Of a stretch of 64,000 nucleotides of DNA, positions 1 to 64,000 are shown in pieces. Source of the DNA: Paenibacillus sp. FSL K6-0276. Lineage in GTDB: Bacteria; Bacillota; Bacilli; Paenibacillales; Paenibacillaceae. Under the pieces are notes generated by a model. The model was not told the DNA's origin, searched no databases, and saw only the letters and a program-made list of their open reading frames with translations. The position numbers were made by a program, and so were the translations under genes. The stretch covers positions 2,604,001-2,668,000 of the forward strand of contig NZ_CP150276.1 in the NCBI RefSeq assembly GCF_037977235.1, in the 5' to 3' direction. The stretch's first letter is position 1, and each line of letters opens with the position of its first letter.

Positions 1-258
1 ATGTGTCCACGCATCTTCAGCGGCTGCGAGTGCGAACTGACTAAATCTATCCATTCTGCGTGCCTCTTTACGGCCAAATCTGGCCTCCGCATCGAAATCA
101 TGCACAATTCCTGCAATCTTTGACTTAAAGTTAGAAGTATCAAATGAAGTGATTGGGGATATACCCGACTCACCAGAAACCAGACGATCCCAGAATTGAT
201 CTATTGTATTTCCAAGAGGCGAGATTAAGCCCATGCCTGTAATAACTACGCGTTCCAT
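1..258 (-). CDS. fabF: Beta-ketoacyl-ACP synthase (FabF/KAS II type), N-terminal part
   Basis: Reading the minus strand from the ATG at 258 gives 86 codons open to the window edge. The protein begins MERVVITGMGLISPLGN, the standard start of FabF-type ketoacyl-ACP synthases, and continues through SGESGI and the DRFSQFALAAAEDAW segment of the thiolase fold. The family condenses malonyl-ACP with acyl-ACP in fatty-acid elongation or in a specialised pathway. The active-site Cys and His lie beyond the edge. An AGGAGG site sits about 6 nt before the ATG. The gene is divergent from an MmyB-like regulator, whose family may sense fatty acids. It could be the housekeeping enzyme or a paralogue tied to a secondary pathway; the fragment cannot decide. 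Confidence 0.9.
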   Translation of the reverse strand, partial: MERVVITGMGLISPLGNTIDQFWDRLVSGESGISPITSFDTSNFKSKIAGIVHDFDAEARFGRKEARRMDRFSQFALAAAEDAWTH

Positions 259-331
259 AATGATCCTCCTCGACTTGTGTATATTAGTATTTTTCCACTT
301 ATTTTATCCTATTACAAGTTATCGTTTATCC

Positions 332-353
332 TAGTATAATTTGTACTATACTA
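332..353. promoter_or_regulatory. Perfect inverted repeat in the fabF/regulator divergent promoter region
   Basis: TAGTATA (332-338) and TATACTA (347-353) form a perfect 7-bp inverted repeat around an 8-bp spacer, in the 124 bp between two divergent genes. It lies just upstream of the regulator's ribosome site. Its size and place suit an operator for the adjacent XRE-type regulator; this is inference. Confidence 0.45.
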
Positions 354-382
354 AGAAATGTAACAGGGAGGAGAGTGAGCCT

Positions 383-1231
383 ATGGCTAATCAGATGAGA
401 CTACAGGCATTATCAGATTTCTTAAAAGCACGCCGTGCAGCGATCTCACCCAGCTCTGTTGGACTGCCAGAAGGCACACGCAGGAGAACGCCTGGACTTC
501 GCAGGGAAGAAGTTGCACAGCTAGCGGGGGTAAGCAGCACCTGGTATACGTGGCTAGAACAGGGTAGGGATATAAAAGTTTCGTCATCGGTTCTGGACTG
601 TATTGCGACTTCACTCAGGCTGACTCCGGATGAGCGGAAGTATCTTTTTGCACTAGCACTAGAAACAGGAACGGGAAACGTTCTATTTCAGCAAGATGAA
701 TCCTCTGTAATCAGTCCTTCTCTTCAGAAAATATTACAAGAGCTTAAGACTTGTCCTACGATTATTTCGGACCGACGCTGCGGGATTGTAGGTTGGAATG
801 AGGCTGCAGCACATGTGTTTCTCGATTTCTCTAAGCTACCAATCGAAGAGAGAAACATGATTCGTTTATTATTTGTTCGCAAGGAGTTCAGACGTTTAGC
901 CGTAAATTGGGCACAATTCGTAAGTGGTTATCTTTCCATTTTCAGAGCTTATTACGGACAATATGTAGAGGATCGTTGGTACGATGAATTCATTGAGGAA
1001 TTAAAAGGGCTGCATCCGGATTTTAATGAAATGTGGGAACAAAGTCGGGTAAGTTCTGCTCCAGATGTTCTACTCGAATTTAGACATGCCAAGGCAGGAA
1101 AGATGTTATTTCATTTAACCTCGCTACAGGTTCATGGCAGTGCCGATTTACGTTGTAGTATTTATACTCCTGCCCCAGATTCGAATACTGAACTTAAGCT
1201 GCAGCAGCTTATGGAACATACGATAAAGTAA
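383..1231 (+). CDS. XRE-family transcriptional regulator with MmyB-like ligand-binding domain
   Basis: The preferred start is the ATG at 383 (MANQMRLQALSDFL), 9 nt after GGGAGGAG; an upstream in-frame ATG at 341 lacks a good site. That gives 282 aa. Residues about 10-75 are an XRE helix-turn-helix with the typical TPGLRREEVAQLAGVS and WYTWLEQGRD motifs. The rest matches the layout of the MmyB-like ligand-binding domain, including a conserved RLLF...W segment near the middle. In one solved family member this domain held a fatty acid (established knowledge). Together with the divergent fabF-type gene this suggests a lipid-responsive switch controlling fabF and itself; the ligand here is inferred. 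Confidence 0.85.
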   Translation: MANQMRLQALSDFLKARRAAISPSSVGLPEGTRRRTPGLRREEVAQLAGVSSTWYTWLEQGRDIKVSSSVLDCIATSLRLTPDERKYLFALALETGTGNVLFQQDESSVISPSLQKILQELKTCPTIISDRRCGIVGWNEAAAHVFLDFSKLPIEERNMIRLLFVRKEFRRLAVNWAQFVSGYLSIFRAYYGQYVEDRWYDEFIEELKGLHPDFNEMWEQSRVSSAPDVLLEFRHAKAGKMLFHLTSLQVHGSADLRCSIYTPAPDSNTELKLQQLMEHTIK

Positions 1232-1338
1232 CAAAGATAGTAAAATTAAATATTATGTGTTTTTGGTCAATCTATTCGTCCAAGCATCTTCTTATAGATC
1301 TCATAAAATAGAGTATCACAATTAAGGAGATGAGATTA

Positions 1339-1764
1339 TTGGCCAAAACAATTATTGATTATAATGCAACCGTAGTAACACCTATTGCGAATGGTGTGAA
1401 TATCCTTGTTCCAACCAGTCCTGCAGGTGTATCCATTGCGACCACTTCGGTCTTTATTGATCCTGCTAACCCAGCTTCTGCAACGAATAGAGTGGAATTG
1501 ACTGCAACATTCGGATATCGTTCGATCGTGGGGGATCCAGAAATCATTATTCGTCTATGGCGTGCAGGCACCGAAATTTATTATGCACTAGCAGGAGATG
1601 CATTTAATGGTGATGACGAGTATTCACTTGTTTCTCTGCAAATGATAGAGCAAGCTCCTTTTGGCACGCAAAACTATCAATTAATAGTAGAGAATCGTAA
1701 TGCAGCATCTACAGCACGAGTGATTGGTCCGATTACCTTCACTGCGATTGCTATCGGAGGCTAA
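1339..1764 (+). CDS. ExsC-like small surface protein (possible exosporium protein), copy 1
   Basis: The gene codes for 141 aa from a TTG at 1339, 8 nt after AAGGAG; an ATG at 1330 overlaps that ribosome site and is unlikely. The protein starts MAKTIIDYNAT, has no signal peptide, and contains a PANPASATNRVEL block, an IIIRLWRAGTEIYYA strand pair and a VIGPITFTAIAIGG end. A second gene at 11010 shares length, order of motifs and ending, so the two are paralogues. The pattern recalls ExsC-type exosporium proteins, with an NRVEL block, an aromatic FR-G-EIY block and a GP-F/T-A-I end. A spore-surface role is plausible but not shown. A strong terminator follows. Confidence 0.6.
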   Translation: MAKTIIDYNATVVTPIANGVNILVPTSPAGVSIATTSVFIDPANPASATNRVELTATFGYRSIVGDPEIIIRLWRAGTEIYYALAGDAFNGDDEYSLVSLQMIEQAPFGTQNYQLIVENRNAASTARVIGPITFTAIAIGG

Positions 1765-1776
1765 TTAGTAATAGAT

Positions 1777-1822
1777 AAAAAAACACGAGGCCTCACATTT
1801 TGTGATGTTCCCGTGTTTTTTT
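1777..1822. terminator. Terminator, probably bidirectional
   Basis: AAAAACACG at the left and CGTGTTTTT at the right pair around an inner TCACA/TGTGA stem. A/T runs lie on both sides, so it can stop both the ExsC-like gene and the convergent MFS gene. Confidence 0.85.
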
Positions 1823-1847
1823 ATTTGTAGTTATATAATAATCCAAG

Positions 1848-2996
1848 CTAAGCATGGGTCTTTTTGCTATAAATCCGGCACAATATCAATCCGAACAGCA
1901 TACCGATAAATGACATTACGGATATCGTTAAGTATAGGGCCTTACCACCAAAGGCTTCATATAATGCTCCGCCAGCATAAGAAGCGAGAATGCCTGATAC
2001 ACCGAAGAACAGCAGCGCCAGTACAGTTTGACCCGTAGCACGCCATTCCTCAGGCACAATACTATACAGATATTGAATAGCTGCGGAGTAGAATACCGGG
2101 AAGGTAAGGATTTGAAGAATCTGTAGATAAGCTAGCAAATGCGGATCAGTAATCCAAGCTGAAATAAAGAATCGAAGAAAATAAAAGGCACCGGAAATCG
2201 AAATAATGATTAACTCTTTTCCTTTTCGCAACCACCAAAAGCTTAGGGCAAAAACAATAATTTCACTCATTGCGGCGATAAAGAAAGATTGACCTACTAA
2301 TTCAGGACTGCCACCAAGCTCGCGGATATAAACACCAAGAAACGTATCGTTCATTCGTGCAGGAACGGAGCTAATAAATATGAGCACTAGAAACAGCAGT
2401 GTTTCTTTGTTACTAAGAAAATGCTTCAGGCTGTCAAGTGTAACCGGTTTACCGGTGACTGGAGCATCTGGCATGAACCAGCTGACTATAAAGCTTGTAA
2501 GGCTAATCGCAACGAACAACATGGCCATCCCATGGGAGCCGAAAAAACTCATCACATAACCTGTGAGCAAGGCCATTACACCGTACCCCAGCGCACCGTA
2601 TGTACGTATGGACCCGTAGCTGATTCCAGCTGCCTCGGAGATCTGGAAATTCAAGCTTTCAGCTAGCGGATCGATAGGCATCAAGAAGAAATAGAGCAGC
2701 ATAGTAAAAAGAATAAGTCCCACATAGCTGCTGGAATCGAATAGAAAGTATCCCGTCACCGCAGAACATAACAGTAGAACTAGTAGTACTTTGCGGATCG
2801 TTCTTGTTTTGTCACTGATCATCCCCCATAAGGGTTGAGCGATAATGGTAACAAAACCTCCAGTACCAATAATGAATCCAATTTGCGCCGGGTTTAGACC
2901 CTGCTCACCTAGATAGACTGGCAGAAAAGGAATAAACATAGCCAGTAGCGCAAAATACAAAAAGTTAAACCCTCGTAATAGTGTTGGTGCATTCAT
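1848..2996 (-). CDS. MFS transporter (LacY/nucleoside-symporter-like MFS_1 type)
   Basis: A 12-helix membrane protein of 382 aa, taking the Met at 2996 (MNAPTLLRGFNFLYFA) as start. A longer frame from 3041 would add 15 residues without a better ribosome site. The loop between helices 2 and 3 has the MFS-like GMISDKTRTIRK motif, and the mid-protein WFMPDAPVTGK stretch fits the central cytoplasmic loop. The family moves sugars, nucleosides or drugs by proton coupling; the substrate cannot be read here. It is transcribed alone and convergently with the ExsC-like gene. Confidence 0.85.
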   Translation of the reverse strand: MNAPTLLRGFNFLYFALLAMFIPFLPVYLGEQGLNPAQIGFIIGTGGFVTIIAQPLWGMISDKTRTIRKVLLVLLLCSAVTGYFLFDSSSYVGLILFTMLLYFFLMPIDPLAESLNFQISEAAGISYGSIRTYGALGYGVMALLTGYVMSFFGSHGMAMLFVAISLTSFIVSWFMPDAPVTGKPVTLDSLKHFLSNKETLLFLVLIFISSVPARMNDTFLGVYIRELGGSPELVGQSFFIAAMSEIIVFALSFWWLRKGKELIIISISGAFYFLRFFISAWITDPHLLAYLQILQILTFPVFYSAAIQYLYSIVPEEWRATGQTVLALLFFGVSGILASYAGGALYEAFGGKALYLTISVMSFIGMLFGLILCRIYSKKTHA

Positions 2997-3132
2997 AAGT
3001 CTCTTTACCTCACATATTAAATAAAATTTGTTTAGAGTCAATTTGGTTATTGTATCATGGATGTTGAATGATTAGGATATAAATCTATGATAAACTGAAA
3101 ATAATTAAAGCAAAATGCAAGGAGAAAAGTCA

Positions 3133-3900
3133 ATGATAAAGCTGGTATCTTGGAATGTTAATGGCCTTCGGGCATGTGTCAAAAAAGGGTTTAATGACTA
3201 TTTCAAAGAAGCAGAAGCAGATATTTTCTGTGTTCAAGAGACGAAGTTGCAAGAAGGGCAAATTACTTTAGAGCATGCCGAGGAATATGATCAATATTGG
3301 AATTACGCAGTGAAAAAGGGCTATTCAGGCACGGCAGTGTTCACCAAAATCAAACCGATCTCTGTGAGATATGGGATGGAAGAAGATGAAGAAGCGGAAG
3401 GTCGGATCATTACATTAGAGTTCGAACATTTTTATCTGGTCAATGTCTATACACCTAATGCCAAACGAGATCTGACTCGATTGGAATATAGAATGGAATG
3501 GGAAGACCGCTTCCGCAATTATCTCTTAGAGCTGGACAAGCGTAAACCAGTTGTTGTCTGCGGAGACCTAAACGTAGCCCATGAGGATATTGATATCAAG
3601 AATGCAAAGGCTAACCGAGGTAACTCCGGTTTTACCGATGAAGAGAGAGGGAAAATGAATACGCTGCTAGAGTCCGGCTTCATAGATACGTTTAGATATC
3701 TTCACCCAGAACTAGAAGGAGTATACTCGTGGTGGTCTTATATGCCGAAGGTGAGAGAGCGGAATGTAGGCTGGCGGATTGATTATTTCTTAGCTTCTTC
3801 TAGACTTGCGCCTAATGTACTTGATGCTCAAATCGATTGTCATATCATGGGCAGTGATCATTGCCCAGTAATCTTGAAACTTGCTGATTTTACGAACTAA
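3133..3900 (+). CDS. exoA: Exodeoxyribonuclease III / AP endonuclease
   Basis: 255 aa from the ATG at 3133, 8 nt after AAGGAGA; an upstream in-frame ATG at 3115 precedes that ribosome site. The exonuclease-endonuclease-phosphatase fold is clear. It has LVSWNVNGLRACVKKGF at the start, FCVQETKLQ carrying the metal-binding Glu, VVCGDLNVAHEDID, the WRIDYFLAS strand, and the C-terminal GSDHCPV with the catalytic Asp-His. This is the Xth/ExoA enzyme that incises abasic sites in base-excision repair and trims 3' ends. Length matches B. subtilis ExoA. It is monocistronic and closed by a GC-rich terminator. Confidence 0.95.
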   Translation: MIKLVSWNVNGLRACVKKGFNDYFKEAEADIFCVQETKLQEGQITLEHAEEYDQYWNYAVKKGYSGTAVFTKIKPISVRYGMEEDEEAEGRIITLEFEHFYLVNVYTPNAKRDLTRLEYRMEWEDRFRNYLLELDKRKPVVVCGDLNVAHEDIDIKNAKANRGNSGFTDEERGKMNTLLESGFIDTFRYLHPELEGVYSWWSYMPKVRERNVGWRIDYFLASSRLAPNVLDAQIDCHIMGSDHCPVILKLADFTN

Positions 3901-3912
3901 ATAAAGAGAGTT

Positions 3913-3957
3913 AAGGCCGCTAAGTTCCTGAGAGAGGACGAAGCGGCCTTTATTTTA
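3913..3957 (+). terminator. Rho-independent terminator after exoA
   Basis: AAGGCCGCT (3913-3921) pairs with AGCGGCCTT (3942-3950), followed by TATTTTAT. Confidence 0.85.
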
Positions 3958-3978
3958 TGAAAGTAAACCTATTGTGTA

Positions 3979-5418
3979 TTAAATTCTGCCAACGATCTCA
4001 ACGAATTCAAGCGGGCCCATATTTACATTTAGCCGCTGCTTAAGGATTAGCATGTTCTCTAGAATTTTAATATCAAGTGTAATCAAGAAAGGCATTTCAA
4101 CAAACAGCAAGGATAATAGAAGCTGATCTTCTGCAGACCAAGTAAAGCTGGACATGATCCGGTTCGTAGAAGACTCAAGGATATGTGCAAAGCTTTCGAC
4201 CCATTGCCCTCGGCCAAGACGAATAACTTTTTGCTCACCATGCTCATCTACTAAAGTAAGTTCAGCTTCGTTGTTGTTAAAAGATATGGATAAGGTAGCT
4301 AGTGAAAATTGGTTGTTTTCGAACTTAAATGTTTGGCCGTTGATTTGCTCTTCTAGAATAGATGACAGTTGCAATTGTGGAGGATCAATGGATAAATTCT
4401 GTAATTTGTCAATCAAATTGGCTGTTGATGTTTGATCTTCCTGAAGGGGGGCTTCCTTCATGTTGGGTAGTAGATGCTCCCACACTTCATTCAATATACC
4501 CTGAATACTATTTGTTCCGGCAGTGATAGCAACTACAGCATCTTTTTCTGGAAGCACGATACAGATTTGACCGAATGCACCGTCTGCCCGGTAAGCTCCG
4601 TGCTGGCATTGCCAGAATTGATATCCATAGCCCATCGTCCAGTCATGATCGCCTTCGCCATTTGAAATGCGTTTAGAAGTGGCTTCATAGATCCACTCCT
4701 CAGGCAGAAGACGCTGATGATTCCAGATGCCTTTCTGCAAGTATAGCTGACCGAATTTAGCGATATCCTCTGTGGTTATGTTTAAACCGAATCCGCCTGT
4801 GTTGATTCCACGTGGACATGATTCCCAAGTTGCACCACGGATGCCAAGAGGCGTGAAGAGTCGTGGTTCTAAATATTTTAGCAGCGTTTCGCCGGTGACC
4901 TTTTGAAGAATTGCGGATAACATGTAAGTAGCGCCGGTATTATAGAGAAAGTGCGTTCCAGGTTCTTTTTCCACAGGGACCGTGAAGAAGGCTTTCACCC
5001 AATTTCCATCTGCACTTTGATGAAGTGAATCCATAGTATCCACGACTTGCCCTGTTCCCATCATCAATAGATGCTTAATGCTCATCTTGGATAAATTGTC
5101 CGTAATCTCTTCAGGTACATCTTCCGGGAAAAATGAAATGACCGAATCGTCGAGCGTGATTAACTTTTCTGTAACCGCAAGTCCGATAGCGGTTGAGGTG
5201 AAGCTTTTGCTAAGGGAAAATAACATATGTGGAAGGTCAGACTTATAAGGAGACCACCAACCTTCAGAGATCACATAACCATGCCGAAGGAACATAAAGC
5301 TGTGCAGACCTAAATTTTGATTCTCTACTGCACTAATAAAGTTGGATATTGCGGCTGATGAAATGCCCTGCTCTTCTGGAAGACTTCTAGTTAACTGCAA
5401 GCTACTTGTAGTTTCCAT
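3979..5418 (-). CDS. Serine hydrolase of the beta-lactamase/PBP-like family (class C type)
   Basis: 479 aa from the ATG at 5418, 8 nt after GGAG. The nucleophile motif SLSK lies at about residue 88 (MLFSLSKSFTS). FLYNTGATYML carries the Tyr-x-Asn-like element, and GYGYQFWQC with a following GAFGQ fits the third conserved region. No signal peptide is seen, so it should be cytoplasmic. The last 130 residues form a separate beta-rich domain often found in esterase or peptidase-type members. The likely role is ester or D-peptide hydrolysis rather than antibiotic resistance; the substrate is unknown. Confidence 0.85.
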   Translation of the reverse strand: METTSSLQLTRSLPEEQGISSAAISNFISAVENQNLGLHSFMFLRHGYVISEGWWSPYKSDLPHMLFSLSKSFTSTAIGLAVTEKLITLDDSVISFFPEDVPEEITDNLSKMSIKHLLMMGTGQVVDTMDSLHQSADGNWVKAFFTVPVEKEPGTHFLYNTGATYMLSAILQKVTGETLLKYLEPRLFTPLGIRGATWESCPRGINTGGFGLNITTEDIAKFGQLYLQKGIWNHQRLLPEEWIYEATSKRISNGEGDHDWTMGYGYQFWQCQHGAYRADGAFGQICIVLPEKDAVVAITAGTNSIQGILNEVWEHLLPNMKEAPLQEDQTSTANLIDKLQNLSIDPPQLQLSSILEEQINGQTFKFENNQFSLATLSISFNNNEAELTLVDEHGEQKVIRLGRGQWVESFAHILESSTNRIMSSFTWSAEDQLLLSLLFVEMPFLITLDIKILENMLILKQRLNVNMGPLEFVEIVGRI

Positions 5419-5505
5419 TCATTCATCTCCTAAATTTTGAGAATCCTTACCTTCCTATTCTATTATAAATTCCAATCTATAAACACCATATAAAAGAGAG
5501 CATTT

Positions 5506-6642
5506 TTAATCTTCTATAGGGCTGCTGTTTGAGGCATCGGAGATACGTCTTTTCTCTGGCCATGAAATAACATGCGAGGTTCGGCTCAATTTCTCATAAA
5601 TTAGCTGATCGTCTTTTTTGAATATCTTAATGACCAAATGAATAAAGAAAGCTAGGTCTACCAGTAGAACAAGGAGATGAACAATCATATTCCATATGGA
5701 TGACAGGTGTCCCGTCACGGCAGAATTGATGAGGAGAACGTGAACTCCAAGCATCACCCAATATAGCAGACCATATCTGATCAAAAGAGCCCAGAAAGAT
5801 GCCCGATTACAGCTGTTCGTTACCCGAATACGTACAATCCATTTGCCTAAAGTCCGCCCACCTGTGAGAGATGGAATTAGCATGAAGTAAATACCTGTTG
5901 CAATCCAGAAAGCACTTCTTATATCGAATCCATAAAGTACACCGAATCCAATGATCCACACCATACTATCGATGAGAAAAGCAATCCCTCTGCGGGTGTA
6001 GGAGACTCTTTTGGCAGATCGATCGATATTCGTATCCAGTTGTTCTATACGTGGCAGCAACCCGTTGATCCAAATGGCAATTCGAAATCCAAAGATACCT
6101 CCCAGAGTGTTGGTAATTAGATCATCGACATCAAATAGACGGTAGGGATGGTCAAAGAATCCGTAGATACCTGTAACCTGAGTGATCTCAAAGGATAACG
6201 AAAGAAAAAAGGACAATAGAATACACACGCCCCAACGCGTTCGAAAATAATAGCCCAGAAACATTCCAAACGGCACAGTCATAGCGATGTTAAATATAAC
6301 TTGTAAAAAAGCGGGTTCACGCAGTATCGACCAGTAAGTTGAGATCTGATCAGGTATGATCGATGAACCATCCACTATATCTTGTATGAATTGTAGAGGG
6401 TTGAGCTGAAAGATACTTCCAGAAGGTGCCACATTGTGCCGGGATGAAGGTAATGGCAGCAAAACGAGAAAATAAGCGTTCATCAGATAGAGCAGCAGTA
6501 AGTATAGGATTAAGGCTCTAAGCTTATGGATATAGCCGTGTCTACGGTATTGAACGATGAGAAAAGGTAGTGTGAAGATCAGCGCTGCTATAGGAAACAT
6601 CATGAACGCATAAGAAATAGGGAATACATACGAATGAAACAT
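5506..6642 (-). CDS. Membrane protein with VanZ-like and RDD domains
   Basis: 378 aa. The N-terminal 180 residues have VanZ-like membrane segments with NAYFLVLLPLPSSRH in the first loop and SFEITQVTGIYGFFDHPYR, including the conserved E-x-x-Q before the Asp-rich DVDDLITNTLGG motif. From about residue 215 an RDD domain follows: VSYTRRGIAFLIDSMVW carries the Arg-Asp pair, and GGRTLGKWIVRIRV is its second hallmark. VanZ proteins can lower glycopeptide susceptibility, and RDD proteins have been linked to ion or solute transport; the fused form's role is unknown. The gene stands alone and its start faces the coiled-coil gene at 6794. Confidence 0.85.
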   Translation of the reverse strand: MFHSYVFPISYAFMMFPIAALIFTLPFLIVQYRRHGYIHKLRALILYLLLLYLMNAYFLVLLPLPSSRHNVAPSGSIFQLNPLQFIQDIVDGSSIIPDQISTYWSILREPAFLQVIFNIAMTVPFGMFLGYYFRTRWGVCILLSFFLSLSFEITQVTGIYGFFDHPYRLFDVDDLITNTLGGIFGFRIAIWINGLLPRIEQLDTNIDRSAKRVSYTRRGIAFLIDSMVWIIGFGVLYGFDIRSAFWIATGIYFMLIPSLTGGRTLGKWIVRIRVTNSCNRASFWALLIRYGLLYWVMLGVHVLLINSAVTGHLSSIWNMIVHLLVLLVDLAFFIHLVIKIFKKDDQLIYEKLSRTSHVISWPEKRRISDASNSSPIED

Positions 6643-6793
6643 AGGTCACCTGCCGTAGAATTTTTTTTTGTAAAAAGAATTGATTGTCACTAGTAAATTA
6701 GCTTTACCGGCTCATTATAAAATTTTATGATAGGGAACTCAACTTATTTATTCCACGCATCCGGCATACACATGTCTATAGAGGAGCGTGAAG

Positions 6794-7144
6794 ATGATGG
6801 AGAAAAAGGTGCAGCAGTATTATCGACTGAAGCAAAAGCAAAAGGAAATCGAAAAAGAATTGGCGGATCTTCGTCAAGACATTCTAAGTTATTGTAGTGA
6901 GCAAGGGGCAACTGAGGCTGAAATCGGAAGCTACAAAGTGAAGCTAGTGCTGCAAAATCGCAAAGAATATGATGATCTGAAGTTATATGAAACCTTGTCA
7001 GACCCCGAAGTGTGGCGTATGCTCTCGAAATCAGACCCGGCGAAGGTGGCAAGTTTGACCAAGCTAAACGTAATCTCAGAGGACAAGATTATGCATACCT
7101 ATTCTTTAAAGACCGTAACTTTGCTGCAGGTGGATAAAAAATAA
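6794..7144 (+). CDS. Small protein with N-terminal coiled coil, unknown function
   Basis: 116 aa from the ATG at 6794, 7 nt after GAGGAG; a GTG at 6788 and an ATG at 6797 are alternatives. The first 40 residues (KVQQYYRLKQKQKEIEKELA) are strongly charged and heptad-like. The rest, with IGSYKVKLVLQNRKEYDD and VISEDKIMHTYSLKT, looks like a small alpha/beta domain. No signal peptide or membrane segment is present. I do not recognise the family. A terminator follows, so it is a single-gene unit. Confidence 0.75.
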   Translation: MMEKKVQQYYRLKQKQKEIEKELADLRQDILSYCSEQGATEAEIGSYKVKLVLQNRKEYDDLKLYETLSDPEVWRMLSKSDPAKVASLTKLNVISEDKIMHTYSLKTVTLLQVDKK

Positions 7145-7154
7145 GGGTTTACAT

Positions 7155-7188
7155 GAGCGGTCCCTTAATGGGGGCCGCTTTATTTTAT
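7155..7188 (+). terminator. Terminator after the coiled-coil gene
   Basis: GCGGTCCC pairs with GGGGGCCGC, followed by TTTATTTTAT. Confidence 0.8.
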
Positions 7189-7310
7189 CGAATCGCAACT
7201 CTTAGCATTTTGCGTTAAAATAAGAAGTGAAGCTGACCGTCTGCTAATTAAGGAGCTCCGGTGCTTTGGTGCGACAGTAAAGCGACCATAGAGATGGAGG
7301 AAAAGAAATC

Positions 7311-8543
7311 ATGAAAGATTTTGATGTAATGTTAGAGAAATATGCGAACCTGGTTGTAAAAGTAGGGGTAAATGTACAGCCTGGACAAGTCTTAATGGTG
7401 CATGCACCTATTGAAACTGCAGAGCTTACTCGCTTGATTGTAGGTAAAGCCTATGAAGCAGGAGCAAAATATGTAATTGTTGATTGGGACGATGAAGCGA
7501 CTACACGTATTCGTTACGAAAAAGCTCCAGAAGATTCCTTTGATTACTATCCACAGTGGCAAGCAGAAATGATGGAGAAGTTTGCGGAAGAGAACGGCGC
7601 CATCTTACATATTAAAGTACCAGATCCGGAATTGTTCAATGGTATTGATTCTTCCAAAGTATCAAGAGCGGTTAAAGCGGCAGCTGTTGCTCGTAAGAAC
7701 TACTCCAAATATACTCGTAATAGTAAAATCAGCTGGTCCCTCGTCAAGGCTCCAACGCGTGCTTGGGCGAACAAGGTGTTTGCCGATCTTCCAGAGGAAG
7801 AGCGAGTGGAGGCAATGTGGGAAGCGGTATTCCAGATGAATCGTGTAGGTAGCGATGATCCGGTAGCCGCTTGGAGAGAACATATCGGTCAATTGAAAGA
7901 AAGTCAGGATAGAATGAACGCTAAGCGTTATCAAAGCCTGCATTACCGCGCTCCGGGAACGGATCTACATGTGGAACTTCCGGAAGGCCATCTATGGCGT
8001 GGAGGCGGCGGAGAGAATGATCAGGGCGTCTATTTCGTGGCTAATATGCCAACAGAAGAGATTTATTCTATGCCCCATCGTACAGGAGTTAACGGTACGG
8101 TAAGAAGCACACTCCCACTGAATCTGAACGGACGTCTGGTCGAAGGACTTTCATTTACTTTTAAAGATGGAAAAGTAGTAGCATATGAAGCTGAATCCGG
8201 ACGTGAGCATCTGACCTCGCTGCTGGAAACGGATGAAGGCGCGTCCTATTTAGGAGAAGTGGCCCTGGTACAGCATGATTCTCCCATCTCACGTCTGAAC
8301 CGGATTTTCTATAATACCGGGATTGATGAGAATGCCTCCTGCCATTTCGCGTTGGGAAGTGCCTATCCTGTCAATATTGAAGGCGGCACAAAGCTTACGA
8401 ATGAAGAGCTTGTGGCACGAGGTGCTAATGTCAGCTTAACGCATGTCGATTTTATGATTGGCTCTGCTGAGCTGGATATTGATGGAGAGTTAGCAGATGG
8501 CACGATTGAACCGGTATTCCGTATGGGAAATTGGGTGCTGTAA
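7311..8543 (+). CDS. ampS: M29-family metallo-aminopeptidase (AmpS/PepS type)
   Basis: 410 aa from an ATG preceded by GGAGGAAAAG. The N-terminal domain opens MKDFDVMLEKYANLVVKVGVN, the usual start of thermophilic-type aminopeptidases. The C-terminal half carries the metal-binding elements seen in the family: NMPTEEIYSMPHRTGVNGTV, GREHLTSLLETDEGASYLGE, NEDA-like NTGIDENASCHFALG, and HVDFMIGSAELDIDG. These enzymes remove N-terminal residues from peptides in the cytoplasm using a dinuclear metal centre. The 166 nt upstream hold only a promoter-sized gap. It is transcribed alone and closed by a terminator. Confidence 0.93.
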   Translation: MKDFDVMLEKYANLVVKVGVNVQPGQVLMVHAPIETAELTRLIVGKAYEAGAKYVIVDWDDEATTRIRYEKAPEDSFDYYPQWQAEMMEKFAEENGAILHIKVPDPELFNGIDSSKVSRAVKAAAVARKNYSKYTRNSKISWSLVKAPTRAWANKVFADLPEEERVEAMWEAVFQMNRVGSDDPVAAWREHIGQLKESQDRMNAKRYQSLHYRAPGTDLHVELPEGHLWRGGGGENDQGVYFVANMPTEEIYSMPHRTGVNGTVRSTLPLNLNGRLVEGLSFTFKDGKVVAYEAESGREHLTSLLETDEGASYLGEVALVQHDSPISRLNRIFYNTGIDENASCHFALGSAYPVNIEGGTKLTNEELVARGANVSLTHVDFMIGSAELDIDGELADGTIEPVFRMGNWVL

Positions 8544-8554
8544 GGTATAAATTT

Positions 8555-8593
8555 AAGGTCGTAATCTCGCTTTAGGAGGTTGCGGCCTTTTTC
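8555..8593 (+). terminator. Terminator after ampS
   Basis: AAGGTCGTAA pairs with TTGCGGCCTT with two G-U pairs, followed by TTTTC. Confidence 0.75.
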
Positions 8594-8737
8594 TTTGGTG
8601 AAAGGATTTATGTAATAGAAAGTATTTTAATTGCCATGTATTATCGGTTAGGGTTGTGTCCTTTTTATAAACTGGTAAGCTTATAGTAGACCTTCTTTCT
8701 AGAAGGCCTATATTGTTATGCAAAGGAGACTTCAGCC

Positions 8738-8812
8738 ATGAATCATATGCCTTTACTAGTTGTTAGAGATGGACGGATTGCTGATGGGAGGGAAATCTAC
8801 TATGAGCCATAG
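8738..8812 (+). CDS. 24-codon open frame with a strong ribosome site upstream of the khtT-like gene
   Basis: ATG at 8738, 9 nt after AAAGGAGA, runs 24 codons to TAG at 8810-8812. It ends 37 nt before the start of the KhtT-like gene. The peptide (MNHMPLLVVRDGR...) resembles nothing I know. It could be a leader peptide coupling translation to khtT, a tiny protein, or the remnant of a longer gene. The strength of the ribosome site is the only real support. Confidence 0.3.
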   Translation: MNHMPLLVVRDGRIADGREIYYEP

Positions 8813-8849
8813 CTTTTTTGGAACAGGTCGAGGAGAAAGGGGAAGTAAA

Positions 8850-9347
8850 ATGGATATTAGAGAAGTGGATTTGCCTGGTATTGGTCGTAAATACTGCATA
8901 AACACACGCTCGGGAGAGAGCTTAACCATTGTGATTCATAATGATGAACGGCGTGAATTGTATCATGTGACCGATGGAGGTAACGAAACCCTGTCCAATG
9001 TGACGTTGGATGATGAAGAGTCAAGAACTGTATCGGCAATACTTGCTGGTATTACTTATAAGCCTAAGGCAGTCGAAGTCGAGGAGAGTTTGTTTGAGGA
9101 CCTGATTGTAGACTGGCTCAGGATTAATCCTTCTTGTCCTTTGATTGGTAGAACCATAGGGGAACTTGAGATCAGAGAACGTACGGGCGCAGCGATCATC
9201 GCTGTTGTAGAAGCGGACAAACGTAAAGTCCTAAACCCTGGTCCAGAGTATTGCTTCAAGGAGGGATCGACGCTTGTAGCTGCAGGTGATGCGAAGCAAT
9301 TTAATACCCTGAAGCGGTTGATGTCAGAGGATGCTCTAATTAAATAA
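8850..9347 (+). CDS. KhtT-like regulatory subunit of a cation:proton antiporter (RCK_C domain)
   Basis: 165 aa from the ATG at 8850 (MDIREVDLPGIGRKY), just after AGGGGAAGTAAA; an upstream extension to 8760 lacks a ribosome site. The length and the opening DLPGIGRKYCI match KhtT/YhaT. Residues about 85-165 form an RCK_C (TrkA-C) domain with the LRINPSCPLIGRTIGELEI and GAAIIAVVE signatures and a closing LVAAGDAKQFNTLK strand. In B. subtilis KhtT controls the K+(NH4+)/H+ antiporter KhtU and KhtS assists. Here no antiporter gene follows: a terminator and then convergent trpS come next. The subunit must act with a partner encoded elsewhere or has lost it. Confidence 0.85.
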   Translation: MDIREVDLPGIGRKYCINTRSGESLTIVIHNDERRELYHVTDGGNETLSNVTLDDEESRTVSAILAGITYKPKAVEVEESLFEDLIVDWLRINPSCPLIGRTIGELEIRERTGAAIIAVVEADKRKVLNPGPEYCFKEGSTLVAAGDAKQFNTLKRLMSEDALIK

Positions 9348-9359
9348 TACTTTCTCAAA

Positions 9360-9402
9360 AAAACAGCCGGAGCGCTCTTCAATAGAGAGTCCGGCGTTTT
9401 TA
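9360..9402. terminator. Bidirectional terminator between khtT-like gene and trpS
   Basis: GCCGG...CTCT and AGAG...CCGGC pair, with an A run before and a T run after, serving both convergent genes. Confidence 0.85.
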
Positions 9403-9421
9403 TTGTTTATACTGATCACTT

Positions 9422-10417
9422 TTATTTTGAAAAATAATTAAGGCACATGGCCTCACGTACTTCTTTCATCGTTTCTTGTGCGATGTCGCGGGCACGTTTA
9501 GTTCCGGATAATAAGATATCCTCAACAACCTTGGGTCTAGCAGCATAATAGGAGCGACGCTCACGCATAGGTTCAATTAGCTGGTCTAGAGCCGTCGTGA
9601 TAAGCTGCTTGCAGGCAGAACAACTTATACTGCCGCTTTCGCAACCTTCGCGAATTTCTGGGGCGCTATGTGAACGGAAAGCGCGGTGATAAGCATAAAT
9701 GGGACAAATATCTGGATGCCCAGGATCATTTTTATGAACACGGGCTGGGTCGGTTGTGGCTTTACGGATCTTGAAGGTGATCTCTTCCTTCGTGGAGTCC
9801 AGCTCGATGGCATTGCCAAGGCTTTTACTCATTTTAGCGTTTCCATCTGTTCCCACTAGTCTTGGCGTCTCGCTGATGAGCGCTCTGGGCTCCACAAGGA
9901 TGGGGCTGTACAACTCGTTGAATCTACGTACGATTTTGCGAGTTAACTCCAGATGGGGGAGCTGGTCTTCTCCTACAGGAATAATCGTCGCTTTACAAAA
10001 TGTTATATCCGCAGCCTGACTAACTGGATAACCAAGAAAACCGTAGTACAGCTCATCTAAGCTGGAATTCTTCGATTCGGCTTTAATTGTAGGATTGTGC
10101 CGCAACGAATTCACAGTGACAAACATGGAGAATAGGACGGTCAGCTCAGCGATCTCTGGGATCATGGATTGAATAAATATTGTAGCTTTATCCGGATTTA
10201 TACCCGCTGATAAATAGTCTAATGTGATTTCATTCAAGTTTTGACCAAGGAGTTGAGGCCGATCAAAGTGAGTCGTTAGCGCTTGAATATCTGCTAGAAA
10301 CACAAAAGTATCATATTGCTCCTGTAGCGCCACTCGGTTCTGTAAGCTGCCCACGTAATGGCCAAGGTGAAGCTTTCCAGTCACTCGATCTCCAGTTAAT
10401 ACACGTTCTTTTATCAT
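9422..10417 (-). CDS. trpS: Tryptophanyl-tRNA synthetase
   Basis: 331 aa from the ATG at 10417, 7 nt after AGGAGG. The class I signatures are intact: HLGH in TGKLHLGHYVGSL and KMSKS in NAKMSKSLGNAIELD. GEDQLPHLELTRKIVRRFN and the NSLRHNPTIKAE segment are typical of bacterial TrpRS. It charges tRNA-Trp in the cytoplasm. Expression is controlled by the tryptophan T-box directly upstream, driven from a consensus sigma-A promoter. A terminator shared with the khtT-like gene closes it. Confidence 0.97.
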   Translation of the reverse strand: MIKERVLTGDRVTGKLHLGHYVGSLQNRVALQEQYDTFVFLADIQALTTHFDRPQLLGQNLNEITLDYLSAGINPDKATIFIQSMIPEIAELTVLFSMFVTVNSLRHNPTIKAESKNSSLDELYYGFLGYPVSQAADITFCKATIIPVGEDQLPHLELTRKIVRRFNELYSPILVEPRALISETPRLVGTDGNAKMSKSLGNAIELDSTKEEITFKIRKATTDPARVHKNDPGHPDICPIYAYHRAFRSHSAPEIREGCESGSISCSACKQLITTALDQLIEPMRERRSYYAARPKVVEDILLSGTKRARDIAQETMKEVREAMCLNYFSK

Positions 10418-10503
10418 TTAAATTCCTCCTGTTTTGTTGCTTCTGATTAACATTGAGTCGCCACCACCAGCCATCATCCATGGCCATCACCTCCTTTAAA
10501 TGA

Positions 10504-10824
10504 CAAAAAAACCTCATCCAATAAGGACGAAGTTGTCGTGGTACCACCTTAAATGATCGCGTCACCACCATACGTTTCGTTGGCTTTACGATCTTCTCTT
10601 ACCTGTACGAAAGAGGGTTATAAATGATCTCGGATACAGGTCCCTTGATAACGGCGGGAATCCCGGCTATCCCTACAACATCCTAACAAGATGGTTCGGA
10701 AGAGCAACTCTAAAGGCCATTCGATCAAGCGCTGGACACCGGTTCGCAGCAACCACCGGCTCTCTGAAGTCCATGTTCGGTTGTCTACTTACCCTTTGTC
10801 AGCGTTGTTCATGATATTTGGATT
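10504..10824 (-). promoter_or_regulatory. T-box riboswitch controlling trpS (UGG specifier)
   Basis: The minus-strand leader has all T-box parts. A Stem I contains GGGTAAGTAG and AGAGAGCCGGTGGTTGCTGC. A specifier loop reads GAATGGCC, with the Trp codon UGG at 10719-10717. The T-box/antiterminator is AAGGTGGTACCACG (about 10551-10538). A competing terminator, AACTTCGTCC/GGATGAGGTT with a T run, spans about 10530-10505. Uncharged tRNA-Trp should stabilise the antiterminator and allow trpS transcription. Confidence 0.95.
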
Positions 10825-10853
10825 ATTATAATTCTGAAGAAGGATTCTGTCAA
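10825..10853 (-). promoter_or_regulatory. Consensus sigma-A promoter of the trpS leader
   Basis: On the minus strand TTGACA (10853-10848) and TATAAT (10830-10825) are separated by exactly 17 bp, a perfect vegetative promoter just upstream of the T-box. Confidence 0.9.
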
Positions 10854-11009
10854 TAGGTGGAAACTAGATAGTGATAGACGAAGTATCTAGGTTTATATGA
10901 TCTAGCAAGGTATAACTTAAATTGTATATAATCATCAGGAATTAAGTCCAATCTATCACTTCGGGTTTTCAATATAATACTGTATAACCTTGAAATGGAG
11001 TGATGATAA

Positions 11010-11435
11010 ATGGCGACAATTATAAGTTATGGTTCACAGGCAAAAATCCCCTTAGACCCGTTTACTACTGTTACAACGGTTGCAGGGATTCCTGGAGCTG
11101 GAGCGGGACTAGCCACAGCGCAAGTAAATATTAGTCCGGCTAATCCAGCCTCTTTCTCCAGTAGAGTCGAGTTAAATGGTAGTTTTAGTCTTACTGCACT
11201 TGCTAATAGTCAATTTTTTGTTTTAATCCGACGTGCTGGAGTCGATATTTATAGATCCTTTTTTAGTTTTACTGCAACTAATGATATTCAATTAAATGTT
11301 CTGTGGGTGGATGGCCCTTATATTGGAGTCCACAACTATGAATTGGTCATTCAAAATGATAGCAACTTACCTATAAATCTATTTGGACCCATATCATTCA
11401 CAGCAACTGCTATTGGGGGAGATGGCGTAATTTAA
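11010..11435 (+). CDS. ExsC-like small surface protein (possible exosporium protein), copy 2
   Basis: 141 aa, the same length as the paralogue at 1339. It starts MATIISYGSQAKIPLDP and shares the PANPASFSSRVEL block, the FFVLIRRAGVDIYRS strand pair, VHNYELVIQNDS, and the GPISFTATAIGG ending. There is no signal peptide. A TGGAGTGATG ribosome site and a terminator make it a single-gene unit. A spore-surface role is suggested by resemblance to ExsC-type proteins but unproven. The divergence between the copies is substantial, so the duplication is not recent. Confidence 0.6.
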   Translation: MATIISYGSQAKIPLDPFTTVTTVAGIPGAGAGLATAQVNISPANPASFSSRVELNGSFSLTALANSQFFVLIRRAGVDIYRSFFSFTATNDIQLNVLWVDGPYIGVHNYELVIQNDSNLPINLFGPISFTATAIGGDGVI

Positions 11436-11441
11436 GTTATG

Positions 11442-11479
11442 GGACAGTTGAATCGATCTGATTTAACTGTCCTTTTTTT
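11442..11479 (+). terminator. Terminator after ExsC-like copy 2
   Basis: GGACAGTTGAATC pairs with GATTTAACTGTCC (one mismatch) around a short loop, followed by seven T. Confidence 0.9.
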
Positions 11480-11584
11480 CATGGGCGTATAATTAAAACC
11501 TCAACTCTCGCGGCATAAATCTCCAAACAAACCCCAACCATTAAGGAAGGGGTTCTTAAAAGAGTGAACTTATGGCTCCTCTTG

Positions 11585-11953
11585 TTATTTATTTAAAATA
11601 TTGTCCTCTAACACAGCATATTTATCGCCATACTGCTTAATGATATGTTGTTCTCCCCAATTACATAGAGAAGTCAAAATGTCGCTTAAACTATCACCAT
11701 ACTCACTAAGTTCATATTCCACTTTTGGTGGAACCTGATTGTATACGATTCGGTTGATGATTCCATCGGCCTCTAACTCTCGCAGCTGCTGTGTTAACAT
11801 TTTTTGAGTAATCCCGGGCATCAACTGTTTTAGTTCCGAAGTGCGTTTTTTGCCATGTGTTAAGTGACAGAGAATCACACATTTCCATTTCCCTCCAATG
11901 ACTTCGAGTGTGGCCTCAACGGAAATATTGTATTTTTTCTTGATGGTTGTCAT
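11585..11953 (-). CDS. HxlR-family transcriptional regulator
   Basis: 122 aa from the ATG at 11953, 5 nt after GGAGG; an in-frame TTG at 11965 overlaps that site. The winged-helix HxlR pattern is clear: TLEVIGGKWKCVILCHLTHG, the TSELKQLMPGITQKMLTQQLRELEADG recognition region, and the wing PPKVEYELSEYG. Family members are redox or electrophile sensors that repress neighbouring oxidoreductase genes. One Cys (CNWGEQ) near the C-terminus could sense. No obvious target gene adjoins it, but two direct repeats sit in front of its start, so it is probably autoregulated. Confidence 0.9.
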   Translation of the reverse strand: MTTIKKKYNISVEATLEVIGGKWKCVILCHLTHGKKRTSELKQLMPGITQKMLTQQLRELEADGIINRIVYNQVPPKVEYELSEYGDSLSDILTSLCNWGEQHIIKQYGDKYAVLEDNILNK

Positions 11954-11971
11954 GATATCCTCCAATCTATA

Positions 11972-12005
11972 GGTACTTTTTAGTGCCTATGGTACTTTTA
12001 AGTGC
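11972..12005. promoter_or_regulatory. Paired direct repeats, candidate HxlR operators
   Basis: GGTACTTTTTAGTGC (11972-11986) and GGTACTTTTAAGTGC (11991-12005) differ at one base and are 19 bp apart, just upstream of the HxlR gene. Each is an imperfect dyad (GTACT/AGTGC). Confidence 0.6.
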
Positions 12006-12113
12006 GTACTATTGATTATGTCCAATTTTAACTATCATAACATTTATCATTCATTTTTTATAGAATGTTATAATCTTAAAGTGCTCAGCTCCAAAAAAGT
12101 TAATACAAATAAA

Positions 12114-12137
12114 AACCGTTTCTATACCCTCCCCGTC
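12114..12137 (+). promoter_or_regulatory. Candidate ECF-sigma promoter (autoregulatory)
   Basis: AACC (12114-12117) and CGTC (12134-12137) are separated by 16 bp, the usual ECF pattern (-35 AAC, -10 CGTC). The site lies about 45 nt upstream of the sigma gene, so the sigma factor probably drives its own operon. Confidence 0.6.
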
Positions 12138-12178
12138 TTAATCTATGAAAGGTTGAGGAGAGGGGGCTAAGGAAGGAA

Positions 12179-12715
12179 ATGACGATGACTAATGCAGAAA
12201 TGAAGAAAGTAACGATTCTTGATACTCGGTGCGAGACGGATTTTTACGATTCTTTATTGATACATAGAGAACAATTATACAGTATTGCCTATAGCTACTT
12301 GCGTAACCGAAACGATGCGCTGGAAGCAATGCAGGAAATGACCTGCCGGGCCTGGATTAAAAGAAAAACATTAAAGGACCCCAAAGCGTTCAAATCATGG
12401 ATTATTCGGATTCTGATCTATGTCTGTATAGATGAACAAAGACGAAGAAAACGTTCCATGCCGCTGGTAGATGAAAGAATAGGAGAGCAGATTACGCACA
12501 TTGGCCATCATCGAATGGAAATGCTGTGGGCACTCGAGCAGGTTAAGCCCAAGTATCGCCATGTGCTGCTGTTAAAATACTACAATGATATGACTTTGAG
12601 CGAGATCGCTAACATTATGAATAAACCCGAGGGTACGGTTAAGACATGGCAGCATAAAGGACTAAAGCAGTTAAGAACCATCATTAAGAATCGGGGTGAT
12701 TGGAACCATGAGTAG
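12179..12715 (+). CDS. ECF-type RNA polymerase sigma factor
   Basis: 178 aa from the ATG at 12179; the ATG at 12185 is about as likely, given GGAAGG upstream. Region 2 spans about residues 25-95 (LYSIAYSYLRNRNDALEAMQEMTCRAW...FKSWIIRILIYVCIDEQRRRKR). Region 4 is at 120-172, with KYYNDMTLSEIANIMNKPEGTVKTW as helix-turn-helix. It directs polymerase to stress-type promoters. The downstream gene overlaps its end by 8 nt and encodes a membrane protein with the layout of a DUF4179 anti-sigma factor, so the pair forms a signalling operon. A matching AACC-N16-CGTC promoter lies upstream. Confidence 0.93.
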   Translation: MTMTNAEMKKVTILDTRCETDFYDSLLIHREQLYSIAYSYLRNRNDALEAMQEMTCRAWIKRKTLKDPKAFKSWIIRILIYVCIDEQRRRKRSMPLVDERIGEQITHIGHHRMEMLWALEQVKPKYRHVLLLKYYNDMTLSEIANIMNKPEGTVKTWQHKGLKQLRTIIKNRGDWNHE

Positions 12716-13829
12716 TCAGGAGGAGCTTGCCTTGTTAATCGATGCTGAACGGATCCCGCAGGAGCAAAAAATGGAGAGTGCGGCCGCACAAATCTATGCC
12801 ATACAAGCAGGACTCGAACTAGGTAAGAAACGTGGCAAAAAGCTAATATTCGCAAAAAGCGCGATGGCTGTATTGACTGCTGCAGTTATGGTCGCAGGAT
12901 TACTATTCTTCAATCCATCCCAATTGCTACCACAGCAAGCCACAACAAGTAATGAATTCAGTGACTGGGGCGAGCTGGAATCTTTTAAGAAAGTAGCTTC
13001 GTCTGATATAGATGCTCTTACTTTAGAGTCAGCGATCCGTAATGATTACGTGCAGATCGTGAATAAAAGTACTGAGAAAAATGGGTATAAAATCACTCTG
13101 AATGCTGTGATCGCTGATGAAAATAAAATCATAATGCTGTATACAGGGACTACAAGCGATGGGCAGGAAATTTACAGCGTGAATAGTGTGTGGCTGACAG
13201 ATGCTGTATCAGGGCAGAGCATAATAGATGAAAATGGCTATAGAAATGGAATGGGATCACATGCTGAGGATAGTATTTATACATGGCTCGGAAAAACAAT
13301 ATATCCACTAGATAAGAATAAAGCATTTCCAAAAGAGGTGGTTGCTAATTTTCAGATTGCGTCAGTGGACCCAGGAATGCTAGCAAAACCGAAAACGGGA
13401 ACTAATCTAGCGGACATACGATATTCTGATCGTTTAAAGATAAACTTCACGATTGATTCGAAATTTTGGGAGCAGAAGACAGAGACACTAGTTCTAAATC
13501 AACCTTTTATGATGGATGGGCATGAAGTGAATCTTGCACAAGTGGAGCTTTCTCCGTTAAGTATAGTAGTCAAATATACGCTAAGTGAGGATTTAAAAAC
13601 TAATTGGGAGATCAGGAATGAATTATTTGGAAAGACCCCGAGTGAGCTTACATCGCGGGTTGGGAAGCACGAAGTGGAAAATAATTCGATTGGTGGAAGG
13701 GGTAGTGAGGATGGATTTAAAAGCTACTTTAGTAGCAACGTATTGGATCACCCGAAATCCATTCGATTGAAGCTTGATGCGGGATCTGATCGCGAGAATG
13801 ATGAGTATATTGATATTCTGAAAAAATGA
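12708..13829 (+). CDS. Probable membrane anti-sigma factor (DUF4179-type)
   Basis: 373 aa from the ATG at 12708, inside the end of the sigma gene and after GGGGTGATT. Residues 1-48 are cytoplasmic (sigma-binding side). One membrane helix follows (SAMAVLTAAVMVAGLLFFN). The remaining 300 residues are an outside domain beginning FSDWGELESFKKVASSDIDA, then LTLNAVIADENKIIMLYT, as in DUF4179 proteins, and a C-terminal beta domain. It should hold the sigma factor at the membrane until an unknown signal is sensed outside. No zinc-type HxxxCxxC motif is seen. Translational coupling to the sigma gene supports the role. Confidence 0.85.
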   Translation: MSSQEELALLIDAERIPQEQKMESAAAQIYAIQAGLELGKKRGKKLIFAKSAMAVLTAAVMVAGLLFFNPSQLLPQQATTSNEFSDWGELESFKKVASSDIDALTLESAIRNDYVQIVNKSTEKNGYKITLNAVIADENKIIMLYTGTTSDGQEIYSVNSVWLTDAVSGQSIIDENGYRNGMGSHAEDSIYTWLGKTIYPLDKNKAFPKEVVANFQIASVDPGMLAKPKTGTNLADIRYSDRLKINFTIDSKFWEQKTETLVLNQPFMMDGHEVNLAQVELSPLSIVVKYTLSEDLKTNWEIRNELFGKTPSELTSRVGKHEVENNSIGGRGSEDGFKSYFSSNVLDHPKSIRLKLDAGSDRENDEYIDILKK

Positions 13830-13888
13830 GAAGTAAGAGCTTCGAGCTGAATGTGCAAAAACTGTATCAGAATTCGGAATACAGACGT

Positions 13889-13913
13889 AAGGCCGCTAAT
13901 AGCGGCCTTTTGT
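13889..13913 (+). terminator. Terminator of the sigma/anti-sigma operon
   Basis: AAGGCCGCT pairs with AGCGGCCTT over a 3-nt loop, followed by TTGTG. Confidence 0.8.
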
Positions 13914-13972
13914 GTATTTTGAAACAGAATGCAATTTTGATAATACTCTATCACTAAACCTTACGAACCTTG

Positions 13973-14043
13973 CGGACCGTATTGCAGCTATTTGTGTTTT
14001 TTAGACCATTTTGCTGATCTATCGGACTGTATAGCGCTTATTA
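13973..14043. repeat. Two direct repeats about 50 bp apart in an intergenic stretch
   Basis: Units starting CGGACCGTATTGCAGCTATT (13973) and CGGACTGTATAGCGCTTATT (14023) share a CGGACyGTATwGC core with a 50-bp period. They lie between the sigma operon and a decayed gene. Their look is that of a dispersed intergenic repeat. Confidence 0.5.
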
Positions 14044-14051
14044 GTCTATAT

Positions 14052-14360
14052 TCACACTGGAATTGAGCAAATTTGGATGAATAGCTGCATCTGAGTCCGT
14101 TCGCACAACGAATTGCCGCGAATCTTCGAAATAAGGGCTCCTGAGTCCGATTCATTGAATGCTTGCCCGTAGAGTGCAGAGTTACCGCCGTCTGAGGCAC
14201 CTGTTTGATTCGCTAGATCTTCTGTAGTGTAACCTATTACAATATTATAGGCATGTGCATTACCGCTCCGAAGACGAGGCATACGATCTTGAATATCTTT
14301 ATAGTAGTTGTGATGGAGGGTCACAGAAAGAAGCGCATTATCGCTGCGAATTCTGTTGCG
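14052..14360 (-). pseudogene. Remnant of a PL1-family pectate lyase
   Basis: The minus strand encodes SDNALLSVTLHHNYYKDIQ followed by DRMPRLRSGNAHAYNI. This is the catalytic-core signature of family 1 pectate lyases (V-T-x-H-H-N-Y ... D-R-M-P-R-x-R-x-G-x-x-H-x-x-N). Only about 100 codons remain. There is no signal peptide or N-terminal beta-helix, and the region behind the signature drifts from the family. A full lyase has 350 residues or more. It is a dead fragment, showing that a pectin-degrading function was once encoded here. Confidence 0.8.
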
Positions 14361-14452
14361 CCTATTAAATGTCCTTTTTTTAAATAATGCTATAATAACT
14401 CTTTGAGTGTGCTGAGCTGAATTCTGATCTATATGAACTAGGGGTGATAGAT

Positions 14453-16024
14453 TTGAGCGTAATCCGTATGGAGAACGTAACTAAGAAATATGAGAATACA
14501 TTGATTTTTCGAGATATTTATTTTCGAGTTAGTAAGGGCGAACGGATTGGGTTAATCGGACGAAATGGTGCGGGGAAGTCTACTGTTTTTAAACTGATGA
14601 TGGGTAAAGAGGAGCCAACAGCAGGGAAAGTAGAGTTAGATCCCAATGTGAAGATCAGTTATTTCTCTCAATTCTCGGAGCTTTCCGGCTCCTTGTCTGT
14701 ACAGCAAGAGTTAGAATTGTGCTTTGAGCAGGTAGCGCTTATCGAACAGGAGCTTAACCAAATCGGGGAACAGCTTGGACTAGTGACGGATGATGTACAG
14801 ATGAATACACTTTTAGAGCGGCAAGCGGCGCTTTTTGAACAAATGGATCATTTGGATGGCTGGAATGTATCCGTCGAAATCAACACTGTCCTGACCAAGT
14901 TGGGCTTCAATGAAAGATCACGGCATCAACCAGTCGATGAGTTATCTGGAGGCTGGAGGAACCGTGCAGCACTGGCTAAAGTCTTAATTGAAATGCCCGA
15001 CGTCGTATTGCTCGATGAGCCAACTAACTTTTTGGATATAGATGGGATCGTATGGTTGGAGCAGTGGCTGCACCGTTTTAATGGGGCAATGATACTGGTC
15101 TCACATGATCGGCAATTTATTGACAGGGTAGTCACGCGGACGATTGAAATTGAGAATTATCATTTTCAGGAATATGAAGGCAATTATACCGATTATGTTC
15201 GTAAAAAGAAGATGCGCAAAAAGGTGCTCGACCGTCAGTTTGAGTGGGAAGAAGAGCTTCTGCTTATGGAGTCGGAGGCAATTGAAACCCGTGGTAATAA
15301 AAAGTCTTCTAAGGATCGACTATCACGTAAGCTAACAGATATGAAAAAGCGTGTGGAGCCTCATCCAGTGAACGTACTGATCACCGATATCTACAGTAAT
15401 TTACGTTTTCCGGACAAGCTGGGTGAAGTGAAAGGAATTGGACAAAGCTATGATGGTCGGACGATATTCCAGAACATCAGCTTCGATATTCAAAAGGAAG
15501 ATCGGATAGCTATCGTGGGGCCTAACGGCAGCGGGAAATCGACACTTATTAAGGTATTGACTGGGCAAGAAGAGCCTGAAACGGGTGAAGTAACTTGGGA
15601 ACGCGGGGTTAGCTATGCTTATTTCAATCAGATGTGGGACGAACTGGATGTTAAGGATACTGTCAGTCATGCTGTAAATGTGTATGGGCTGGGACTCGAC
15701 GCTCCACGGAAAAAAGTGAACAAATTTCTATCCATGCTGCAATTCTCAGAAATGGATTTAAGCAAAACGATCGGCAGTCTGTCAGGAGGACAACAGGCCA
15801 GAGTAGCGTTAGCAAAATGCCTTCTCTCTGGCGCGGCTGTCATTATTTTGGATGAGCCAACGAATCATTTGGATTTGACGAGTATTCAGGTGATGGAGCA
15901 GGCGCTCATTCATTTCCCTGGAGCCGTAGTTACCGTCAGTCATGACCGCTTCTTCATCGATAAAATAGCTACCAAAATGCTTACCTTTGACCCTGAAGTA
16001 GGGATCACAGAGCAGAATGTCTAG
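14453..16024 (+). CDS. ABC-F family ATPase
   Basis: 523 aa from a TTG at 14453, after AGGGGTGA; a GTG at 14444 is the alternative. Two ATP-binding cassettes lack membrane parts. Domain 1 has GRNGAGKST, LSGGWRNR and VLLDEPTNFLD; domain 2 has GPNGSGKST, LSGGQQAR and IILDEPTNHLD. Both H-loops are SHDR. The linker (about residues 240-310) is basic and helical (YVRKKKMRKKVLDRQFEWEEE), as in ribosome-acting ABC-F proteins. Members relieve stalled ribosomes or protect them from antibiotics. Which applies here cannot be read; the linker is moderate in length. It sits among pseudogenes. Confidence 0.93.
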   Translation: MSVIRMENVTKKYENTLIFRDIYFRVSKGERIGLIGRNGAGKSTVFKLMMGKEEPTAGKVELDPNVKISYFSQFSELSGSLSVQQELELCFEQVALIEQELNQIGEQLGLVTDDVQMNTLLERQAALFEQMDHLDGWNVSVEINTVLTKLGFNERSRHQPVDELSGGWRNRAALAKVLIEMPDVVLLDEPTNFLDIDGIVWLEQWLHRFNGAMILVSHDRQFIDRVVTRTIEIENYHFQEYEGNYTDYVRKKKMRKKVLDRQFEWEEELLLMESEAIETRGNKKSSKDRLSRKLTDMKKRVEPHPVNVLITDIYSNLRFPDKLGEVKGIGQSYDGRTIFQNISFDIQKEDRIAIVGPNGSGKSTLIKVLTGQEEPETGEVTWERGVSYAYFNQMWDELDVKDTVSHAVNVYGLGLDAPRKKVNKFLSMLQFSEMDLSKTIGSLSGGQQARVALAKCLLSGAAVIILDEPTNHLDLTSIQVMEQALIHFPGAVVTVSHDRFFIDKIATKMLTFDPEVGITEQNV

Positions 16025-16026
16025 GA

Positions 16027-16804
16027 TTATGCTGGGAGTCGGATGACCACGGTCGTCCCTTCCCTACTTGACTGGTGATTTCAATCCCAAACTGTTCACC
16101 AAAATGAAATTGAATACGATCATGAACATTTTTTATACCAATATGAGCTTCATCTAGGGTGTCTGATGGTTGAGAGAGACGGAAACGTAGCTGTTTAAGT
16201 TTCTCTTCATCGATGCCAATCCCGTTATCCATAACGATAATTAGCATGTCATCCCCCGATATCATTGAGGATACTTCAAGGAGACCTGGTTCACTTCGAC
16301 ACTCCAGTCCATGGACAATAGATTCTCAACGTTGGGTTGAAGGGAAAAGTGCATGACTTTAACCATTTCGCTATGAGGTTCTAGCTGTTCAACATATTGA
16401 ATTTTGTCCCCGAAACGTAATTATTGGATCTTTACATACAGCCGGACGTGCTCAAGTTCTTTTCGCAGGGTTACGGTTATCTTTCCGGTCTGGATATGAA
16501 TCCGAAACAATCTACCTACAATCCCCACCATTTCGCCAATCTCACGCTGTCCATTGATGATGGCTTTCATCTGAATAGATTCAAGTACATTCGCAAGGAA
16601 ATGCGGATTGATTTGGCTTTTGAGGGCGCCGTACTGGGCTACTTTTTGCTGTGCTTTGGCCATTGAAGATCTCTCAATATAATTTTGGAGGTCTTTCACC
16701 ATTTTTACGGATTCCATTATACAGAACACCAAACTCATCTTGACGATCACTATACAAATCCACATCAAAGTTTCTCCATCCCCACCAGCTTGACCTTCCG
16801 GCAA
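16027..16804 (-). pseudogene. Broken YesM-type sensor histidine kinase (C-terminal half)
   Basis: The minus strand carries the His_kinase block KSQINPHFLANVLESIQMKA (phospho-His in NPHF), then an in-frame TAA where family members continue EIQKLRFGDK. The frame resumes as LRFGDKIQYVEQLEPHSEM and ...LQPNVENLL. It shifts again before the ATPase end MLIIVMDNGIGIDEEKL...GIKNVHDRIQ. A last shift precedes GTTVVIRLPA and the stop at 16027-16029. The membrane and extracellular sensor half is missing; the break is at about 16804, where the next remnant begins. Intact relatives sense carbohydrate status with an AraC-type partner. At least three lesions make it non-functional. Confidence 0.88.
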
Positions 16805-17576
16805 GTAAATGTACCGGTTATGGACTTATTAAACGGGATATTCCTGGATCAGCTATATTTATTACGCCAACCCTAGATGAAGTGAAAGCAATTGTCTCTG
16901 CAAATGCGGACATTGTTGCATTAGATGTTACAAATCGGGAAGGTCGCTTAGAGTCGGGATCGTAGATAACGACGTGAATGTATTAGCATTGACGGAGAAA
17001 TATCTAGGTTCATGCAAAGATGTGAATGACTTTATTTGTGTTGCGCTTGGAACGGGTGTGGGAGGGGCAATTGTCGTAGATGGACGCCTTGTTCATGGAA
17101 CTTGGGGTGTGCTGGAGAGTTAGGGCATATGTCTGTAGATTTCAAAGGACCTATTTGCGTTTGTGGAGGAAAAGGCTGCGTAGAACATTATGCGTCAGGC
17201 ACAAGCATTGCTCGTCGAATGCAGGAGAAACTAATTTTAAACAAGCTGCCATTTGATAACTTAGACTCACGAGACGTAATCGCGAGATGGAGGGAAGGAG
17301 ACCCTCTAGCTATAGAAGTAATGGAAGAAACAATCGCTGCACTTGGATCTGGTTATTGTTATTGGTGGTGGAGTAGCTGAAGCAGGTGGGTTATTATTCG
17401 AAGGAATAAGAAGAGAAGTGACTACGAGAACGATGCCCTCGATACAGAGCAACGTTCGGATTGAAGCAGCCTATCGTGGCAATTCATGTGGAATGATCGG
17501 TGCAGGGTTACAGATCTGGGAGTACGGTGTCTCAGTCATTTCTTCTTACACTGAAGGATCCATCGAAATCTCTTGA
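16801..17576 (+). pseudogene. Remnant of nanE fused to remnant of a ROK-family sugar kinase
   Basis: The first 50 codons (GYGLIKRDIPGSAIFITP then DEVKAIVSANADIVALDVT) match ManNAc-6-phosphate 2-epimerase (NanE). At about 16952 the sequence jumps directly into a ROK kinase ([38 protein letters not shown]). After a frameshift near 17105 it continues [20 protein letters not shown] with the ROK zinc Cys motif [10 protein letters not shown]. Another shift near 17345 leads to [12 protein letters not shown]. NanE and a ROK ManNAc kinase are neighbours in amino-sugar (sialate) operons, so this is a collapsed nan-type locus with an internal deletion. Confidence 0.85.
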
Positions 17577-17619
17577 TTAAATAGAATATTTTACCGATAA
17601 TGTTAAAGGGGATGAGAGT

Positions 17620-17645
17620 AAAAAGACGACAACGTCTTTTCTTTT
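17620..17645 (+). terminator. Terminator left from the ROK-kinase locus
   Basis: AAAAGACG pairs with CGTCTTTT over an ACAA loop, followed by CTTTT. Confidence 0.7.
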
Positions 17646-17772
17646 GGGTTCCTAATCCGTTTATAAGGAGTGATGATGTTTGAGTACGAACAACACCACA
17701 TTGAAGTCCGAGAGAGGTCAGTATTCGTAAGGGAAGAACACCTCTCAATGACTACGGGAGGCACTATCGGAA

Positions 17773-19179
17773 ATGATGAATTTAATGAACATGGTACGGG
17801 GAACAGAGAACGATCTACCCGCCAAAGAGATGATCAAGTATTGGAATCATGAGCCTGGAACTATGAAGTTAGTGAGGGCTAGCAGTAATTTTATTTATAC
17901 GTTTCAATGGAATAGTAAGCATTATTATTTAAGGTTTACTCACGAAGAGGATAATACCGCAGAGAATATCCAAGCTGAACTAGATTTTATGATGTATTTA
18001 TTGGAACAGGGCTATGAGACCGTAGCGCCAGTACGCTCCAAGCAAGGGAATTGGATTGAGACCCTTTCAACTGAAAAAGGCAAATATCACGGGGTTGTTT
18101 TTGAACAAGCCCAAGGGGAGTACGTTCCACTTGAAGAGATGTCGGAGCTGCAGTTCCAACATTGGGGTCAAACACTCGCGCGATTGCATAATTTATCCGA
18201 AACTTATGCTCCGAGCACGCCCGCGCGTAAAAGCTGGGTCGATTCGCTTCAATTTATTTTATCCGTATTAAGAAGGCACCCAGAGGAGCATAAAGCGCTT
18301 AAGGAATACGAACGCATTGAGACATGGCTAAGTGAGCTCACTTTTGGCGTAGGACATACGGGGCTAATCCATTTTGACTTTGAGACAGACAATATCTTTT
18401 ATATGAAAGAAAAATCACGATTTAGTGCGATTGACTTCGATGACTCTATGTATCACTGGTTTGCGATGGATATCACGTCAGCCTTAAGAGATCTATCCAA
18501 GCAGAATGATGAGGAGAGCAAGAGGAACATCGATCTTTTTATTAGTGGTTATAGATCCGTAAAACGGCTGGATGATGAATATATCAGGCTATTACCTGAA
18601 TTTCAAAGGTTTTCTGACTTATATAGTTTCGCCAGGTTGCTTCGGAGTTTAGAGGAGTTTGACGTTTCTATAAGCCCTGAATGGGCACTACAGCTTAAAT
18701 CTAAATTGGAAGGCATCTGTGATCGTATTCGGGATGGCTTTCATCCTCATGTCGTGCTGAAGACAATCAAGGAGAATAACTGGTATGCCTGTACTCAATT
18801 AGAGGTATCGGAAGAGCAAAAATCTATTTTTCCTGTACCGGTAGTCTATTGGTTGGCAGAATCGGCTTATTGTGGAATGACTCCATTAGCTTTATACGCA
18901 GATGAAGAATTGGTAGGCTTCTCAGTATATGCCGTAGATCCTGAGGATGGAAGCTATTGGATTATGGCTTATATGATTGATCACAAAAATCAGAATAGAG
19001 GATTCGGTAGAACCGGGATGGATGCCTTGATTCGATATATTAAAGCCGAACATCACTGCGACAAAATCGTTATTGGGCATCGAATAGAGAACGAACGTGC
19101 TTCGAACTTATATACATCCCTTGGATTCGTTGAAGTAAGCAGGGATGAGGTTGAAGTTGTACGAGAGTTGGTAGTGTAA
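17773..19179 (+). CDS. Fusion of an APH-type phosphotransferase and a GNAT acetyltransferase
   Basis: 468 aa. Residues about 20-320 form an aminoglycoside-phosphotransferase/choline-kinase fold. It has an N-lobe with a YYLRFTHEEDN strand, a catalytic loop GLIHFDFETDNIFY (H-x-D-x5-N) and the metal-binding IDFDD. Residues about 335-468 are a GNAT domain with LVGFSVYAVDPEDGSYW, the acetyl-CoA loop NQNRGFGRTGMDALI, and a closing NERASNLYTSLGFVEV, most like PaiA/BltD polyamine acetyltransferases. No signal or membrane segment is present. The start is uncertain: ATG 17773 or 17776, with GGGAGG about 11 nt upstream. The order kinase-then-acetyltransferase is uncommon. The substrate is unknown; a small amine or drug acted on by both domains is one possibility. 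Confidence 0.85.
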   Translation: MMNLMNMVRGTENDLPAKEMIKYWNHEPGTMKLVRASSNFIYTFQWNSKHYYLRFTHEEDNTAENIQAELDFMMYLLEQGYETVAPVRSKQGNWIETLSTEKGKYHGVVFEQAQGEYVPLEEMSELQFQHWGQTLARLHNLSETYAPSTPARKSWVDSLQFILSVLRRHPEEHKALKEYERIETWLSELTFGVGHTGLIHFDFETDNIFYMKEKSRFSAIDFDDSMYHWFAMDITSALRDLSKQNDEESKRNIDLFISGYRSVKRLDDEYIRLLPEFQRFSDLYSFARLLRSLEEFDVSISPEWALQLKSKLEGICDRIRDGFHPHVVLKTIKENNWYACTQLEVSEEQKSIFPVPVVYWLAESAYCGMTPLALYADEELVGFSVYAVDPEDGSYWIMAYMIDHKNQNRGFGRTGMDALIRYIKAEHHCDKIVIGHRIENERASNLYTSLGFVEVSRDEVEVVRELVV

Positions 19180-19186
19180 AAAGAAA

Positions 19187-19236
19187 AGGGCCGTTCCAAA
19201 AGTGTTTTTTAACTACTTGGGAGCGGCTCTATTCTT
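19187..19236 (+). terminator. Terminator after the APH-GNAT gene
   Basis: AGGGCCGTTCCAAAAGT pairs imperfectly with ACTTGGGAGCGGCTCT around a T-rich loop, followed by ATTCTTG. Confidence 0.75.
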
Positions 19237-19290
19237 GTTATCCTGTAAATGATGCTCCAATTGATGATCCAAGTGAAGCTCTAATTGAAT

Positions 19291-19477
19291 AATTAGGGAA
19301 TTTCTCCCTGTAATTATGAGATTATTGGTCGCCAGACTTATAATTAGGGAAAATATCCCTTAAATTCGTCTGATTTGATGAAAATCAAAGGGATTAGCCT
19401 GATATATAGGGAGAAATTCCCTAATTTCATTCATTATTAGCTAATATCGACTATTTATAGGGAGCTTTTCCTTAATT
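19291..19477. repeat. Mirror-arranged cluster of four 19-bp repeats
   Basis: Copies 1 (19291-19309, AATTAGGGAATTTCTCCCT) and 2 (19342-19360) point forward; copies 3 (19408-19426) and 4 (19459-19477) point backward. Copy 3 is the exact reverse complement of copy 1. Start-to-start spacing is 51, 66 and 51 bp, so the whole block is symmetrical. Each unit is itself a partial palindrome (AGGGA/TCCCT). The approximately 390 bp between the upstream terminator and the next one contain no gene. Confidence 0.85.
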
Positions 19478-19571
19478 AGTGTTAATCCCACTCCGCATAC
19501 AGCACATCACCCACTGCCACACCCAACCTCAAAAGTCTAATGCTTAAGTGAGAACCTATTATGGAATATTC

Positions 19572-19619
19572 TATAAAAAAGAAGCTGCCTCATAAGTAGC
19601 ATTCACTACTATTGAGGCA
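19572..19619 (-). terminator. Terminator after the RimJ/RimL-type GNAT gene
   Basis: On the minus strand TGCCTCAATAGTAG pairs with CTACTTATGAGGCA, followed by a run of T (19572-19580 region). Confidence 0.85.
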
Positions 19620-19626
19620 CCTCCCT

Positions 19627-20163
19627 TTATAAATTAGTCCACTCTTGCTCCAAAGAGGAATAGATGATCTCGTTGCACCATTGTTGATTACAGAATCTAG
19701 TCTCCCTAAGAACCCCGTCCTTACACATCCCTGCTCTAATCATTACTTTCTCAGATTGCACATTCTCTGCGTTGGCATAAGCAACAACCCTATGTGCATT
19801 AAGGGATTTAAAGGCGTATCCTATCAGATTCTTTACGGCTTCAGTTGCATATCCCATTTTCCAATATTCCGGGAGTAGGACCCAACCAATTTCCCATTCT
19901 CTGATTTCTTCCCAGTTTAACTTTATACTCACATTACCGATGGGCTTCATATCCTGTTTTGTACATACTGCAAGATCATAATGTTCACGTGGATCGCTTG
20001 TAATGTGAGACAAAATCGAAAGGAAGTCATCTTTAATTTGTTGTGCATCAGGTGCAGTGTTCTCATATTTATGGGATAAAGGATTTTGTTCTAGTTCATT
20101 ATAAAAAGAATTATCACCGCTTGTATAATCTCTTAAAATTAATCTGTCGGTTATTATTTCCAC
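19627..20163 (-). CDS. GNAT-family N-acetyltransferase (RimJ/RimL type)
   Basis: 178 aa, starting MEIITDRLILRDYTSGDNSF, the usual opening of RimJ/RimL-type acetyltransferases. EIGWVLLPEYWKMGYATEAVK carries the acetyl-CoA-binding loop. The end has the NAHRVVAYANAENVQSEKVM and RAGMCKDGVLRE elements. Such enzymes acetylate protein N-termini or small molecules; the substrate here is not evident. It is a single gene with its own terminator. Confidence 0.9.
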   Translation of the reverse strand: MEIITDRLILRDYTSGDNSFYNELEQNPLSHKYENTAPDAQQIKDDFLSILSHITSDPREHYDLAVCTKQDMKPIGNVSIKLNWEEIREWEIGWVLLPEYWKMGYATEAVKNLIGYAFKSLNAHRVVAYANAENVQSEKVMIRAGMCKDGVLRETRFCNQQWCNEIIYSSLEQEWTNL

Positions 20164-20200
20164 GAATATAACACTCCTAGTCTAAGATTTTGATTGGTCT

Positions 20201-20407
20201 TCAGTTGCTACCTCGAAATACGACTACATAACCGTCTACATCCTTGATGGCAAACTCTTTCCACTTTTTGTTACCCATTTCTTCGATTTGTGGTTCATAT
20301 ACAATGAAGGCGCCTTTGGATAAAAACTCTTCATATAAAGACTCCACTCCATCAAAGTCTGAATAACTGTAAGTATCCCAGCTAAATGTCGGACCTTTCC
20401 AGTCCAC
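20201..20407 (-). pseudogene. C-terminal fragment of a VOC (glyoxalase-like) family protein
   Basis: About 69 codons encode SYSDFDGVESLYEEFLSKGA, then a short KEFAIKDVDGYVVVFRGS end. This fits the last beta-alpha-beta-beta unit of a vicinal-oxygen-chelate protein, with the metal-ligand Glu/Asp region near DVDGYVVVF. A full VOC protein has about 120-140 residues. Upstream in the same direction the frames contain stops and no first module is readable, so the gene looks 5'-truncated. Confidence in the family is moderate. Confidence 0.5.
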
Positions 20408-20680
20408 GGGATAACGCTTTTTCCATATCGATCACTAATCTCACCTGTAAGGCATTGTTAATGGTTATCTCGGTCGATCACTCCCAATTCAATATTATAA
20501 ATGGTAGACTCTGTAATGCTTACTCTGTACTTCTTGTAGATCCATGTGATTCCCTTTATTTTTCATAATAATTACACATTATAAAAATATAAGATCACTA
20601 TCCTTCCATTTTTATCTACTAAAATAGTGGAATTGTGATACAGTAATAGTGGTTTATTTACTAGAGGGGGATTTTGGAAA

Positions 20681-21877
20681 ATGAAAGCTATTAAATGGAG
20701 TATTGCAGCAGTACTAGCAGTATCTATGTATGGTCCAATTCATACAGCGAAGGCAGCAGATGCGAATAGCACAAATGTAGTGAACGAACAGTCGATTTCA
20801 AGCACGGATGATTTGATTTTTCAAATGGATTATACGGAAATGAACGTTGGGGATAAGGTTCCAGTGCAAATTTATGCAAAAGGGCCTGATGGCTCATCCG
20901 AACGCGTACCACTTGCGCAAGCAGATATGGTGATTGAGAAGCCTTACCTATTGCAAAAGCAAGCGGACGGTACAATAAAAGCATTAGCCGTTGGTGAAAC
21001 AAAAGTAACAGTACGTTCAGGATCAGCTTCCAAAACTTTAAGTGTCTCTATCAGTGCTGACAAGTACATCGATAAAGCTGTAATAATAAGTGGCACGATG
21101 TATTTGCCTGTACAATCCGTATTCAAGAGCTTGGGCGCTTCTGTTCAGGCTAATACAGCCACTAAGACATTTAGTATTCGTCTGGGAGATTTGCCGATTC
21201 AGCTTCAACTAGGAAGCGATATTGCTATGGTGAATGGTAATAAGGTGAAAATGAATGGTAAAGTGCAGACTGTGGATGGAGTTGCAGTATTCCCTTCGAC
21301 CCTGTTAAAAACTGCATTGGGAGCAGTGCTGGACTTCACTGGTCCTTATGAGACTATGAATATCTATTTCGGCAAAGCAGAGTTATTTGCACACACGAAA
21401 AATACGTTTAATATACTCAAAAAACAGTCTCAAGGAGATCTCGCTAAGCTGATTGGGAAGACCTATTGGTTCAACCAGTTTGACTCCGGCTATAAATTCC
21501 AAAAAGCAACGATTGTTGATATTCTAGTGAACGACGATAATGAGTTTGCAATTTCTTTTCAATTGTCATCAGGTAAAGTTGTGAATACTTATTATATGGC
21601 ATACGATCAGGTTACTTCTGTTCTGGGAACCAAAGAGTATTTCTTTACGTCTGATCCTACCAAAATCTATAAATGGTCTAATGCGATTTGGGCGAAGATC
21701 AAGGCGGGTACAATTTCGACAGGGATGACGAAGCAGCAAGTAGAATTAAGCTGGGGCACTCCAATTAATAAATCCAGTCTATCCGGCAGTGGGATTAAAG
21801 TGGAAACTTGGCAGTATAGAAATTATAATTACGTTACCTTTACAAATGGTGTTGTTTCTATGATTTATACGAATTAA
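20681..21877 (+). CDS. Exported protein with Ig-like, copper-amine-oxidase-N (stalk) and BamE/SmpA-like segments
   Basis: 398 aa. A signal peptide (MKAIKWSIAAVLAVSMYG) ends near AKA-AD at about residue 25. Residues 40-125 look like a BIG2-type Ig fold (ADMVIEKPYLLQ, IKALAVGETKVTVRSG). Residues 130-235 are the stalk domain common in Paenibacillus (GTMYLPVQSVFKSLGA, MVNGNKVKMNGKVQTVDG, VFPSTLLKTALGA). The last 60 residues (ISTGMTKQQVELSWGTP, VETWQYRNYNYVTFTNG) match the BamE/SmpA-like pattern. It is probably secreted or wall-associated; its function is unknown. A GGGGGATTTTGGAAA ribosome region and a strong terminator frame a single-gene unit. Confidence 0.8.
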   Translation: MKAIKWSIAAVLAVSMYGPIHTAKAADANSTNVVNEQSISSTDDLIFQMDYTEMNVGDKVPVQIYAKGPDGSSERVPLAQADMVIEKPYLLQKQADGTIKALAVGETKVTVRSGSASKTLSVSISADKYIDKAVIISGTMYLPVQSVFKSLGASVQANTATKTFSIRLGDLPIQLQLGSDIAMVNGNKVKMNGKVQTVDGVAVFPSTLLKTALGAVLDFTGPYETMNIYFGKAELFAHTKNTFNILKKQSQGDLAKLIGKTYWFNQFDSGYKFQKATIVDILVNDDNEFAISFQLSSGKVVNTYYMAYDQVTSVLGTKEYFFTSDPTKIYKWSNAIWAKIKAGTISTGMTKQQVELSWGTPINKSSLSGSGIKVETWQYRNYNYVTFTNGVVSMIYTN

Positions 21878-21906
21878 TGTAAGGGAACTATAACTTCATA
21901 TTAATC

Positions 21907-21945
21907 AAAGGACGCCTTCAGGTTAATCACCAGGCGTCCTTTTCA
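21907..21945 (+). terminator. Terminator after the stalk-domain gene
   Basis: AAGGACGCCT pairs with AGGCGTCCTT, followed by TTC. Confidence 0.9.
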
Positions 21946-22066
21946 TATATTCGACCTCTTCGGCATTGTTTTAGTCATAGAGCCTGTCTCTGAAGCATAT
22001 CTTTTGGGAGAAGCACTTTCAGAACGAAGTGTTGACTATTTGTTGACCGAAATGAGGGGTTTATTC

Positions 22067-22255
22067 ATGGCAAAGTCAAAACGTGGACATGCACTTTGGA
22101 ATTTACCATCCAAAGGAAGAGGAACTTGCCCGATTTGTCAGAACACGCGTATTAAACTGCTTTATCCCAAGAAAAAAACGGACGGAGCAGTCATCAAGGT
22201 CTGTAAGCGTTGTGACAAGGCACCACAGACGAAAGTGGATGCAGTATTGGTGTAA
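22067..22255 (+). CDS. Small zinc-ribbon protein
   Basis: 62 aa from the ATG at 22067 (MAKSKRGHALWNLPSKGRG), after GAGGGG. Two CxxC pairs (CPIC at about residue 26 and CKRC at about 46) define a zinc ribbon. The protein is basic and cytoplasmic. Such small ribbons can bind nucleic acid or protein, but nothing here assigns a role. A longer frame from 22004 has no ribosome site. A long-stem terminator follows. Confidence 0.75.
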   Translation: MAKSKRGHALWNLPSKGRGTCPICQNTRIKLLYPKKKTDGAVIKVCKRCDKAPQTKVDAVLV

Positions 22256-22265
22256 AGAGTAACGC

Positions 22266-22326
22266 AAGGATGCCTAGTTGCAGCTATATGCATATTGCAT
22301 GTAGTACAACTAGGCATCCTTATTTT
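22266..22326 (+). terminator. Long-stem terminator after the zinc-ribbon gene
   Basis: AAGGATGCCTAGTTG pairs exactly with CAACTAGGCATCCTT, with a second inner dyad (ATGCAT core), followed by ATTTTG. Confidence 0.9.
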
Positions 22327-22391
22327 GAAATATAAGAAAGTATAAGTTTCACACTATATTTTATCCTTATATTTCTCGCTTAAACACTTAC

Positions 22392-22407
22392 CGTCCTTAT
22401 AAGGACG
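22392..22407. repeat. 16-bp perfect palindrome downstream of the purA-like gene
   Basis: CGTCCTTATAAGGACG is its own reverse complement. An adjacent CGCC/GGCG hairpin follows. It sits about 30 bp beyond the purA-like stop and may act as its termination or processing hairpin, though no clear T run follows on the minus strand. Confidence 0.5.
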
Positions 22408-22434
22408 CCGAAGGCGTTTATGCTTGTAATGAGA

Positions 22435-23724
22435 TTATTTTAGCGTACGATGAATGACCTGATCACGTCTAGGTCCCACAGAAACAGTAGAAACACGTAT
22501 TTCAATAGACGTTTCAATAAAATCCACGTAACTTTTAGCTTGCTCTGGTAGCTCGTCGAAGTTAGTGATATGTGAGATATCGCAGTTCCAGCCAGATAAA
22601 TGCGTTAATATCGGTTTTGCTGCGTTTAGCTTATTTGTTGCTGGAAACTTGTCGGTGATTTCCCCATTTTCAAGCTCATAGGCAACGCAAACCGGAATCT
22701 CATCTAAATAGCCAAGAACATCCAGATTGGTTAACACAACTTCCGTTGCACCTTGCATCAAGCAACCATAACGTGTAGCTACCGCATCAAACCAGCCCAT
22801 ACGTCTAGGACGACCGGTTGTTGCTCCAAATTCCCCAGCATCGCCACCTCGTGTACGAAGTTCATCCGCTATAGGGCCTTCTAATTCAGATACAAAAGGT
22901 CCGGCACCTACACAGCTGGAATATGCCTTCGTTACAGTAATGACATTCGTGATGGCAGCCGCAGGAAGACCTGCGCCGACAGGTGCATATCCGGCAAGTG
23001 TCGATGATGAGGTAGAGTAAGGATAAATACCGTGATCAGGATCACGCAAAGCGCCTAATTGTCCTTCAAGCAAAATCGTTTCTCCTTTTGCATAAGCCTC
23101 TTGCAGTATTTCTGTTGTATTGGCTACGTATGGTACCAATTGTGCAGCTTCCTTTTGCAACTGAGCCATTAATTCCGAGACTTGGATAGGGGCTTTCTTA
23201 TATAAATGCTCCAGCAATACATTTTTTGAAGCAAGTAATTGTTCGAGACGTTTCTCAAGTTGGACGGGATCAAACAAATCCGCTACCTGTATGCCGAGCT
23301 TCGCATATTTATCCGAGTAGAATGGTGCTATACCTCGCTTGGTTGAACCGAACCCTTGTGACCCAAGTCGTTCCTCTTCCAGCTCATCAAACAAACGATG
23401 GATCGAGAGTACGATTTGAGCACGCTCAGATACGTACAACTTCGGCTTTGGAACCCCTCTATCTGCTAATGCTTGTAATTCTTTTACTAATACTTCTGTA
23501 TCAAGAGCTGTTCCTGGTCCAATAATGTTTGTAACTGAAGGGTAAAACACACCAGAAGGCAGCATATGAAGTGAGAATTTTCCATACTGGTTAATGATGG
23601 TATGCCCAGCATTACTTCCACCTTGAAAACGAACTACATAGGATGATTGAGCGGCTAGTACATCTGTCATCTTTCCTTTGCCTTCGTCTCCCCAGTTAGC
23701 TCCTACAATTGCGATTACGGTCAC
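22435..23724 (-). CDS. Adenylosuccinate synthetase (divergent, probably second copy)
   Basis: 429 aa from the GTG at 23724, 6 nt after GGAGG; an in-frame TTG at 23739 overlaps that site. Core motifs are intact: the phosphate loop GANWGDEGKGKMTD, GGSNAGHTI, GPGTALD, GSTKRGIAPFYSDK, and TTGRPRRMGWFD with VSVGPRRDQVIHR at the end. It makes adenylosuccinate from IMP, Asp and GTP in AMP synthesis. The phosphate loop reads GANWGDEGKGK where the housekeeping Bacillus enzyme has GTQWGDEGKGK. The gene is not in a purine operon but divergent from a LysR regulator, so I suspect a specialised paralogue. Confidence 0.9.
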   Translation of the reverse strand: MTVIAIVGANWGDEGKGKMTDVLAAQSSYVVRFQGGSNAGHTIINQYGKFSLHMLPSGVFYPSVTNIIGPGTALDTEVLVKELQALADRGVPKPKLYVSERAQIVLSIHRLFDELEEERLGSQGFGSTKRGIAPFYSDKYAKLGIQVADLFDPVQLEKRLEQLLASKNVLLEHLYKKAPIQVSELMAQLQKEAAQLVPYVANTTEILQEAYAKGETILLEGQLGALRDPDHGIYPYSTSSSTLAGYAPVGAGLPAAAITNVITVTKAYSSCVGAGPFVSELEGPIADELRTRGGDAGEFGATTGRPRRMGWFDAVATRYGCLMQGATEVVLTNLDVLGYLDEIPVCVAYELENGEITDKFPATNKLNAAKPILTHLSGWNCDISHITNFDELPEQAKSYVDFIETSIEIRVSTVSVGPRRDQVIHRTLK

Positions 23725-23831
23725 ACGATTACCTCCCAAGCTTGTGATTGGCTACAGATCTAAGTATAATGCTAGATATAACATTAGAAAAATTGATATA
23801 TGTAATATCTATTATAAGGTGAGGTAATGAC

Positions 23832-24716
23832 TTGGGAATGGACATCAATTTGGAATGGTATCGCTCTTTTTATTGGGTAGCACAAACAGGCAGCTTAACT
23901 GCGGCAGCAGAACGACTGAATATCACACAACCAGCAGTGAGTCACACGATTAAGCAATTGGAAGAAAAGATGGGCGGCCCCTTATTTTTTCGCACCTCTA
24001 GAGGGGTGGATCTAACGACGGAAGGCAAAGTACTGCTTCGGTTTATTGAGCAAGCCTTTCAGAATGTGGAGATGGGTGAGCGAGCAATTGCTGAAATGAA
24101 CAACTTGAATAGCGGGGAGATTCATATCGGAGCTAGTGATACCCTCTGCAAATATTACTTGTTGTCTTATCTTGAGCAATATCACGAACAATACCCCAAT
24201 GTCCGTATTCATATTACGAATCGAACAACACCGGAAACGCTCGCCCTATTAAAAGAAGGAAAAATCGATTTCGGCATCGTAAGCTTACCGGCATCTGACA
24301 AACAGATCGAATTTCGCAAGAGTACACGGCTCCAAGATTGCCTTGTAGGTGGCAAAGGTTTCCGTCATCTGGCGGACAAGACAATGCCGATTTCAGACAT
24401 TCAGCAGTACCCATTGTTATTCCTAGAACCGGGAGGCAGCACAAGAAAGTATATTGATGGGTTTCTTGCCTCCAATCATGTGACAATAACACCAGAGTTT
24501 GAACTAGGCAGTGTAGATCTTCTTGTTCAGTTCGCTTTGCGTGGCTTTGGCCTTGCTTTTGTTATTCGTGATTATGTTACGGAAGAATTAAAAAGTGGCG
24601 AACTTGTAGAAATCCCTTTAGATCCGCCGTTTCCAGAGCGTAATATAGGGATAGCGACTCTTCGGGGGGTTCCACTCTCTGCTGCATCAAAGTCCTTTCT
24701 AACCTTATTGGATTAA
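23832..24716 (+). CDS. LysR-family transcriptional regulator
   Basis: 294 aa from a TTG at 23832, 6 nt after AAGGTGAGG; an ATG at 23838 is possible. The N-terminal winged helix-turn-helix (WYRSFYWVAQTGSLTAAAE, LNITQPAVSHTIKQLEE) is standard. Residues about 90-290 form the co-inducer domain (GEIHIGASDTLCKYYLL, DFGIVSLP, GFGLAFVIRDYV). It is divergent from the purA-like gene, the typical LysR arrangement, and probably controls it and itself. The 107-bp gap holds GATATATGTAATATC, a dyad of LysR-box type. Confidence 0.93.
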   Translation: MGMDINLEWYRSFYWVAQTGSLTAAAERLNITQPAVSHTIKQLEEKMGGPLFFRTSRGVDLTTEGKVLLRFIEQAFQNVEMGERAIAEMNNLNSGEIHIGASDTLCKYYLLSYLEQYHEQYPNVRIHITNRTTPETLALLKEGKIDFGIVSLPASDKQIEFRKSTRLQDCLVGGKGFRHLADKTMPISDIQQYPLLFLEPGGSTRKYIDGFLASNHVTITPEFELGSVDLLVQFALRGFGLAFVIRDYVTEELKSGELVEIPLDPPFPERNIGIATLRGVPLSAASKSFLTLLD

Positions 24717-24762
24717 AACAAAATCAGGTGCAGAAACATACACATGAGGAGGAGGCTAAGCT

Positions 24763-26004
24763 ATGAGTGGTATGCTTGGTCGGCTACGCAAGGGATATGG
24801 GAAAAAGCTGCGATCACTTCACACCTGGAACGGCTGGATCGTCGTGATATTGGCCTTGACGGGGCTTGTGCTAGTAGGTGGTTTCTGGCGAGGTTTCCTT
24901 GGTGAAGGCAGAGTATGGATTAAAGGCTTGCATATTGTGATAGGAATCGCATCTATCTTTCCAGTTATCTATTATCTTCTGCTGGCAAGTAAACATTGGA
25001 AACAGCTAAAGGAGAAACCTTGGCAGCGTTTCAATGTACTTGTCGTGCTCTTCTTGTTGCTCGGTTGGTTCGTTTCAGGAGTGTTGTTGTGGCAGTTCCG
25101 TAGGGTGGGACCGCATGTATCTAACTTTGCTTTGATCATTCATGATGTATTGACATGGGCGGGTCTGCCTTACATTATCTATCACTCGCTGACTCGTGTG
25201 AAATGGCTGAAGGAGCCGAATCGCCGGACTATAAAGAATGGGAGTGAGTTGAGCACCAATTCGACACATCAGGATACACCACAGCCGGTCTATACACGTA
25301 GAGCGTTCATTCGGGGGACGATCGGCGTAGGGCTTGCCATTACAATCGGTCCGTCATTTATAAAATGGCTCGGCGGCTCGATTGGAAATATCGGTGGTAG
25401 TGAAACGATCGATAAATTAATCGAGAATAATCGCAATCAATTGTTACCTGCACCCCAGCCGCTATCTGCATCGTCACCGCCACTTGGAGGTGGGGCGCAG
25501 GGGCAATTCCGAGTCTATACAGTAACCCCCATTCCGGAGTTCACGAACGATAATTGGTCCTTTAAGGTAGATGGACTTGTTGATCAGAGCTTTACGTGGA
25601 ATTGGGAGCAATTCGTTCAATTACAACGGACGGTTCAAGTGAGTGATTTTCACTGTGTGACAGGTTGGTCCGTCTACAAGAATACCTGGGAGGGCATCAA
25701 GCTGAAGGATCTTCTACAACAGGCTGGTGTGAAGTCCACAGCAAAGACGGTGAAATTCTACTCAGGGGATGGGGTATATACAGATACTCTTACGCTGGAG
25801 CAAGCGGATATGGACGATGTTATGGTCGCGGTCATGCATGATGGGAAACCGATACCTAGCGATCTCGGCGGACCCGTTCGGCTAATTGTACCGAAAATGT
25901 TCGCTTACAAGTCAGTGAAGTGGCTGAATCGGATCGAATTGATCGAGGGAGAGCATACGGGATACTGGGAGCAACGTGGATATTCGAATGACGCTTGGGT
26001 ATAA
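24763..26004 (+). CDS. Membrane molybdopterin-dependent oxidoreductase (sulfite-oxidase fold) with cytochrome-b-like N-domain
   Basis: 413 aa. Residues 20-150 hold four membrane helices with His residues (LRSLHTWNGW, GLHIVIGI, ALIIHDVLTW, IIYHSL), suited to haem ligation. At about residue 183 a twin-arginine-like motif (YTRRAFIRG) precedes another hydrophobic stretch (TIGVGLAITIGPSFI). From about 245 to the end lies the oxidoreductase domain, with SDFHCVTGWSVYKNTWEG (the Cys that binds molybdenum) and GGPVRLIVPKMFAYKSVKWL. It should pass electrons between quinone and an outside substrate. The internal RR motif suggests dual Sec and Tat insertion. A terminator closes this single gene. Confidence 0.88.
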   Translation: MSGMLGRLRKGYGKKLRSLHTWNGWIVVILALTGLVLVGGFWRGFLGEGRVWIKGLHIVIGIASIFPVIYYLLLASKHWKQLKEKPWQRFNVLVVLFLLLGWFVSGVLLWQFRRVGPHVSNFALIIHDVLTWAGLPYIIYHSLTRVKWLKEPNRRTIKNGSELSTNSTHQDTPQPVYTRRAFIRGTIGVGLAITIGPSFIKWLGGSIGNIGGSETIDKLIENNRNQLLPAPQPLSASSPPLGGGAQGQFRVYTVTPIPEFTNDNWSFKVDGLVDQSFTWNWEQFVQLQRTVQVSDFHCVTGWSVYKNTWEGIKLKDLLQQAGVKSTAKTVKFYSGDGVYTDTLTLEQADMDDVMVAVMHDGKPIPSDLGGPVRLIVPKMFAYKSVKWLNRIELIEGEHTGYWEQRGYSNDAWV

Positions 26005-26016
26005 ATAAGTTTTTTT

Positions 26017-26051
26017 ACCTTAATGGGCTTTGCGCCTGTTAAGGTTTTTTT
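26017..26051 (+). terminator. Terminator after the molybdopterin oxidoreductase gene
   Basis: ACCTTAATGGGC pairs with GCCTGTTAAGGT, followed by seven T. Confidence 0.9.
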
Positions 26052-26189
26052 GTGATTACGGACGTAATAACAGAAAAACTTCCATATATATAGAAGTGAA
26101 TTAGAGCTGCTGTATATATGATCTACGCAATATTAGTTGAACTTAAGATTTTTCTATTAAGGTAAGTACGTGACTGCGGTGAATGTTTG

Positions 26190-26340
26190 GACTTCCGACC
26201 GCTGTTGTCCCCAGATTTCTTGATCATATACCCTGTTTCACGGTTGAAATCCGGTGACAACCTATGCTTCCGAAGCGAGCTTTCCTACAGAAAGCTTTCA
26301 GGCGGGCGCTATCGCTCCTACAGTTCCAACCTTCCCCTCC
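26190..26340. repeat. Structured intergenic element with several inverted repeats
   Basis: GTTGTCCCCAGATTTC and GAAATCCGGTGACAAC form a 16-bp inverted repeat with two mismatches around a 30-nt loop. A second hairpin, GAGCTTTC/GAAAGCTTTC, and a C+T-rich tail follow. The element fills the otherwise empty stretch before the XpaC-VWA-TelA genes. Its look is that of a dispersed, mobile-type repeat; no coding frame is supported. Confidence 0.55.
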
Positions 26341-26413
26341 GCCACCCTTTCTTTTTAGAATGTTTTAAGTCCAACGTATATAATTTGTTTTTCGTATGCG
26401 TTAGGAGGTGTGT

Positions 26414-27160
26414 ATGTTGAAAGGTGCAAAATTCATAAAGCTGCTGGGGCTTATAGTTAGCGTGGTGTTACTGAATATTATAGTCTTGTCACCAGGGTTA
26501 TTAGGGGTCGAAATTGGGGGAGTAAGTGTTTTAGAGACTTCCTTTGGCGTGACATTAGTAGTGATTAGTCTTCTTGTTGTCCTTTATGGAAGTTATAATT
26601 TGTTGTTTAAATCTTCGGTGGTTCCACCTGTAAAAGAGATAAAGACGCATGAGGATTATATATCAGCACTCACGCAATACAGAAATGTAAAGGTGCTGAA
26701 GAAGGACATTAGTCTGGCTTTGGATCAGGTAACTCGGATGGAGAAGAAGAAAAATACGTTAGTGGTTGTCCTTAGTCAGAGATTTGAGCAGACGGAGCTA
26801 AGCTTCAAGAAGTTTGGTGCGGTCAGTTATGAAGTAGAGAAGCTTTTCTATCTGAATATCCGAGGAATACTTAATAAGTTAAGTGTTTTTGATGCTTCGG
26901 AATTCTCCCTTTTTGCCAGTCAGCAGAGACCTGCGCAGTTCTCGGATAAATTGGTGCAGAAAAAAACGGCGCTATACAATGAATACTTGGCTTATGTAAC
27001 AGGGTATCTCGGAGCAAACGAAGAAATTCTGCTGAAGTTAGATCAATTACTACTCGAAATATCGCTACTGGACAGTACGAATTATAAAGATGTTGAAGAT
27101 ATGCCATGTATGAAGGAGATCGATGAATTGATCAAACAGACGAAATTCTATAAGCAATGA
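26414..27160 (+). CDS. XpaC-like membrane protein of the VWA/TelA module
   Basis: 248 aa from the ATG at 26414, 5-6 nt after AGGAGG; a GTG at 26408 overlaps the site. Two N-terminal membrane helices (KLLGLIVSVVLLNIIVL and VTLVVISLLVVLYGSYNLL) are followed by a cytoplasmic helical domain. That domain opens VPPVKEIKTHEDYISALTQY and carries long coiled segments. The layout, and a TelA gene two places downstream, fit XpaC (5-bromo-4-chloroindolyl phosphate hydrolysis) proteins, which travel with TelA. The family name is historical; the biochemical role is unknown. The gene ends 13 nt before the VWA gene and surely shares its transcript. Confidence 0.7.
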   Translation: MLKGAKFIKLLGLIVSVVLLNIIVLSPGLLGVEIGGVSVLETSFGVTLVVISLLVVLYGSYNLLFKSSVVPPVKEIKTHEDYISALTQYRNVKVLKKDISLALDQVTRMEKKKNTLVVVLSQRFEQTELSFKKFGAVSYEVEKLFYLNIRGILNKLSVFDASEFSLFASQQRPAQFSDKLVQKKTALYNEYLAYVTGYLGANEEILLKLDQLLLEISLLDSTNYKDVEDMPCMKEIDELIKQTKFYKQ

Positions 27161-27173
27161 AAGGAAGATGTGT

Positions 27174-28862
27174 ATGGCTAGGAAAGGGAGAACATTTGTA
27201 GCACTTGGGATTATAACAGTAGTCGTTTTTGCTCTTGTTTATTTTGGGATCACTTTAACCTCTAATTTAGGCAAAACCACTAGTGAGGTCTCGTCAGAAG
27301 ATGCAGGGAAACGACTGGATAAACTTTATAAAAAGATTAAAGTAGATACCGCGGAGCAAGTCAAAGGTCAAATCGACCTCGATCCTGTAGCGATTGGTGA
27401 TTCCTTACCGGATATTTCTAAGTTTCCTATATCAGTAACCAATACAACGGATAGCTTTGTCGAAATCTTCTCATCCACAGAGAAATCTGGTACAGGTAAT
27501 GATGGATGGTTGAATGAAGTGGCGACAGATTTCAATAATTCCAATATTGAGGTGAACGGAATACCTGCTTCGGTTAAGATTCGCAATATTGCTTCAGGTA
27601 CAGCGACGGATTACATAAGGTCTGGTAAATATATACCAGATGCTTTCACACCATCCAATGAGTTATGGGGCGAGATGGTAAAAGCGAACGGAATTAACAC
27701 GCAGCTTATAACTAATCGTCTTATTGGCAATGTAGCCGGTATTGTTACGAATAAAACGAAATATGATGAGTTAGTCGAGAAGTACGGTTCTTTAAACGTC
27801 AAGACGATTACAGATGCGATAGCAAATAATGAATTATCTATGGGCTATACAGATCCTTTTGCTAGCTCAACAGGTTTGAACTTTCTTGTGACTGCCCTTG
27901 GGACGTTTGACAGCTCTGATTTGCTTGGAGAACAAGCGGTTCAGGGCTTTGAGAAATTCCAAGCGAATGTACCTTTTATCGCGTCGACTACTTTACAAAT
28001 GCGTGATGCGGCTAAAACTGGGAAGCTGGATGCTTTTGTCTTAGAGTACCAAATTTACGCAAATGCGCCCGAACTAAAGGGTAGTTATGTATTTACTCCT
28101 TTTGGTGTAAGGCATGACAGCCCCCTTTACGCATTAGGTGATCTACCACAAGAGAAGCTGGACATTATTAAGAAATTTGCGGAGTTTGTTGAACAGGATA
28201 AATATCAGCGTTTGGGTGAGGAAAAAGGTTTTAACGGACTAAATGACTATCATTCGGAGGTTAATCCAGTGGATGGCAGTCTATTATCCTCGGCACAAAA
28301 GTTGTGGAAGGAGAAGAAAAACGGCAATAAGCCAATTGCGGCAGTATTTGTAGCTGATGTCTCAGGTAGCATGAACGGGGAGCCTTTAAATCGCTTAAAG
28401 CAATCATTATTAACGGGACAGAAGTACTTGGGCAAGGATAATAGTATTGGTTTTGTTTCCTATTCCGACAACGTTACGATAAACCTTCCTATTGGTAAGT
28501 ACGACACGAATCAGCAGTCGATGTTTGTAGGGGCGATAGATAGTCTTCAGGCGAATGGGGGGACAGCGACTTTTGATGGAATTGTGGTGGCACTCAAAAT
28601 GCTTCAAGACGAAATGAAGATAAACCCGGAAATCAAACCTTTAATCTTTGTATTAAGCGATGGAGAGACGAATGAAGGTCATTCACTGAATGATATCAGA
28701 GGCTTAATTGAAACCTACAAAATTCCGATTTACACCATTGGCTACAACGCAAATATTAAAGCACTGGAGAGCATTTCAAGTATTAATGAAGCGGCTAACA
28801 TCAACGCGGATACAGACGACGTAGTCTATAAAATCGGAAACCTGCTTAATGTTCAAATGTAA
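27174..28862 (+). CDS. Membrane-anchored fusion of a solute-binding-like domain and a VWA domain
   Basis: 562 aa from the ATG at 27174, 6 nt after AAGGAAG. One N-terminal helix (TFVALGIITVVVFALVYFGI) anchors it outside the cell. Residues about 95-360 resemble a type 2 periplasmic-binding fold (SFVEIFSSTEKSG, DGWLNEVATDFNN, PDAFTPSNELWGEMVK, GYTDPFASSTGLNF). Residues about 385-560 are a VWA domain with a complete metal-ion site: VADVSGSM, GGTATFDG and LSDGETN. So a ligand-binding lobe is joined to a metal-dependent protein-binding lobe. It lies between the XpaC-like and TelA genes. It probably senses or captures something outside and passes the state to partners; this is inference. Confidence 0.88.
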   Translation: MARKGRTFVALGIITVVVFALVYFGITLTSNLGKTTSEVSSEDAGKRLDKLYKKIKVDTAEQVKGQIDLDPVAIGDSLPDISKFPISVTNTTDSFVEIFSSTEKSGTGNDGWLNEVATDFNNSNIEVNGIPASVKIRNIASGTATDYIRSGKYIPDAFTPSNELWGEMVKANGINTQLITNRLIGNVAGIVTNKTKYDELVEKYGSLNVKTITDAIANNELSMGYTDPFASSTGLNFLVTALGTFDSSDLLGEQAVQGFEKFQANVPFIASTTLQMRDAAKTGKLDAFVLEYQIYANAPELKGSYVFTPFGVRHDSPLYALGDLPQEKLDIIKKFAEFVEQDKYQRLGEEKGFNGLNDYHSEVNPVDGSLLSSAQKLWKEKKNGNKPIAAVFVADVSGSMNGEPLNRLKQSLLTGQKYLGKDNSIGFVSYSDNVTINLPIGKYDTNQQSMFVGAIDSLQANGGTATFDGIVVALKMLQDEMKINPEIKPLIFVLSDGETNEGHSLNDIRGLIETYKIPIYTIGYNANIKALESISSINEAANINADTDDVVYKIGNLLNVQM

Positions 28863-28886
28863 GTTACAACTTTTAGGAGGGGTTCT

Positions 28887-30026
28887 ATGTCTTTTACTAT
28901 GGAAGTGGTAAGTCCGGAGAAATTGAAATCGGCGATTGAAGAACAGGTTAAACCTGAGCCAGAGGAAGTAACGCAACTGAAGGAAATGGCGATAACTAAT
29001 GTCTCGACGATCTTGGAGCTTGATTTAGAATCTTTGGATAAACGAAAAGAGGTCCTTCAATCCATCGATAGCTTCGGGATGAGCACCATGAGATCATCTT
29101 CAGATAAGAACTCCCTTTTGCAAGTTTCGGTAGGGAATTTATCAAAGACTGGGGATGAAGGGGGTCAAGTAGCCAAGGGTTTAACAGAACTCAACCTTCA
29201 GTTGAAAGATCTGGACCCAAGTGCAGTGGATTTTGCCAAAAGTGGTCTTCTAGGGAAGTTCTTTAACCCATTGCGGAGTTATTTTGCGAAGTATCAAAAA
29301 GCAGATGCTGTAATCTCAGATATTATCATTTCTTTAGATAAAGGCAAAACCGTATTGAAAAATGATAACACTACATTAGAGTTTGAGCAGCAATCGCTTA
29401 GAGAGCTCACTAAAAAACTGCAGAAGGAAATTCAACTCGGTATGCTGATGGATCAGGAGATTGAGGCTCAACTAGAAGCAGCCAAGCTTCGGAATGAGTC
29501 CGAAGAAAGGGTAAGGTTCATAACAGAGGAGGTGTTGTTTCCTCTGCGTCAGCGTGTGATGGATCTGCAACAGATGCTGGTAGTGAATCAGCAAGGAATC
29601 ATGGCCATTGAAGTGGTTATAAGAAATAATAAAGAGCTAATTAGAGGGGTGGACAGAGCTAGAAATGTTACGGTTTCAGCTCTGAAAATTTCCGTTACTG
29701 TAGCAAGTGCACTCTATAATCAACGAATCGTTCTGAAAAAGATTGAACTCCTAAATCAAACGACCAACACGCTAATAAGCGGCACTTCAAAAATGTTGAA
29801 AGATCAGGGGGCGGCAATCCATAAGCAATCTCTTGAATCTAGTATCTCGGTAGATACACTAAAACAGGCATTCACTGATGTATTATCGGCTTTAGATTCA
29901 ATTAGCACGTATAAGCAGGAAGCACTCCCTAAAATGCGCGAAACCATTAACCAGTTCATAGAGCTGGCAGATAGCGGAGAACAGCAGATCGTGCGGCTGG
30001 AGAAGGGGAATAAGCTGGGGTTGTAG
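28887..30026 (+). CDS. TelA-family toxic-anion-resistance protein
   Basis: 379 aa, preceded by TTAGGAGGGG. The protein is almost wholly helical and coiled coil, with no membrane segment. The TelA core is seen in DKGKTVLKNDNTTLEFEQQ, LQKEIQLGMLMDQEIE, FPLRQRVMDLQQMLVVNQQG and VIRNNKELIRGVDRARNVT. TelA proteins are linked to tellurite and envelope-stress tolerance, but their mechanism is unresolved. It is the last gene of the three-gene module, 24 nt after the VWA gene, and a terminator follows, so all three are co-transcribed. Confidence 0.9.
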   Translation: MSFTMEVVSPEKLKSAIEEQVKPEPEEVTQLKEMAITNVSTILELDLESLDKRKEVLQSIDSFGMSTMRSSSDKNSLLQVSVGNLSKTGDEGGQVAKGLTELNLQLKDLDPSAVDFAKSGLLGKFFNPLRSYFAKYQKADAVISDIIISLDKGKTVLKNDNTTLEFEQQSLRELTKKLQKEIQLGMLMDQEIEAQLEAAKLRNESEERVRFITEEVLFPLRQRVMDLQQMLVVNQQGIMAIEVVIRNNKELIRGVDRARNVTVSALKISVTVASALYNQRIVLKKIELLNQTTNTLISGTSKMLKDQGAAIHKQSLESSISVDTLKQAFTDVLSALDSISTYKQEALPKMRETINQFIELADSGEQQIVRLEKGNKLGL

Positions 30027-30041
30027 AATAGTTTGAACAAT

Positions 30042-30071
30042 GGAGTGCGTAGAACTTACGCACTTTTTTTA
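30042..30071 (+). terminator. Terminator of the XpaC-VWA-TelA operon
   Basis: AGTGCGTA pairs with TACGCACT, followed by seven T. Confidence 0.9.
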
Positions 30072-30178
30072 CGTAAATGTAAGGATGCACACGAACAAGA
30101 GTATGAAGAGAGGATGGAAAAAAGGCAATAGGATGCCCGGGACTTATTGAAAAAAATTTAAAGCTTGAGTGACAAGAA

Positions 30179-31415
30179 TTAAGAGCCTTCTGGCTCCGAA
30201 TCAAGCTGCACATTGTAGCCCAAAGATGCTAATTGTTTGACTAACCGTCTTGCTCTGACGTGCTGATTCAGATGATCCAAGTAATCTACACCTAGTTCTA
30301 CATAAGGTTGCTGTCGAAGGAGCATGTGATAAATCATGGTGAGCATCTTGTGTGCCGTTGCAATCAGCGCCTTTTTCTTACCACGACGGGCAGCTAACTT
30401 CCAGTACTTCGAAGCTAAATACGTTTTTTTCGTTCGGGATGCCGCCCACGCGGACTCGGCAAGGATGGATTTTAGGTGTGGGTTGCCATGGAGGATACGT
30501 GAGGACTTTTTTTTCCAGCACTTTCGTAGTTGCCAGGGGATAAACCGGCCCAAGAAGCCAAGTGGCGCTCGGAATGAAACTGAAGCATGTCCGCACCGAT
30601 CTCAGCTAAAATGGCGGAAGCGGCAGTCACATCCACGCCTGGAAGAGTTCGGAGAATTTCGATTTCGACACGATAGGGTGCTAAATGTGAGTCTATGGTT
30701 TCATCGAAGTCCTGAATGGAATGCTCCAGGTGAGTAAGATGCTGCCAGGATTGAGCGAGAAGAAAACGATGATGGGAAGAAAGTTTACCTTGCAGTGCAT
30801 CCATGAGTTGGGGGACTTTGTTCTTGATTTGTCCCTTGACGAGGGAACGTACGGATTCCTTATCCAGTCTGCCATTGTCCATGAGTTGGCGGAGCAAGGC
30901 GCGTCCCGTCACACCAAACACGTCGGAGATTACGGAAGCAAGTTTGATGCCAGCAGATTCCAGTACCTTCTGGATACGATTTTTTTCTGCGGTCATGTGA
31001 TGAACCAACTTCTTCCGATGGCGCGTAAGTTCGCGAAGTTCCCGGCTTGAGGCGGAACGAAGCTGCCTTCAATAAGGCCGGAGCGAAGGAGTTTGGCGAT
31101 CCATTCCGCGTCGGAGATATCTGTTTTACGTCCAGGAACATTCTTGATACGCTGAGCATTGGCGAGTCTAATCTCACAAGACTGTTCGAGCACATGATAA
31201 ACAGGCTTCCAATAAACCCCTGTACTTTCCATAGCCACGTGGGTGCAGGAAGCAGCTTGAATCCAGGCCTCAAGCTCATGCAAGCCCTTGGACATTGTTG
31301 AAAAGGTGCGAATTTCTTTGTGGGGACGATCTTGGAGGTTGCCGCTTAAGAGACAAGCCACGACCGTATCCCGGTGGACGTCGAGTCCACAACAGTGTTC
31401 TAAAATTGCTTCCAT
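30179..31415 (-). pseudogene. IS110/IS116/IS902-type transposase with two frameshifts
   Basis: The start is MEAILEHCCGLDVHRDTVVA (31415), 8 nt after GGAGGG. The DEDD domain has GLDVHRDT, AMESTGVYWKP and KTDISDAEWIAKLLRSG. A 1-nt shift near 31049 moves the frame to ELRELTRHRKKLVHHM. The C-terminal domain has LRTLPGVDVTAASAILAEIG and SWAGLSPGNYESAGKK. A second shift falls in an A8 run (30507-30514), after which HGNPHLKSILAESAWAAS continues to the stop. About 410 residues in all, normal for the family. The A8 break might be slippage or a sequencing error, but the first is not in a homopolymer. Confidence 0.92.
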
Positions 31416-31610
31416 GAAATAACCCTCCAAACGAAATGTGTGGAGGGACAGAGTAGGCTGCTGAGAAAGTAAGGATTTTTTTACACGTGCTCATCCGAAG
31501 ATGGCGACAATGGGTTGTGCTCATGACCAGCCGTAGACGGTTTTTTGTACGGGGTTATACCACCATTAAAGACCTCGTGTTTCTTCTGTCCCTCTATTCA
31601 TAGAATAGAC
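31416..31610 (-). other. Noncoding left end of the IS110 element, candidate bridge-RNA region
   Basis: About 195 nt lie upstream of the transposase start. TCTGTCCCTC (31585-31594) and GAGGGACAGA (31443-31452) are an exact 10-bp inverted repeat that would close a roughly 150-nt RNA. GTGCTCAT occurs twice inside (31487 and 31517). In IS110-group elements this end encodes the bridge RNA that guides recombination (established). That this copy makes one is inference. Confidence 0.5.
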
Positions 31611-31725
31611 AGAAATGGTTGGATTAAGACATAGGTGGCAACGAGCAAATAACATTTTCATTCTGGGATGTGAACCGAGGCTCATGAAAGTTTTTTGTGG
31701 AATAGCTGAAGGGGAGGTGAAGAAC

Positions 31726-32703
31726 ATGTGGAGGCGGTTTCGTAAAATGGTGTTAGGTATTCTCCTCGTACTGGTGGTGCTAATAGGGATTGGAGCCTTG
31801 TATCAATGGTATGGTTCAACACAAGACAGAAAAGCTTATAGACCTGTTGGAAAACTGTATGAGGTAGAGGGCAACAAGATGCACCTTTATACGGAAGGCG
31901 AAGGCAATATTACAGTAGTCTTCGCTTCTGGATGGGGAACGGTAAATCCGTATGCTGATTTTTATCCTTTGTATGAAGGACTAAAGCAGCACGTAAAGAT
32001 TGCAGTGTATGATCGCTTCGGTTACGGCTACAGCGATGCGACGGACAGACCACGAGATATCGATACGATTACAGACGAAATTCATGAGCTCCTTAAAGTC
32101 TCCAAACAGAAGCCACCTTATTTATTTGTCGGTCACTCACTCGGCGCTCTAGAAACGATTCGGTACGCACAGCGCTTCCCGGAGGAAGTGAAGGGGATTG
32201 TGTTTATTGATGGTGGAAGTCCAGAATATTATAAAAAAAGCCCAGAGCTAACGGTTATTCCTTGGATATATAAGGGACTCCGAACGACAGGTATTCTGCG
32301 GATGTTATATCATTTCGATGGATTCGCGGCATGGGTATCTGACCAAAGTAACGGTGATAAGCTTTTGCCTGAGGGGCTAAAGGCACTAAATCGTAAAGGT
32401 ACATTACTCAAGATTGGAAACAGGAACATGGTGGATGAGTTACAACTAAGTCGAGAGAATGCCGAAGTCGTTATGACTGGTAGAAAGCCACTCCATATCC
32501 CCATTACCATTTTGACGGCTGACTATTTTGGCAAGCTGGATGAAGATCGATCATGGAAGGACAGTCAAGCGGAGTTTCCCGCTTGGTCCACCTCTGGGAA
32601 GAAAATCATCGTACAGGGCAGTTCTCACTATATTCATAGTTATCAGCCGGAAGTTGTTGTAGATGAGTTGCTTCGAATGGTAGAGAAGGGGGGAATAAAC
32701 TAG
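31726..32703 (+). CDS. Membrane-anchored alpha/beta hydrolase
   Basis: 325 aa from the ATG at 31726 (MWRRFRKMVLGILLVLVV), 8 nt after GGGGAGG; upstream extension to 31615 has no site. One N-terminal helix anchors it outside. The hydrolase fold has the oxyanion region FASGWGTVNPYADF, the nucleophile elbow GHSLGALE (Ser at about residue 140), a VFIDGGSPEYY strand, and the catalytic His in GSSHYIHSYQP. The substrate is unknown; esterase or lipase-type action is likely. It starts just outside the insertion element and is transcribed alone. Confidence 0.9.
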   Translation: MWRRFRKMVLGILLVLVVLIGIGALYQWYGSTQDRKAYRPVGKLYEVEGNKMHLYTEGEGNITVVFASGWGTVNPYADFYPLYEGLKQHVKIAVYDRFGYGYSDATDRPRDIDTITDEIHELLKVSKQKPPYLFVGHSLGALETIRYAQRFPEEVKGIVFIDGGSPEYYKKSPELTVIPWIYKGLRTTGILRMLYHFDGFAAWVSDQSNGDKLLPEGLKALNRKGTLLKIGNRNMVDELQLSRENAEVVMTGRKPLHIPITILTADYFGKLDEDRSWKDSQAEFPAWSTSGKKIIVQGSSHYIHSYQPEVVVDELLRMVEKGGIN

Positions 32704-32836
32704 GGCTGTAGCTATTTCTCGGTAAATCAATCCTAGCCTTTAGTCTGGTAAGACTCCGGTCTTAAGACTGTTTTGAGCCTTCTCTTAACCACGTATAATG
32801 AGATTAATTGATAACGTGAGAGGAAGGACATAAGAA

Positions 32837-33559
32837 ATGAACGATAAATTGTATACAATGCCGATCGGAGGGTTAGATTCCATGCAGATTCCCGTAGAAT
32901 CGAAATCACAATCTAAACCCGGCAAACGTCGAACAAGTCCCAAGACCTATCGGAGTATTTTGTATTTTATAATCTCTTTACCGATTACGATTGTATATTT
33001 CGTCTTTATGGTGACGGGGCTAGCGTTATCCATTGGGTTAACACCCATTTTCATCGGTATTCCCTTATTTTTCGCAGTAGCCAAAGGATTGGATTACATC
33101 GTACAATTTGAGCAAGAGTTAGTAAGATCATTGCTGGATATCCCTAGACCGAGTGAAGAGCGTAGAGCGGATATGAAGCAAGAGGGAGCAGGTTTTCTGC
33201 AACGGATGAAGTTAGGCTTTGATGGTGCAAAGTTTGCACGTAACATCATGCTGATTATGGGACGATTCGTATCAAGCATCATCTTCTTTTCACTAACGAT
33301 AACCGTCGTAGCGGCTGCGCTGGGTCTGATTACACTACCTGTGCTCCATCAGATTTTCCTGCAAACGATGGATTTGAACATTTTGGAGAATAGTGTATTT
33401 GCTTTATTTAATATCGACTGGACTTTATCACAGCAATATATATCTTATGTTGTAGCGGGACTTGTCTTCGCCCTGATCGCAAATTGGGTGATTCGAATGC
33501 TGATGGATGTACAGCGTAGAATGTTGTTTGTATCCTACGAGGAAGAACGTCAGTATTAA
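32837..33559 (+). CDS. Membrane protein with putative sensor domain (PF13796-like)
   Basis: 240 aa. A 40-residue charged N-tail precedes four hydrophobic segments (ILYFIISLPITIVYFVFMV, GLTPIFIGIPLFFAVAKGL, a pair at about 140-185, and ISYVVAGLVFALIANWVI). The layout of two helices, a cytoplasmic loop with an FEQELVRSLLDI motif, then two or three more helices matches the putative-sensor domain often fused to histidine kinases. Here it stands alone with no kinase. It may partner a kinase elsewhere. The promoter-like region upstream (TCTTAACC...TATAATG) is about 30 nt before the start region. Confidence 0.75.
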   Translation: MNDKLYTMPIGGLDSMQIPVESKSQSKPGKRRTSPKTYRSILYFIISLPITIVYFVFMVTGLALSIGLTPIFIGIPLFFAVAKGLDYIVQFEQELVRSLLDIPRPSEERRADMKQEGAGFLQRMKLGFDGAKFARNIMLIMGRFVSSIIFFSLTITVVAAALGLITLPVLHQIFLQTMDLNILENSVFALFNIDWTLSQQYISYVVAGLVFALIANWVIRMLMDVQRRMLFVSYEEERQY

Positions 33560-33563
33560 ATGG

Positions 33564-33600
33564 AAAAAAAGCGTAGCTCTTTGAGAGCTGCGCTTTTTTC
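33564..33600. terminator. Terminator after the sensor-domain gene
   Basis: AAAAAAAGCG...AGCTCT pairs with AGAGCT...CGCTTTTTT; A and T runs on both sides could serve the convergent phosphatase gene too. Confidence 0.9.
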
Positions 33601-33647
33601 CATTTTTATCTCTATTTGAATGAATTAGTTCATCGCTCAACAAGTTA

Positions 33648-34436
33648 TTAAGCTTCTAAACAGTATGCTTGTAACTGCTTGCGCTTATCAGCTGTCATGC
33701 CGAATTCCTGTTCGAGGAAAGCCTCAACACTTTTATATCGCTCGTCGATGGCAGAGAAAATGGCTTCCATGAATTCTCGACGTAATATAAGCGCAGCCAT
33801 AACAGTATCTACTTCCTTCGGTGATAGATGTTGTGAGGCTTGCTTTTTTATTTGTTCATTCATAGGACCAAGTGTCTGATTGGAGAGCAGATAGTCTTCT
33901 ATAATCGTTTCTTTCGGAACTCCAAGTGCTAGGAAGATGAACGCCGATCCAACTCCAGTGCGATCTCTTCCACCGGCACAATGATGCAGGATACTGAATT
34001 CATCTGGAAGCATAATTGTTGCCATAAGTCGTTTAAAGGAAGGGTTATTAAATGCCATGTCCAAATACATATTAACTAGGAAGTCTGTCGTAAAATGTTC
34101 GAGAAATCCAGAACGAACCACATCTCTCATGTCTCCAGGAACCTCTTGCTTTAGAGCAGGTACACAAATGTTTTTTACTCCTGGAATGACTGGATCTGGT
34201 TTTATACGAACTTCTTCTATTCCTCGATAATCAAATATGGTCTTAATTCCAAGGGATTTAAAAAGTTTTATATCTTGATCGGTCATTCCTGTTAATTCGG
34301 CTGATCGAAAAAACAAACCGTATTTGACTCTACGACCATCTGTGGTGGCGTATCCGCCCATATCTCGGAAATTGAGGATGCCTTTAAAGGGGAGAACGCG
34401 ATGCTTAGAATTTGTTGTTTCTAGTTTCTGGTTCAT
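33648..34436 (-). CDS. Tyrosine-protein phosphatase (Y_phosphatase3 type)
   Basis: 262 aa, starting MNQKLETTNSKHRVLPFKG. The signature loop HHCAGGRDRTGVGSAF has the catalytic Cys and Arg (C-x5-R), and the upstream NFRDMGGYATTDGRRVKYGLFFRSAEL block is the usual N-terminal motif of this cytoplasmic family. The C-terminal helical part (LSPKEVDTVMAALILRREF) is also typical. Members act on phosphotyrosine or phosphoinositides. It is transcribed alone; a natural substrate is not apparent. Confidence 0.93.
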   Translation of the reverse strand: MNQKLETTNSKHRVLPFKGILNFRDMGGYATTDGRRVKYGLFFRSAELTGMTDQDIKLFKSLGIKTIFDYRGIEEVRIKPDPVIPGVKNICVPALKQEVPGDMRDVVRSGFLEHFTTDFLVNMYLDMAFNNPSFKRLMATIMLPDEFSILHHCAGGRDRTGVGSAFIFLALGVPKETIIEDYLLSNQTLGPMNEQIKKQASQHLSPKEVDTVMAALILRREFMEAIFSAIDERYKSVEAFLEQEFGMTADKRKQLQAYCLEA

Positions 34437-34700
34437 TTTCGTACCACCTTTGGTTGGTTATTGAATAGGCTATTCTAAAATGTAGAAAGGGTGTCGCTTT
34501 TACAATAAAGGCTTGCTATATAAGCTATAGTATCATGTCTTGGACGAAGGATTACGTGGAATTTTACAGACTAATATCCCTAAGCCATAAATGATGTCTA
34601 ATAGTGGATTCTTACTTGTGAAAAAATGTTTATAATCCCATATTAAACCTATATAATGGTAGATGTGAAAACGTTTGAACTATTGAACAGGAGGGGTTAT

Positions 34701-36086
34701 ATGCATCCAAATGGATTAATAAAATGGAGCATTTGGGGACTTGTCGCGTTAATTGTGGTAGCGCTCTCGAGCTGTAGTACGAAAGGAAATGTAAATGGTG
34801 CTACATCACCAACCACCAATCCAACGATAAGCAATACTTCTCAGGCATCGGAGAGCCCAACCCATGGGGTTGCGGCAAAAGGTACTGTGCACATAGATAA
34901 ACTAGGTGAGCGGAGAATATTTGTTTATTTGCCTGCAGGGTATGAAATCGACGGTGAGCGTTATTCTGTAGTGTATATGCATGATGGGCAGAATGTTTTC
35001 AATACAAATACCAGCTCCTTCGGAAAAGAATGGTTAGTAGAGGAGAATATTGACCAGCTAGTTGCGGATAAGAAAATGGAGAAGGTTATTGTAGTGGCAG
35101 TCGCATCAAGTGATGGCTCAGAACGAGGAAAGGAGTATGTTCCATTTCCGGAAGAGTCCATTCCTACGGATGGTTCGACTGCAGAGGAATTTATTCATTA
35201 TTTTATTGATACGGTTATTCCCTATGCTGATAGTACATACCGGACCATTCCTGATCGAGATCATCGTATGATCATGGGATCATCATATGGTGCAATACAA
35301 GCGTTATGGATGGGATATAAGCATCCTGAGGTATTTTCATCAATTGGGGTTTTATCTCCTACCACGATAGTGGGAAATGGTCTTCTATTTAGAACATTGG
35401 TGAGCGTGTCCGGAAAACCTGTAATGAAAATCTGGATCGACATGGGTGTTACCGAAGGTATGCCTATCGATCCACTTCTGGATATATTGCAATCGAAGGG
35501 ATTTGTACTTGGGAAAGACTTATTTTTTCAGATGGATCCTCTAGGTACACATGATGAGAAGTCCTGGAACAGACGTGTACATAGTCCGTTACTCATGTTC
35601 GCAGGGAAAGAGGCAGGACAACCGACAAAGCTTGAAATAAGTGACTATCTGAACTTATTCAGTCCAGATGCTGCCAATATTCGTCTGAATCCAGTAATAA
35701 CGATGGATAATGGTATGGATTATACAGTTTTTGAAGGTGTTGAATATCAAGTGCTTAATCCTGAAGTGGGGCAGGTAGATAAGACCGGTAGGGTGAGCTT
35801 CCTAAAGCCGGAATCATTGAATGTAAATGTTATCTTTGAAGGTGTCACCGTAGAGCATCAAGTAAACTATGAGTATTATGTAAAAGTGTTGAAATACTAT
35901 CTGAAATCTATGGTAACAGAGGAGCAAGGGGATGGGATCCTAATCCACCTGAAGTCTTCCGCTGAAAAATTGAAAACAACAACGAAGTATTTCACACAAC
36001 TGCTAGAATCCGCAGAAAATCTGGGTATCTATAAAATTAAGGAAGTTCAGGAAGATTCAATACTTATAGTCTTTAATAAAAAGTAA
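34701..36086 (+). CDS. Lipoprotein esterase (CE1/esterase D-like alpha/beta hydrolase)
   Basis: 461 aa from the ATG at 34701, 6 nt after AGGAGGGG. The signal sequence ends in a lipobox (VVALSSC, Cys at about residue 27), followed by a Ser/Thr-rich linker. The hydrolase domain has RRIFVYLPAGYEIDGERYSV, the oxyanion MHDGQN, the nucleophile MGSSYGAIQ, and a late Asp/His pair (GTHDEKSW). It resembles enterochelin or feruloyl esterase-type proteins. The last 150 residues add an Ig-like stretch and a C-terminal alpha/beta piece. It acts outside the membrane; the substrate is unknown. A terminator closes it. Confidence 0.88.
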   Translation: MHPNGLIKWSIWGLVALIVVALSSCSTKGNVNGATSPTTNPTISNTSQASESPTHGVAAKGTVHIDKLGERRIFVYLPAGYEIDGERYSVVYMHDGQNVFNTNTSSFGKEWLVEENIDQLVADKKMEKVIVVAVASSDGSERGKEYVPFPEESIPTDGSTAEEFIHYFIDTVIPYADSTYRTIPDRDHRMIMGSSYGAIQALWMGYKHPEVFSSIGVLSPTTIVGNGLLFRTLVSVSGKPVMKIWIDMGVTEGMPIDPLLDILQSKGFVLGKDLFFQMDPLGTHDEKSWNRRVHSPLLMFAGKEAGQPTKLEISDYLNLFSPDAANIRLNPVITMDNGMDYTVFEGVEYQVLNPEVGQVDKTGRVSFLKPESLNVNVIFEGVTVEHQVNYEYYVKVLKYYLKSMVTEEQGDGILIHLKSSAEKLKTTTKYFTQLLESAENLGIYKIKEVQEDSILIVFNKK

Positions 36087-36093
36087 GTTTATT

Positions 36094-36126
36094 AAAAAAA
36101 GCCCACAAATATTGGCTTTTTTATTT
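36094..36126 (+). terminator. Terminator after the esterase gene
   Basis: AAAAAAGCC pairs with GGCTTTTTT around a 10-nt loop. Confidence 0.85.
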
Positions 36127-36127
36127 T

Positions 36128-36855
36128 TCATCGTAAAATATAACCCCCATCCGGAAACAAAGTACTTCCTGTTGTATAGTTATTAGTCATCAAATAAATG
36201 GTTGTATGTGCTGCTTCGTCCGCATGGCCAACTCTGCCAAGGATATTCATATTCGTATATTCATCGTAAGCCTTGTCTCTAGTTACTTGTTCTGCTCCTA
36301 CCCAATTAAAGTTGGTATGAATGGTGCCTGGGGAGATGACATTTACTCGAATCGGAGCCAATTCTACAGCCAATGCTTTTCCTAGACTCTCAATCGCGCC
36401 ATTACAAGCTGCATAGGAGGCACCTTCCGCAAGAGGTCGTTGACCGAACGCGCCAGACATCAGAACAATAGAGCCTGTTGGGTTTATATATGAGATCGCA
36501 TATTTCACAGCATTATATTGAGGCCAAAACTTTGCATTAAAGCAGCTATGAGCAATCTCTAAGCTTGAAGTAATCGGTCCTCTAACATAGGAGGCACCCG
36601 GAGTAAATAAATGATCGAATTTTCCGATCTTCTCGTAAAAGACTTCAAGTCTTCTTCATTTTGATTATCTAGTGAATGAATTTCGACAGATTCGATCCCT
36701 AGAAATTGTTGAGCTTTCTCTAATTTATCTTGTGAACGCCCAGCGATTATGACATACGCGCCTTGTTCAACCGCTTGTTTGGCAGTAGCTAGACCGATCC
36801 CCGAACTTCCACCGATGATGACGATGCGTTGATTTTTTAATGAAATAGTAGACAT
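36128..36855 (-). pseudogene. Short-chain dehydrogenase with one frameshift
   Basis: The start ATG at 36855 follows GGAGAAG. MSTISLKNQRIVIIGGSSGIG has the Rossmann TGxxxGIG-type motif and VIIAGRSQDKL the NADP-favouring Arg. Near 36637-36641 one base is missing from a T run. The second frame restores FYEKIGKFDHLFTPGASYV, then ...YAISYINPTGSIVLMSGAFG, the YAACNGAIESLGKALAVE active-site region and GSTLFPDGGYIL. With the shift corrected it is a normal protein of about 240 residues. The usual Y-x-x-x-K reads YAACN-G here, so Lys is replaced, a further sign of decay or altered function. It is divergent from an HxlR regulator that probably controlled it. Confidence 0.85.
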
Positions 36856-36945
36856 GTGTATCTTCTCCGTTCATAGTGGAATGGACTTATTATTTCTGTT
36901 TTTTATTATTAGCTATAAAAGAATTTCTGCACAGTTCGCACTTTT

Positions 36946-36974
36946 TTCGTACTAGGTACGATTGTTCGTACTAG
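36946..36974. promoter_or_regulatory. Paired direct repeats, candidate HxlR operators
   Basis: TTCGTACTAG occurs at 36946-36955 and 36965-36974, a 19-bp period, between the SDR and HxlR genes. CGTACTAGGTACG (36948-36960) is itself a palindrome with a 3-bp centre. The same 19-bp period is seen at the other HxlR locus (11972-12005). Confidence 0.6.
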
Positions 36975-37010
36975 CTGTGATATAGAATAACTTTCGAAAG
37001 AGGGGATCAA

Positions 37011-37349
37011 ATGGATTTGCTGGAGCCCAGATTGACGGGAGTTCTTACAACGCTTGAAAAGATCGGTGGGAAGTGGAAGCCGCTCATTTTATTTATTTTA
37101 TTGATAGATGGCACCAAACGATTTGGTGAACTGCGACGGATCATTCCAGATGTCTCTCAAGGGACATTAACTAAGCAATTACGGGAGCTTGAAGAGGATC
37201 AACTTATCGATCGAGTGATTTTTCATGAGCTTCCACTGAGGGTGGAATATAGTATTTCAGAACATGGTAAATCATTAATTACTGTTTTGGATAGCATGTG
37301 TGGCTGGGTAAAGATGCATCAGGAGTATTTAAATAATACAAATAAGTAG
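37011..37349 (+). CDS. HxlR-family transcriptional regulator
   Basis: 112 aa. [24 protein letters not shown] opens the winged-helix domain. [30 protein letters not shown] is the recognition region and [17 protein letters not shown] the wing. It is divergent from an SDR gene, the classical HxlR-oxidoreductase pairing, with repeats in the shared promoter region. A late Cys (DSMCGWVKM) could be a redox sensor. It may be co-transcribed with the following gene, which starts about 14 nt after its stop. Confidence 0.92.
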
Positions 37350-37362
37350 GAGGGCGGACATT

Positions 37363-37824
37363 ATTATAAATACTATTTTGCAGGACCCAACGGGTCAGGC
37401 CTACAAGACGCTGGTACAGGTAGCCATGGAAGTGTGTGATGAATTTATTTTGGTAAAACGTGATCAGATGGAGTTAGAGCCAGAAGGATATGAACTATTG
37501 GAACGGTTACAGCCTTTTCTCAAAGAGATCGTCAAAGATGATTATTGGCCGGGGACTCGGCTTATGGGGCATTATGCAGATGTTTATTTTTTTCATTGTT
37601 CACCGGATGCAGTCGATATTCTACTATCCTATTCCACGAGCTTGTACTCATGGGTGCAGACTAGAGTGCCCGATGATCTTTGTTTTTTAAGACAGGGGCA
37701 ACCGTGGTTAATCAATACAGCCCATGAGCGAGAAAGCCATATTGTAACTGATGTAGAGGAGGAGCTTAACAGACTAGAAGAGAGCGGACTATTGTTCCGT
37801 GACTTATCTGTGTATTATCCTTAA
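37363..37824 (+). CDS. Uncharacterised protein, possible ATT start
   Basis: About 153 aa if translation begins at ATT 37363, ideally 8 nt after GGAGGG. The only standard in-frame start is TTG 37378, 23 nt from that site. A stop at 37330 rules out a longer frame. The protein has an acidic, helical character with AYKTLVQVAMEVCDEFILVKRD, WPGTRLMGHYADVYFFHCS, and SLYSWVQTRVPDDLCFLRQG. I recall similar proteins in sporulating bacilli, some mislabelled as sporulation proteins, but assign no function. It follows the HxlR gene closely and is closed by a terminator. Confidence 0.7.
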   Translation: MINTILQDPTGQAYKTLVQVAMEVCDEFILVKRDQMELEPEGYELLERLQPFLKEIVKDDYWPGTRLMGHYADVYFFHCSPDAVDILLSYSTSLYSWVQTRVPDDLCFLRQGQPWLINTAHERESHIVTDVEEELNRLEESGLLFRDLSVYYP

Positions 37825-37833
37825 TAAAGATAA

Positions 37834-37872
37834 CAAAGAGACGATGTTTGAAAAGACAGGGTCTCTTTTTTT
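37834..37872 (+). terminator. Terminator after the uncharacterised gene
   Basis: AAGAGAC pairs with GTCTCTT, followed by a T run. Confidence 0.8.
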
Positions 37873-37900
37873 GTCCTGAAAATTCTATTATAGACAAAAT

Positions 37901-37953
37901 GGTCTACAAGTTGTAAACTCTAATTCAAATGGAAGGTCTAGAAATTGTAGACC
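37901..37953. promoter_or_regulatory. Two palindromic BlaI-type operators
   Basis: GGTCTACAAGTTGTAAACT (37901-37919) and GGTCTAGAAATTGTAGACC (37935-37953) are dyads with TACA/TGTA-type arms, 34 bp apart and ending 16 bp before the BlaI-like gene. They fit MecI/BlaI boxes and predict autoregulation of the blaI-M56 operon. Confidence 0.75.
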
Positions 37954-37969
37954 AACGGGAGGTGCAAGG

Positions 37970-38332
37970 TTGAAGAATCTCAGACTGACCGAAATGGAAG
38001 AGAAATTTGCGGAATTAATATGGGACCATGAACCGATCCCGTCTGGGAATCTGGTGAAGTTATGTGAATCCGAGCTGAACTGGAAGAAATCAACGACATA
38101 CACGATGTTAAAACGACTTGAAGCTAAAGAGATTTTTATCAATGACAATGGTGTGATAGGTTCTCTTATCAAAAAGGATGACTTTTATGCGGAGCAGAGC
38201 AAGGAGTTCGTGCAGGAAACCTTCGGCGGTTCGTTACCCAAATTTTTAGCTGCCTTCACAAAGAGTCGGAAATTAAGCGATAGCGAAATAGATGATGTTC
38301 TAAGACTAATCCATGAGCATAAGGAGGAGTAA
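37970..38332 (+). CDS. BlaI/MecI-family transcriptional repressor
   Basis: 120 aa from a TTG at 37970, 6 nt after GGGAGGTG. The winged helix-turn-helix has LRLTEMEEKFAELIWDHEPI, the WKKSTTYTMLKRLEAKEIF recognition helix, and a C-terminal dimer region (FGGSLPKFLAAFTKSRKLSD). Repressors of this family are cleaved when a partner M56 peptidase senses a signal. The M56 gene begins 2 nt downstream, and two palindromic operators lie upstream. The regulated genes beyond this operon are unknown; no beta-lactamase is adjacent. Confidence 0.93.
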   Translation: MKNLRLTEMEEKFAELIWDHEPIPSGNLVKLCESELNWKKSTTYTMLKRLEAKEIFINDNGVIGSLIKKDDFYAEQSKEFVQETFGGSLPKFLAAFTKSRKLSDSEIDDVLRLIHEHKEE

Positions 38333-38334
38333 CG

Positions 38335-40437
38335 GTGGAACAGCTGTTTGGACATATTTTAAACATGAGCATTACGGGAAGTTATGTGATTGTGTTTATC
38401 ATCGTGGCACGGCTGTTCTTAAGAAAAGTTCCCAAAATATTCTCCTATGCTTTATGGTCTGTGGTTTTGTTCCGACTCCTGTGTCCGTACTCAATTGAGA
38501 GTATATTTAGTTTTATTCCATCTGAAGTGCAGAACTCACCTCTGAACAAGCAATATATACAAACGCCTCAAATTCAAAATGTAATAAATACATCTGATCA
38601 AGCCGTAAATAATATATCAACCGTACTTATACCCGCTACATCTGCTACCTCAGTTGGTATGCCCCCTGTAAATTCTACGGACACTTGGATGATCATAGGC
38701 CAATATATATGGTTAATTGGAATTGCATTGCTGCTCATCTACAGCATTGTTGCCACTGTTCGACTTTTACGAAACTTAAGAGCTGCAACACCTCTTTTCG
38801 AAAATGTTTATGAGCGCATTGGCATTACCACACCTTTTGTATTCGGCTTCCTTAAGCCTAGAATTTACCTTCCGAGCGGTCTTTCCGATAATGAAAAAGC
38901 TTATATCATCAAACACGAGCAAGTGCATATCCACAGGTACGATCACATCATAAAACCTCTCGCGTTCACTGTTTTGTGTATACATTGGTTTAATCCAGTG
39001 GTGTGGCTTGCTTTTTATCTGATGAGTGATGATATGGAGAAGTCCTGTGACGAAAGAGTCATAAGACAGATGGGCAGTGGAATCAAAAAGGAATATTCGA
39101 CCTCGCTTTTGTCATTATCTACCGGAAAACGATTTATGGGTGGTTCACCACTTGCCTTTGGCGAGAGCAACACAAAAGGGCGAATTAAGAATGTTTTAAA
39201 TTACAAAAAGCCTACCTTTTGGGTTGTTCTAGTCGCAATCATTGTCGTGTTAGCGCTGTGTGTGGGACTCATAAGCAATCCGAAAAATGATTCATTAACG
39301 GTAAAGGATTACGCCGAGCAATTCATGAACCAGAACATTACGAGCTATGAGAACGGTTCTGATATTAAAATAATTAACAGTCAAATTACTAAGCTTGAAA
39401 AAATAGCGTCGTTCGACGATCTGCTTGCCACACCTTTGGAAATTTGGAGCCTTGAATATCGCTTGAAACCGGATGATCCAAGTAAGCTGACGATGACGGA
39501 AAATGTGGTCGATGGTTTCATTACCGAAGAAGGAAGCATGGGAAAGCCAATGCTATTATTCTCCATTATAAATTCGACACCGCACTATTTGGGCGTAATC
39601 AGGAGCGGAGAGAATGATATGTCAACACCAGCCGGTCAGGAAATGGCAGTACGTGTATTTCTTGAGTCAAACCATCAGCTTCCACATGAAACTTATAGTG
39701 GGAATCACATGCTAGTGAAATTCCCCTTAACGACAGGCGAAACAAGTCAATTGTTGTTATCCCAGCCAGTTGTTCAAGGAGATTCAGGAATTTGGTGCGT
39801 TGAACGTTGGAAGGATACGAATGGAAATGAATATTACAATACACCCCAAACCGATGTTACGATAGCCGAATATTATGCCCGTCAGCAGACGTTGGCTGAT
39901 CAAGGGGAGGAGCCAGCTCTTCTTGATCCTTTACAGGTCGCCATGAATTATATAAGCAATAATATTGGGATGGGTCAACATGTAAAGCTGGATCAGCTTG
40001 TTGTCAACAAAAAGGCTACAGCTGAGGACTTTGCATCCACCCCCGAAAGTACGTTAATGGGATACGTTTTAAATCTTAATATGGATAATCATTCCTTTGA
40101 TTTTGATAACATAGAATGGTTAACGATGGAGGATTCCGCTCGTTTTAAGGGGTTGAATATTAATCCAGACGAGGATATGCCCAATGGAGTTTATATTCTC
40201 AACAAATATACGTATACCGATCCATTAGAGGTTACAGATGAAACGAGATATTCTATAGTGGATACCGCTAATGCGGGTGCTCAAAAAGAGGTAAGTAAAC
40301 AGGAGTTTATTGAATATTTCAAGCAATATACTGATTTTGTACCACCGTGTGTGATAACTACAAAAGACGGATATGTCACCAGCATAGCTGAGAAATATGT
40401 GCCGGAAGCTTTCGTGAAAGTGAATGCGATGAAGTAG
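38335..40437 (+). CDS. BlaR1-like M56 membrane metallopeptidase with a non-penicillin-binding C-domain
   Basis: 700 aa from a GTG at 38335, 8 nt after GGAGTAA-type sequence. Four membrane helices: near residues 10-30, 33-55, 115-140 and 295-320. The M56 zinc site HEQVH (IIKHEQVHIHRYDHI) lies at about residue 198, and SDDMEKSCDERVIRQMG is the family's downstream motif. BlaR1 proteins carry an outside beta-lactam-binding domain with S-x-x-K. Here the last 380 residues instead form two alpha/beta repeats with no such motif, so the signal should differ from penicillin. It pairs with the BlaI-like repressor. Confidence 0.9.
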   Translation: MEQLFGHILNMSITGSYVIVFIIVARLFLRKVPKIFSYALWSVVLFRLLCPYSIESIFSFIPSEVQNSPLNKQYIQTPQIQNVINTSDQAVNNISTVLIPATSATSVGMPPVNSTDTWMIIGQYIWLIGIALLLIYSIVATVRLLRNLRAATPLFENVYERIGITTPFVFGFLKPRIYLPSGLSDNEKAYIIKHEQVHIHRYDHIIKPLAFTVLCIHWFNPVVWLAFYLMSDDMEKSCDERVIRQMGSGIKKEYSTSLLSLSTGKRFMGGSPLAFGESNTKGRIKNVLNYKKPTFWVVLVAIIVVLALCVGLISNPKNDSLTVKDYAEQFMNQNITSYENGSDIKIINSQITKLEKIASFDDLLATPLEIWSLEYRLKPDDPSKLTMTENVVDGFITEEGSMGKPMLLFSIINSTPHYLGVIRSGENDMSTPAGQEMAVRVFLESNHQLPHETYSGNHMLVKFPLTTGETSQLLLSQPVVQGDSGIWCVERWKDTNGNEYYNTPQTDVTIAEYYARQQTLADQGEEPALLDPLQVAMNYISNNIGMGQHVKLDQLVVNKKATAEDFASTPESTLMGYVLNLNMDNHSFDFDNIEWLTMEDSARFKGLNINPDEDMPNGVYILNKYTYTDPLEVTDETRYSIVDTANAGAQKEVSKQEFIEYFKQYTDFVPPCVITTKDGYVTSIAEKYVPEAFVKVNAMK

Positions 40438-40443
40438 AATATA

Positions 40444-40485
40444 AAGCGAAAGAACCCGTATTAGACGCGGGATCTTTCGCTTTTG
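40444..40485. terminator. Terminator between the M56 and SRPBCC genes
   Basis: AAGCGAAAGAACCCG pairs with CGGGATCTTTCGCTT, followed by TTGC; it may serve both convergent genes. Confidence 0.85.
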
Positions 40486-40494
40486 CTAATATCT

Positions 40495-41028
40495 TTAGTT
40501 GCTCTTCTGTAAATTCTCAAGATGTACGTCCAGATTATCAAATGTTTGTGAAATACCCGGTAGCATACCCATATCGATCACTTGTTGTACCGCTTCTGGA
40601 GATGCGTATTTCCCGGTGTTAACCAGCTTCGTTTGACCATCCAGCTCGATAAAATCTAGTTGGACTAGCGTTTCAGGCAGATCTTCTGAAATATTGCCCT
40701 CTGCATCTGAGAAGCAGTCTGTGTAAATAATTTGCTCCGGAATCGTAATTTCCCGATAAAGCGCCTTGCCCCAAGACTCCATGCCATAGAAATCACCTTG
40801 ATTCTTATCCTCGCATTTCATGCAATAATGCCATATACCACCTGGACGGAAATCAACATTGCAAACGGGGAGAGTCCAACCTTTTGGTCCCCACCAATGC
40901 TTCAAATGCTCCGCCTCAGAAAAAGCCTTGAATACTAGCTCGCGTGGAGCTTGGAATATACGCTCTAATACTAGTGTACTGCCTTCAACTTTGGAAACCA
41001 ATTTGTTAGTTTGGTTAGAACTTGTCAT
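40495..41028 (-). CDS. SRPBCC/AHSA1-family protein
   Basis: 177 aa. The AHSA1-type fold is evident from TLVLERIFQAPRELVFKAFSEAEHLKHWWGPKGWTLP, FRPGGIWHYCM, and YREITIPEQIIYTDCFSDAEGN. These proteins have a helix-grip fold with a hydrophobic cavity; many bacterial copies pair with an ArsR regulator. That is so here: the ArsR-like gene's end overlaps this start by 14 nt, so they form one operon. The ligand is unknown. Confidence 0.92.
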   Translation of the reverse strand: MTSSNQTNKLVSKVEGSTLVLERIFQAPRELVFKAFSEAEHLKHWWGPKGWTLPVCNVDFRPGGIWHYCMKCEDKNQGDFYGMESWGKALYREITIPEQIIYTDCFSDAEGNISEDLPETLVQLDFIELDGQTKLVNTGKYASPEAVQQVIDMGMLPGISQTFDNLDVHLENLQKSN

Positions 41029-41389
41029 TTGATATATCCTCCTCGATTACATTTTCTGTATCTTTTTCCTTGCTTTGCAGCTCTAGCAAATAATCATCCA
41101 GTCGATCGTATCGTTCCTCCCACAAATGCCGGTACGATTCTAACCAAGCGTCTAATTCCTTAAATGGCTCAGAACGTAACTTGCAAATGCGCCGGTTAGC
41201 TACGGCCTCTACCTCAATCATGCCGGCCTCACTAAGAACGCGCAAATGCTTAGACGTTTGAGGTTGACGAAGCTGGAGTCTATCGGCGATTTCTCCAACA
41301 GTTAGGGGACTCTCGCGCAATAGTTCAATAATCTGCAGGCGGTTAGGCTCAGCTAAGGCACTCATAACGTTAGCATTCATAAATAACAT
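41015..41389 (-). CDS. ArsR-family transcriptional regulator
   Basis: About 124 aa from ATG 41389; ATG 41380 (MNANVMSALAEPNRL) is equally possible, and neither has a strong ribosome site. The winged helix (LAEPNRLQIIELLRESPLTV, ADRLQLRQPQTSKHLRVLSE) is typical. No metal-binding Cys pair is seen at the DNA-binding helix, so this is the SRPBCC-linked branch rather than a metal sensor. It is translationally coupled to the SRPBCC gene and probably autoregulates through GGGAATATTCCC (41495-41506). Confidence 0.9.
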   Translation of the reverse strand: MLFMNANVMSALAEPNRLQIIELLRESPLTVGEIADRLQLRQPQTSKHLRVLSEAGMIEVEAVANRRICKLRSEPFKELDAWLESYRHLWEERYDRLDDYLLELQSKEKDTENVIEEDISNDKF

Positions 41390-41494
41390 CACTTCGATTC
41401 ATTTAATTCATTCATTTTCTCTTAAGACGTACACTACGACTCTATAGCGCCTCCTTTCTGGTATTTCCTATTCTTGATCAGAATATACCACACA

Positions 41495-41506
41495 GGGAAT
41501 ATTCCC
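41495..41506. promoter_or_regulatory. 12-bp perfect palindrome, candidate ArsR operator
   Basis: GGGAATATTCCC (41495-41506), with a half copy GGAATATT at 41512-41519, lies about 105 bp upstream of the ArsR-like gene. Confidence 0.45.
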
Positions 41507-41519
41507 GTAAAGGAATATT

Positions 41520-42100
41520 AATTAATCCTTTTTCATTCTGCAAGCGGCAGCTCATATTTTTTGATGCTTTCGTATCCTTGAAATACAATCTGCCGATGTA
41601 TTGGGAAGAGCCCTCCCATAAATAAATGCGCTAAATCAACCGATATGGAATCCGCATGAATTAATCCGGAATTTTGAGAGTTCTTTTCAGTTTTGATAGG
41701 TAAGTCAAAAACTTCTCTGCCGCCAAACGATACAGGTTAACCTTCCTCCGACAAAAAATGGTGCAGTAATTTTCCAATCGAATCGTATCTTGTTCGAAAC
41801 TATGTTCATCCCATGTTGGACGTATAAAATCAGAAGAAGGAATGGAACTCTCCGATGTCTGATGAAATTTCAAGCACAAAACGGGCTTTAATAGCCTGCC
41901 ACACGGCAACCTGTTAAAGCCCTTCAAATCTTGGCGATTGAACTTGAAGCTAATCCGATAGCCCCTATAACCTTGATTATACTGGACGACCCGCATTCTC
42001 TTATTAACGCTAAAGTAGTTTGTACCGGCAAGGTTAGGAAGTATGTAAGGGAGCTCCAACCGGAAGTCAAGTCCTTTGCTATGTATCAGTTTTAACATTT
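41520..42100 (-). other. Degenerate region with the tail of a lost gene
   Basis: About 580 bp between the ArsR promoter and the sugar-gene island. The minus strand near its end encodes SGLIHADSISVDLAH, then FMGGLFPIHRQIVFQGYESI and a stop at about 41537-41539. The look is that of a Gfo/Idh/MocA oxidoreductase C-terminus (helix then ESIKK). The frame is interrupted upstream. A 177-codon minus-strand frame (41661-42194) crosses it but has an implausible composition, so no intact gene is called. Confidence 0.4.
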
Positions 42101-42138
42101 GGTGGCAGCAAATTCGCCGTAACTGGGTCTTGATGCGT

Positions 42139-42918
42139 TTAGCGGTATTTCCAGAGCTCGTCGTAACGAATTGCGCGAATCCCGTTCTGGGCAAAGTACT
42201 GCTTGAGCCGTTCGTCTTGGAACAGCCTGCGGTCGGCGTCTCTCTCCCTGGCGATTTGTTCGCCGGAATGCTGCGCGTTTCCGAACTTTAGGATTTCCTC
42301 ATCCATAAACGTAGGGTGCGTGACTAGGCGATAAATGCCGGGGTTGACGGATTCCAATGCTTGAATGACGTTCAATACGGGATCCTCTCCCAGGTCCGGC
42401 CCGTTATACCTGATATCTGTGCAAACATTTCGGTAAGACATCAGTCCTTCGCTTTCACACCAATCGTCGAATAGGTGAGTGAGCCGTTCATCGATTCGTT
42501 CGAAGCCCATATGCGTATCGGCGTAAAAAGGCTTGAAGCCCAGATTTCTGACCGCTTCCAGTTGAGCTTGCAATTCGGCCATCACTTCCGTGATTTCAAA
42601 TCCCGACGTCTTCCAATCCGCAGGAGACCGATGAAGAGTGCCGTCTTTGAGCACCAAGCTCGGAACCTGGTCCGGAGACAGTATCGGACCCCAGCGGAAG
42701 TGGTCCCACTCCGCATGTAGGGTACAATGAAGACCAATGCAAAATCCATCCTCTCGGGCAAAATGCTTCGCGGCGTCCTGTACCGCTATGCCGTTGGCCA
42801 TCAATGAACCATTGCGCAGCTGGCCGTTCTGCCATGCCTGGTGGATGGCTTTGTTGGCAGAATAGCTTCCTCCCAAATCGTCACCTTGCGTGATTAGGTA
42901 AATTTCTAGTTTTGCCAA
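42139..42918 (-). CDS. ChbG/HpnK-family (YdjC-like) carbohydrate deacetylase
   Basis: 259 aa from a TTG at 42918, 9 nt after GGAGG; a frame extension to 42972 has no site. The fold's motifs are present: ITQGDDLGGSYSANKAI with the metal Asp, GLHCTLHAEWD and DTHMGFERID supplying His ligands, and RLVTHPTFMDEE near the end. Family members remove acetyl groups from N-acetylated oligosaccharides such as chitobiose. It is divergent from the LacI gene and shares its operator. That suggests it handles sugars brought in by the adjacent transporter; this is inference. Confidence 0.9.
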   Translation of the reverse strand: MAKLEIYLITQGDDLGGSYSANKAIHQAWQNGQLRNGSLMANGIAVQDAAKHFAREDGFCIGLHCTLHAEWDHFRWGPILSPDQVPSLVLKDGTLHRSPADWKTSGFEITEVMAELQAQLEAVRNLGFKPFYADTHMGFERIDERLTHLFDDWCESEGLMSYRNVCTDIRYNGPDLGEDPVLNVIQALESVNPGIYRLVTHPTFMDEEILKFGNAQHSGEQIARERDADRRLFQDERLKQYFAQNGIRAIRYDELWKYR

Positions 42919-42979
42919 TCCGTTCAACCTCCGGTTATTTTGTCGTAAATGCGTCCATCCAAAAAGTGCCAATAAAGGA

Positions 42980-43008
42980 TTGCAATCGCTTTCACGAGAT
43001 GCTATATT
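42980..43008 (+). promoter_or_regulatory. Sigma-A-type promoter of the lacI-like gene
   Basis: TTGCAA (42980-42985) and TATATT (43003-43008) are 17 bp apart. A 14-bp palindromic operator starts 14 bp after the -10 box. Confidence 0.7.
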
Positions 43009-43021
43009 GATTGTAGCACTA

Positions 43022-43035
43022 CCAAAACGTTTTGG
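43022..43035. promoter_or_regulatory. LacI-type operator 1
   Basis: CCAAAACGTTTTGG is a perfect 14-bp palindrome with the central CG usual for LacI-family sites. It overlaps the start of the lacI transcript and lies between the divergent deacetylase and lacI genes. Confidence 0.85.
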
Positions 43036-43053
43036 AAAGTTTGAGGTTTTTAT

Positions 43054-44079
43054 ATGTCTCCCACAATCAAAGATATCGCCAAAGCGGCGGGCGTATCCAT
43101 TACAACCGTATCACGCGCGCTGAACGGCTACCCCGACGTCAATGAAAAAACAAGAAGCAGGATCAAGAAGCTGGCCGAAAAAATGTCCTACCATCCGAAT
43201 TCGCAGGCACAAAGTCTGGTACTGAAAAAAACGAATACGATCGGCGTCATCATATCGGAGCTTACGCGCGACAGCGTCAAAGCCGCTTTTTCGTTCGAGG
43301 TGCTGTGCGGCATTAGCGACCGGACCAGCGAACTGAATTACGATATCATTTTGTTCAGTACCAACCCTAACAAACAAATGAATAAAACCTATTCGGACCT
43401 TTGTCGGGAGCGCAATGTTGACGGCGTCATCCTGAAGGGTTTAAAGACGACCGATCCCTATTTAAGAGAGGTCATCGATCAATCATCGTTCCCCTCCGTG
43501 TTAATAGACATCCCTGTCGCTGGCGAGGGGGTCGGACACGTCACGACCGATAATGTAAGCGGAGTCAGGGATGCTATCCGGCATTTGATCCAGCTGGGAC
43601 ACCGTAACATTGCTTTCATCAATGGTTATAAAGAAGCGGCTATCTGTGCTGATCGCTTGTCAGGCTACATGCTGGGTTTGCAGGAGGCTGACATCGCCTA
43701 CGATGTCAGCAGAGTTGAAGACGGCCGCTTTTCGGAAGAGGGCGGGGCGGATGCCATTAGCAAAATCCTGTCGCGCCACCCCGAAACAACAGCCGTCGTT
43801 TGCTCTAGCGATATCATGGCGCTGGGTGTGATGAAAGAATTGGAGCAGATGGGCAGGGTAATACCTGATTCCATTTCGGTGATCGGCTTTGACGACATCT
43901 CAATAGCCTCCTACACCACGCCCAAACTGACCACTGTACGCCAGGAGAAATACGAGATGGGCTATCAAGCGGCGCAAATGCTCATCGACATGATAGAAGG
44001 GCGCAATGTCAAGCATAAAATCGTGCTTGACAACCAGCTCATTATCCGTGAAAGCGCGGATCGTTTGCAAAAAGGCTAA
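43054..44079 (+). CDS. LacI-family transcriptional repressor
   Basis: 341 aa, with GAGG 8 nt before the ATG. The DNA-binding head (TIKDIAKAAGVSITTVSRAL) and hinge helix (SQAQSLVLKKTNTIGVI) are standard. The effector domain has VLIDIPVAGEGVGHVTTDN, LGHRNIAFINGYKEA, VVCSSDIMALGVMKEL and ISVIGFDDISIASYTTPKLTTV. It should bind the two CCRAAACGTTTYGG palindromes in front of itself and of the transporter genes and release on a sugar ligand. Its terminator overlaps the stop. Confidence 0.95.
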   Translation: MSPTIKDIAKAAGVSITTVSRALNGYPDVNEKTRSRIKKLAEKMSYHPNSQAQSLVLKKTNTIGVIISELTRDSVKAAFSFEVLCGISDRTSELNYDIILFSTNPNKQMNKTYSDLCRERNVDGVILKGLKTTDPYLREVIDQSSFPSVLIDIPVAGEGVGHVTTDNVSGVRDAIRHLIQLGHRNIAFINGYKEAAICADRLSGYMLGLQEADIAYDVSRVEDGRFSEEGGADAISKILSRHPETTAVVCSSDIMALGVMKELEQMGRVIPDSISVIGFDDISIASYTTPKLTTVRQEKYEMGYQAAQMLIDMIEGRNVKHKIVLDNQLIIRESADRLQKG

Positions 44080-44092
44080 CGACCTTTTTGCA
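44066..44092 (+). terminator. Terminator overlapping the lacI stop
   Basis: TGCAAAAAGG pairs exactly with CCTTTTTGCA around a 7-nt loop holding the stop codon, then GCCTTTTT. Confidence 0.85.
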
Positions 44093-44100
44093 GCCTTTTT

Positions 44101-44114
44101 CCGAAACGTTTCGG
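44101..44114. promoter_or_regulatory. LacI-type operator 2
   Basis: CCGAAACGTTTCGG is a perfect 14-bp palindrome matching operator 1 in 12 of 14 bases, 85 bp upstream of the solute-binding gene. A hairpin (AAGGATTTCC/GGAAATCTTT) follows at about 44139-44161. Confidence 0.85.
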
Positions 44115-44198
44115 AAAACTTCGTCAGACACCGTTTTAAGGATTTCCTTCGGAAATCTTTAAATAAAAACTACTGACTAAAAGGGGAGAAATGGGCTT

Positions 44199-45575
44199 AT
44201 GAAGAGATTCAAAATCGTATCGATGCTGTGTTTGACCATGGCACTGGGTTTAACAGGATGTGGGTCCAACAACGGGGGAGGGAACGCATCGGGTACGCCA
44301 AGCTCGTCGGGGGAAAGCACCGACAAACCGGCGGAAACCGCTGTACAAGAAAAAGTTGTACTTAAAATTCCGCATTATAAGTCAGGTCAGAACGTAGGGG
44401 CAAAATTTTTCCTGCCGCAAGTAGAGCGCTTCAACACAAAGTATGCCGACAAATATGAAATTCAAATCGAAGAAGTGCCGAACGATGACTATAATGACAA
44501 AATCAAGCTTCTTTGGCAGCAAAAAGAGCTGCCAGCACTCATCGAAAAAGGAGCCAATGAGCTTGTCGAGACTCTGATCGAGAAAGACGAGATTTACGAT
44601 CTGAAGCCATTTTTGGATTCGAAGCCGGAATTGAAAGCAACTCTGATCGAGGATTCCGTCGCATTCAATACAAGAAATGGTAAGATTTACACCATGCCGT
44701 CTTCCGTAGTTCGTCCGATCGGCTTGTTCTACAATAAAGAAATGTTTGCAGATGCGGGAATTACGAAACCAATCGCGCAAATGAATTTCGAAGAATTCGA
44801 TCAGGCGCTCAAAGCACTTAAGGACAAAGGCATCACACCGCTTTCCCTAATGACAGGGGAAAACGCCTGGACCACGATGCTTCTTGCATCCGCTTTCATG
44901 GCTAACGAGCCAGGAGCTGAAGAAGTGCTGAAGAGCAACCGCGCAGACAAGGAATTCGATTATACGAGCCAGATGTGGGTCAAGGCATTCGGTGAAGTAC
45001 AAAAATGGCTCAAGGAATACACGACGGACAATGCGCTCGGCGCCGCTTACGCCGATTCCGCCAACAACTTCCTGAACGAAAAAACGGCGATTATCGCGAA
45101 CGGGACTTGGATGGTCGGCGACTTCTCGGATACGACGAAAGCGCCGGAAGGCTTTGACAAGAAGGTCGGCGTTTCTCTGTATCCCGGCGGCATTGGGCTG
45201 GCCACGACAGCCGAGTACTCTTGGTGGATTCCGAAAGGGCTGAAGCAGGAGGAGACGGAAGCGGCGCTTGCGTTCATCGAATTCATCCGTTCTCCTGAGG
45301 AAATCGAAGCATATATGGTTGCCGAAGGCGGGCAAGCTCCTAATATTCAGACTTCCGCCGAGTTCACTTCCAAGCTGAATCCGATTTTGGCCGAGATGAA
45401 CCGGTCCGTGACCAGTGATCTGAAGATGATCGCTCAATCCATGGCGGATGTGTGGCCGGATCAGATTTCGTCCAAAGAGTTTAGCGGTTATCTACCGCTG
45501 CTGGCACAAGACAAAATGACGCCGGAGCAATTCGCCGAACATTTAACGAAGAAAGCGCAACAATTCAAAAAATAA
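44199..45575 (+). CDS. Sugar ABC transporter solute-binding lipoprotein
   Basis: 458 aa, with GGGGAG upstream. The signal peptide ends in a lipobox (ALGLTGC, Cys at about residue 21), then a Gly/Ser-rich linker. The rest is a type 1 extracellular binding protein: VVLKIPHYKSGQ, NDKIKLLWQQKELPALIEKG, YTMPSSVVRPIGLFYNKEMF, AIIANGTWMVGDF, and STAEYSWWIPKGL-type motifs. It captures an oligosaccharide for the two permeases downstream. A G+C-rich hairpin between this gene and the permeases may stabilise its part of the transcript. No ATPase gene is adjacent, so a shared MsmK-type ATPase is likely. Confidence 0.94.
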   Translation: MKRFKIVSMLCLTMALGLTGCGSNNGGGNASGTPSSSGESTDKPAETAVQEKVVLKIPHYKSGQNVGAKFFLPQVERFNTKYADKYEIQIEEVPNDDYNDKIKLLWQQKELPALIEKGANELVETLIEKDEIYDLKPFLDSKPELKATLIEDSVAFNTRNGKIYTMPSSVVRPIGLFYNKEMFADAGITKPIAQMNFEEFDQALKALKDKGITPLSLMTGENAWTTMLLASAFMANEPGAEEVLKSNRADKEFDYTSQMWVKAFGEVQKWLKEYTTDNALGAAYADSANNFLNEKTAIIANGTWMVGDFSDTTKAPEGFDKKVGVSLYPGGIGLATTAEYSWWIPKGLKQEETEAALAFIEFIRSPEEIEAYMVAEGGQAPNIQTSAEFTSKLNPILAEMNRSVTSDLKMIAQSMADVWPDQISSKEFSGYLPLLAQDKMTPEQFAEHLTKKAQQFKK

Positions 45576-45586
45576 GCCGCAACGGA

Positions 45587-45616
45587 TGAGCCCTCCACTC
45601 GCAGTGAGAGGGCTCA
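45587..45616 (+). terminator. Intra-operon hairpin between binding protein and permeases
   Basis: TGAGCCCTC pairs exactly with GAGGGCTCA. No T run follows, so it is more likely a stabilising or partial terminator hairpin that raises binding-protein output. Confidence 0.6.
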
Positions 45617-45638
45617 TTGCAGAAAAAGAGGTGAAAGA

Positions 45639-46514
45639 ATGAAAATCAAGTGGTTGAATGTATGGATTGCGGCGTTCTTGGCGCCAACGGTTCTCGTGCT
45701 GGCTTTGTTTTACATCGTCCCGATTGGAACGGTGCTCGTGACGGGATTTATGGAGTGGGATGGTCTACGCGCCCCCCAATTTAACGGTTTAGATAATTAT
45801 ATCCATCTCATTACGTATGACAACACCTTTTTCATTGCCTTGCGTAATATTCTGCTGTGGTCGCTTATGGCGGCTACGCTGCACGTCGGATTCGGCACAC
45901 TGGTTGCGTTTGTATTGTACAAGAAACATATCGGATGGAGATTCGTTCGGGGCGTGTTCATGGTGCCGATGGTCATCTCCGCCGCTGCTTGGGCGATCAT
46001 TTACAAACTGTTCTTCAACGATGAAATCGGCATTTTGAACCATATGATCAGAAGCATCGGCTTTTCGGATTTTCATGTCAATTGGTTTTTCGATTCCCCT
46101 GCGTCTTTTTTCGCTATTACGCTCACTTGGTTGTTTTATGCCGTGTACGTTACCTTGATCGTCTATAACGATTTGATGGCCATTCCCAAGGAAGTTCATG
46201 AAGCTGCGCTGTTGGACGGAGCGAGCGAGTGGGGTATGATCCGGCACATAAACCTGCCGCTTGTCAAAAAAGCGATCGGAACAGGCATCATATTGTCTGT
46301 CACTGCGCGGATCGCCGGCTTCGAGGAAGTGGCACTTACCTCCCGAGGAGGGCCGGGCAACGATACCTATAACATAACGCTGATGCTCTATGACGGCATC
46401 GTTAATTACAACTATGGTTACGCCAACGCGGCAGCGACGATCATGATTCTGCTTGGCATCCTGGTCCTTCTGCTGATCAACAGGGTGTTCAAGATGAACG
46501 AGAGTACTTATTGA
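45639..46514 (+). CDS. Sugar ABC transporter permease (MalF/UgpA type)
   Basis: 291 aa after an AGAGGTGAAAGA site. Six membrane helices are visible, from IAAFLAPTVLVLALFYIVPI to ATIMILLGILVLLLINRVF. The EAA loop that docks the ATPase reads EAALLDGASEWGMIRHINLP. It forms a heterodimer with the next gene's product in the membrane. It belongs to the carbohydrate cluster governed by the LacI-type regulator. Confidence 0.95.
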   Translation: MKIKWLNVWIAAFLAPTVLVLALFYIVPIGTVLVTGFMEWDGLRAPQFNGLDNYIHLITYDNTFFIALRNILLWSLMAATLHVGFGTLVAFVLYKKHIGWRFVRGVFMVPMVISAAAWAIIYKLFFNDEIGILNHMIRSIGFSDFHVNWFFDSPASFFAITLTWLFYAVYVTLIVYNDLMAIPKEVHEAALLDGASEWGMIRHINLPLVKKAIGTGIILSVTARIAGFEEVALTSRGGPGNDTYNITLMLYDGIVNYNYGYANAAATIMILLGILVLLLINRVFKMNESTY

Positions 46515-46527
46515 GGGGGGTGTAAAA

Positions 46528-47364
46528 GTGATAATAAACATCCGAAAATGGCCTGAACTCATTGTCTCTTACAGCGTCATGACGTTTACGGTCTTGGTGT
46601 CGATATTCCCGATTGTATGGATTCTGTTGTCTTCCTTCAAATCAAACAAAGAAATATTGAATGATCCTTTTTCGCTGCCGAAAAAAATCGACTTTCAAGC
46701 GTACATGGATGTTTTCACACAGTACAACTTTTTGGGTTACTTTATGAATTCTATGTTCATTGCGATAGCCTCGACTTTGATTGCGCTGTTCATTTACACG
46801 ATGGCCGGTTATATTTTCGGGAAATTCAATTTTCGCGGCAAATCGTTCCTATTTATCCTTTGTACCATTACGTTGCTGATCCCGGGATACGCCCGCGCAC
46901 AGCCTATCTTCACGATCATCATGAATCTCGATCTCTATGATACGAAGGCCGCATTGATCCTCGTGTATGCGTCGTTCGGAATGGCTCTGGCATTGTTCAT
47001 CCTGCGGTTATCGTTTATCGCAATTCCCAAAGATCTTGACGAATCAGCTTTAATCGACGGCGCGGGCTTCTGGCGAATTTTCTGGAACGTGAATATGCCG
47101 TTGGCCAAATCGGGCATATCGACAGCCGGCATTTTAATGTTCTTGAACAATTGGAATGAATACTTCTACGCGCTGATATTGACGACCAGTGAGAAGAACA
47201 GAACGTTGCCGGTGGCACTGGAATTTTTTAACGAGGCGTTCTCCTATAATTATACAAGAATGTTCGCTGCGCTAATGATGGTGATTCTCCCGGGGATTTT
47301 GATTTACGTGCTTGTTCAGGAGCAAGTGCAGCAAAGCGTGGCTTCTTCCGGGGTTAAAGGATAG
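46528..47364 (+). CDS. Sugar ABC transporter permease (MalG type)
   Basis: 278 aa from a GTG at 46528, after GGGGGGTGT. Six helices; the second hydrophobic part opens FMNSMFIAIASTLIALFIYT. The EAA loop is ESALIDGAGFWRIFWNVNMP, followed by SGISTAGILMFLNNWNEYFYA, a MalG-type signature. It pairs with the MalF-type permease 14 nt upstream. A GDE-type glycosidase gene starts 27 nt downstream. Confidence 0.95.
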   Translation: MIINIRKWPELIVSYSVMTFTVLVSIFPIVWILLSSFKSNKEILNDPFSLPKKIDFQAYMDVFTQYNFLGYFMNSMFIAIASTLIALFIYTMAGYIFGKFNFRGKSFLFILCTITLLIPGYARAQPIFTIIMNLDLYDTKAALILVYASFGMALALFILRLSFIAIPKDLDESALIDGAGFWRIFWNVNMPLAKSGISTAGILMFLNNWNEYFYALILTTSEKNRTLPVALEFFNEAFSYNYTRMFAALMMVILPGILIYVLVQEQVQQSVASSGVKG

Positions 47365-47390
47365 TTAACGAAAATGAACGAGGTGTAGCA

Positions 47391-49508
47391 GTGGCATACA
47401 GCGTAATCAAAGAAAACGATTTGTTTCTCATAACGGATTTGTCCGGCGATATATCGACCGATTCCAAGGAAGGCTTCGGTTTATATACGAAAGATACGCG
47501 GTTTCTCAGCCGCTTGGCATTGACCGTCAACGGGTCAAAGCCGATCGTGCTTGCTTCTGAGGTTGACCGGAACTATGTCTCGAATATCGTACTTACGAAC
47601 CCCGATATCAAAAATGGAGAAAAGCTATGGCGCGAATCTGTAGAGATCGTGCGAACGCGATTTATCTATAAGGGCATTCTCTATGAAACGATTGGCGCGA
47701 CCAACTTCAACCCGCAAAGCCAACGTGTCAGCATCGATCTGGAGATCGATGCCGATTTCCAAGATATGTTTGTTATTCGCGGATTTCAAGACGGCCAGGT
47801 CGGACAGAAGACAAGGGCCCGGCAGCTGGCGTCGGGGTTTTCGATCGATTACGGCGGGGTGGACGATGTGAAGCGGTCGCTGCTCGTCGAGTGGATAGAG
47901 GCGCCTGCCCATGTTGTCGTTTCGAATGACGGAGCGGGGATTACCTATCAATTGGATTTAGAAGCGGGGCAATCGACGTCGATAAATCTGTTCTTTGTCC
48001 CTGTCATCGACGATGTCTACCCCGAGCGCCATACGCATGCTGCCGCCATTCAAGAACTGCAGCGCTCGTATGCGAATTGGGAGCAAACTTCGACATGGGT
48101 GAGCAGCAATCATCCGTTTTTCGATCGCCTCTATCGGCGCGGTTTGTCGGATATTAGGGCACTGCTCACGGATCTCGGTTTCGGCTTGTTTCCCGTGGCT
48201 GGCTTGCCGTGGTATGCCGTACCGTTCGGACGTGACAGCCTGATCACAGCCTTGCAGCTGCTGCCCGTTCATCCCGAAATCGCCAAGGGCACGATTATGA
48301 CGATGGCACGATATCAAGGGGAAAAGTCGGATAGCTGGCGCGACGAGCAGCCGGGAAAAATAATGCACGAGCTGCGCGATGGCGAGCTAGCGAATACAAA
48401 CCAGGTGCCGTTTAAACCGTATTATGGTACGGTTGACGCAACGCCGCTGTTTCTGATCCTGATCGGTGAATATGTCAAATGGACCGACGATATGGTGTTG
48501 TTTGAAGAGATGATACCCAACATCAAGCGGGCGCTGGAATGGATCGATGCTTGCGGCGATTTGGATGAAAGCGGCTTTGTGACATATAACACAAAATCCG
48601 CCAAAGGTATTACAAATCAAGGGTGGAAGGACTCGTCCAATTCCGTTATACATCGTAACGGAGAATATGCGAAAGCCCCGATCGCCCTCGCCGAAGTGCA
48701 AGGTTATGTCTATCAAGCCAAGACAACGATTGCAGAGCTCCTCCGCACGATGAAGCCGTATTCGAACGATTACAAAATGATCGCTTGGTCCAGTAATCTT
48801 ATCGCTGAAGCCGAAGAACTGGCGAAGTTGTTTGAGAAGGGATTCTGGGTAGAAAGCGACCAATTTTATGCTCTGGCGCTCGATGGCGACAGAAAACAAG
48901 TTGAAACTGTTACTTCGAATCCCGGACACCTCCTCATGTCAGGCATTCTGAAACCGCATAGGGCTGAAGCAGTCGCCGACAAGTTGGTATCCAAGGAATT
49001 GTTCAGCGGTTACGGGATTCGGACGATGGCAGAGGGGGAGAAAGGCTACAATCCGATCAGCTATCATAACGGAAGCGTTTGGCCGCACGATAACTCGCTG
49101 TGTCTTATGGGACTGAATCACGAAGGCTTCCACAAGGAAGCGTTAACCGTTATGGAAGGCTTGCTTGCCGCCGGTGATAGCTTTGAAAATCATCGTCTGC
49201 CAGAACTGTTCTGCGGTTATACCGCGGATAAGGGCGCGCCACTTCGTTATCCGGTCGCATGCTCCCCTCAGGCGTGGGCGGCTGCTACACCGTTCGTGTT
49301 TATTGAAGTGATGCTCGGCATGCGGCTTGATTATACGATACGGCAAATATCGCTTCATCCCGTGTTGCCGGTAGGAATGGATTTGCTCTCCGTTCGCAGT
49401 CTTCGTCTCGGTAGCGGGATGCTGGATGTGGACGTTAAACGCCGCAACGAAACTTGTGCTTATCACATCTTGGCGAATACGACAGGTTGGACAATCGGTT
49501 CGCATTAA
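47391..49508 (+). CDS. Amylo-alpha-1,6-glucosidase/GDE-type glycosidase
   Basis: 705 aa from a GTG at 47391, after CGAGGTG. The N-terminal 200 residues are a GDE_N-type beta domain (LFLITDLSGDISTD, GLYTKDTRFLSRLALTVNG). The (alpha/alpha)6 barrel follows with GLPWYAVPFGRDSLITALQ, the family hallmark, and YNPISYHNGSVWPHDNSL holding the likely catalytic region. No signal peptide is present, so it acts in the cytoplasm on the imported sugar, probably an alpha-glucan or related oligosaccharide. It is the last gene of the transporter operon. Confidence 0.92.
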   Translation: MAYSVIKENDLFLITDLSGDISTDSKEGFGLYTKDTRFLSRLALTVNGSKPIVLASEVDRNYVSNIVLTNPDIKNGEKLWRESVEIVRTRFIYKGILYETIGATNFNPQSQRVSIDLEIDADFQDMFVIRGFQDGQVGQKTRARQLASGFSIDYGGVDDVKRSLLVEWIEAPAHVVVSNDGAGITYQLDLEAGQSTSINLFFVPVIDDVYPERHTHAAAIQELQRSYANWEQTSTWVSSNHPFFDRLYRRGLSDIRALLTDLGFGLFPVAGLPWYAVPFGRDSLITALQLLPVHPEIAKGTIMTMARYQGEKSDSWRDEQPGKIMHELRDGELANTNQVPFKPYYGTVDATPLFLILIGEYVKWTDDMVLFEEMIPNIKRALEWIDACGDLDESGFVTYNTKSAKGITNQGWKDSSNSVIHRNGEYAKAPIALAEVQGYVYQAKTTIAELLRTMKPYSNDYKMIAWSSNLIAEAEELAKLFEKGFWVESDQFYALALDGDRKQVETVTSNPGHLLMSGILKPHRAEAVADKLVSKELFSGYGIRTMAEGEKGYNPISYHNGSVWPHDNSLCLMGLNHEGFHKEALTVMEGLLAAGDSFENHRLPELFCGYTADKGAPLRYPVACSPQAWAAATPFVFIEVMLGMRLDYTIRQISLHPVLPVGMDLLSVRSLRLGSGMLDVDVKRRNETCAYHILANTTGWTIGSH

Positions 49509-49593
49509 AGAACGAAGTATTGAAGGTATGCAGATCGTCGACTAGTGTTTGAAGTGCACTCCGTCAAGTAGTCAGTACCAATCATAAAAGACG

Positions 49594-49635
49594 GCTAAGC
49601 GGCCTTGGTCCATGGGACTGAGGCCGCGCTCAGTT
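49594..49635 (+). terminator. Hairpin after the glycosidase gene
   Basis: GCGGCCTTGGTCC...GGACTGAGGCCGC forms a G+C-rich stem near 49599-49627. Only a short T stretch follows, so termination is likely but not certain. Confidence 0.6.
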
Positions 49636-49689
49636 TGTACGAATATGATCTTTCTAATATGCTTGTTACTGGCTTGAGTCTGTTGATCC

Positions 49690-50826
49690 CTCTAACCTAA
49701 GAGCTACATGTGTGAAATTATGCAAAAAAGGAGCAATCTGGGACGCTGATCTCCAGGTTGCTCCTATTTCTGATGCCAATCTTAAGGCTTTGAATATTTC
49801 TAAAAATGTTATTATTCTGGAGATAGGTAGAACAGTGTAGGGTTCAAGTACAGCGTTTTGTTCTTCCGCCAAAGACTCTAGTACACCGAGAAAGAACTTG
49901 GTCTTTGCAATATAGCGGGTGATAATTTGGTGGGCCATATGAGTATGGAAGTGGCTCTCGCCGAATAATCGGCCACAGTAGATTTCATCTCCGTAATAAA
50001 ATATACGATCATGGGGGATAAGTACGCGGTCAAATATAACAAGCGTATCCATTTCTTCATATCTTGAACTTAAGGGATGGTCGTAAGTAGATCTCATCTC
50101 CGTAGCTTTCGCGGCAAAAAAAAGTCATCCCAGGCAGATCATTGGGTACTGCAAAAGCAAACGCAAAGGGATTATCATCATCCACAAGTGATGGTGAAGG
50201 AGTAGGGAAAACAAGCATTTCATCGCATGTAGCCCCTTGTTTTGCCATCATAAAAGCACCGGTTACAATCATCCCTTCATCATTGATTTCTACGACTTTA
50301 GCAGCAATAGAATCTTCTGTAGCATCAATCTGACCGGATATATTACTTGCTTGAGGCTGGATGAATGCATGGGATAATGTTATGTCATGATCTCGACAGT
50401 AAGCGTAGTAATTCCTGAGGTTCTCAGCATATTTCGGATTAAGGTCCTCAAGGATATCGGCAGCTGTGAATAGAGACATGATGGCCGTATTCATATAATC
50501 AGGAGAACGTCCTAAAAACCCATGATGTCTATTGGACCAGAGTTCAATCATTCTTCTCCGGCGTTGTAAATCTTCAGCATTTTTGGGAGGAAGAAAAGAT
50601 AGACCAACTGGCTCTCCAGTATCAGGTGAAGGATAGGTCTATGCGTTAAATAACGCTCATCACACTGCATATTATACATTTCGGCTTGTGTTTGTATGAG
50701 ACTTTGAAATGCAGGATGTTTGGATAAAGGCCCTTCGATACGCGTTCCTTTATACCAGATATTGATATTTTGCCGGTCGATTCGTTCGATGTATTGATTA
50801 CCCGTTTTAATAGGCACACGTTCCAC
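49690..50826 (-). pseudogene. Decayed HpaB-type 4-hydroxyphenylacetate 3-monooxygenase
   Basis: The minus strand opens MERVPIKTGNQYIERIDRQN and IWYKGTRIEGPLSKHPAFQ, the family start. A 1-nt shift near 50640 moves the frame to TGEPVGLSFLPPKNAEDLQR, then RRRMIELWSNRHHGFLGRSP. Another shift near 50095 precedes STYDHPLSSRYEEMDTLVIF, the FAD-binding area. After LGVLESLAEEQNAV the helical end is collapsed (ITFLEIFKALRLASEIG is the last recognisable part), so the gene is also truncated. The intact enzyme, about 480 residues, hydroxylates phenolics with FADH2. It is non-functional here. Confidence 0.9.
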
Positions 50827-51011
50827 CTCTTTGGAGAGCAGTTTTGACTAATAAAGACGTATTATTGCTAATAATGTACGTAACCACGATTCCCCCTGTA
50901 CATTGTCCATATATCGAGTGTTGTAAGGAGCTTCACTGTTCGAAGGTCTTATATTCGCGCAAGGTTGGATAGGCAATTACGCTTGAGCGTCAGCAGTGGC
51001 TGGTGGTCATG
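50827..51011. other. Intergenic stretch between HpaB remnant and PilZ gene
   Basis: Nothing coding is supported. The first part would have held the HpaB promoter; a terminator-like hairpin follows at 51012. Confidence 0.5.
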
Positions 51012-51057
51012 CAAAAAGGCCGCAAGCATATATTGCATATACTTGCGACCTTTTTAT
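51012..51057. terminator. Terminator-like hairpin downstream of the PilZ gene
   Basis: AAAAAGGCCGCAAG pairs with CTTGCGACCTTTTT around an ATATTGCATAT loop region. Flanking A and T runs suit either strand; it lies 120 bp past the PilZ stop. Confidence 0.7.
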
Positions 51058-51178
51058 TGTGTTAGCTACTTAGAGGATTAGTGGCTGATGATTCGTTTAA
51101 TTCGAAAATGTCCAAAGTCCGGTGATAAGCAGTTATTTCTGCTCACCTACTTTTTTGTTTCTACGATATATGGTGGAC

Positions 51179-51556
51179 TTACAAGACCATGATCTTTTGT
51201 TCGCCTGCAAGCATTCTTAGTTCTCTAGGGAGCAGATCACGATCAGCTTCAGCGATGTCTAACCGAACGCCATAATAGTTCTTGTCAGAATCTTCTTTAC
51301 CCCAAAGTAGGGTACCTTCTATGTATAATGGTTCTTCGTTAAGCACAATATTCATCCCGACTCTAATATGATTGGTTTCCACATGGAGCTGAAGCGGTAC
51401 CGCTAGACGGCAACCTGAACGGCTGATGTCATACAGCAATGCACTGACGGGTTTCGAGGGAGTTGGGTGTCCATTAATACTAAGTATATGAAATTCAAAT
51501 GAGATAGGCTCTTTTAGCACATAGCGAAAGGGTTCTTTTCTACGATTTAGCGACAT
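51179..51556 (-). CDS. PilZ-domain protein
   Basis: 125 aa from the ATG at 51556, after TAGGAGGAAAC. The N-terminal Arg cluster (NRRKEPFRY, giving R-x3-R) and DISRSGCRLAVP (D-x-S-x-x-G) are the cyclic-di-GMP-binding motifs, both apparently intact. The body is a six-strand barrel pattern ending LPRELRMLAGEQKIM. A single-domain PilZ protein usually relays cyclic-di-GMP level to motility or surface machinery by binding a partner. No partner gene adjoins it. Confidence 0.85.
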   Translation of the reverse strand: MSLNRRKEPFRYVLKEPISFEFHILSINGHPTPSKPVSALLYDISRSGCRLAVPLQLHVETNHIRVGMNIVLNEEPLYIEGTLLWGKEDSDKNYYGVRLDIAEADRDLLPRELRMLAGEQKIMVL

Positions 51557-51798
51557 AGTTTCCTCCTAAAGTTCTGTAAATATGTATATTCTTATCATCG
51601 GTAAGAACATGGAGTAAATTAAGAGGGAGGATCCGGAGGGATTCTTGTAAACAGATTCATAATTGAGTGAAAGAATGATAGCCACGAAGAGCCAGCACTC
51701 CTTTTATGAGATTAAAAGATTAGTAAAATCTAACATCTGTCAAACTTCATGTGGATTTTTCAGCAACCATATGTTGACTTCGTTTTGACTTCGAGATT

Positions 51799-51848
51799 AA
51801 AAAATACAGAGCGAAGCGGTCATCCTATCCTTCCCGCCATGCTCTGTA
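51799..51848 (-). terminator. Terminator retained behind a rhodanese remnant
   Basis: On the minus strand TACAGAGCATGGCGG pairs with CCGCTTCGCTCTGTA, followed by six T. It closes the remnant at 51869-51943. Confidence 0.8.
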
Positions 51849-51868
51849 AGTAAAATAAAATATTGCTA

Positions 51869-51943
51869 TTAGCCTTTCGGCTCTTCCTCTTCCCCAGTAG
51901 CCACCGGATTCTCCTCATAACTAATCCAATAGTTCCAGCTATT
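51869..51943 (-). pseudogene. 3'-terminal remnant of a rhodanese-type sulfurtransferase gene (A)
   Basis: Twenty-four codons on the minus strand read NSWNYWISYEENPVATGEE and then stop. This matches the C-terminus of the intact enzyme at 62154 (SWSDWISYEGNAVTTGKE). Nothing upstream belongs to a rhodanese; a truncated SLH gene ends 20 bp away. A terminator follows, showing that this is a genuine gene end. Confidence 0.75.
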
Positions 51944-51963
51944 ATTTGCCCACTTTCACGACA

Positions 51964-52703
51964 TCAATCGTCCGGATTTGGATTCTGGCTCGGATTCGGG
52001 CTTGGGCTCGGAGTAGGTTCTGGGCTCGGGCTTTGATTCGTCGCAGGCTCCGATGTCGTCGATGGTGTAGTGCTCCTAGGTTTGGTGACTAGTAATTCGG
52101 TTGCCGTAACCGGGATCGGGTTCCTCTCATCGTTTTTCACTGAGTTTCCGTATAGCGTTGTCAGGCCGCTTATATCGATTTTCGGCATTTTGGACGGATC
52201 ATCGAATTGTAAAGATTTATGTAACTTGATAATGATCGTCTTCCCGTCCTTGGACAACTCGAAGTTGTCTAGCTTCGGATCTAGCGGTACGTCGTTGATT
52301 TTAATCTTGGATAGGTCGATGGACTTGGGGTCGATCTGTACCGTCAATTTCAGATTCAACTTGTCGCCTGTCTCAAAGAATCCTCCTGTTACAAACAGAG
52401 GTTTAGACTCTTCGAGCGTTTTGGCGGATTGGAAGGATCCTTTAACAAGTAGTTCTCGATCTGCTGGCACATTTCCGCCGAACGTACCGTTCGGAGCGTT
52501 ATTTAGTAATTTAAGCTTGAGAGCCAACTCGACGTAACCTTTAGCCCAATCGGTAACAGTGGGATCGCCAACACTTAGGGCAGCCTTTGCCTTTGCTTTT
52601 GCATCAGCATCCTTGTCCAATATTCGAACTAAAAATGTGGCTAATTGCTCTTTGGTCACCTTGCTTGCAGGGTTATATGTACCATCACCAAATCCATCCG
52701 CCT
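51964..52703 (-). pseudogene. 5'-truncated SLH-domain surface protein
   Basis: The frame opens abruptly at about 52703 in the middle of an S-layer-homology repeat (GFGDGTYNPASKVTKEQ, then LATFLVRIL), preceded at once by a stop. One more partial repeat (WAKGYVELALKLKLLNNAPN, PADRELLVKG) follows. After it come an Ig-like stretch (KINDVPLDPKLDNFELS) and a Pro/Ser/Thr-rich tail of about 40 residues. There is no signal peptide or start, so the piece is the downstream part of a larger wall-bound protein. The cut lies some 70 bp from the padR start. Confidence 0.85.
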
Positions 52704-52775
52704 ATTTACAAAACAACTACTCGGTGATACTATGTAGCAGTACTAAGCAATACAGAGTAGCATTGGAGGACTTTA

Positions 52776-53105
52776 ATGGAAAACCTTACAGAAATGCTGA
52801 AAGGAGTTTTGGAAGGCTGCGTACTTGAAATCATCAGCCGGAAAGAAACCTATGGGTATGAAATCGTAAAAACGCTAAATGCGCTCGGTTTCGAAGATGT
52901 TGTCGAAGGAACAGTCTACACCATCTTGATACGGCTAGAAAAAAATAAACTCGTCGATATCGAGAAAAAACCGTCCGAAATAGGGCCGCCAAGAAAATTT
53001 TATAGCCTGAATGAATCCGGGCAGAGCGAACTGTCCCAATTTTGGGAGAAATGGGGATATGTTTCGTCCAGACTTGCTCAACTGAAGGAGGATAGCCGTG
53101 TATAA
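52776..53105 (+). CDS. PadR-family transcriptional regulator
   Basis: 109 aa, 7 nt after GGAGG. The winged helix (KGVLEGCVLEIISRKETYGYE and VEGTVYTILIRLEKNKLVDI) and the wing PRKFYSLNESGQSELSQF are typical. The short C-terminal helix pairs subunits. It is the first gene of a four-gene operon with DUF1048, ABC ATPase and permease; the next start overlaps its stop by 8 nt. PadR proteins of this context repress drug-efflux genes until a ligand binds. The promoter region immediately abuts a truncated SLH gene. Confidence 0.94.
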   Translation: MENLTEMLKGVLEGCVLEIISRKETYGYEIVKTLNALGFEDVVEGTVYTILIRLEKNKLVDIEKKPSEIGPPRKFYSLNESGQSELSQFWEKWGYVSSRLAQLKEDSRV

Positions 53106-53451
53106 GAACTTTTCCGCTTGGCTAAAAGATTTGCGTCATCAAAAAAAGAAGTACAAAGAATGCGTAAAACGTTCAAAGGCACTCCCGAACGATTACCGCG
53201 AAGTTTACAATTTAGCATCTCGATACATGCTCAATTTCTCGTCTTCCGATTCTAGCGTCATCAACCTGTTCCCCGAAATGCTCGACATGTTTGAGATGGG
53301 AGCTGCTGAAGGTCGAGATGTTCTGGAGATCGTAGGAAATGACGTTATGGCGTTCTGCGACGGCTTGCTCGAAGGCGTTTCAGCTCAGACTTGGACTGGG
53401 AAAATGCGCACCAAAATGAACGAGTCCATTCATAAAAAACTTGGAAGATAG
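53098..53451 (+). CDS. DUF1048-family protein
   Basis: 117 aa from a GTG at 53098 overlapping the padR stop. It is a small helical protein with WLKDLRHQKKKYKECVKRSKALP, YREVYNLASRYMLN, VINLFPEMLDMFEMGAAEGRDVLEIVG and a late basic end. These features fit DUF1048 proteins, which usually sit between PadR and ABC genes. No signal peptide or membrane helix is present. Its function is unknown; the conserved placement suggests it works with the regulator or the transporter. Confidence 0.85.
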   Translation: MYKNFSAWLKDLRHQKKKYKECVKRSKALPNDYREVYNLASRYMLNFSSSDSSVINLFPEMLDMFEMGAAEGRDVLEIVGNDVMAFCDGLLEGVSAQTWTGKMRTKMNESIHKKLGR

Positions 53452-53463
53452 GGGGAGATTAGG

Positions 53464-54408
53464 ATGACATCGAATAATTGGGCCATTGAGGTAATTGGCC
53501 TCAAAAAATCCTATAAGAACGTGGAAGTGTTGCGAGGGGTGGACTTCACCGTGCAGAAGGGTTCAACCTTTGCCCTTCTCGGATCCAACGGTGCGGGTAA
53601 AACCACTATGATCAAAATTCTTGCCACCCTGCTCCAGCCCGACAACGGAAGTGCGAAGATTAATGGAGGTGACGTAACCAAGCAACCGGGGCAAGTACGT
53701 AAGGAAATTAGCCTGACAGGACAAAATGTAACCGCAGACTATATCCTGACCGGGCGCGAGAACCTGCGTATGATGGCCAAACTACGTCATTTGCCCGATC
53801 CTGATAAACAAGCCGAGGAGTTGTTGCGCCGCTTTGATTTGCTCGATGCCGCTGATCGCCGAATCTCCACATATTCCGGTGGTATGTGTAGGCGCTTGGA
53901 TTTGGCCATGAGCTTATTAGGCAACCCGGCGGTCATCTTTCTCGATGAGCCAACCACCGGCCTTGACCCACAAGCCCGTATTGCTATGTGGGATATGATC
54001 AAGGATTTAGCGAGATCGGGTGTCACTGTCTTTTTAACCACGCAGTATTTAGAGGAAGCGGACCATCTAGCCGATCAAATCGCGATCTTACACGAAGGTC
54101 ATATCGTGGCAAACGGCAGTCCGGCGGAGCTTAAGAATAGGTTGCCTCGGGGTCATATCGAACTTCGATTTGACAATGAAACAACCTTAAATCAAGCACG
54201 CGACTTGTTAAAGGAATTCAACGCGACCGCAGATTCGAAGAATCTCACGCTCTCCGTCATTACAGATGGAAGTACAAGACAGATGATGCGATTGCTAACG
54301 AAAGCAGCGGAATCCGACATAGAAATTGCCGAGTTTGCCCAAAAACTGCCCACGCTTGAGGATGTTTTTCTCGCAATCGTCACCAGTAAAAAGGAGGACT
54401 TCCAATGA
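53464..54408 (+). CDS. ABC transporter ATP-binding protein (DrrA/daunorubicin-type)
   Basis: 314 aa after GGGGGAGATTAGG. Walker A is GSNGAGKTT, the Q-loop LTGQNV, the signature STYSGGMCRRLDLAMS, and Walker B FLDEPTTGLD. The H-loop reads FLTTQYLEEA (Gln in place of His), which is usual for the DrrA branch. The C-terminal 90 residues contain the regulatory fold ending EIAEFAQKLPTLEDVFL. It should power export of a drug or lipid with the permease that overlaps its stop by 4 nt. Confidence 0.95.
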   Translation: MTSNNWAIEVIGLKKSYKNVEVLRGVDFTVQKGSTFALLGSNGAGKTTMIKILATLLQPDNGSAKINGGDVTKQPGQVRKEISLTGQNVTADYILTGRENLRMMAKLRHLPDPDKQAEELLRRFDLLDAADRRISTYSGGMCRRLDLAMSLLGNPAVIFLDEPTTGLDPQARIAMWDMIKDLARSGVTVFLTTQYLEEADHLADQIAILHEGHIVANGSPAELKNRLPRGHIELRFDNETTLNQARDLLKEFNATADSKNLTLSVITDGSTRQMMRLLTKAAESDIEIAEFAQKLPTLEDVFLAIVTSKKEDFQ

Positions 54409-55169
54409 AATTCATTCATTTTCTAGGCGATACTGCCGTCATGAGTGGGCGCGTCATTCGTCACTCCACTCGTAGCATCGACACGATTATTACTGTCATT
54501 GCCATGCCGATCATGATCATGCTGCTCTTCGTCTACATTTTTGGTGGAGCGATGAACACCGGCGATGTAAGCTATATCAATTATATTGTTCCCGGAATAT
54601 TGCTTTTTTGTATTGCTAGTGGCGTGGCCTATTCTTCTCTACGTATCAATAACGATCTCACGAAAGGCATTTTCGAGCGATTTCACTCCATGCCGATCGC
54701 AAAAGCCTCCATTCTAGGCGGTCATGTGGTAGCATCATTAGTTTTTAATGTCATTTCCTTGCTTGCCATTTTCCTTGTTGCCTTCGGTATGGGATTTCGG
54801 CCGAAAGCGGATGTGCTCGGTTGGGTATTAGCCATTGTCATTTTGTTGCTTAGCGTTCTTGCGTTCACTTGGATTGCCGTCACCTTCGGCTTGCTTGCCA
54901 AATCTTTCGAGGGAGCCGGAGTGTTTTCTTACATTCTGATGTTGCTTTTATTCGTTAGCTCAGCCTTTGCCCCGACTGACAGCATGCCCGCGGCTATCCG
55001 CGTATTCGCGGAATATCAGCCCATGACGCCGCTTATCGAGAGCATTCGTTCTCTTTTACTCGGAGGAACGGCGGATAAAACTACGCTTGCGGCGGTATTA
55101 TGGAGTTTGGCAATACTCGGGTTCTTCTGGGCTTCCGCCATGCGGGTGTATAAACGGAGGATGAAATAA
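54405..55169 (+). CDS. ABC-2 type permease (DrrB-like)
   Basis: 254 aa from an ATG overlapping the ATPase stop (ATGA). Six membrane helices are seen, including TIITVIAMPIMIMLLFVYIFG near the N-terminus, then IVPGILLFCIASGVAYSSL and the FERFHSMPIAKASIL coupling region. VLAFTWIAVTFGLLAKSF and ILMLLLFVSSAFAPTDSMP are typical of ABC-2 exporters. It forms the channel for the DrrA-like ATPase. A terminator closes the PadR-DUF1048-DrrAB operon. Confidence 0.94.
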   Translation: MKFIHFLGDTAVMSGRVIRHSTRSIDTIITVIAMPIMIMLLFVYIFGGAMNTGDVSYINYIVPGILLFCIASGVAYSSLRINNDLTKGIFERFHSMPIAKASILGGHVVASLVFNVISLLAIFLVAFGMGFRPKADVLGWVLAIVILLLSVLAFTWIAVTFGLLAKSFEGAGVFSYILMLLLFVSSAFAPTDSMPAAIRVFAEYQPMTPLIESIRSLLLGGTADKTTLAAVLWSLAILGFFWASAMRVYKRRMK

Positions 55170-55277
55170 ACGTGAAAAAAAGACCGGCAATCGGCTCGTT
55201 AACACTTCTAATCGAGTATGGTCCATTTGTCTGCATAAATAGGAGAATTGTTGGTGAGAAATGAATTAGTGTTACAC

Positions 55278-55326
55278 AAAGAGCCGCCGGTAGCTCCTCG
55301 AAAGAGGACATACCGGCTTTTTTTGT
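55278..55326 (+). terminator. Terminator of the padR-drrAB operon
   Basis: GCCGGTA...CTC pairs with GAG...TACCGGC around a GAAA loop, followed by seven T. Confidence 0.9.
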
Positions 55327-55578
55327 GCACAGATTAACAAGCGCACCTTAATTCCACGCTTCGTGTGAGTATTCACGGTATATAGAGAAGAGACAATACT
55401 TTTTGGAATGGCAAAAGAAAAAGGTCTATTTTTTGAATATTTCTGTGCTATTCTAGAAATGTGATTTATACAAAATTTTTGTACATAGAATTAGAAATAC
55501 CTGATTTGGTAATTAATTTTTATAAGCGAGTGGGAAATGAATGATATTATTTTTTGGAAAATGGGGGAGTAAGTTATA
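55327..55578. other. A+T-rich intergenic stretch before the MFS gene
   Basis: About 250 bp without a supported gene. It must hold the promoter of the MFS gene; no clear operator or attenuator is seen. Confidence 0.5.
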
Positions 55579-56832
55579 GTGATACCAACCGAAGCACCAA
55601 ACAAAAAACATTGGAAAAGGGATATTATTATCTTTCTAAGTAGTCAAACATTCTCGTTATTCGGCTCTGCATTAGTTCAATATGCAATTATGTGGTACGT
55701 AACACTCACAACAAAATCAGGTATGATGATGACATTATTTATTATTTGTGGATTTATTCCTACCTTTCTATTATCTCCATTTGCAGGTGTATGGGCTGAC
55801 CGTTTCAACCGAAAATATCTTATCATCATAGCAGATGCCATGATTGCCTTTGTCACACTGATTTTAGCCATTACTTTTTTGTTAGGTTATGACGAGATAT
55901 GGTTGTTGTTCGCCATTGCTGCAGTTCGCGCGCTCGGAGCTGGGATTCAAACACCTGCAGTTGGAGCAATATTACCTCAAATCGTACCAGAGGATAAGCT
56001 GACAAAGGTAAATGGAATTAACGGAAGTCTTCAAGCGCTTATGATGTTTGTTGCACCTATCGTGAGTGCGTCATTGCTTACAATGGCAACAATCGAGGTT
56101 ATTTTCTTTATCGATGTTGTCACAGCGGTGATAGCGATCTTTACATTATCTTTCTTTTTGAAAATATCTTTGCATAAAAAAGCGACTGATAAACAAACGA
56201 CAAGCTATTTGGATGATTTTAAACTGGGTTTAAGCTATATTAAAAACCACAGCTTTCTCAAAACCTTTTTCATTTTTTTCGCTTTTTTCTTTGTATTGAT
56301 GGCGCCGGCGGCATTTTTAACACCGCTACAAGTGACACGCAGCTTTGGAGATGATTATTGGCGATTGACAGCCATTGAAATTGCTTTCTCTATCGGTATG
56401 ATGGCTGGCGGAGCAATTATTGCATCATGGGGCGGCTTCCGCAACAAGGTATATACGATGACTTTCGCTAGTTTAATTATGGGCGTATGTACGTTAGCTT
56501 TGGGTATTGTACCTGTATTTTGGATCTACTTGGCTATGATGGCTATATTCGGCATAGCTATGCCCGTCTTTAATACACCTACAACCGTAATGCTACAAGA
56601 GAAGGTAGATCCGGATTACTTGGGACGCATATTTGGAGTATTCGGTATGATATCGACTTCCATGATGCCAATTGGTATGCTGATATTCGGTCCGCTTGCG
56701 GATGTAATTGAGATTGAATGGCTCCTTGTTGGAACAGGGTTGTTTATTGTAATTCTGTCCATTTTCTTCATTCGTAATAAACGTTTGGTTGAAGCCGGGA
56801 TGCCGTTAATAAAGGAGTCATCACAAGAGTAG
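55579..56832 (+). CDS. MFS efflux transporter (MefA-like, MFS_3)
   Basis: 417 aa from a GTG at 55579, after GGGGGAG. Twelve helices are present. The N-terminus WKRDIIIFLSSQTFSLFGSAL and the loop motif GVWADRFNRKYLIII are those of Mef-type macrolide and multidrug pumps. VRALGAGIQTPAVGAILPQI and the TTVMLQEKVDPDYLGRIFGVFG segment are also conserved. It should export hydrophobic compounds by proton antiport; specificity is unknown. The adjacent DrrAB operon and upstream ABC-F suggest antibiotic stress is common in the habitat. Confidence 0.92.
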   Translation: MIPTEAPNKKHWKRDIIIFLSSQTFSLFGSALVQYAIMWYVTLTTKSGMMMTLFIICGFIPTFLLSPFAGVWADRFNRKYLIIIADAMIAFVTLILAITFLLGYDEIWLLFAIAAVRALGAGIQTPAVGAILPQIVPEDKLTKVNGINGSLQALMMFVAPIVSASLLTMATIEVIFFIDVVTAVIAIFTLSFFLKISLHKKATDKQTTSYLDDFKLGLSYIKNHSFLKTFFIFFAFFFVLMAPAAFLTPLQVTRSFGDDYWRLTAIEIAFSIGMMAGGAIIASWGGFRNKVYTMTFASLIMGVCTLALGIVPVFWIYLAMMAIFGIAMPVFNTPTTVMLQEKVDPDYLGRIFGVFGMISTSMMPIGMLIFGPLADVIEIEWLLVGTGLFIVILSIFFIRNKRLVEAGMPLIKESSQE

Positions 56833-56926
56833 CAGTGAGAGATACGCTGTACCTGCGAGAACAAGGCGAATGCGGGGTAAGGGCTATGACTTGAAACTCT
56901 GTTAGAGAAAAAAAGAAGCTCTCCTG

Positions 56927-56942
56927 AAGTTCAATTGAACTT
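56927..56942. terminator. 16-bp perfect palindrome inside a terminator-like hairpin
   Basis: AAGTTCAATTGAACTT is its own reverse complement. AGAAGCTCTCC before it and GGAAAGCTTTTC after it extend the hairpin imperfectly, with T-rich sequence beyond, so it may end the MFS transcript. Confidence 0.5.
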
Positions 56943-56981
56943 TGTGGAAAGCTTTTCTTAATTAGAAAAAAGGAGGCCGTT

Positions 56982-57167
56982 ATGACTTATTCACAGATCT
57001 GGAACAACGCAGAAAATGAAGCCGAAATTCTCTATTTGGAACAGCAGATTGTGGCCATCAAAAAAGAAATAAAACGAGCAAAGACCGCAGAACAACAGGA
57101 GATATTGGATCAAGCGAATCGCAAGCTGGCTGAATTGGAAGCGAAGCTGGATGAGCTAGAGGAGTAG
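56982..57167 (+). CDS. Small coiled-coil protein
   Basis: 61 aa with AAGGAGG 7 nt before the ATG. Most of it is a charged coiled coil (AEILYLEQQIVAIKKEIKRA, then AKTAEQQEILDQANRKLAEL). No signal or membrane segment is present. It is not recognised. It lies between the MFS gene and the convergent SecA-like gene, with 23 bp to the latter's stop. Confidence 0.65.
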   Translation: MTYSQIWNNAENEAEILYLEQQIVAIKKEIKRAKTAEQQEILDQANRKLAELEAKLDELEE

Positions 57168-57190
57168 GGGCTAGCCGCCCCTTCGTTGCA

Positions 57191-59467
57191 TCAATATTTT
57201 GACAGCTTGAATATCGGCCTCGCAACCGTGCGAAGCCAATAAGCAAATACGGTCGTTCCGGTCCATGAGGTTCGCTTATTCTGTAGGTATTGATCGTTAA
57301 TAATATAAGTCCGGGTGGAAGCAGGGCTTTTCAGACCGAACTTTTCCCACTCTGCCGGATCATTCGAACCTCCGAGCCTTTCAAGCATATTCTCCGACGC
57401 GTTATTTATTTTAGAAGGAATTTGCTCGTAGGCTTCGGTGATTTGCGCATGAAATTCGTCGATCGGATTGCGGCTGGCAAGGCTCTCCAAGTGAATGCCT
57501 TCGCGAAGGTAAGAAACGTATGCAAGATGGTCAGCCCAGAACTCGTCGATATAAAAAAGCCGTACCCGCTGCTCCGCTGGGCTCAACGGCTGCTCGCCTT
57601 TCAAAATTCGGAGCCGCTCCGTGTATAGAATTCGCCTCTGATCCTCCACCATATCCGAATAACAGTTCAGTTCCTTGTGGATATCGAAGTTTTGGCCCAT
57701 AACAATACGCTGAATACTTGTGATCTTGCTGCTGAGCACCGTCTCTTCAAGAGCCTCATCCTGCCTGGGAGCGCGAACCGCTTTATGGATGCCGAAGCGA
57801 AGCAGCAATTCGTCCTCCAAGCTTACATAAAAAACGGAAGCTCCCGGGTCGCCTTGGCGACCGGAACGCCCGCGCAACTGGTCGTCGATCCGCACGCTTT
57901 CGTTCACATGGGTGGCAATTACGTACAACCCGCCCAGCTTGGCGACTACTTCTGCTTGCGCGGGGTCGACGCCGCCGAGCCGGATGTCGACCCCGCGTCC
58001 CGCCATATTTGTAGACACAGTCACTGCACCGGTTTCTCCCGCTTTGGCGATGATGTCGGCTTCTTCCGCATCGTTTTTCGCATTTAGAACATGGCAAGGT
58101 ACGTCGGCAGCCGCTAGCGCCTCTGCCAGCATGGCAGACTCCTCGACGCTTGACGTACCAATGAGAATTGGACGTCCCGTCCTATGGACGGATGAGATTT
58201 CTTGTACGAGTGCCTTAAGCTTGGCTTCTTTATGGGTAAAAATCCGGTGCAGATGGTCGATCCGGATGTTTGGCCGGTTCGGCGAAATTTGCAGCACCTG
58301 CAGCGCATAAATATCTTCGAAGTCCATTGCGGAAGCATGAGCGGTAGCCGTCATTCCGCAAATCTGCGGATACAGGCTGATGAAGTGTTGAATAGTGATC
58401 GTCCCGAGAATTTTCCCGCCGGCTATGGAGTACAGCCCTTCTTTTGCTGTAAGCGCGGCTTGTAGCCCGTCCGGCAAATACCGGTTCTCCGCCACTCGGC
58501 CGGTATATTCTTCGATCAGCTCGATTTTGCCGTCCCGGACGATGTAATCGACGTCTTTCTTTAATAACGATTCCGCATGCAGCGCGCAATTTAATGACGT
58601 CAGCAAGTGACTGTTATGGCTATCGTACAAATTGCCGCATCCCAGCATCGATTCCGCTTGCGCAGCGCCTGCTTCATTTAAGTAAACGTTCCGCTGGAAC
58701 TCGTCGAAGTCGTAATGCTCTGCTTGCTTGAGCTGCCGAGCCACTTCTGCGAAACGAAAGCCGTCGCCCCTGGAAGAGGGCGAATCGCCGCTGATGACTA
58801 GCGGCACACGTGCTTCGTCGAGAAGCAGCGAATCCGCTTCGTCGACGATGACGTAGTGGAAAGGACGATGCACGGTATCGGCTTCGCTTAGTGCGATTGT
58901 GTCGCGCAAGTAATCGAATCCCGCTTCTTTGGCCGTAACATAGGTTATATCCTTGGCGTATGCTTCCTGTTTCTCGGACAGGCTCATGCCCGCTTGAACC
59001 GAGTTTACCGTTAACCCGAGGAAACGATAGATCGGACCCATCCACTCCGCATCCCGCTTGGCTAAATAATCGTTAAAAGTCAGCACATGAATGCCTTTGC
59101 CGGTCAGTGCATTTAGATATGCAGGCATAACAGCAGAAAGTGTTTTTCCTTCACCGGTATGCTGCTCGATCAAAAATCTCTCGTGCAGAGCGATGGCAGC
59201 CATGATCTGGACATCGTAAGGATTTAATCCGAGCTTTCTCTTCGCTGCCTCGCAAACTAACGCATAAGCATCGACAAGCAGCTCATCCAAAGGTGTACCC
59301 GATTTTGCTTCTTCTTGTAGCCGGAGGGATTCAGCTTGAAGCTGCCCATCATCCCATGCTTCCAAATTCCGTTTTCTGATGAGCTCCACTTTGTCCTGAT
59401 AAACTTTCAGCTTATTCTGGGTATCGCGGTCTTTGAATTTTTGCATCAATTTGACGGCTATATTCAT
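57191..59467 (-). CDS. secA2: SecA2-like preprotein translocase ATPase
   Basis: 758 aa. All motor motifs are present: the Q motif LNPYDVQIMAA, Walker A HTGEGKT (about residue 103), VDEADSLLLDEARVPLVISG, PKTGT-type linkers, and LRGRSGRQGDPGASVFYVSLED for motif VI. The preprotein crosslinking domain lies between about 220 and 355 (DYIVRDGKIELIEEYTGRV). The housekeeping SecA has about 840 residues and ends in a zinc-binding tail; this one stops short with YWLRTVARPIFKLSKY and no Cys cluster. So it is an accessory SecA. No secY2, asp genes or dedicated substrate lies near. Codon choice looks G+C-richer than neighbours, suggesting transfer. Confidence 0.93.
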   Translation of the reverse strand: MNIAVKLMQKFKDRDTQNKLKVYQDKVELIRKRNLEAWDDGQLQAESLRLQEEAKSGTPLDELLVDAYALVCEAAKRKLGLNPYDVQIMAAIALHERFLIEQHTGEGKTLSAVMPAYLNALTGKGIHVLTFNDYLAKRDAEWMGPIYRFLGLTVNSVQAGMSLSEKQEAYAKDITYVTAKEAGFDYLRDTIALSEADTVHRPFHYVIVDEADSLLLDEARVPLVISGDSPSSRGDGFRFAEVARQLKQAEHYDFDEFQRNVYLNEAGAAQAESMLGCGNLYDSHNSHLLTSLNCALHAESLLKKDVDYIVRDGKIELIEEYTGRVAENRYLPDGLQAALTAKEGLYSIAGGKILGTITIQHFISLYPQICGMTATAHASAMDFEDIYALQVLQISPNRPNIRIDHLHRIFTHKEAKLKALVQEISSVHRTGRPILIGTSSVEESAMLAEALAAADVPCHVLNAKNDAEEADIIAKAGETGAVTVSTNMAGRGVDIRLGGVDPAQAEVVAKLGGLYVIATHVNESVRIDDQLRGRSGRQGDPGASVFYVSLEDELLLRFGIHKAVRAPRQDEALEETVLSSKITSIQRIVMGQNFDIHKELNCYSDMVEDQRRILYTERLRILKGEQPLSPAEQRVRLFYIDEFWADHLAYVSYLREGIHLESLASRNPIDEFHAQITEAYEQIPSKINNASENMLERLGGSNDPAEWEKFGLKSPASTRTYIINDQYLQNKRTSWTGTTVFAYWLRTVARPIFKLSKY

Positions 59468-59735
59468 AGAAATTTGATCTCCCCTCGGTAGAAATACGCT
59501 TAGTTTTGAACAATACTTGCGCTGATCAGTCGGTTAATATGTCCTTGGATTCAATCTACCAAAATATTCTATTAAATGCAATTTGGACAAATCAAAGTGA
59601 CTATCAAAACGTAAATCTTAAAACTCTAAGCATTCAACGCCAACTTATTTCGGATGCTATTAGGTGGATAATTTTATGTACTCTGCAAGTATTATCATCT
59701 TCGAGTTCTTGTTTGCAGATTGTTTGCAAAAGAAC

Positions 59736-59781
59736 CCAAAAAGGACTGAACTGGGATCTTACTAATCACCCAGTTCAGTCC
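59736..59781 (-). terminator. Terminator retained behind a second rhodanese remnant
   Basis: GGACTGAACTGGG (59743-59755) and CCCAGTTCAGTCC (59769-59781) pair perfectly over 13 bp. On the minus strand the stem is followed by TTTTTGGG. It lies just after the remnant ending at 59788. Confidence 0.9.
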
Positions 59782-59787
59782 ACAAAA

Positions 59788-59873
59788 CTACTTATCCAAA
59801 CTCCTCGCTTTTTCCCCAATGGCTATCGGATTCCCCTCATACGAAATCCAGTCACTCCAGCTGTCATTTATTA
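59788..59873 (-). pseudogene. 3'-terminal remnant of a rhodanese-type sulfurtransferase gene (B)
   Basis: The minus strand reads DSWSDWISYEGNPIAIGEKA, then RSLDK and a stop. The first part nearly equals the C-terminus of the intact gene at 62154 (GSWSDWISYEGNAVTTGKE). The codon just before DS is close to a stop, and no further rhodanese sequence lies upstream. A perfect 13-bp terminator follows. Confidence 0.8.
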
Positions 59874-59879
59874 GAGGAA

Positions 59880-60175
59880 AGTGTTTTCATTAATCAACCT
59901 CTGCAGTCCAGAAAGAGAGCCAACTACACGATATCACCGACCCATCCGGTACACCAACGAGCACCATTAATCAGCTACCACAACCATAAAGCTCCCGAAG
60001 TAGAGGCCAGACCATAGCACATCGCCCAACAGAACTAAGCAACACTTACATCAACGTGGAATACACAGCATCAAGATAAGCAAGCTACCCGTTCAACAGT
60101 GAACCCAACAACCTGAATGAACTAAAACCACCAGTTCATCTGCCCAAACCGCCCAGTTTCGCCCAGAAAGCTCAT
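59880..60175. other. Noncoding stretch with strong strand-composition skew
   Basis: For about 300 bp the plus strand is rich in A and C and poor in G and T, with many CCA, CAC and AAC runs. No frame is supported. It lies between a rhodanese remnant and a microsatellite. Confidence 0.55.
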
Positions 60176-60235
60176 AAAAAAATAAATAAATAAATAAATA
60201 AATATATATATATCCCTTTTGTGTGTAAAAGGGAT
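60175..60235. repeat. AAAT/AT microsatellite followed by a hairpin
   Basis: Tandem AAAT units (about 60177-60203) run into an AT tract, then ATCCCTTTT/AAAAGGGAT forms a hairpin with a 6-nt GTGTGT loop. Confidence 0.85.
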
Positions 60236-60418
60236 GTACAGAACAAAGGGCGTAGGCGGAATGTCTCTCTCAATCTGCGACTAGGGCATTCGTCGGTGGA
60301 AATTACACTGGAAAAGTGCTTGAATACGTATGGGGTGGTCTATTAAGCGGCCTATGAACTAAATGTTCTTCTTCTGCGAAAAATTCATAAATAGTTTCGT
60401 ATTATGATGAAATAAGAA

Positions 60419-60441
60419 GTCTGCAATTATTGTTTGCAGAC
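60419..60441. repeat. Short hairpin upstream of the GNAT gene
   Basis: GTCTGCAA pairs exactly with TTGCAGAC around a 7-nt loop. No T run follows; its role is unknown. Confidence 0.4.
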
Positions 60442-60584
60442 ATGCATCGGATAAATCAGTTTTATCTAAACTATACCTTGGAATAATTGGATATTCATTT
60501 TAAGATATGTGTACTTACATCGAATACAATAATCTGTGCTATTGCAGTTTTAACGCATTATGAAATAAACAGGAGGATTGAACT

Positions 60585-61652
60585 ATGATTGTTTTAAAAA
60601 AAGAGGAGTATGGCAAGGTAAGACATCTTGTGAAAAGTCAAAACGAGCTATCTGTATTTTCAGTTTTGGACGGGGAAATGCCTGGTGAGGTAAAGGTGAA
60701 TTCAGCAGAAAACCCGGTTGTAGTACTCATTAAGACCAGTGAGACAACATTGATTGCCGGAAGTGCCACCCATGAGGATTTTAACAGGGAAATCTCCGGA
60801 ATGCTGGATTTTTGGGATAGCGTAACCCCTGATTGGGATGAGTGGAGAGTGAAGATACCAGCCATTCATCCCAATCAGTTTATTAAGGAGTATACAAGAT
60901 ATAAATACACCCTGACTAGCAGGGATTTCATAAAGGCGGATCTCTCACTTCCGGAAGGCTATGTCTTGGAGTTCGTTAACCTTAAGGAGATGAGGCAAAA
61001 AAACTACATTAATGCTGACCGTGTCTACGACTGGGTAAAGGCTTGGGAAAGCGAGGAGCGGTTTGAAGAATCAGGATGCGGTTGTTATATCCGCAAGGAT
61101 GATAAAATTGTCAGCTGGTCAATAAGTGACTGCTACGCAAGTGACAGGATTGCTGTGGGGATTCATACAGACCCCGAGTACAGAAAAATGGGGTTTGCCA
61201 AGAAGGTTGCATCTGCGGTTGTCCAACAATGTTTTGACAAAGGGTATAGCAAGGTTGAGTGGTTGTGCGTCTCAACCAATGCCGGATCCAAAGCTATTGC
61301 CGAGGGAATCGGATTCAAGCAGGAAAACAAATATGCTTCCTTTTCATCCTATCCTCCCATTGAAAACCTGACCGATTTAGACGAAGACGGCTGGTATGAA
61401 TGGGGAACCCATTTAGAGAAGGCGTCAAAGGAAGAACGAGAGCGACGAGAGCTGATCTGGGATTCCCTGTATTGTTTTGTCAAAGCCAATGCGGTTGAAA
61501 AGACTATGACCGTAATCAATGAAATGACCGAAAAAGGAATTGATTGTAACCCGCAGCGGCTGACAGGAGATATCTTTCTTTTCCAAAAAGAAGGGTTATG
61601 TTCCGCGTTCAAGACCTCTTTATGGCAAGAATTTATTGGGAAACGGGTTTAA
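60585..61652 (+). CDS. GNAT acetyltransferase (PF12746-like)
   Basis: 355 aa with AGGAGG 8 nt before the ATG. An N-terminal domain (residues 1-115) ends in MLDFWDSVTPDWDEWRVKIP. The GNAT part at about 140-260 has SGCGCYIRKDDKIVSWSISD, VGIHTDPEYRKMGFAKKVAS (acetyl-CoA loop) and STNAGSKAIAEGIGFKQENKY. The last 90 residues (REELIWDSLYCFVKANAVEK-like) form a helical appendix with FIGKRV at the end. The closing helical part may be a regulatory module. The acceptor is unknown. It is transcribed alone. Confidence 0.85.
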   Translation: MIVLKKEEYGKVRHLVKSQNELSVFSVLDGEMPGEVKVNSAENPVVVLIKTSETTLIAGSATHEDFNREISGMLDFWDSVTPDWDEWRVKIPAIHPNQFIKEYTRYKYTLTSRDFIKADLSLPEGYVLEFVNLKEMRQKNYINADRVYDWVKAWESEERFEESGCGCYIRKDDKIVSWSISDCYASDRIAVGIHTDPEYRKMGFAKKVASAVVQQCFDKGYSKVEWLCVSTNAGSKAIAEGIGFKQENKYASFSSYPPIENLTDLDEDGWYEWGTHLEKASKEERERRELIWDSLYCFVKANAVEKTMTVINEMTEKGIDCNPQRLTGDIFLFQKEGLCSAFKTSLWQEFIGKRV

Positions 61653-61755
61653 AGCCTGCCAACGCTGCTGGACCTCGCCGGAATGCAGAGTTGATTTAAA
61701 GTTGATCTTCTTGGTTGAAGTTGTTGATTAAGCCACTTTAAAGCGAAAAAGAGTG

Positions 61756-61785
61756 AGAAGGGGGCCGAGAGGCTCCCTTCTGCTA
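61756..61785 (+). terminator. First hairpin after the GNAT gene
   Basis: AGAAGGGGGCC pairs with GGCTCCCTTCT; little T follows. Confidence 0.6.
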
Positions 61786-61790
61786 TGTAT

Positions 61791-61832
61791 GGGCGTAGAG
61801 TGTAACTCACTTACGCCCTTTTTTATCTTTGG
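61791..61832 (+). terminator. Rho-independent terminator after the GNAT gene
   Basis: GGGCGTA (61791-61797) with an inner GAGTG/CACTT-type pair and TACGCCC (61812-61818), followed by six T. Confidence 0.9.
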
Positions 61833-62153
61833 ACTTTTTGAGCTTAGGTAGCTTTATAAAGAACAAACAAGTGAACGATACACGAGTAGATCCAGCATAC
61901 CCCCATAATCTGGATGCCCCATCTCAGGGGGCCACTGAACTTTTACACCCACTAGAGAGAGACTAGAACGCGCGTTTGCATTTCTTGGTGATAGTTGCGC
62001 GAGAGCATGGGTGTCAGAACCCCATTGTAACCATCTTCATGCGCTCTTTGTTGACTCTGTGTTGATTTTGAACCACCAGAGAACCTTAAAAAGTGAACAA
62101 TGAGCCAAGTGGAATACACGCCAATACACCCGTCCCACGCGGTCTTGTAGTCC
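61833..62153. other. Intergenic stretch with no supported gene
   Basis: About 320 bp downstream of the GNAT and rhodanese genes. No frame, promoter or clear repeat is convincing. The intact rhodanese gene, unlike its two remnants, has no obvious terminator here. Confidence 0.5.
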
Positions 62154-62990
62154 TTACTCTTTCCCCGTAGTCACCGCATTCCCCTCATAACTAATCCAAT
62201 CACTCCAACTACCCGCATACAACTTCACATTCCTATACCCAGCTTTTCCGAGCGCGAGCACATTCGGGCAGGCACTTACACCTGAACCGCAGTACACGAT
62301 AATCTCTTGCTCAGGATCAATCCCCTCATAATGCTCTTTCAGCACCTCAGTTGATTTCCAGCGCCCTTGATCATCCAGCACTTCTTTCCAGAACTTATTG
62401 ATCGCCCCAGGAATATGACCTGCCTTCGGATCAATCGGTTCTTCCAGCCCTTCATAGCGGCGGGTTTCCCGTGAATCGATCAACAATGCGCCACCGTCGT
62501 TAACCACGTTTTGCACATCCTCCACGCTAACAAGCAGGTTATGCTGAACATTCGCGTCGTATCGGCTCGGAATCCGCACGGCTTGATGATCACTGACAGG
62601 GAAGGAGGCTTTTTTCCAAGCAGAGTAGCCTTCATCCATTACATGAACACGTTCATGACCCAGATAGCGGAGCATCCACCAGAGGTGGGAAGCATAGGCT
62701 CCACCTTGATCATCATAAACAACGACAATACGATCTCTGTTAATGCCAACCTTACTAAGGACGGTGGTTAGCTTCGAGATCTCAGGCAGTGGGTGGCGAC
62801 CCCCGTGGGAGCTTACTGGAGCGGAGAGTTGTTCTTCCAGATGCAAATAGATTGCGCCGGGAATATGATCTTTCGTGTATGCTTTACGTCCAGCTTCGGG
62901 GTCAGAGAGTAAAAAACGGCAATCCACTATAACAAGTTCAGGCTCGTATAACCGAGCAAGCAGCCATCGGGTAGAAACGATCGGTTCCAT
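62154..62990 (-). CDS. Rhodanese-type sulfurtransferase (thiosulfate/3-mercaptopyruvate)
   Basis: 278 aa starting MEPIVSTRWLLARLYEPELV. Two rhodanese domains: residues 1-140 (inactive; GRKAYTKDHIPGAIYL, VVYDDQGGAYASHLWWML) and 150-278. The second has LLIDSRETRRYEG and the active loop VYCGSGVSACPNVLAL with the catalytic Cys. The CGSGV-type loop leans to mercaptopyruvate or mixed substrate use. It moves sulfane sulfur to cyanide or thiols in the cytoplasm. Two orphan copies of its 3' end occur at 51869 and 59788 on the same strand. Confidence 0.94.
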   Translation of the reverse strand: MEPIVSTRWLLARLYEPELVIVDCRFLLSDPEAGRKAYTKDHIPGAIYLHLEEQLSAPVSSHGGRHPLPEISKLTTVLSKVGINRDRIVVVYDDQGGAYASHLWWMLRYLGHERVHVMDEGYSAWKKASFPVSDHQAVRIPSRYDANVQHNLLVSVEDVQNVVNDGGALLIDSRETRRYEGLEEPIDPKAGHIPGAINKFWKEVLDDQGRWKSTEVLKEHYEGIDPEQEIIVYCGSGVSACPNVLALGKAGYRNVKLYAGSWSDWISYEGNAVTTGKE

Positions 62991-63045
62991 AAAGATACCT
63001 TCTTTCTATTGATATGTATGGAGTCATTATAACGGAAAATAATAG

Positions 63046-63081
63046 AGGACGCACCTTAAGCTTATGGCTTAAAATGCGTCC
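63046..63081 (-). terminator. Terminator of the crystallin-like gene
   Basis: AGGACGCACCTTAAG pairs with CTTAAAATGCGTCCT with a mismatch; on the minus strand CTATTATTTTCC follows. Confidence 0.75.
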
Positions 63082-63088
63082 TAAGCTA

Positions 63089-63458
63089 TTAGATCAAACG
63101 ATATCCCGAAGGTAAGGTGCCGCTGCTGCGGATATTGCGAATTTGTTCGAGGGTTAAGCGCTGGTTGTTTGAAATAATTGATTCTACATCATTGCCGGAA
63201 ATGAAATCGTCCAAATCACGGATGCTGCGGTTTCAACGGAGCACGTGGAAGTTCCTCTAAACCGGGTTTTTGTGAACAGTATCAGTGTTGCATTGCTGCT
63301 TGTGGAGAAGAAACGAAGACTTTCAATACCATCGAGAATGGAGTCTGTATTGCGAATGCCCAGGTTGCCAGTAAAGGTTCTGATGTCCCCCTTAAGTTTT
63401 CTTCATCGTAAACGGTCAAGCGTGGGAAAGTCTGAGATACATGAACTTCTTTTTTCAT
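63089..63458 (-). pseudogene. Beta/gamma-crystallin-like protein gene with two frameshifts
   Basis: From the ATG at 63458, after AAAGGAGGAATGAC, the minus strand reads MKKEVHVSQTFPRLTVYDEE with NLRG. A 1-nt shift leads to FTGNLGIRNTDSILDGIE, then SLRFFSTSSNATLILFTKT and RFRG. A second shift leads to SIRDLDDFISGNDVESIIS, then QRLTLEQIRNIRSSGTLP and a stop at 63089-63091. The repaired protein has about 122 residues. It contains two Greek-key-like motifs, Y-x4-L-R-G and F-x4-F-R-G, and repeats of the type (N/S)-I-R-D-L-D. The family is inferred from those motifs. Start, ribosome site and terminator are intact, so the damage is recent. Confidence 0.75.
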
Positions 63459-63657
63459 TTGTCATTCCTCCTTTGTTAGCTAGTCTATGTTCATTTACAT
63501 TTTTGGTTTGGTTGATAGTTTAATAGAAAACCCTTATTTAAGTGATTTCTCATTTTCGGGCTTTACATCAATATTATATTAGTGTACTATTCAACTATAA
63601 CACCGACACAATAAAACAAACTAATTAATAATAAATTAGATAGCAGGGAGGATTATT

Positions 63658-64000
63658 ATGAAGCAGGGGAGTAACGCACACATGCAAGATTCAATCGTGC
63701 TGCAAATGAACGGGGTAAGTAAGATCATTAAAGGGAAATCCATTGTGGATAAGCTGACATTTGATATCCGTAAGGGAGAAATTGTTGGGCTGTTAGGACC
63801 AAATGGTGCAGGAAAGACAACAACGATTCGGATGATGACGGGTCTAATACGGATGAGCGAAGGGGATGTAATTGTTCAAGGTCACAGTGTAAAGAATGAT
63901 TTTAACAAAGCAATTGGACATATCGGAGCGATTATTGAGAATCCAGAGTTCTATCCGTATATGACAGGGCTTGATAATCTAAAGCAATACCAAAGAATGA
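63658..64000 (+). CDS. ABC transporter ATP-binding protein, N-terminal part
   Basis: 114 codons open to the window edge, from the ATG at 63658, 7 nt after GGGAGG. The protein has MQDSIVLQMNGVSKIIKGKS, Walker A LLGPNGAGKTTTIRMM, GLIRMSEGDVIVQGHSVK, and IGAIIENPEFYPYMTGLDNL, whose PEFY motif is typical of BcrA/bacitracin-type exporters. Signature and Walker B lie beyond the edge. It probably begins an export operon for a peptide antibiotic or lipid. Confidence 0.9.
   Translation, partial: MKQGSNAHMQDSIVLQMNGVSKIIKGKSIVDKLTFDIRKGEIVGLLGPNGAGKTTTIRMMTGLIRMSEGDVIVQGHSVKNDFNKAIGHIGAIIENPEFYPYMTGLDNLKQYQRM

Follow-up and report, generated by a model that had tools for sequence, protein, structure and literature searches.

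A conserved three-gene unit of Paenibacillus encoding a two-helix membrane protein, a solute-binding–VWA protein and TelA, and its possible role in envelope stress

Layout of the Locus

The DNA analysed here, referred to as the window, is a stretch of 64,000 nucleotides from Paenibacillus sp. FSL K6-0276 (contig NZ_CP150276.1, positions 2,604,001 to 2,668,000). The host is a soil bacterium. Three consecutive + strand genes (26414–27160, 27174–28862 and 28887–30026), hereafter the trio, are separated by intergenic gaps of 13 and 24 nt and followed by a terminator; their coordinates, strand, order and gaps agree exactly with an initial annotation made from the sequence alone. The features of the locus are as follows:

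26017..26051, + strand: terminator-like hairpin (26017–26045) of the preceding gene, bounding the trio upstream
26414..27160, + strand: gene 1, 248 aa; two N-terminal transmembrane (TM) helices followed by a helical domain in the cytoplasm
26432..26488, + strand: TM helix 1 of gene 1, about residues 7–25, from hydropathy
26528..26584, + strand: TM helix 2 of gene 1, about residues 39–57, from hydropathy
27174..28862, + strand: gene 2, 562 aa; N-terminal TM helix, solute-binding domain and VWA domain
27195..27251, + strand: single N-terminal TM helix of gene 2, residues 8–26, from hydropathy
27447..28322, + strand: bilobed class II periplasmic-binding-protein-like domain of gene 2, residues 92–383 (PF13531; fold match)
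28332..28859, + strand: VWA domain of gene 2, residues 387–562 (PF00092; fold match 4fx5, Z 22.3)
28356..28370, + strand: MIDAS motif DVSGS (D395, S397, S399), with T464 at 28563–28565 and D496 at 28659–28661
28887..30026, + strand: gene 3, TelA family; 379 aa, entirely helical and without TM segments
30042..30070, + strand: intrinsic terminator-like hairpin (30042–30066) and T-run, 3′ of gene 3, closing the trio

Since terminator-like hairpins lie on both flanks and none was found between gene 1, gene 2 and gene 3, the trio is an isolated unit. The genes that flank it in the window are shared by no more than 5 of about 108 loci. Upstream of gene 1 there is no recurring ECF (sigma-W-like) promoter; matches to a sigma-W-like promoter 5′ of the trio are sporadic, being found in a few relatives and not in the window.

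Structural Features of the Three Proteins

The product of gene 2 combines two extended domains behind a single N-terminal helix. SBP_bac_11 (PF13531) matches residues 111–353 (E 1.2e-10; 42 bits vs. a curated cut-off of 25) and VWA (PF00092) matches residues 391–542 (E 8e-17). The model of the binding domain (pLDDT 88) has fold matches to 1sbp, 5um2 and 2qry with Z of about 22, and about 270 of its residues superpose on sulfate- and thiamine-binding proteins; Ser/Thr/Gly residues at helix starts are invariant, and the cleft-type residues are conserved. It is thus a complete two-lobed domain and not the single binding lobe first described, while the rest of that description, an outside-facing binding part fused to VWA, is retained. 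Because sulfate, thiamine, ferric-ion and molybdate binders give similar scores, the fold does not fix the ligand. In the VWA domain, all five residues of the metal site (DxSxS...T...D: D395, S397, S399, T464 and D496) are present, as the initial annotation had noted, and none of them varies among 55 sequences drawn from several phyla. A candidate lipobox occupies the position of the N-terminal TM helix in about a dozen gene 2 relatives, which look like lipoproteins. Topology reading gives gene 2 no cytoplasmic domain and strongly implies that both of its domains lie on the outer side of the membrane. The earlier idea that a ligand signal passes through VWA to TelA inside is therefore abandoned, the VWA domain being on the same side as the binding domain, and any inward relay must use gene 1 because gene 2 lacks a cytoplasmic domain.

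As PF13531 is a solute-binding family, gene 2 might be taken for a substrate-binding protein that supplies a transporter. This is very improbable, since ABC permease and ATPase genes are not consistently linked to it (an ABC ATPase cluster occurs in 9 of 95 loci with fetched flanks, at scattered offsets), the genes that regularly accompany it are gene 1 and TelA, and a VWA fusion is unusual in transport.

Gene 1 encodes a protein with two hydrophobic helices, as first described, and it is proposed to be a transmembrane adaptor. No Pfam family was matched by it. It had been called XpaC-like, and the two-TM layout beside TelA bears this out, but the sequence does not: the XpaC family (PF10112, Halogen_Hydrol) gave no profile match, and profile–profile comparison with 20 PF10112 proteins gave a probability of 6%, so that homology to XpaC is undetectable. 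No PF10112 match was found in the host genome either, in a search whose model is not exhaustive, as it overlooked the B. subtilis control. Similarly, comparison with the small membrane protein of the Ter operon gave no profile–profile signal. An acidic residue in the outer loop of gene 1 was considered as a conserved MIDAS ligand and rejected, as the residue is not conserved.

Gene 3 is a clear member of TelA (PF05816), with E 8e-76 and 255.6 bits vs. a curated cut-off of 30 over model positions 14–330 of 332. Its structure model is of low confidence (pLDDT 62) and contains a long helical hairpin at residues 128–307. No PDB fold match to this model had E below 1e-3, the nearest being F-BAR, ClyA and designed bundles at E 0.006–0.3; a likeness of TelA to PspA/ESCRT-III by fold is therefore unsupported. 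Searches by sequence gave no meaningful match to a solved structure for gene 1 or gene 3.

Distribution and Partner Exchange

Among 101 related genomes, the trio is complete in 48 and absent from 53, so that the three genes are gained and lost together. One genome counted as lacking the trio (G031) is the exception in retaining a gene 1/gene 3 scar; against the closely related G028, it has a deletion that starts within gene 1 and ends within gene 3. Beyond these genomes, the trio is also found in Clostridia, other Bacilli, Coriobacteria, methanogens and two proteobacterial/myxococcal MAGs; 47 of 80 loci, from different phyla, keep the full gene order with median gaps of 13 and 24 nt, and gene 1 adjoins gene 2 in 72 of the 80 by the adjacency criterion of the script. 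Such a breadth means that the solute-binding–VWA (SBP-VWA) fusion is not uncommon, contrary to what had been supposed, and at least 338 relatives from bacteria and archaea were confirmed in one genome scan; the proposed check on whether the fusion is unique to this genome was thus answered in the negative, the same order and fusion being found widely. The reading of the three genes as one module is borne out by their joint presence and absence and by the order kept across phyla, and the trio is regarded as a real machine because its genes keep company in many bacteria as well as in some archaea.

Patchy occurrence within the genus might also fit an anti-phage or conflict module, and gene 1 weakly matches PADLOC DruB (E 5e-4). 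That match covers the TM/helical stretch and is probably compositional, genes 2 and 3 have no PADLOC match, searches gave neither a TelA homologue on viral contigs nor a gene 2 homologue in phages, and the trio is conserved across phyla in its evolution, so a defence role has very little to recommend it. A search for a phage or viral origin of the trio gave zero matches.

TelA is separable from the gene 1–gene 2 pair, which also occurs without it, beside a TelA of a different lineage, or with PspA as its replacement. In one genome (G873), gene 1 and gene 2 are present and TelA is absent genome-wide; TelA is therefore perhaps not the sole output. Three loci (L164, L170 and L226) keep the gene set in the reshuffled order TelA–gene 1–gene 2, and in another (L154) TelA is followed by a 231-aa protein without match and then by gene 2. 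PspA (PF04012, E 1e-36 to 1e-40) lies directly 3′ of gene 2 in three Lachnospiraceae MAGs (L165, L166 and L171), and, as these genomes belong to one family, the replacement may be a single event. A 250-genome sample of the family gave no new cases beyond the known genomes, and a widespread replacement was rejected. Flotillin/SPFH genes occur close to two loci (L109 and L159).

VWA proteins are often metal-dependent assembly factors, and the trio could accordingly be an assembly or chaperone machine in which the outer VWA-binding protein builds or repairs an envelope complex (e.g., a wall-synthesis or respiratory complex) with TelA or PspA as the inside scaffold and with no signalling of a stimulus. 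The exchange of TelA for PspA and the SPFH neighbours are in keeping with this, and PMC11237479 interprets PspA neighbours that have chaperone-like Band-7 and TPM proteins in this way. However, the strongly conserved cleft argues for a true ligand, for which an assembly factor would have no use, and no client gene constantly adjoins the trio; such a machine is rather doubtful.

Comparison with Known Systems

No published account of the trio was found in the literature searched, which excluded Anantharaman 2012 (PMC4104200), the key comparative-genomics work on Ter systems. The closest arrangement is the XpaC-YaaN (TelA) operon of Bacillus, Listeria and Lactococcus, in which a small membrane protein likewise precedes TelA; in the 20 XpaC-type loci fetched, TelA always adjoins a PF10112 gene. 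By layout the trio is a pair of this type, with the two-TM gene 1 in one unit with TelA. Unlike the trio, the XpaC-YaaN operon has no SBP-VWA gene, and in the tree the XpaC-type TelAs and the main trio TelA fall on separate branches. It has been reported that xpaC-yaaN of B. subtilis belongs to the sigma-W envelope-stress regulon (PMC3498285), that xpaC/telA1 of Lactococcus is induced in CesSR-linked stress (PMC3139573), and that Listeria without TelA has higher susceptibility to nisin and tellurite (Collins 2010, as cited in PMC12791056).

In the Ter operon of the host genome, too, a small membrane protein comes before TelA. This locus (380–392 kb) contains five TerD hits (380–383 kb), StiP, PRTase_2, ATPgrasp_Ter and C-C lyase, and it lies 2.2 Mb away from the trio window at 2.60–2.67 Mb. 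It differs from the trio in having TerD and biosynthetic genes and in lacking an SBP-VWA protein; no TerD or Ter biosynthetic gene was found beside the trio, which thus does not qualify as a Ter operon. A role in the Ter (tellurite/metal) response, in which gene 2 would detect metals or their oxyanions and TelA would confer resistance, draws on the name of the TelA family, on the 2-fold higher tellurite sensitivity of a Listeria telA mutant given in PMC12791056 and on the likeness of the binding-domain fold to sulfate, molybdate and ferric-ion binders. It is nevertheless unlikely, because the TerD and biosynthetic genes of the genome stand 2.2 Mb off with a TelA of their own, the TelA of the trio belongs to another branch, and presence of the trio is independent of presence of a Ter-type TelA.

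The PspA/YdjFGHI phage-shock module of B. subtilis offers another parallel, a cytoplasmic helical membrane protector kept at the membrane by membrane proteins and an SPFH protein (PMC8581546). The described PSP systems covered here are without an SBP-VWA receptor, the main text of PMC11237479 contains neither TelA, XpaC nor VWA, and TelA is not a member of the PspA family; the unit in the window holds no PspA_IM30 protein and so falls outside the PSP systems. In addition, full-length homologues of gene 2 with 31–32% identity occur among plasmid-borne VWA proteins of cyanobacteria (Stanieria, Pseudanabaena), some with a lipobox-like motif, and neither gene 1 nor TelA was detected beside them. 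Prohibitin/band 7 genes are present in 2 of the 3 cyanobacterial neighbourhoods examined.

Proposed Mechanism and Significance

The trio most likely serves to detect envelope damage and to help the cell withstand it, and its preferred reading, to which a probability of roughly 40% is given, is a membrane-spanning envelope-stress sensor–effector complex running from the SBP-VWA receptor through the two-TM adaptor to TelA. Gene 2 would be attached to the outside of the membrane by one helix (or by lipid in some relatives), and its bilobed domain would capture a small, possibly oxyanion-bearing ligand. The metal-site VWA domain would dock onto a partner, and gene 1, with its two TM helices and conserved cytoplasmic helical domain, may convey the state of gene 2 to the cytoplasmic side. 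There TelA, as the inner partner, would protect or reorganise membrane or wall machinery, a position taken by PspA in one lineage. The envelope role in this scheme would carry over by analogy from TelA proteins of other lineages. The scheme draws on the joint gain and loss of the trio, the retained gene order, the PspA loci and SPFH neighbours, the outward placement of gene 2, the invariant binding-domain and MIDAS residues and the literature on TelA and PspA elsewhere; counting against it are the separate branch of the XpaC-type TelAs, the narrow occurrence of the PspA loci, the missing recurrent sigma-W-like promoter, the TelA-free genome G873 and the fact that about half of the related genomes do without the trio. 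Of the envelope machine proposed at the outset, the outside-to-inside design agrees with the architecture and with what is recorded for other TelA pairs, whereas the route via VWA does not hold.

More tentatively, an extracellular ligand-binding/VWA receptor, a two-TM adaptor and an exchangeable inner effector (TelA or PspA) might represent a widespread, undescribed form of transmembrane envelope surveillance; if this were true, TelA would correspond in function to the ESCRT-III-like PspA. The all-or-none pattern, the natural deletion and the exchangeable partners make the trio readily testable in Paenibacillus or Bacillus species that are not pathogens. TelA has been tied to tellurite and antimicrobial-peptide tolerance, and a conserved outside-facing partner with a binding cleft and a metal-site docking domain is a plausible input for it, while the exchange between TelA and PspA hints at its output.

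Organization of the Locus

Gene 1, gene 2 and the TelA gene (gene 3) form one unit, and the features of this region are as follows.

Features of the locus (window positions)
26017–26045: terminator-like hairpin, 3' of a molybdopterin oxidoreductase gene and 5' of the trio
26414–27160, + strand: gene 1, 248-aa protein with two transmembrane segments, no Pfam family
27174–28862, + strand: gene 2, 562-aa protein, SBP_bac_11 (E 1.2e-10) and VWA (E 8e-17)
28887–30026, + strand: gene 3, 379-aa TelA protein, Pfam TelA (E 8e-76)
30042–30066: terminator-like hairpin followed by a T-run, 3' of the trio

The positions, the order and the gaps of 13 nt (genes 1 and 2) and 24 nt (genes 2 and 3) match those of the initial annotation exactly, and no terminator-like hairpin was found on the + strand within the trio. 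Shortly 3' of it lies a broken IS110-family transposase in two frames (30475–31430, − strand; PF02371 and PF01548), which is absent from the equivalent site in related loci; a putative sensor-domain membrane protein (PF13796; 32837–33559, + strand) bears no relation to the trio.

Conservation and Distribution

A set of 101 related genomes was compared: gene 2 is present at full strength in 48, gene 1 occurs in the same 48 and one more, and a matching TelA is found in the same 48, at 238 bits or above or, in one fragmented assembly, split. Script-checked loci carry gene 1, gene 2 and TelA in this order on one strand, and the other genomes are consistent by coordinates. The genes flanking the trio in the window are retained in the nearest species only; thus, the trio is kept together amid changing surroundings. 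In genome G031 (locus L192, position ~4679), gene 1 breaks off at about residue 175 and is fused to gene 3 from residue 333; the flanks of this scar are 85–94% identical to G028, whose trio is intact. It is a natural deletion that removed gene 2 entirely and gene 3 for the most part. In G019, gene 2 is frameshifted.

A species-genome scan with a 15-sequence alignment as query confirmed at least 338 relatives, and 80 loci were retained. These cover Clostridia, Bacilli, Coriobacteria-type Actinomycetota and Methanothrix/Methanocrinis archaea, as well as two MAGs, one deltaproteobacterial/myxococcal and one from Rhodocyclaceae, although contamination is possible in metagenome bins. The SBP–VWA fusion had been regarded as uncommon, which its wide spread in bacteria and archaea contradicts, and the proposed search for the same order showed that it recurs in related genomes and far beyond. 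Gene 1 adjoins gene 2 in 72 of the 80 loci by the script's criterion, and in 47 gene 1 precedes gene 2 with TelA directly after. Cyanobacterial plasmids carry full-length gene 2 homologues without gene 1 and TelA; in a Pseudanabaena plasmid (ABRG53c; L054, 5962–9653), two stand in tandem near a prohibitin-family gene.

Exchange of Parts

Parts of the unit can be exchanged. The 99%-complete genome G873 has gene 1 and gene 2 without TelA; G855 and G692 encode TelA only away from them; and in L164, L170 and L226 the order is TelA, gene 1, gene 2. When 75 TelA proteins were placed in a tree, 51 TelAs from trios fell into a single supported group (96/94), and those of L154, L097, L164 and L170 clustered, though long-branched, with XpaC-partnered TelAs. 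In three Lachnospiraceae MAGs (L165, L166 and L171), a PspA_IM30 gene (E 1e-36 to 1e-40) lies directly 3' of gene 2, 40–93 nt away; a wider Lachnospiraceae sample yielded PspA in none but these genomes, so this exchange may be a single event. TelA-like short proteins of ~205 aa, recognized by an iterated TelA profile, lie 3' of gene 2 in L126, L142, L146 and L152, with a Pfam match below cut-off in two of three tested. TelA-less Lachnospiraceae units encode small helical proteins, unmatched in Pfam, just 5' of gene 1 (L161:3880–4311, L163:4618–5019 and L168:4854–5222), and these may substitute for TelA. Tandem gene 1-like pairs lie 5' of gene 2 in L112 (4261–5863) and L113 (3435–4983), the second protein starting, as read by eye, with a CxxC zinc-ribbon-like motif. 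Flotillin-type SPFH genes are close to L109 and L159.

Structural Features of the Proteins

Gene 2 has a single N-terminal hydrophobic helix preceded by positive residues, and no second transmembrane segment was found in it; the SBP and VWA domains are therefore both predicted on the outer side. A loose pattern picks out a lipobox-like motif at this helix in 15 of 95 relatives, some dozen of which are convincing by position. In comparisons of the AlphaFold model (pLDDT 88, pTM 0.79), the bilobed domain resembles, over about 270 residues, proteins that bind sulfate or thiamine (Z about 22), and the VWA domain resembles many MIDAS proteins (Z about 22). S141, G142, S231, G234, T273, E97, E103, R137 and H314 show little or no variation across 55 sequences. 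In this class of binding domains, Ser, Thr and Gly at helix starts commonly hold oxyanions; hence, the conserved residues of this kind allow the guess that the ligand might be an oxyanion or a phosphorylated molecule.

The best-conserved residues of gene 1 (Q105, L120, N148, D160, N202, L206, L212 and E215) all lie in its inner part, and its outer loop is variable; termed XpaC-like initially, it was identified as XpaC by none of the sequence tests applied. TelA is modelled as all-helical; its long hairpin has moderate confidence, and fold comparison gave no significant match.

Comparison with Known Systems

The trio is not a Ter operon, since the TerD and Ter biosynthetic genes of this genome all lie at 380–392 kb, outside the window (2.60–2.67 Mb). 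That operon (L033, C1:380078–393348) has its own, second TelA and a 237-aa membrane protein of no assigned family, together with TerD genes, C-C lyase, PRTase_2/TRSP, StiP/PELOTA, HAD and ATPgrasp_Ter; a TPM-domain protein is encoded close by. An ABC uptake locus was rejected on the neighbourhood content of the compared loci, and searches for phage or viral relatives of gene 2 and TelA found none. That TelA pairs with a small membrane protein was already known. For the SBP–VWA receptor as the constant companion of TelA across bacteria and archaea, and for PspA in TelA's stead, no description was found in the literature searched, a body that does not include key comparative-genomics work on Ter.

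Proposed Mechanism

The conserved unit comprises an outside receptor-like protein, a two-transmembrane protein and an inside helical protein. It has been reported that the core sigma-W regulon includes xpaC-yaaN (PMC3498285), that Listeria without TelA becomes 4-fold more sensitive to nisin and 2-fold to tellurite (Collins 2010, as cited in PMC12791056), that xpaC and telA1 of Lactococcus rise under CesSR-tied stress from membrane-protein overproduction (PMC3139573), and that xpaC is up in an Enterococcus liaR mutant (PMC10269926). PspA in TelA's position and SPFH genes near two loci also favour an envelope role, because PspA of B. subtilis has two membrane proteins and an SPFH protein as its partners (PMC8581546). 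On this evidence from other systems, the unit is best read as a relay with a protective output, in which gene 1 would sense within the membrane whether gene 2 is ligand-bound or docked and pass this state to TelA, which would safeguard membrane or wall machinery.
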